This document shows, one piece after another, positions 1 through 64,000 of a stretch of 64,000 nt of DNA. Location: positions 4,333,501 through 4,397,500 of the forward strand of contig NC_092575.1 in assembly GCF_037975245.1 (NCBI RefSeq), given 5' to 3'. The stretch is from Apostichopus japonicus (lineage: Eukaryota > Echinodermata > Holothuroidea > Aspidochirotida > Stichopodidae). The notes under the pieces were generated by a model. It was given only the letters and a program-made list of their open reading frames with translations, was not told the DNA's origin and made no database searches. How positions within the stretch are numbered: position 1 is the stretch's first letter; each line of letters begins with the position of its first letter. Made by a program: the position numbers and the translations under genes.

Positions 1-33
1 CTGTTTTACTTCCAATCACTTACCTAATTTATA

Positions 34-103
<70 letters not shown>

Positions 104-112
104 TATAAATGA
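1..112. repeat. (TA)n microsatellite
   Basis: Nearly uninterrupted AT dinucleotides fill about positions 30-112. On the minus strand this tract forms the 3' end of the adjacent tRNA-headed SINE, so it is probably the expanded tail of that element. Any ORF through it is a repeat artefact. Confidence 0.9.
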
Positions 113-228
113 AAACGTAATGAGAAGGAAAATCCAGAACAGTGGAAAAACTTCCAGCCTCCACCGGGATTCGAACCCGGGCTTCCCGCTTTGTACGCGG
201 ACACCCTAACCAACTAGGCCATGGACGT
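100..228 (-). mobile_element. tRNA-derived SINE (tRNA-like head at 157-228)
   Basis: On the minus strand, 228 to 157 folds as a tRNA. It has an A-box-like TGGCCTAGTTGG, an anticodon arm TCCGC/GCGGG with a 7-nt loop GTACAAA (nominal anticodon ACA), a perfect T arm with B box GGTTCGAATCC, and an acceptor stem with 5 of 7 pairs. The mismatched acceptor, the unusual ANN anticodon and the unrelated body running into a (TA)n tail argue for a SINE head rather than a working tRNA gene. A functional tRNA-Cys-like gene is the less likely alternative. Confidence 0.7.
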
Positions 229-486
229 TGATTGTATGTCCAGAGGTTCGAAACCGGTAAGGATGGTCGTAATTTCACTGTAGGCGTTTATCACCTGTAT
301 CGAATAATACTAGTTCTGTTTTTGGTGACATATTTTGCCTTACTCTAGAGATCAAACATGATGCTAACCAACTCGAAAATCATTTGTGATTCCTAAAGCC
401 GGATCTCGAAAGAGATACTTTGAACAGACTTTGTGTTAATAGAATGGAGGTAAACGACAAAGGCAAATTGATATATATCAATAAAA

Positions 487-508
487 CGTACACACACACA
501 CACACACC

Positions 509-557
<49 letters not shown>

Positions 558-620
558 GTGTGTGTGCGTGTGTGTGTGCGTGTATGTTTTAGCGTGTGTT
601 TGTGTGTGCATATATTTGAC
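487..620. repeat. (CA)n-(TA)n-(TG)n compound microsatellite
   Basis: CA repeats at 490-516 are followed by TA repeats to about 556 and then TG repeats to about 610. The order CA-TA-TG is self-complementary, so the tract could extrude as a hairpin or cruciform. It lies in the intron following the Ig exon. Confidence 0.9.
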
Positions 621-666
621 AAACCTGACATGGGAATAATAAAACATTGAAATAAATTATCTTTAC

Positions 667-969
667 CTTTGATTAGTAAACAATATCTTTGTAAGAGCGA
701 CCCGTTTCCTATACATGTATACATGCCTTCGTAGTTGTTGTTTTTAAGTAAAACTCGAATTGAGTAATCTTCCCCAATCATCTCGACATCTCCAAAATCG
801 ACTTCTCTCATTGGCGTTGTCCCCGTAAAGAGTAAGATGGTTCCATCTTTTACCCACAAGCTGCCTTCTACGTTTGTTGTATTACAATGAAGTTGTACAG
901 ATTTGCCCAGAACACCAATATTCCAGTCCAAGCACGACGTGTCAAGACGCAAGTTGTTGGTAGAACATC
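667..969 (-). CDS. Ig-domain gene exon 2 (Ig fold)
   Basis: 303 nt, phase 1 to phase 1, holding a complete Ig domain with the Cys-Trp-YxGxYxC pattern. The preceding residues include an extra pair of cysteines (GCSTNN and TSCLDW) that may form a second local disulfide. Confidence 0.7.
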
Positions 970-1101
970 CTGGAAGTAAAGAACGCTGAACATATTAGAA
1001 CACAATAACAATAATACATAAATAGCTTCATATAGGCAACGGCAATATATTTCGTTACCTTTGATGAAAATCAAAGCATATGCAAACGTCATAACCAACA
1101 T
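667..1101 (-). CDS. Ig-domain protein, first two coding exons (partial)
   Basis: Two exons join in phase on the minus strand. Exon 1 (1101-1059) encodes a short hydrophobic signal-like leader starting MLVMTFAYALIFIKG. Its donor G|GTAACG is phase 1, and the matching acceptor TTCCAG is at 970-971. Exon 2 (969-667) encodes one Ig domain of about 100 residues: first Cys in LHCNTT, core Trp in SLWVKD, and the diagnostic Y-x-G-x-Y-x-C as YEGMYTC. It ends in a phase-1 donor G|GTAAAG. A phase 1-1 exon is the usual form of Ig-domain exons. The gene must continue left of position 667 and off the window, because no stop is reached before the donor. The product is secreted or a surface receptor. The family (V-type or I-type) and function cannot be fixed from one domain. 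Confidence 0.7.
1059..1101 (-). CDS. Ig-domain gene exon 1 (signal peptide)
   Basis: 43 nt from ATG (1101-1099) to the phase-1 donor GTAACG. It encodes a hydrophobic leader. This ATG was chosen because it begins the hydrophobic stretch and the donor phase matches the Ig exon. Confidence 0.6.
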
Positions 1102-4100
1102 GATAGTACTATTTGTTGAATAGGACTATTTTAAACGCAAACAGTATGTCACACCGCTTGCCATCGCCAATGTAGCTGCATCACTTTGGCAAACAGGCAA
1201 CTGTTATCTCTCACGACCAAACCGAAAGAGTAAGAATTTCTTTGAGGTGTATATGCTAGATGCAAAATAGAAAGTGTTCATCTTTATAGGTCAATTTCCT
1301 TATAGACCTTCCAATGGAATAGAACCAATGGCAACAAGAAATATACAGAGTAAACCCCCATTCCCACACCTTCGATCTCTAAAACACTTCAATCGAAATC
1401 AATAGCACTCTGATTTATGCCACTTATTGAAAAACATGTTTTTCAAAATATTTAAGAAAACGTAACACTAGTACTAGAAACTCCCACGCTTTCCATACAA
1501 TTGTGAATGTATATATTCTAACAGAAAGACAAGCAATATATCCAATCATCATTTAATGTTCAGTTAATTGCTCTGATGTAGTTTCGCTTCCGTGAATCTG
1601 TTTTCAAGAAGACACGAACAAACAATACGGCCATTAAGCCTATACACGTATCCAGGATGACTTGGTTTTTATTATTGTTAATATAGTTACTTTCATTATT
1701 GTTTGTAGTTTATGGCTTCTTCAGTTGACAGAGCTGCTTGATATACACTCAGTCATTTTTTTAGATGATTCAATGTACGATAAACCTTGGTTATCCGGAA
1801 AAGAGCCGCAGGCAATTGTAATACGAAATAATCCGAATAACCCAACTTCCTAGTTTACGTTACACGTATTAATACAGGAAACGTAATTTGTAGTTTTCTA
1901 TCAAAATATTACGATACTTTACATAAACAATCTCTTTCGTAAAGTGAAACGCAATTTGTAAAATGATTAAGCATTTACTGTAACTGGGCGTGTTTTCTCG
2001 TATTTATGCTGTGTAGACCTATCTGTTCATACATACAAATGGAACCGTTTTAAAAAAAACAATATTTCGACGAATATACATCATGCATGTCCAATATTAC
2101 AACTCAATGAATGATTGGATTGAAATTGGATAATCCACAATGCGTCTATAGAGCTCCGAGATTATCCCGTGACCATTGACCTGTAATCAGAATGTCGCTT
2201 GTCACTGATCATAATTCATCACAAGCTCTTCTCGAGCGCATGAAATACCAATACTTCAAGCCCCCTCCCCCATACCTGTCCTCTGTATCTTCTTGATTTA
2301 CGGCACACTATTCTGACTAACTAAAATCTCTTGCCTTGACTCGAGTCAAAACGAAAATCACGGTCTACCCCAGACTAACCCAACACTTGAGCCGAGCCTA
2401 TAGGTACTGAACTCGAGTAAAGTCGAGTTACTTGTGTCAATCGGGGAATGAAATCTAGTCATACTCTTTGAAAGAAGCAAAGTTAAATAGTGCCGCCACT
2501 TACCTTACTCAACAACGGAATATATTACTGCGTTCCAAACAAACTGAATATGCTCCAACAGATAATGGCAAACGTTTTAACCGTAAACTGATGGGGACGT
2601 AGTACCGGTATACAGCAAACCAAACGCCCGATAATTTATATAGGCCTACCCTAGCTTGTCTTAAGCCCAGAGGAATAACATAGACGGCCCATTGGAGTCA
2701 TTTCTTTAAGTCCTGTCCTAGCATCCGCATGTGCCGAGACCACTAATTGTGGTTATATAGAAGTCTACCTCATGCAAAGTAATTAACCTAGGAATGCGCG
2801 CAGAAGGCTTGATAACCTCCTTGGAAATTCTTGAACTTTATGATATTCCACAGGCTCTTCCTTGTACGTTTGGCAATGGGACCGAGACAAGATTTGCCGC
2901 ACACAGGTAGACAAGAATTTAGTGATTAATGGCGGTAAATCTTGGGAAAGTCAAGAGACAATCGACAGAGGGAACCAGCCGTTCCCGGTTCCTTGGTCGA
3001 AAATCTTGGAATATAAACCGATAATCCTGGTTTCAGCCGACTATCCTTTTTTTTCGACCGATGGTATCATACGCCAATTAAACGCACCATTAACTTACAC
3101 ACTAAATCACATAAGTAATGTGGTCTCTAAGTCAAGATAGAAGTTCTCACTAGCTTGACGCTATACCCATCACTGGATAACTGACAAGTTGGCCTTTCAT
3201 GGCACCATCGATTTTTCCGTATTATGACGTGAGGAGTTTTGCTATAAGAGCCTGAAGTTTTCGTCACTTCTAAACAAACCTCTTCACTCAGTAGTTAACA
3301 ATTTCCGTACGCAGCACATGAACTTCCATTTCATGCTCTTCAACATGCAAGCCACAAAAAAACCCCACAAAAAACAGATCCTGATTGATAACATATCCAC
3401 ACAAAAAATGTTCTCCTAAAGCATTTTTCACTTTTCCTGACACGGGAGAACATCCGGGGGGATTAATATAGACTCTAATAGGAATATGCCACCCGATATA
3501 CCAAGCTTCTTGAACCGTCCAGGTTTCTCGCTTGAACTTACTTGGATTATCAACAGATACTCCAATTTTTCCTGATTACCTTGCCATTTTTTAACCGATA
3601 ATCCTGGGTTTTTGACCGATAAACCTGAAATACCTACCGATAACCAGGTTTTTCTCCGGTAATCTAATATTTAGCCGAAAATCCACTGTTTCTCGACCGA
3701 TAATCCAATATTTTCCTTTGATAACCGCAATATATCGGCGATATCCCATGTTTTTACAAGCAATTATCCAGGTTTAAGTTGAAAAACCTGGATTTTCGGG
3801 TGAGTATTCCATGTTTATCGGTGGACGATCCAGGTTTTCGACCGAAAACCTGGAATATCTAATTATGGCATTTGGCTTGCCATAGACATACATCACAATT
3901 ATATTGGCTAAAACTTCCACAGATATTTATACAAATATATGCGCTAATTTCCCAATTACACAGTCATCTGGAATATCGGAGAAATAATTTGTCAGGAATA
4001 TCGATACACTCGTTGTCCTCTGTTCCTCGTTTCTATGCATTTGAAGAATATTCATGTGGACAGTTTCTTGAAAGGCTGATTAATTCTACCTAATTATGTA

Positions 4101-4291
4101 AAATCTGCTTGTTAACTTTCAAAATCGTCAACTCTCTCGTTTATTTGCCCATAAGTTTTATCTGTTATTCGATTTAATTAATAGGTTATATCCACTGTGT
4201 AGATCAGTGGTTATATCGGCTATATATCTACCTACAACTCTTATATGAGTGCAGCGCAGACTATCAGCATTCAGCAACACGCTCGACTTTC
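1102..4291. other. intergenic region with no recognisable gene
   Basis: This separates the divergent Ig gene (minus) and LRRC74-like gene (plus), so both promoters must lie here. The short ORFs (for example at 1662-1853 and 2862-3140) show no domain, no splice-supported continuation and low-complexity composition. The only structured part I see is the degenerate repeat and foldback region at 2985-3865. Confidence 0.6.
2985..3865. repeat. degenerate short-word repeat with inverted ends
   Basis: Variants of a word like ACCGATAATCCTGGTTTT recur, sparsely at 2985-3065 and densely at 3594-3862, at irregular 18-30 bp spacing. The left part reads GGTCGAAAATCTTGGA, and the reverse complement of the right end reads GGTCGAAAACCTGGA, so the ends are inverted. 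It resembles a decayed foldback-type element or old minisatellite. Confidence 0.5.
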
Positions 4292-4305
4292 GTCTCCATG
4301 GGAAC
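4292..4305 (+). promoter_or_regulatory. RFX X-box upstream of the LRRC74-like gene
   Basis: GTCTCCATGGGAAC matches the X-box consensus GTHNYYATRRNAAC at every position. It lies 430 bp before the chosen ATG, a plausible core-promoter distance given an unseen 5' UTR. RFX factors drive ciliary and sperm-flagellar genes in metazoans, which would suit an LRRC74 relative. Chance occurrence is possible, since a degenerate 14-mer is not proof. Confidence 0.5.
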
Positions 4306-4734
4306 GTTTACATTGACCATTACTATGCAGTGCACCCGCGCTAGTGGATATCAGTGAAAGTGTTTCATATCGGCGCCTAGCCTATGCTGAGTACTGTAAT
4401 TATAGAGGCAAAGATTAGAGTCTGTTGTGGAAGTATACGAAGAGTATTTGCCGCAGTTCTACTTCTTCGCACACGTTGGCTACGCTTGCTATCAGCTTTT
4501 AGTACGAACGTATCTTAAATTTGATATGAATGCTAGAATATATATCAAACATTACTGAAAATACCTGTCCAAATTTTAATGTAACCTTGCGTAGCCTAAT
4601 AACATAACGGTTGCTGTTGTTGGCCTAGCCAATTGACAGTGACATATAGACTAGGCCCTGACTAACTTAGATAGGCTACGTCGATGGTTACGTACCAAAA
4701 AGGAAGTTAGCGAAAGGCAATTTGACTCAGCAGG

Positions 4735-25450
<20,716 letters not shown>

Positions 25451-25570
25451 CCTTCAACAAGACGGATAATACTTTAAGATACTGTGGTTCAAGCATTAAA
25501 ACAGTTATTTTCGTACAAACTTGAAAAAATCTTTATTTGGTTGGGATGGAAATATCTAAGTGGCATTAAT

Positions 25571-25576
25571 AATAAA
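25571..25576 (+). terminator. probable polyadenylation signal of the LRRC74-like gene
   Basis: AATAAA is the first canonical hexamer after the stop at 25450. A variant ATTAAA-like hexamer occurs nearer, around 25495. Confidence 0.5.
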
Positions 25577-28543
25577 TATCATATCACATACAGGCATATT
25601 CAGGAATTCTGTTTTACATGAACGATTCTTGTTGTCTTTTTCAAAGTAATGAGGGCGCTGTTAGCATTTTTAGACACAAAATGCTGCGTCCATTTTACAG
25701 TGTAAAAGAAAGATAATTATAAATAAGTAGAAGATGAATCTGCTGTTAAATTGAAGAAAAAGTAACAAATTGTAAAATAGAGAAGTAGGAGAAGAAATCA
25801 AAATGCTGCCCTCTTTCAGCATTCTGATTCTATTTGACTGGACCTCATCATTCATTATCTTCCAACATGTTCTTCCTCAAATTACAAACAATTAATTAAT
25901 TAAGGGTTGAAATAAAACCAGCATTAATGACAGATCAATTTATATAACTATGGTGTAACGATAAATTACAAGACTATTTTCACAATATCATGACTTATGT
26001 TGACATGTGAAAATACTTGAGTAAGGGTTCTTCATCAACAATTAATGAACAGTTGACACAAATCCAACATTATATTAATATGACTGTTGTTCTGATATAT
26101 GACAGAGCAATTTAAACAGCTTATGTTAAAATGGATAAATTACAAGATTATTTTTACTCATCATGACTTGAGTGAAAATAATCGGGTGAAGGTTCCTCGT
26201 CAACAATTAATTTACATTCAACATAAACCCAACATTATTTTAATATGACAGTTATTCTGTAAAATGATAGATACAGTTATGTACTGTAACGGATAAATTA
26301 CAAGTATTATTTACACAATATCATGACTCCTGTGAAAATACTAGAGTGAAGGTTCTTCATCAACAAGTAAGCTTGAAATGAGTAGCAGATGCCATTATCA
26401 CCTTAGTCCATAAAATTATGTACCAGTCTTGTCGGTTTTGCTATTTGGTAATTTTGTAACATTTTTGAGTGTGAATAACCAAAAGCAGATAAAAGAAAAC
26501 ATATCTGTAACTTAAAACCATTCATTTTACACAATATTTGTAATAATCAATGTTTACAGTTCTTCCTAATGTAACCCTAAAAGGGTGTGTATACATCAAA
26601 TCATGCCCATTAGTGATTGACTTCCACGTTATGTTCTCTCAGGATTCCTTCCATAACATCATCAAGTTTTTCAAAAGGTAAATTTATGAAGCTACCTGCA
26701 TCTGTTGAACTTAACAAGAAGGCTTGAACCAACAATTTGATGTCATGGTTTTACATTTTACCCGATATGAAATATTTCAGACCTTTAACAATCATATCCT
26801 CAAAGGTGTAACACATCTACTTGATTGAGAGATGCAATCAGCTCTTCAATTAACATTCATATAGATGATCAGATTTCCGCAAAAGATTGTTGTTTACAAT
26901 CTTCTTTCTAAGGTCCTTACTACTGCCAGTAAAGACTCCCATGATGCATTGCGTTGTGCTTCCATAATGACTTATTTAACAGACAAGTTTTACAGAACTG
27001 TTTGTATGTATTCAGAACAAAATGATATTTTCAAAATTGCCCAATATTAGTATTTCAAACATATTATACTTACCTCACAATCAAAATTTCAGTCTTCAAT
27101 TGAATCTAAAAGATTTGATAGATAATCACATAAAGTCACCTCCATTCATTACCTGCAATCACTTTTATCATAAGATTTTACCAAAGTTTTCCATCCAGAA
27201 TGTCGTTTTTAACATTTAAATATTAAATAGCCAAGTTTAGGACAGAACATGTAACAGGACAGAATATGTAACATGAATTAATCGTTTTCGATTCATTATT
27301 TCTTATCACTACTATTAAGAGGTTTTTTCTTGGCTTAAAGACAACCTGTACAGGTTTAATAATTTTTTTAATCATGGCCAACAATTCCATGACTGTCACA
27401 AATTCCTTTGCTACAAAAATTTGACCAAGTTGCAGACAACTGGTGTTCTTTCTTAATATGATTATGCCTGACAGATATTTACTACCGTCTTACATTGATA
27501 GAATGATGTTTTACTGTTTCCCTCTTTCTTTATACACGTATATTATAGTTTTGTAAAACATTTTTGCATCCTGCAATTTTTTGCAATCAAAACAAGAGGC
27601 TGTATTTTCTATACTGTAGATGTGTTTTTTAGTAACCATAGAAACAAAAGTTGATAGCAAGGTGTTACCTGTTAAAACCAGTGGAGCTGTGACAGACAAT
27701 GGAGAATGGATTGGTATCACATGCTGATCTCATATTTTGACTGTATTTTCATACCTTATCCAAATTTGAGAACTGCTGAAACTTGGAGTGGGGTTTGGGG
27801 GTGGGGGACAGGTAGCAAGTAACTTCAAGAAATAGATCAATATTTTAGATTATATATATATTTTTAAGAATTCTGATGTTATGAAATAAGTATACAATAT
27901 GAACAGCAGTTTTTCTGCATAGAAACTTACATATGTATGCATCATGATACTATATAGGTTGGTAAATTACAATTATTCAGCTATGCTACAGAACATCACC
28001 ACCAATGCCTATCAATCTGGGCTTCCCAAGTATTTATTCAGGGAAACAGTTTGTCTTATTTACTACAAATTCTCAATATTCCATGAGATACCTTGATATT
28101 GATTTGCCAAAGACTCATTCTGATGTGTATGTCAGAATATATTTTTAAATAATGCCTTGTGATTCCGATATAAACGTACACTTCAAAAACAAAATTGGTT
28201 AAACTTTCCAAACTTTGATGGAACCACCAGTCCTAACCCACCGTCCATTCATGCTTTCATGTATTAACAGTTTAAAATCTAGGTTACATCATAATTACTG
28301 ATGTCTAGGTATTCATATACAAAAGTTATTTGTAAATATTCTATGCTTCTTGAAGCAAGTGTAAATAGGTTGTTTTGTATTGAATGTGATGCATATTACC
28401 TTTTTTTTATGATTATCTGAATGACTGTGCAGTATATTGTGTATAAATAGCAACACTACTAGTTCAAAGATACAATAAACCATTCTGTCATAATACAACA
28501 CGATGTTCTGCGTCATGTTTTCAATTGACAAGGTAATTGTCTG
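25577..28543. other. intergenic, no recognisable gene
   Basis: All ORFs here are short, AT-rich and without domains or matching splice sites. The one structured feature is the three-unit repeat at 25960-26371. Confidence 0.6.
25960..26371 (+). repeat. three-unit tandem repeat of about 160-174 bp
   Basis: Units begin with GATAAATTACAAG at 25960, 26134 and 26292. Each continues through ATCATGACT, GTGAAAATA and GGTTC(T/C)TC(A/G)TCAACAA. The third is partial. It lies just downstream of the LRRC74-like gene. Confidence 0.85.
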
Positions 28544-28803
28544 CATTACCGAGTTCAACCTGGTTAGCCCTCGCCTGGTTTATACCCGATAAAAACGACG
28601 ATTTTCCGGGGATCACGTGATCTACCAAGTTACCAAATCTTATCTAATGAAGCAGCTGCAGCAGAAATTAACTCTCAAAAAAAGAGCTTAAGGAGTAAGA
28701 TGAGGAAGCCAGTTTTGGTTGCTTCGTAGATCACGTGATACCCGGGAAATCGCCGTTTTTCCGGGTATAAACCAAGCGGAGGACTTCGGTTGAACTGGTA
28801 ATG
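28544..28803. mobile_element. 260-bp MITE with about 75-bp inverted repeats
   Basis: The left arm begins CATTACCGAGTTCAACC, and the reverse complement of the right arm begins CATTACCAGTTCAACC. The arms match through TGGTTTATACCCG and a palindromic GATCACGTGATC. The centre of about 100 bp is unrelated and carries no ORF. I could not define a target-site duplication. Confidence 0.8.
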
Positions 28804-29439
28804 TAAATATATTCTCTTTCGAAACCACCAAACAAACAGAAAGACACACAAATAAACGAAAATACCGTAATATATAGTGATATAATGATATGTCATATGC
28901 TTGCAATCTTATGAATATGAAAGAAAATATGGCGGCGATGAGTAGTATACCCTAATAGTTTTGTATTCAAGAAAAATATTCTAGCTCTAATGTTTTACAG
29001 AATTCATCATTGGTGTTACGTTATTCATAGTGCGTAACTATATTCAACTGACCAATAAGGTTCATTCAAGTGGATATGATTGCAAGATATGCACCCTATG
29101 AAGTATATGCTGCATTTAAAATAACGGTAATCAACTAAAACTACGACGATCCTGATGGTGACAACCGGAAACAGATTTTATCATTGCTCCAGATGCGTTC
29201 CCTACAACTTCCCACACCCACCTTCCAAAAGAGAAATATAGGACAAAAATTAAAAGGTAGACAAGCAGGAATCTGGACATAGTAGAATATCTTTATATAT
29301 ACGATATTTGGTTGCCACTTACAGTTCTTCCTTAGTAAAAATATATTATAATCAACTCGAAAGCTAAGTCTTAGACTAATGACAACTTCACATCTTAGCC
29401 GTTTACACCGTATACACACACCTGAATTAAACATAGCCA

Positions 29440-29745
29440 CACATGGTTACCTTACGGGCGGTTGTGGGACCCAACATTTGTCCAGCCCATCCTCTCCCCT
29501 CAAGGTAAGCCCGTCCCTTCAGGGTGACAACAGTACCCGAAAAGATTAGTGAATAACATTCTTTTTAAGAAAAGTCACCCAGCAAAGAACCTGGTCACGA
29601 AAAACCGAACGACTGATCCGCTCTCAACCCCAGTCCCCTAGCATAGAGATTGTGACTGTGTGATCATCGTCAGGTGTGTATCACGATTCCCCTCGAAGGG
29701 GAACAGATACTGCACATGACCTTAGCCAAAAGGCCGAGAGGTGAG
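29440..29745 (-). ncRNA. U2 snRNA-headed repeat (SINE or U2 pseudogene)
   Basis: Reading from 29745 leftward, the first 45 nt match the 5' end of U2 snRNA: TCTCGGCCTTTTGGCTAAG is exact, followed by GTCATGTGCAGTATCTGTTC. In U2 the branch-point-pairing element is GTAGTA; here it is GCAGTA. After TCTGTTC the similarity stops: the U2 Sm site and 3' stem-loops are absent, and about 250 bp of other sequence follows, starting with hairpin CCCCTTCGAGGGG. That fits a snRNA-headed SINE or a truncated chimeric pseudogene. It is not a functional U2 gene. Confidence 0.6.
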
Positions 29746-31429
29746 TTTAGTTAATTAGGTATGAAAACTTTCATGAATGGGTAGAACCGACGGATGGGTA
29801 TTTAACTAGACAAACATTTAAATCCTCTCTAGATTATAATCCATAAGGAATGTCCTTGTTTGTGAAGGATTATATGTCCTGTAAGTGTACTTTGGTTCGT
29901 GAAAATACACTTTCAATAGGGATGATCCTTACAACTAAGCCTAACCGTGATAATAGGGTGACATTCTGTAACATCATGAATATCTATTCAGATGTTAATT
30001 AATGCATCAGAATATTCATGACTGCAATTGATCAAGTAAAAACTTCTACTAGAATATTCATGAGTGGAAAATTCCTACTAACTGTACGTGTGTTTCATAT
30101 ACTTGCTCAGTGCTGCATGCTAGAGGAGCACATGGTTTGCTATCCTGCTGCTGTTGGAGGAGATCTATAGTAGACCGCCAAACATAGCTGAATCTTTATA
30201 ATTTTACTGCTATGGGGTAAGTTAAATATTTCCTTCTACTAATTAGTGACTTCTCTACTAAACAAAAAGGTTATATTGGTTTTAGGACAGTTAGTCTAGT
30301 CTTTTATAGTTACTTGCTAATGGGATGATAACTTCAGGGAGATTTACTAGACTTCGGCTCAAGACCTATCAATATTAGCTGTACGAACACAGTGTATTTT
30401 GTTTTCTGGCGAGGAGAAATATAAATATAAAAGTTACTAAAGGCCAAGTTTATAAGGCTTACATTTAGTAGGATCGGCCCAGTCAGTCCCCATGTAGGCT
30501 TTGGGTCTAGGTTCCTCTTGTTAGTGTTTGATAACTCCATAACGAGCTTACACTCGGGCAGGAGTTTGAGAGGGTCAGGTGAAGCTGATTTTACCAGGAT
30601 TGAAGTCGGTGTACGTCTGCATAGTTTTTATACTTACTCTAAAATAACCATCGATCATACAATCTGCCGTGAATCCCATTAACAACTTTGAGACAACACA
30701 CTTAACCACTGACAGGAAAACTGTCAGTGACCAATCTACATTTCTCGCTTTCTCGTCCTTATATAGTTTCGAATAATGTAATTGATTTTCCTCCTCTGGA
30801 CTATACCCCGTCCGGATGTTGAGAAGGTCACATTTATTTTCGATTGATGTCGATTGGCTGGATCTTTTACCGCAGTTACCGGTTTTAGAGGTAACGAGAG
30901 GTCAAGCTTGGCATAGTGCTCAAGTAAACTGAATTGTAACTACCAACCTCGTTAAGAATAACTGCGAAACACCCCCCCCCCCCCCAACAAACAGACTCGC
31001 ACCTGATTGATTTCCTTTGCACTGTAAAATAGCTTCAGACTATAAATGTACGAATAAATGATTTAGTTTGTAGTATCATTCTTCTGGCCTAAGTAATGTT
31101 TAATGATAGAACACGGAAACATTAATTGACCATTAACTTACGAGATGCATTCGAGCATACAGCAATCTTTTGATCAGCTGATTTTCCTCTGTGAAGTCAA
31201 ACCCAAACTACAGCACCCAACGGCAGTGTGGTATAGATATGGGAAGCTATCAAACAGTGGGCCGGAGACGGAGGGAGGACAAAGAAAAAAAGAAAGAGTT
31301 CCTAGTTTTTTGTATCTTCACCTGTCGAGGTTTTCTATTGTTGGTGCTTCGGTGATGGTGATAGGACAAAATCTCGACATATCTCAATTTGTTCTCTTTC
31401 CCGTATGAGTGTGACTTTTCCTCGAATAA

Positions 31430-31998
31430 AAAAAAGTACCTGTAAATACGAAATTTCGATATTTCTCAACTTAGATTGTGTCGATAGTCTTTATCTAAAC
31501 ACTTCGACTGTTTTACGATTTTATAGTTTCTTTTTTTCTCCAACTTGGACTTTTTTACTGATCTAATTTCCACTACTATATCTCAAAAATGATCGACTCT
31601 TCCCTTACACAAATTGTTATATCAACTTGTCGACTTTTCATCTCAATTCTCGAGTTTCTGTACTTTAATTCTTTTCGAATTATCCCTTTATATTGCAACA
31701 TTTAATGATTGCAAAAGTTCGACATTATAATCTCAAAATATCACATTTTCTTGAAAACTTAAGATGACGATGGTATGAATTATAGTGGGGTGGCACTAAG
31801 TATGATGGGGTGGTATGAAGTATCTTGGGTGGTACTAAGTATGAGTGGATGGTATTAAGTATCGTAGGGTAGTACTAAGTATGAGTGGATGGTATTAAGT
31901 ATCGTGAGGTGGTATACTAATTTTAATGGGATGGTATGAAGTTTCGTAGGGTGGTACTAAGTATAATGGGGTGGTATGCATGTAAGTGTAAGAAGAGC
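31430..31998 (+). repeat. minisatellite-bearing repeat element, copy A
   Basis: About 340 bp of degenerate CGACTTTTNATCTCAA-like words lead into an array at about 31775-31985 of two alternating 20-bp halves (GGTATGAAGTATCGTGGGGT and a GGTACTAAGTAT variant), about five dimers. An inverted, longer copy lies at 38728-39535. The shared boundary beyond the array (GTAAGTGTAAGAAGAGCC) shows it is one element family and not chance arrays. Confidence 0.75.
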
Positions 31999-32624
31999 CA
32001 AATTAAAGCCGTTGAATGACTTTGGTGTGTAATCAAAAATTGGACTTTTCATAGACATTTTGCAGGTCGATGTAGCAAACAAGATTTATTTCTATCTATC
32101 TATATCAAATCTCGGAAATGCTGACACCAACTAACTATTAAAGCACATTTTGTTTCTATGGTAACTTAGCCGTTTCCAATGTTACATGCGTTAAAGCTAT
32201 CTAAATGCCGATGTCATAGCAATTAGGATGTATGTGTAACTGGAGATTAGTCATGGTTGGCCACAATGTTTATGAAATTTAATGTCCATAATTTGGAACG
32301 ATCGTGAAGAGTTAACTGGAAAAAAATGACGAACAATGACGCATGCAAAAGTTCGAGTTAACCCTGACTAACTTCGGACGAATGCAATTTGGTGCATTGC
32401 CAACATCTAATGCCAAACGGATGACAACACTGGAAACATAATCGTTTGACAATTCTCGCACTTTTCAATTGTTTTCAAAATTCCCAACGTAGTTTAGAGG
32501 TCAAAATCATATACATACCATCATCTGTCGTTAGCAGTATCTTGTGGTCACTGCGTGTTTTTGAGAACTACCGAATTAAAACTTCCAACTTATTGTCATT
32601 TTTCACACCGGATTGGAGCCAATT

Positions 32625-33051
32625 ATGAAGGCGAGTGTTGTTGTTGTTGTTGTTGTCAATTATTTTTTGTTGTGGTTGTCTTTAACTGCAGACCGGGTTG
32701 AATGTGGTGTCGATGCGAGCACCGACTTTCTCGACGACGAAGCGATTGTAGATCAAGGAAATAACCATGGCAACGTTACGTACAATAACACATACGTAAA
32801 TGAGACGATATCATCTGAAGGATTTACCACCGATGGTGGTAAAACAGGACCAGGGAAAATATGTCCTTCTTATGTCCTACTACACGGTCCACCTGGCCCC
32901 GTTGGCCCACCTGGCCCAAGAGGGCTTCCTGGTACACAAGGCATGCCAGGTAATGCCGGTATGAACGGTTATAATGGTGCCGCAGGAGAATGTAGATGTA
33001 CGAGAGGACCAAGAGGGCCAGCTGGATCCCCCGGGAATCGTGGGGAGAAGG
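32625..33051 (+). CDS. C1q/collagen gene, head exon A
   Basis: 427 nt from ATG at 32625 to the phase-1 donor G|GTATGT. An earlier in-frame TTG was rejected because the ATG directly precedes the hydrophobic leader. The leader contains seven Val in a row, encoded by (GTT)6GTC. Sequons occur at N50, N54 and N59, and a single Cys80 precedes the stalk. Gly-X-Y runs from residue 88, and Cys123-x-Cys125 interrupts it. All parts align with head B. Confidence 0.75.
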
Positions 33052-36000
33052 GTATGTTCATTTGTATTTTTATTCCCTAAAAGTAGTCATTGATATAAGG
33101 ACATAGGACTTTAATAGTACATTTATGAAGGTCATGTTGAAATTCAGTTACAATAAATCATAATTATTGCCTATCGACGTTTTTGAGCGATTCGCTTCAT
33201 CTAGAAGGGAAGACACCCTTGCTAGCGAATGAGAAGAAGTCCTATTACACACTTTCAACAGAACAATATCCAGGTGCGTATCCAGGGGGGGCGTTGGGGG
33301 CGCGCGCCCCCCGGGTAAGGAAAAGAGGAGAGAAAAAAAAAGAGAAGAAAAAAGGGAAAAGGAGGGGAAAAAGAAAAGGAGGAGAGGAAGGAAGGGAAAA
33401 GAAAAAGAAAAAAGAGAGAAAAAGGAGAAAAGGAGGGAGTAGAAGATAGCCAAGACCTCGGGAAGAGAAAGATCCCTATTATATACACAGGGTAGCCAGT
33501 GACAGATCAAGGATTACGGAGGGGGTGTGCGCCTCACCCTACCCCTTACCCCGACAACTCCATTTTTGACGTTTCCGTTTTTCCTCTCTCACTAATGTAC
33601 TTGAACTCGACCGAGTCGTCGGGGAACATAACGCATTTCGGGAAGGGGGCGACCGCCCCCCCCCCCCGAGCAAATTTTCTTTATGACATCGCTAGTAATT
33701 TCAAAATAGACAATGCTTAGATGCAACTTACAAGGCCTGGGAAGTGTCATTTCCAGCGATCTGGGAGGCATTTTCGGCCAAAATTTTTCTTGTACGCTTC
33801 GCGCCAACTCATGGTGGCGCTTCGCTTAGATAGTTTGCCTACAGGCTTCCCTTGTCAATTACTAGCTACACGCCTGTTCGAATTTGTAAAGCAAAGAGCA
33901 GATATAACATCATATCAGTGAGCATTGAAATGCATGTTCCACGATGTACAGCCTCAAAAACTGTCTATGTGTGTAGTCAAAGGCGTAGGAGCCAGATTGG
34001 ATTTGGGGGCTGTAATGACTTGCCCGAAAAAAAAGCCAAAATTTTTCGCGCGCGAAGCGAGCATTCAACATGTCGATGCCAATATCATATAGGCAAGATC
34101 GGTCATTACATTGTATGGCATCGTGTACCGCACGGTCCGTCAAAGTTGCACAGTATACCGCCGGATGCTAATGTAAACAACCAAATGTCTTATGTAGATG
34201 GAGAAAAAGCATACAGATCCATTTATGTCAAAACTCTCTTTTACAGTAGTAATGTCGGCCAAGCTTAGAACTTTATTTCAATTACCAAGGAGATCATTTT
34301 AAGCTATTCATTGCTATTTATTTTTCTTTCAGTAGGTGCCCCAAAAAAATGGGAAAACAATTGGGGGGGGGCTGCAGCCCCCGCCTCCTACGGGACCTAC
34401 GCCTATGAGTGAAGTGTTCGGTTTCGATATACCTGATATCGGAAATATCTGCTATTTTTCTGTTCCTTCAACGAAGTTTTGTGAAAGCCATTATAAGAGG
34501 TTTTAATATTTGTACACCAATAAATTAACTGTGTCGGAATTTTCGAAAATTTCCTCACCAACATTCTTCATCATACTTTCCTCTACTCGTTCAATTTTGA
34601 CCTGTCTGTTAGGGGTTCAAGGAGGTTTTTCTATATTGGTTGTCTATAGATTGAATTTTGTGCAACATTATGGGTATGTTTTCAAGTGATTTTATTCACG
34701 AGAAAAGTCAATTTTCAAATTCTCAACAAGTAATGGGCTTAAAACCTTGAAAAGTGGGGCTTTCGGATATTGTGGGCCGTGACGTAGAATAGCCTACAAA
34801 AGCAATGATCCATAGGACATGCAATCAGGTCGAACATGATGTGTGACTGGTGACAATCTTCAAAAAGGTTATGGATGGAAAAAAAAAACTTTTGGGAAAT
34901 ACTTGGTTCTCAGGCAAAAGTGTACATCTGGTTGCTCATTTTCAAGCCCGAGAAGTGCCATTTCCGGTGATCTGGGGGGTATCAAAACCAGAAATTTTCT
35001 TGTACGCTCCGCGCCAACCGATGGTGGCGCTCCGCTTAGATAGTAATTCGCGCCCCCCGGGTTAGAAAATCCTGGATACGCGCCTGATATCATCTCCTCA
35101 TGGAGAGGTATACTTGAGATGGAGCGAATAGCGATAGGGCCTATCAAACAATGATAAATTAATATTGTCTGTTTTTGCGTTCCCGTGTGAGCTTCTGTGG
35201 ACTTCTGTGTATACAGGCGTCTCCCAGGTGCTCATTTTTACATTATTGTGGACGATGTCGTCCACTAATATGGATGATACAAATAATTAATCCTACACCT
35301 GCTTCCCGGAGTTTTTTTTTTGCGATTGCGAAACATTTATTCAGTAATATCGATTGAAATGAAACCTACAAAAAAAGAAAGAAAAACAAAAGACCGGAAC
35401 AATGTTATCTCAGTCGCAATTAGGGAAACGTCCTTCTAAAGAAGGGTCTGGTTTTACCTATCCAATGCCATGCGGACATTCTTGACAATTTTCCCTACTG
35501 CGTAATTCTGCCGCCCTAAGGTGAGGAGGGGGAGGGAGGGGGCGTTTTATGAAATTAGTCCACGGTCGCGTTCATCATCAATCCTACTGGTTTCGTTTTA
35601 TACATTTACTTACTCCATTTTTATAAATGTCTCGTCATTCGTAAATATAACCAAACCAGTTGGTTTGGTGGTATCTGTCAGACTTTTGCATTGTTCATAG
35701 TCATCCTACGGCCGGTTAAATCGCTGTGGTCAGTCTGTATGTTGTGGTAGTAGGAGTACAGGTGTATCATCGTGGTGAAGTCTGAATTCTGCGGTGTATC
35801 ATACGAGGTTAGGTACCACTGCGATGTGGACATCCGACGAAGACCATTTGGAAAAAAAGACAGTCTCTCCGATTTTGGCAGTCAATGAATCTAACGAATG
35901 TCAAGTTCTAGTCTCCTCTCTGTTGTAAGTGGCACTGGATTGTCTTCACGAAACCTGCATTATGTCTTTGGTCACGTGTCTCCCCACCGCCAATTAAAGC

Positions 36001-39000
36001 ACAGTAGTGTGAGTACCTACAGGGTGTGGTGAACCGTCAAATGACCAGCCGCTTTCATATACCTCGTCCGCCAAGATTAATTGTCTCCCTAACTCCAGCT
36101 GGATTGAATGAGCCTGCCTGACATAGAACGAACAGTCTGTCACCCTCACTTATCTTTGGCGTAATGGTTAAGCGACAACCGTGTTATGGTCTTTTCCTGG
36201 TCATGCTTGGATGAGAAAGGGTGGAGCAAATTAAGATCTCGTTAGTTACCAAATATTTCATTGATACCACCAGAAGTATAATATGCTGTCACGTTTTACA
36301 GTTCAATATTACGGTCCTAAACTTTCTGCATGAAGTTACAGCACAATTGCTGGTTGTTTTTTATGAGAAAATCATTTCCAAGAACTTCTGACCTTTCAAA
36401 TAGCAGAATAATTAAGATGAAGTCTAACAGTGTAGACAACGAGGATATCTTACATCACTCCTCACTTACCTGTCTCCAATATTGACGCACTCCAATCTAC
36501 CCTAGCTTATGAACTGTTAATATTCTGGCACTACGCCCCCAATAACCCTCTCTAAGGTCACTATCCGCCTTCTGAATCGTCCATTCAGAAGCCTCTGTAC
36601 GCGTGAATATAACACGATATTCGACTTTTGTTTCAACAGTACGGTAAGTTTTGGGGGTATTCATATTTTGGAAGTATGAAGGGATTTGTAAGAAATGAAA
36701 ATAATTCAACTCGTACATATAGATAGTCATAAATAAAGACAAAAGACTTTATGTATAAAACAAATAAATGACACAATGACCAACTTACATCCCGTCTGCG
36801 ACACTTCCTTCGGAGAGACACTCACTGTCTCTTTTGTATTCAGTGAGAGAACATGCATATTCATGAGCTCTCAGTACCAGTCGATGTTTTAACCAATCAA
36901 AAGAGTACATATAGAGTACATCAAGAGCAAAGGAATTATAAAGTATAACCAAATATGTCATAGGAATTTTCGGTCTCCTAGTTCAAGTTTTGTCTTCATT
37001 TTTTTGAATGAATATATTAAAGCACCAGTATGCTGCGTGTATCGCCTATAGTCCAGACAACGTCATTGGATGTGCTTCATCAGTGTAAGTTAGTGCTTAA
37101 TCCATAATTGAACAGATTTCATCGTCAGTTACGTGGCCAAAAATATTGACTGTTTTGCATGAAATGTAGGCTACTCTACTTAAAGTCGTTTTTAAGAGTG
37201 ATATACTACTTGTTGAAACATAAGATAAAGATATACATAAACTCAAAGTGGATTTCATGTATTATAATAATTGTAAAGTTTTAATATCAAACAGGGAAAA
37301 AATTCCATCGCTTTCCCCGGTCCATGAACGTCGGGCCAGATTCCTTGCAAGCGACCTCCCCCCCCCCCCCCCAAAAAAAAACTACCATAGTTGTAACGTG
37401 ATAATATATATATAAATATATATGTAACAGTAGGCCAGGGCATGATTCGTAATGCACCCTTCATTGTTTTGACAATCTGAGCAATAATTCTATTTTAATA
37501 AGTTTGATTCTAATCGTCACCGATACTTTGATCCTATCGTTTCCCGAACGGAATTCTCTTTTCTGTTGAGATGGTAACCAGGCCATTTCCTGTAATAAAA
37601 ATGAAGTCATTTTTTGTATACGCTGTATACTGTGTGATGGCAGAAGGAATGCTACTGTCAACTCATCGAGAACAACCGCTATGACCCTACGAAGAGGTAT
37701 CTTGAAAATAGAAAGAGAAACATCGGAAATATAATGTGATTGTATCGCGATGTCTGAGGGAAAACATTTAGACGTGTTAGGTTGATCTTAGAAGGACAAA
37801 TTTGCATTTACTTCAGATACAGTCGGTCTTCACACACTGTTTTATTATGGTTAAGTTCCACTGCGCTTTGTGAAGGAAGAAAGTCTAGAGGTGTATTCGT
37901 TTGATTTCTTCTTCTGTGTTTTTGCAAACGGTGTAATCTTGGACATGCCAAATATGGCATCTGGCAATGAGAAGGTTGCATTGTTTTTATTGGTTGCTAT
38001 GTTGCCAATTTACGTCGATTCTGCTGTAGACGCAAATCATGACTTTTTTGAAGGATTCTCGGCCCCTGATTCTACCCAATCACCTGAGACTAGTAACAGT
38101 ACTGGACGCGAAGCCAAACCTGTCGTACCCAGAACTGAATCGAAGGGAGGCAAGTCACAATGTGAATCGCAAGATAAACGTCTGGTAATTCTGCCCGGTC
38201 CCCATGGACCCCCTGGTTCTCCCGGTCCAAGAGGTATGCCTGGACCTCCTGGGATACCAGGATATTCCGGTATGAATGGCCACAACGGTGAACCTGGTTT
38301 GTGCACTTGTTTGAAAGGCCCAAAGGGGTATAGCGGTCCGATGGGAAGAGAAGGGGCAACGGGTAAGTAGGTATACCGCAAATAAGTATACATTTGGATA
38401 TTAAATTCTGCTCTACTATTCCCTTAATCTTAAACGGTTAAAGGGAACTAGTCACCATTTTGAACGAATAAGTATTCGCTGTATCTATGGTGACGGTAAA
38501 TTAAAATCCCACAGGACCTCGTATACTTTGATGGACGTATGCGTTTTACGCTCCGTAACCATTGTGATAATTTCTTTTACAGGATGGCATATTTTTAACG
38601 TGAAAAACGAAAACGGAGGCAAAATTTGATACTTATAAATATTTAGGTGTAATAGATGGGGGTTGGGTGCTTTGTCACAATAATTACCATAAGTTGTGTT
38701 TTGGGGTAACAAAATCGACTCTCTTTTGGCTGTTCGTACCCTTACACTACTCTAACTTACTTAGTACCACCCCACGATACTTCATACCATCCCATCATAC
38801 TTAGTACCACCCCAAGATACTTCATACCACCCCATCATACTAAGTACTACCCCACGATAATTCATACCAACCCACCATACTTAGTACCACCTCACGATAC
38901 TTCATACCACCCCATCATACTTAGTACCACTCCACGATACTTCATACCACCCCATCATACGTAGTACCACCCACGATAATTGATATCACCCCATCATTCT

Positions 39001-41931
39001 TAGTACCAACCCACGATACTTCATACCACCCCGTCATACTTAGTACCACCCCACGACAATTCATACCACCCCATCATACTTAGAACCACCCCACGATACT
39101 TCATACCACCCCATCATACTTAGTACCACCCCACGATACTTCTTACCACCCCATCATACTTAGTACCACCCCACGATACTTCTTACCACCCCATCATACG
39201 TAGTACCACCCACGATAATTGATATCACCCCATCATACTTAGTACCACATCACGACACTTCATACCAACCCATCATACTTAGTACCACCCTTACGATTCT
39301 TCATACCACCCCATCATAATAAGTACTACCCCACGATCCTTCAATATCATCATAATCCTTAAATGTTCAAGAAAATGTGATATTTTGAGAATATATAGTC
39401 GAACTTTGGCAATGATAAAATGTTGCAATTTTAAGGAATAATTCGAAATAAAATTTAAGTCAGAAACCCCCAAAATTGAGATAAAAAGTCGACAATTTGG
39501 TATAAATGTGTAAAGAAAGAGTCGAGCTGTAACCATAGTGAGAATTTCCTTTACAAGGTGGAGTTTTTTTTTCGTGAAACACGAAAAAGGAGGCAAAATT
39601 GTGCATTTTCACAATAATTACTATAAGTTGTTTGAACTGTAATTTAGCAAATTTTTAGTATCGTAATCTAGATGGTAAGAGTATTCACATGAGACATTAA
39701 CAGTTTTTTAACCTTGATATATTGTGCAACAATTCTCATTTCATGTGCTCCCTCCCGTTCACGCCCTCGCCGAAGAGAAAAAAGGTAGGACACAATAAAT
39801 AATGTCATTTTTCAGATAAATGCATCATCTTATCCGTGGACTATTCACAACAATTAAAAGAAATTATTTCTATTAAACAGGCGTTCAAGGTCCACGTGGA
39901 TCACCGGGATCAGCTGGTGATACTGGGCTTCCCGGACCAACTGGCGAAAAGGGTGACCCTGGGAATTGCACAGGAGCAGGAGCTAAGGGTGACACTGGTC
40001 CCCCTGGACCACCAGGAAAACGAGGTTGGTGTTCGTTTCATATCTCGTTAAGTAAGCTTGAAGGTATATGCTTATTAAGAGCTCTCTCACAATCAGACAC
40101 ATAAAAACGTGTGATGAAATGTGGAGAACAAACATTTGTCCCCACCTAACGTCTCTACCCGGGATGTCTCCGGGCTGGCCCTGCCTCGATGCAAAACTCA
40201 AAAGTTACGTCACTCGATGATTCGAAATCTTGCTGTCCATTGCATTACTGTCACCTCTTATTTTGACACTTGCGCTAAAACAGTGTGTACCTTTACACGT
40301 TCACCAGAACAAAACTAAATTTCCCTTCAAAGAGATTAGTTAATGACCTCTAGCTCATAACATGGCAGATTATTGGCGATCCTCAGTGACGATTCTGAAC
40401 TGTTAGGCTAACTATGTAAAAATACATTACATTCTGACTTGAAAATTGTAGCAATTAAAAAAAAAAAAAAAAGCATGATTGTAGTAAAAGAGCGCCATCT
40501 TTATTTCTGCGTTATAACATAATCTGTGCAACTTTAATTTTCAGGCGCCTCGGGCGAAAACGGAGAACCCGGCGAACCTGGTGCGGATGCCGTGTGTGAC
40601 GCTCAGCTCTGTCGCGATTCGGCAGTAAGGTCCGCTCCATCAGACACTGATCAGTCTGACGGTGGTACAAGGGACAGGAAACGAAACTTTTCGGCATTTT
40701 CCGTCTCACGATTCGGGACGGCGGAAGCCTTAGTCGACACGGAAATAATCACATGGGATCACGAATTTTCTAATGTCGGTGGTGACTTTTCACCTGAGAC
40801 AGGAATATTTAATTGTTCCATCGCAGGTAGGTTGTCTGAAGGTATTTAGCAGTAAATTGTGCGCAGTTTCTTTGTCAACCTTCAGATGTTGACGTTGTCA
40901 TTTTTGCATAGGCTACATGTCTTCCGTACACCAAATATGTGTCTGCCACGTAACACCCCTCCCACCTTTCCCCACCCTCCGAACCGGTAGGACATCGGCT
41001 GCTGTGATAGTAATAACTGCCTATGATTTTAACTTGTATCGATTAGCACAATAGCGATCTCGTCGTCTCGGTTCGGCTACATTACAAACAGGTCGCTATC
41101 ACAAGAAACAAGCGTCCGTTGTGAAAACAAATGCTGAGACGTTTTTTTATCTGTTTTGCTGTTGCTCTTTCCTGCCGCGACTCAGGCGAGTGAGAGGGGG
41201 ATTAGCGAATTACATCACAGGGGCCCGTATAAAATATGGAGGGGGGGGGGGGGGGTTGTCCATACTATACATTAGGAAACATGGTCAAAGGACCCGGTGT
41301 CTAATTCACCGGAGGTCGGCTTTTTGCTGTTGTTGTTTTTGCTTTGTTTTTATTTTTATTTTTTGTTTGTTAGTTTGGGGTGCTGGAGTAACATCTTTTT
41401 ATTCTTTTCCAGGTTTCTACTTCTTTACATTCCATATTTACAAGTCATCATCTGCTAACTATCCAATGGTCAGACTCATGTTGAACGGTAAGTTTACGTA
41501 AAGAGGAGTGAAACAAAACGGTTGCCCCACATGGAATACGCTAGAAAGATATATAAAAAAAACACCTCCACCGATTGATATCTCGTTTCACCCACCTCCC
41601 CCACCCAGAAAAATTCTTTTTATATAATATATACATGTTATATAGAGAGTTTAGTATGTACAGAAATATATATATTATTATTATATATATTATATCACAG
41701 TTATTATAATATCATTTTTTTTAAATAATATCATATTTGTTTGTAGGAGAAGTACAGGTATCCATCATTGATGCCGATTATTGGGACAGCGAAGATTCTT
41801 CGTCTAATTCTGTTATCCTAGAGTTGAGTGTTGGCGATATTATCTGGTTGGATCTCTATGAAGGACGGGTATTACATAGCAGTTACTACCGTTATACTAC
41901 GTTCTCTGGGACTCTGTTACACGCTAGATGA
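32625..41931 (+). CDS. Collagen-like C1q-domain secreted protein with two alternative first exons
   Basis: Shared exons 39881-40024, 40545-40826, 41413-41487 and 41747-41931 follow either head exon A (32625-33051, giving 370 aa) or head exon B (37945-38362, giving 367 aa). All junctions are phase 1 and split a Gly codon. Each protein has a signal peptide, a short N-glycosylatable segment with one Cys, a Gly-X-Y stalk interrupted by a Cys-X-Cys, more Gly-X-Y, a basic cluster RDRKR, and a C1q domain. Diagnostic C1q features are FSPETGIFNCSIAGFYFF, GDIIWLDLYEG and FSGTLL. C1q/TNF-like heads trimerise, and family members act in complement-like recognition, lectin-type binding or as hormones. The ligand is unknown. 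No separate 3' exons exist for head A in 33052-37944, so I infer alternative promoters. An orphaned duplicate exon is the alternative. Confidence 0.85.
33271..35086. mobile_element. 1.8-kb DNA element with 16-bp TIRs and ATATC target-site duplication
   Basis: The left end is CAGGTGCGTATCCAGG (33271-33286). The right end 35071-35086 is its reverse complement with one mismatch. ATATC directly flanks both sides (33266-33270 and 35087-35091). Inside are purine-rich runs, two related copies of a CGCCAAC..ATGGTGGCGCT repeat (33721-33835 and 34937-35045) and a nested element at 33981-34404. No transposase is visible, so it is non-autonomous. It lies in the intron after head exon A. Confidence 0.75.
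33981..34404. mobile_element. nested element with AGGCGTAGG inverted ends
   Basis: The left end is AGGCGTAGGAGCC. The reverse complement of the right end is AGGCGTAGGTCCC. GGGGGCT near the left end and GGGGGGGGGCTGCAGCCCCC near the right are further shared composition. No ORF domain is seen. It sits wholly inside the 33271-35086 element and so inserted later, or travels with it. Confidence 0.55.
35092..37944. other. region between the C1q heads with no exon seen
   Basis: I searched all frames for Gly-X-Y or C1q-like coding and found none. The short ORFs (such as 36497-36742 minus) have no domain. A run of 16 C precedes A8 at about 37358-37380. The promoter for head B should lie in the last few hundred bases. 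Confidence 0.55.
37945..38362 (+). CDS. C1q/collagen gene, head exon B
   Basis: 418 nt from ATG (37945) to the phase-1 donor G|GTAAGT. A second in-frame ATG at 37954 is an alternative start. The leader is VALFLLVAMLPIYV; sequon N51-S-T; Cys73 precedes the stalk. Gly-X-Y starts at about residue 85 and is interrupted by Cys120-x-Cys122. It aligns with head A over the stalk (PGPRGxPG..G.PG..GMNG.NG). Confidence 0.85.
38555..39641 (+). repeat. inverted copy B of the minisatellite element with flanking direct repeats
   Basis: An array of about 14 dimers (TACCACCCCACGATACTTCA plus a TACCACCCCATCATACTTAG half) fills 38758-39345 and is followed to 39535 by degenerate CGAC-type words. It is the reverse complement of copy A at 31430-31998. 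A 100-150 bp sequence (GTAACCAT..GGAGGCAAAATT..CACAATAATTAC) flanks the array directly at 38555-38701 and 39539-39641. Confidence 0.8.
39881..40024 (+). CDS. C1q/collagen gene, shared exon 1 (stalk)
   Basis: 144 nt, acceptor AAACAG, phase 1-1. It encodes 48 residues of Gly-X-Y with one interruption (GNCTGAGAKG) that carries a Cys and an N-C-T sequon. Confidence 0.9.
40545..40826 (+). CDS. C1q/collagen gene, shared exon 2 (end of stalk, start of C1q)
   Basis: 282 nt, phase 1-1. The last Gly-X-Y triplets are followed by a linker with two Cys (VCDAQLC) and the basic cluster RDRKR, then C1q strands starting FSAFSVSR and ending FNCSIAG. Confidence 0.9.
41413..41487 (+). CDS. C1q/collagen gene, shared exon 3 (C1q core)
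   Basis: 75 nt, phase 1-1, acceptor TTTTCCAG, donor GTAAGT. It encodes FYFFTFHIYKSSSANYPMV, the central C1q strands. Confidence 0.9.
41747..41931 (+). CDS. C1q/collagen gene, shared exon 4 (C1q end and stop)
   Basis: 185 nt, acceptor TTGTAG. It holds the hallmark GDIIWLDLYEG and FSGTLLHAR, then TGA at 41929-41931. The chain ends right at the domain end, as is typical for C1q proteins. Confidence 0.92.
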
Positions 41932-42600
41932 AAGACAGCCAGCCGGAACTTCATCTAACGATAATGTAAACTCTTTAATTTATCACGTATTAGGATAGTG
42001 GGTGCAGCAGAGTAGGCAACCAAATATTACCATAGTTGAGATGTAGGCACTTTGAGGCTTTGTGAGAGTTACATGGGTTACGGGGACAGTGTGGGGAGTG
42101 GGTATGAGGTGAGGGCCGAAAGGGGAGGTGGGGGGGGGGGGGTGGAAAGAGGTCAGGGCTGAAGGTGTCAATGCATACAGTGACAAAAGTGCTAGGAGGA
42201 ACATTATATTACTGAATGCATTAACAATCCAGTTTCAAACCATTTCAATACCTTCCAGGAATGTGTAGTTTGAACAACAAAACTCTTTAACCACACCCAC
42301 TTCCAGGACACCACCCACCCACCCACCCTTGTGAATGTTCCAAGCAGAAACACCTCTGTGCTTTTCACACGATATCTCTTTGGATTATTTGTGACCAACC
42401 AAGGCAAGGGTCAGCAGTGCTAGAAGTTGAGAATTTGCTAGGTAGATGAGAGGCATGTGAAAACAGGATAACAGGGTAAGGTTAATTTGTAAATACACAA
42501 ACCAAGATATTTCCTGTTATTAATAGACGAACCTAACTGGGTATCCCTCAGTTTGAGCAAAGTATGGCCTTTCATGATATGTACACAGCTATTGCATAAT

Positions 42601-43388
42601 AATCTAGGCTGACATCCCTATGTTCCGACGTCTCTATGTTCCGACGTCACTATGTTCTGACAAAGAAAAAAAATCGAGCAACCATTTTTTTTATCCCAAA
42701 TTTGTTTGTACCAAGAAAACTAGTTTTGTGAACCCAATATTTCTGTGACCAAATATTTTTTGGAACTCAATTTTTTGGACCAACTTTTTTGTGGACCAAC
42801 ATTTTCTTCACGAAAAAAAGTGACCTAAAGTTTTTTGTTTCCGAAAATTGCTTGTGACCCGAAATTTCTTTGTACTCAATTTTTTGGGACCAAAATCGTT
42901 TTGGGCCAAATCAATTTTCGAATAAAATGTGTTTAGATTAAGACCAAAATATGGTGTGTGGCCAATCATTGCCCCTTGTTAAATTACATAACTATAGATA
43001 TTGCTTGAGCAAAAACAAAACGTCGCCTGCAGTGTGGACACAAAACATCGCAGGGCACCAACAAAAATATATCGCGCCGCGACGCTTGCAGTATTCTTTT
43101 TTGGTCCCAAAGTTTTATCTAAAGAATTTTTGTCTCAAAAATTTTGAGTACAAACAAATTTCGGGTAACAAGCAATTTTTGGTCACAAGCACTGTTTGGT
43201 CACAGCATATTTTGGGTCGCATATTTTTTTTTTTTTTTTTTTTTTTGGGGGGGGGGGGAAAAAATTTGGGTCCCAAAAAGTTTTGGTCACTAAAATATTG
43301 GGCTATGAAAACTTGTTTTCTTGGTACAAACGATTTTATGGATAAAAAAAAATTGTCCCGAAATATAGAGATGTAACCTAATCTAGAC
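42601..43388. mobile_element. foldback-type element built of degenerate short words
   Basis: The left arm has AATCTAGGCTGACATCCCTA and later GTACCAAGAAAACTAGTTTT. The reverse complement of the right arm reads TCTAGATTAGGTTACATCTC and GTACCAAGAAAACAAGTTTT in the same order. Both arms (roughly 300 bp) are made of irregular words like TTTTGGGACCAAAA. A T22-G13 run sits in the right arm. The ORFs at 42951-43376 and 43115-43390 are translations of it. Confidence 0.65.
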
Positions 43389-46099
43389 ATGGGGTTCTCT
43401 GTATGTGGATATGCCTGGCTAGGCTATGCCAATTCTGTACTAATCAGTTAAGCAGGCCTTAAAGAATAACCAGTGGGAAGGGATTGAACTTGTGTGAAAT
43501 GCAAATGTGCTCCCCCCCCCCCCCCCCCCTCCCACACACACAAAAACAGAATGAAAGAAAACAATTTTTAATTGTAATTCAATAAAAGACATTTACTTTG
43601 TATTTGCAAACTGGAATATTATAGTAGTTCTGTTAACAGCAGGAATATAATAAATAGTTTTCTCGTCATATACTTTCAATAGTAGCATGCAGAATGTTGT
43701 CGTCATTTGAATCAATCCCAAAATTTCCCTTCAATATATATTGCACAAGATTCAAACATATTAAACCACTCCAATCTAACCTGAAGGTTTTCAAGGACGC
43801 CATCTTGTCAACGTTTTAATAAGCAATCTACATGTGTCGTAAACTGGGGGGGGGGGGGGGTAAGACAGACCCTGTTGTTTGTGAGGTGAAGGCATTCTGA
43901 TAATATATTGAAATTGTCACACATGGATTCATGATATTGTGGCATACATTACACACGATTGTCCCAAACTGTCTGTGCATTAAGCACTACCAGTTAATGC
44001 CATCAGATGACAAAACCCTGTCGGGAATATTTGTGGTTTTCTAACAGGGACTTGTAAACTTTTTCTAGATTCCAGTCAGTATGTTAATATTAATTCATGA
44101 GCAAATTTGAAAGGTCCTCATAATAACAGAAATTATGACAGGAAATAATTTGGATTACTTTTGTTTTTATGAAAAAGAACAATACTGCAATGTTTCAGGA
44201 ATAGAAGTAGTGATGTACAAGAATTTAGTGATGTTTGGTCCCTTAAACATGTATGCAGGGAGGTGGATAAAGCAATTCCATCCACCCCCTCTTACACCCC
44301 TTGCTATTATCCTAGAAGAAGGATTGGAAAAAAAACAAGTCAAAAGATTTGGCAACTGGAAAGATACAAATACATTAAAAAACAAGCATATTTTTCCTTT
44401 TCTTTCAAATATGATATGCAAATACATCAGGAAATTAATTTCACTCTCTACCACCATTTTTGAATTATAGCACACACACACACGTTCACCCTTTTTACAA
44501 CCAGCGTAAAAAAAAAAGGTAAATTATCGAAACCTGCCATAACCGTAAATCAACAATCTCAACATGCCTCCTCATCCTCATCCATCTGTACAAAATATAT
44601 ATATGTTAATCTACAACGACGGTACGTAACAAAAATCTGATTATATATATCATTGTGGTAAATAATCTCCCCTACCCCCCCCCGAACCTTACCCAAGTAT
44701 AAACAGATGTGGAAAAAGATACCTTTCTGTCAGTGGAATTTGAAAACACAGAACTGGATCTATTTAGCCCAACAAAAAATAAAATCATTCTATTCTGAAA
44801 ATGGGTAGGCTCTAGTTAGTCCAAAGGTTTGACTACATGACCATAGCCTCGTGATACGGACACGCAATTTTCCAAAACGGAACCTGAAAATGATATTACA
44901 GATAAGAGTGTCTGGTAGTGACATGTTAGTTTACCGAATGAGAGAAGTCATTTAAGGTAAATGGAATAGGATGTTTGTAATTGCACGTTAATTACAATTA
45001 TTAGAAGTTAGTAACTTGCGTTGGGTTGTAGACCATTTCTGATTAAGCAATACAATTTTGGAATATAATGGAAATATTCCCAGATTAGGCTTAGAAATTC
45101 TGTGTAGGGTTACACCCATTCGGCTGATCTATGACTAGAATCCAGAAAAATGTGACTACAAAAATTCATGACATGACTAATCAGTGGACTAATTAATGGT
45201 GGACTAATTAATGGTGGACTAATTAGAAACAATTAACATTTCACAGATCTTAAAGTTCGCCGCAATGACTAACATGACAAGTTGAATGTGTGCATTGTTG
45301 ATAGTCTTAAAATAAAAAAAAATGCCCTGCTGAACGAGAATCATCATTTCTAGAAGACTTGATGTAGTTCTGTTAACAGCTTGTACAATGACAGATTGTA
45401 CGAGGTATACTTTCTGGGTATGAGGTATCACTTTACATGCACACAGAGAACTCCCTTGATAACACTCGAGTACCTCATCTTTTAAGATACAACCTCACTC
45501 ATGAAGAAACCAAGTCTCAAGGAGTATCTTTCTATTTACAATACATCTGCTTCCAAGATTCCAAAACTCCAAGATTCCAAAACTAGAAAGAGTATTGGTG
45601 TAGAGTGCCAGGAGCCTTAAACTAGCTTCCATTCTGTATTCATATTCCTACTGCATCGTCATAAAACATTTATTGATTAAAAACAAAACTGGAATGAATA
45701 TCGTTAAAAACGAATCATGTAAAAAAAAAAAAATTCATTATAACACTACCAAATTGGTTACTGACAAGCTGTGAATTGTTCAAGCACCACACAAAAAAAG
45801 GGGGTGATTCATTTTGTCACACCATTGATTGTAAAGCGGAAAAATTGCACCAAATATATTCTAATTTTGTGCGTGACAAGACACATACACAGAAGGTAGG
45901 AAAAGTATTTTAGATGGACAGTTGTAACAAGCTGCAAGAGCTCTTGGCACTTTTGAAAATTGTCCAAGAACTGTTATGTACGTGAAAACTATCTAGAATT
46001 AGTTGGGCTTCAGAATCATATAATGTGCACAAATTGTCGAGAAGTAACGGAATGAATGATAACTAACATACCATATGGCAATGTAACAAGTGTTGTGAA

Positions 46100-47100
46100 C
46101 TGTAGTTGATATTGCACATGTACATATAACAACAAGCCTAGCTCCCAAGAGCAGGTGTCAAAAGTTACATTGCACAGGTACATATAACAACATATGCTCC
46201 TACAGTGTCCATAACAACAAGCCTAGCTCCCAAGAGCTGTCAAAAGGTATGAACAATAACTAACACACCATGTGAACTATGTTACGTAACAACTTAAGCA
46301 TCATACAGTTGTCATAACAGTGAGACTGTCCTGGCAGGTATCAAACGAATTACATTGTACATGTAACAACATAAGCTCTTACAGTTTCCATAGCAACATG
46401 ACTGACTCCCAAGTTCTAGCAGGTGTCAAAAGAATTACATTGCACATGTAGGTATAACAACATATGCTCTTATAGTTTCCATAGCAACAAGGCTGACTCC
46501 CAAGTTATAGCAGGTGTCAAAAGAATTACATTGCACATGTAGTTATAACAACATATGCTCTTATAGTATCCATAGCAACAAGACTGACTCCCTAGTTCTA
46601 TCAGGTGTCAAAAAGTTACATTGCACATGTTCATTTTACAACATACGCTCTTAGTTTCCATAGCAACAAGACTGACTCCCAAGTCCTAGCAGGTGTCAAA
46701 AGAATTATATTGCACCTGTACATATGCTGTTACAGTTTGCATATGCTGTTACAGTTTCCATAGCAACAAGATGACTCCCAAGTTCTAGCAGGTGTCAAAG
46801 AATTACATTGTACATGTACGTATAACAACATATGCTCTTACAGTGTCCATAGCAACAATACTGACTCCCAAGTCATAGCAGGTGTCAAAAGATAGCACAT
46901 GTACACATAACAACATATGCTCTTATAGTTTCCATAGCAACAAGGCTGACTCCCAAGTCCTAGCAGGTGTCAAAAGAATTGCATTGCACATGTACATATA
47001 ACAATATATGCTCTTACAGTTTCCATAGCAACAAGACTGACTCACAAGTTATAGCAGGTGTCAAAAAGTTACATTGCACATGTATACATATAACAGTTTC
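46100..47100 (+). repeat. tandem array of about 95-105-bp units
   Basis: About ten units share TATAACAACATATGCTCTTA, GTTTCCATAGCAACAAG, CTGACTCCCAAGT and AGCAGGTGTCAAAAG, then ATTGCACATGTA. The first units are shorter and more diverged. There is no coding sense. Confidence 0.9.
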
Positions 47101-48333
47101 CATCAGCCAAAAAACCTGTTTAACAGTCACATGTATTCATACCCATCAAGCAATTCACTAAATATTTCACTAAATCTATAACCATCCACTTCTTAATTTT
47201 GATCTTGTCATTCTGGGTTTGATCGTACTGTGTTAAAAGTTAAGAAAGCCAAGCAGTATTGGAAACAAGGTGCTACGTCAATTTTGCAAGGAACAGATAC
47301 TGGTATGTAAAAAATGTCACAATTACGTAAAATTGCATTTGCCAGAAAGAAAGAGAAAAATAATAAAATATGGATGCCAGCTGGAAATGGTAGCCTAACA
47401 TTATGAGTTGTATATGTGAACCTGAAGAACAAAGGAAATGACACTATCATCAATACATATCATCAATACATAAACAGCTCCCTCTTTCTCTCTCCCACTC
47501 TCTAGGTTATTATCATTTTAAAATAAAATTAGTTGGTCAAAAGTTTGAAATAAAAGAAGAAATTGGAATAGCTTTTTTTTCTATTAAAAAAATCTCTAGG
47601 ATCAAGTAGAAAAATAAATATAGAAAAAGAAAGGAATGCTAAAGACCTCAGGAAAATCATGTCTTTCTTTGTTTTGCTTTTCATAAACGTTGATGATAAA
47701 GATTCCTCTAACAGTTGCTGACGTTTTAAAGTTACGTTTTTCTTTCTCGTTATAAAATGAAGCCAAAAAAAAAGAAGAAAAAAACAGTACATTGTTAAAA
47801 GCGTTTCAAGATTTTTCCACTGACATGCCAGCTGCTTAAATTTTAACCTGTACTGACGTTTATACAAAATTACAATACTAAATTAAGAGCATAATATCTA
47901 AACAGAATTATCTGTGTCTCTCTGATTGGATACACAACTTCCTTAAAGACACACAGCTCACTTTTCATTGGTCCATTCACCATCAAGTATGAATATTCAA
48001 AGAATCTGAAAGAAATGCAGACAGATGAAAAACAATGAGCCCCCCAAAAAGTTTCCATCAATTCTGTAAGAGTTGGAACTGTCAATACAGTTATACATTT
48101 GTCAGTTGGATCATGTCCCAAAATTTCTCAAAATTGTCATTTGCCTTATTTTTAAGCTCCAATGTAATAAGCAATAGTAGTGGTGCATTCTGTACACCAG
48201 GGAAGTCTTATTTTAGTGAGAAAACAACATGCAGAAATTCAAATATTATTAGAGAACAATGTGGTAAAATTTCTGTCGTTGCAAAACAAGGTTGGTTCCT
48301 CCTGTTTGATACTGTCACCATAACATATGCTTA

Positions 48334-48578
48334 TCATCATAATTGTCTTAAAACCTTGCTTACAGGCAGATGAAAGAAAAAAAAGTAATATAGATAAATT
48401 GTAGACAAAATATTCAAAAGATGTCTACCTGAAAAAGATACATCAGCATAATTGTCCAAAACTCAACTAAAAACCCTAATTCCTCTTTTAAAAACTTTTC
48501 CTACAGGCAGATGAAATAAAAAATTTAAAAAAAATGTTTGGACAAATAGTTCAAAAGGGTCTACCTGAAAAAGATACA

Positions 48579-48580
<2 letters not shown>
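48334..48580. repeat. two-unit tandem duplication at the CaMKK 3' end
   Basis: Unit 1 (48334-48441) and unit 2 (48442-48580) share ATAATTGTC, TACAGGCAGATGAAA and GTCTACCTGAAAAAGATACA. It runs into the stop region of the last CaMKK exon, so on the minus strand it begins the 3' UTR. Confidence 0.75.
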
Positions 48581-62451
<13,871 letters not shown>

Positions 62452-64000
62452 CTGAAAAAAATAAAAGAAATAAATAGATACAAAGGATTCATTAATTATT
62501 ATTCCAGTAAATCACTACAAAAAAAGTCACATCTGTAACAAATTGCCAATTAGAAATATTTTAAATTAATTAATAGAAGAAATAAAAATAAATTACATTT
62601 CCCGTCTGCGTGAATTCAATTAGAGATGTACGTCAAACAAATAAAACTTTATACACACTTTGCAATTCATACATTCTATGAAGTGAATGGGAGGCCTGAC
62701 TGGTTAGTTTTTCCCTTCTCGGTGAAATATCTTTGAATAATTAACATTGGAATGGCACCTGCTTTGCTCTGTACTAGAATTAATATCAACCAATTTTATG
62801 AGCAGATATCAATATGTAATGGTACTACTGTATATAAATTGAAAAATGTGGTCAAAAGGGTGAAAGAAGATGAAATCTTCTGTTTACAGAGGGAGTGTCT
62901 GAATACACAGAAGATGACATGTACAGTAACTCGCATAAGGTGGTGTCTTGATGGACAGATGTATATGAAAGGAATGGGAGAGGGTTGGGGAGGAGGGAAA
63001 AGGGGGTGGTGGCAAGAAGGGGGTCCAAGTGAGAATGTTGGCATTTAGTAGAAACTACTGATAGTCCAAACAGGCCTGTAGCCTAGGGTACATGTTAGAG
63101 GTGTTCCATGCATTTAAGGAGAGGCAGAATTAATACTTGTTCCCTCAAACTTGGGAAGTTTTTGTATATATGATGGGGGCAATGTGAGTCTGTACTAGCG
63201 TAGGGGTATGGAGGGCATGGACCCAACCTGGCTACATACCAGAGTCTAAAGAGAAATTCCAGTAAATGTGTTATGACTTGAGACGCTAAATTTTTCAAAA
63301 GTGAAATAACTCTCACCCCACCCCCCCCCCCCCCCAATCACCAAACCCAGCCATAGAGGATAATACGGAAACACTAGACAATAATCAGTAAATGGCTTGG
63401 AATGACATATGAATAAAGTGAAGGTGACAGGTTACAACTCAATAGGTTTCTTTGTGCATTGTTACTGGTGGATAACAGGCCTTAATATCGGTAGTGAGAA
63501 AAATGCATGTTAAGGATTGGCTCTGGTAGACTGTTGATATATACTTTCTACAGATAAGAGAAACAATCCTGTGAGGTTATGCAAGATGTTCTGTAAAGCA
63601 GTTTATATTTTATAGGAAATTAACTACTCAAAGGCCAAACTGATCCTAGCCAAAAACCAACTTCATCTTTCTAAATCCATCCCCGCTCCCTCCACCTTCG
63701 CTCCCTCCCCCTTTCCCACCCCCCTGTCTCCCCTCTCTACCCCAAATAAATATACATATATTTAGACCATTTTCTTTAAAAACAAACAGACGGTCTTGCA
63801 GTGTGATACTCACTGTGATAACAGTGTAATTCAAAACTCAAATTCAATTTTCAAATATAATTTTTTTTCTCCTTAATAAGTTTTCACAGCGATACCACTA
63901 CAGCTATTAACGTCACCATAAATTTGAGTATTCTTCAACCATAACAAGTTATGATGGACACTCAAAAAACAAAAAAAAAGCATATTTTGACAGAATAGAT
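62452..64000. other. CaMKK intron to window edge, no further exon seen
   Basis: I looked on the minus strand for the preceding CaMKK motifs (the VYQEI..LKKLDHPN region and MVFELV) and found none. G/C-rich runs (63000, 63320, 63690) make low-complexity ORFs on both strands. Confidence 0.6.

Follow-up and report, generated by a model that had tools for sequence, protein, structure and literature searches.

The stretch of DNA that was analysed (64 kb, hereafter the window) is AT-rich, with 31-42% G+C per 4 kb, is probably of animal origin judging by its domains, and its central part carries exons that encode collagen-like and C1q-like sequence. Two of these exons, which we call heads A and B, lie in tandem upstream of a single set of four further exons, as follows.

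32625-33051, plus strand: head exon A, encoding a signal-like segment, three N-glycosylation sequons and Cys80, followed by a stalk of 12 Gly-X-Y triplets, an RCTR break with Cys-X-Cys, five further Gly-X-Y triplets and a split Gly codon; donor GTATGT.
33052-37944, plus strand: interval between the heads, six frames without a C1q or collagen match, the best Pfam match to any family being E=0.13.
33271-35086, no strand assigned: insertion of 1816 bp that resembles a transposon, located between the heads, with 16-bp terminal inverted repeats (15/16) and a flanking duplication, ATATC.
37945-38362, plus strand: head exon B, encoding a signal-like segment, one sequon and Cys73, followed by a stalk of 12 Gly-X-Y triplets, a TCLK break with Cys-X-Cys, five further Gly-X-Y triplets and a split Gly codon; donor GTAAGT.
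39881-40024, plus strand: shared stalk exon, 144 bp, both ends in phase 1.
40545-40826, plus strand: shared exon with the end of the stalk, then a linker (two Cys and RKR), then the start of the C1q domain.
41413-41487, plus strand: shared C1q exon, 75 bp.
41747-41931, plus strand: shared last coding exon, with the remaining C1q domain and the stop codon.

When the exons are joined in silico, head A and the four shared exons form a single open frame of 370 amino acids ending at 41931, and head B and the same four exons form a single open frame of 367 amino acids with the same stop, reproducing the chain lengths given in a preliminary description of this locus. That description had also claimed that the last codon of either head is a Gly codon split in phase 1, in fit with the 39881 exon; its coordinates, phases and open frames hold. 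The lengths of exons A and B both leave a remainder of one when divided by three, so one base of a Gly codon is left at each end, and the Gly register is kept via a split Gly codon at the junctions after head A, head B and the 39881 exon. All introns are of the GT-AG type (five GT donors, four AG acceptors). The donors of both heads are good. Two sites are weaker, namely the GTTGGT donor at 40024 and the 39881 acceptor, whose tract is about half pyrimidines. The resulting layout is that of a variable-first-exon gene, with two tandem paralogous first coding exons of the same phase and one downstream constant set.

The predicted chains end in a C1q domain that covers the entire Pfam profile (PF00386, positions 1-127 of 127; E=2.6e-24 for chain A and 3.3e-24 for chain B), preceded by a collagen stalk (PF01391; E=7.3e-19 and 1.6e-16, respectively), while a third Pfam match, BclA_C, falls under its cut-off. 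With E up to 0.001, the C1q part has matches to 38 distinct solved sequences. The top whole-sequence scores belong to multi-copy constructs (a cerebellin-1 fusion, 151.1 bits; adiponectin, 104.3; C1q, 95.1), the best single-domain solved chains are caprin-2 (72.6 bits) and C1q-like 2 (71.6 bits), and lower scores are found for cerebellins, collagens X and VIII, adiponectin, C1q A, B and C, EMILIN-1 and CTRP5. Given the C1q and collagen matches, the protein is a collagen–C1q chain. A scan of viral contigs with the chain returned 12 stretches at six loci, all stalk-like, five of the loci falling within query residues 84-222 and one within 7-208; the C1q domain was reached by none of the six.

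In both chains the stalk has the same geometry: 12 triplets ending in Cys, a four-residue break creating Cys-X-Cys (RCTR in chain A, TCLK in chain B), 15 triplets running over the shared junction, a three-residue break and 10 triplets. The N-terminal segments both contain Cys and a hydrophobic core, with a KD15 maximum of 2.47 in head A and 2.28 in head B, and are signal-like by hydrophobicity alone. Sequons occur at residues 50, 54 and 59 of head A and at residue 51 of head B, with three further ones in the shared part. The head anatomy proposed earlier thus stands as to the signal-like segment, the sequons and the Gly-X-Y repeat broken by Cys-X-Cys, but not as to the single Cys, as head A also has Cys27; since this residue lies near the likely zone of signal cleavage, whether head A has one Cys depends on the position of the cleavage. 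Residues 235-237 of chain A (40676-40684), just N-terminal of the C1q domain, form a basic RKR, which may serve in proprotein cleavage and so release the C1q head, the motif being short of the full furin consensus.

Taken as a whole, the locus reads best as one gene for a secreted collagen–C1q protein of C1q-like/CTRP architecture, in which the first coding exon would come in two alternatives; we assign this reading a probability of about 0.6. Of the two-headed locus proposed in the preliminary description, the part that stands is that duplicated first exons able to feed one shared 3' half are the best fit to the sequence; the use of both heads we infer.

In the main competing explanation, head A belongs to a separate tandem gene and is the first exon that survives of it: the stalk and C1q exons of that gene would have been deleted recently or be missing from the assembly or haplotype, with splicing from head A to 39881 being accidental or absent. 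Tandem duplication of entire genes is common. Remains of a second stalk and C1q set were sought by several approaches. With head, stalk and C1q pieces as queries, tblastn and phmmer found nothing credible outside the gene in the entire window (the best outside C1q match had E=1.2), and Pfam found no C1q or collagen match in the six stop-masked frames of 33052-37944. In the three plus-strand frames of 27000-32623, 38363-39880 and 40025-64000, Pfam found no stalk or C1q exon besides the gene's own; beyond the interval between the heads, these searches covered the plus strand from 27000, with the minus strand and the plus strand before 27000 represented by ten chosen ORFs only. Gly-X-Y runs of at least six triplets are present in three of the 2900 ORFs of the window, these being both heads and the 39881 exon. 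When both strands were scanned for Gly-X-Y exons in phase 1 with at least four triplets, the only matches outside the gene were two low-complexity ones without a donor. As a positive control, Pfam applied in the same way to 40025-42600 recovered two of the three real C1q exons, with E=0.0009 for the 40545 exon (under the curated cut-off) and 1.1e-5 for the other, and missed the 75-bp exon, so small or diverged exons could escape. The earlier claim that no second stalk or C1q set lies between the heads is supported by the tblastn, phmmer and ORF searches, the six-frame Pfam search of the interval and the scan for Gly-X-Y exons. The absence of such a fragment between the heads speaks against a separate gene, as does the absence of runs of N anywhere in the window.

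The surroundings of the heads speak in the other direction. The block from head A to head B is bounded by two repeats with a 40-bp-period minisatellite, 31593-32002 and 38725-39525, in opposite orientation (the inverted match, 31593-31976 versus 39144-39525, is 81.5% over 390 bp), and if the segment between them were inverted, both heads would be turned round. Between the heads lies the transposon-like insertion, its flanking duplication intact, in which no transposase domain was found; a similarity of about 80% is seen between two of its pieces (33735-33834 and 34946-35044) and between 33701-33831 and 6506-6637. With such an insertion and flanking inverted repeats the region may have been rearranging.

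The state of head A itself also speaks against a separate gene. Its frame, its donor and its stalk Gly codons are intact: all 17 stalk Gly codons are kept in both heads, though 12 of the 17 differ at the third base. In a neutral simulation (5000 runs per level, substitutions only), head A kept its frame and all 17 Gly codons in 41% of runs at 0.02 substitutions per site, 11% at 0.05, 1.2% at 0.1 and 0.02% at 0.2. With 12 of 17 Gly codons differing at the third base, the heads have been separate far longer than such neutral survival allows, and as frame and Gly codons remained intact over this long separation, head A was under selection, at least until recently. This constraint demonstrates a function of head A until recently, but not its present-day splicing to 39881, and a loss of function within about 0.05 substitutions per site fits the simulation, in which 11% of runs were still intact at that level. 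Weighing these points, we consider it rather unlikely that head A is a relic of a separate gene.

Another explanation is that head A alone encodes a short secreted collagen-like peptide, terminated at an in-frame stop in the intron (33078-33080) with polyadenylation just after it. The frame does continue for eight codons beyond the split Gly codon to this stop, and an AATAAA is present just 3' of it, at 33152. However, AATAAA or ATTAAA are frequent locally (seven in the 4.9-kb interval), the donor of head A is a good consensus match, and a stalk devoid of a trimerising C1q head would be unusual, making such a product quite improbable.

As to the relation between the two heads, they are paralogues, 36% identical over 127 amino acids, with a similarity well beyond chance (phmmer E about 2e-19 in both directions, among 2900 window ORFs of at least 15 amino acids). 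Over all 137 aligned codons, dN is 0.70 and dS 2.5 by NG86 (0.80 and 1.6, respectively, by YN00), and third positions differ at 69%. The 55 stalk codons give a dN of 0.38 and a dS of 1.9 (NG86), whereas the 82 N-terminal codons give a dN of 1.0, with dS not estimable, so that the N-terminal segment has diverged freely while the stalk stayed constrained. By these values, heads A and B are old paralogues, with synonymous sites near saturation. The alignment has three gaps in the N-terminal part versus zero in the 55 stalk codons, numbers too few for the isometric stalks to be claimed as proof of co-assembly. At the DNA level, the sole same-strand match with E<1e-5 between 31000-36500 and 36500-39880 is 95 bp long at 70.5%. 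Three observations speak against the reading as alternative first exons: the best DNA match between the regions upstream of the two heads has an E of only about 8, no TATA-type match is present within 300 bp upstream of the ATG of either head, and the 39881 acceptor has a weak pyrimidine tract. That the heads might be uncollapsed alleles or an assembly duplication, as their tandem position in the same orientation could suggest, has next to no probability: alleles would be nearly identical, and not 36% identical at the amino acid level with near-saturated synonymous sites and a best same-strand match of just those 95 bp. A haplotype or assembly duplication of the heads is thus refuted by their divergence.

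If both first exons of this collagen–C1q gene are in use, transcription of head A and of head B would start at separate upstream promoters, promoter choice would set the head, and both heads, phase-compatible as they are, would splice to the acceptor at 39881. An RNA begun at head A would skip head B, since first exons have no 3' splice site. No acceptor with at least 70% pyrimidines was found before head B in our scan, but this threshold also rejects the shared 39881 acceptor, and for this reason the scan cannot prove that head B is free of an acceptor to which head A might be spliced. Two chains would result, with a common second half of the stalk and a common C1q head, differing in the N-terminal segment and in the first half of the stalk. 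With equal numbers of triplets and the Cys-X-Cys break in the same position, chains A and B could zip up with their stalks in register, and either homotrimers or mixed trimers would be nucleated by the common C1q domain, mixed trimers being expected if both chains are co-produced in one cell. As the C1q head is common to both chains, the likely effect would not be on ligand binding; instead, the heads would alter glycosylation and the N-terminal, disulfide-linked higher-order assembly. We only tentatively propose, and with less confidence than the gene structure itself, that the duplicated isometric first exons provide two kinds of N-terminus, which would come together within one trimer on a common C1q head. 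Were this the case, a single recognition protein would have its glycosylation and higher-order assembly set by promoter choice, with no need of a second gene, the swap of the N-terminal half by first-exon choice would show one gene setting oligomer form separately from ligand binding, and the locus would illustrate an intermediate between one gene and two in the C1q family.

As to known systems, complement C1q is composed of three chains with different C1q heads, encoded by separate genes; its chains possess an N-terminal Cys, a broken collagen stalk and a C1q head, all features also found here, and it trimerises through the C1q domain. The parallel with mammalian C1q drawn in the preliminary description is nevertheless a loose one, because both chains here would carry an identical C1q head, a single set of C1q exons having been found. 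A direct precedent, closer than complement C1q, is CTRP3 (C1QTNF3), which to our knowledge is devoid of duplicated heads. According to one report, this gene makes two associating secreted chains, CTRP3A and CTRP3B, which are unlike in length, in glycosylation and in the numbering of their N-terminal Cys, CTRP3B being quickly degraded unless joined with CTRP3A (PMC7744821). It is likewise one collagen–C1q gene with two associating N-terminal variants; however, CTRP3B is a longer N-terminal splice form, while here paralogous first exons, including the first half of the stalk, would replace each other. Another precedent closer than complement C1q is the CTRP-family gene C1QTNF1 (CTRP1), for which alternative first exon use in RNA is reported from human placenta, with three events tabulated (PMC6471577); the passages in question do not call its first exons paralogous coding exons, as both heads are here. 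The gene layout itself is reminiscent of three known clusters, UGT1, GCNT2 and protocadherin, in which tandem similar first exons lie 5' of common constant exons, and in UGT1 and GCNT2, according to one report, every variable exon has its own promoter (PMC1885805). The difference is that only two heads are present here, in a collagen–C1q protein, and that separate promoters and splicing are predicted here.

With regard to the pairing of chains, the C1q domain can suffice for the formation of CTRP heteromers, seen only on co-expression, with no role for the variable domains and their Cys, according to a study in which the heteromers tabulated in one passage pair products of different genes (PMC9952994). 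Mixed A/B trimers would, by analogy, be plausible. Collagen-bearing C1q proteins have been placed in Echinodermata, Hemichordata, Mollusca and Annelida, among others, in the review literature (PMC11312191), and a word search of the text of a review of invertebrate C1q-domain proteins returned neither 'splic' nor 'isoform' (PMC10672478). No description of duplicated first coding exons in a C1q/collagen gene was found in open-licence PMC titles and abstract starts, among the matches listed. Neither the layout nor the family is unfamiliar, both being well described, but the two in combination would be new.

Other features of the window include plus-strand ORFs at 16086-22301 with leucine-rich repeats, which pass the cut-off, and with EF-hands, which at E about 1e-4 to 1e-3 fall short of theirs; they are perhaps parts of one LRR/EF-hand gene, conceivably of the LRRC74 type. 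On the minus strand, an ORF at 61212-61556 encodes a partial THAP domain (E=1e-6), and a tRNA match (Rfam RF00005, 47 bits) is found at 156-228, near a TA repeat at 30-107. A 27-bp minisatellite of 42 copies occupies 50930-52062 and is open in several frames, thus producing long spurious ORFs.
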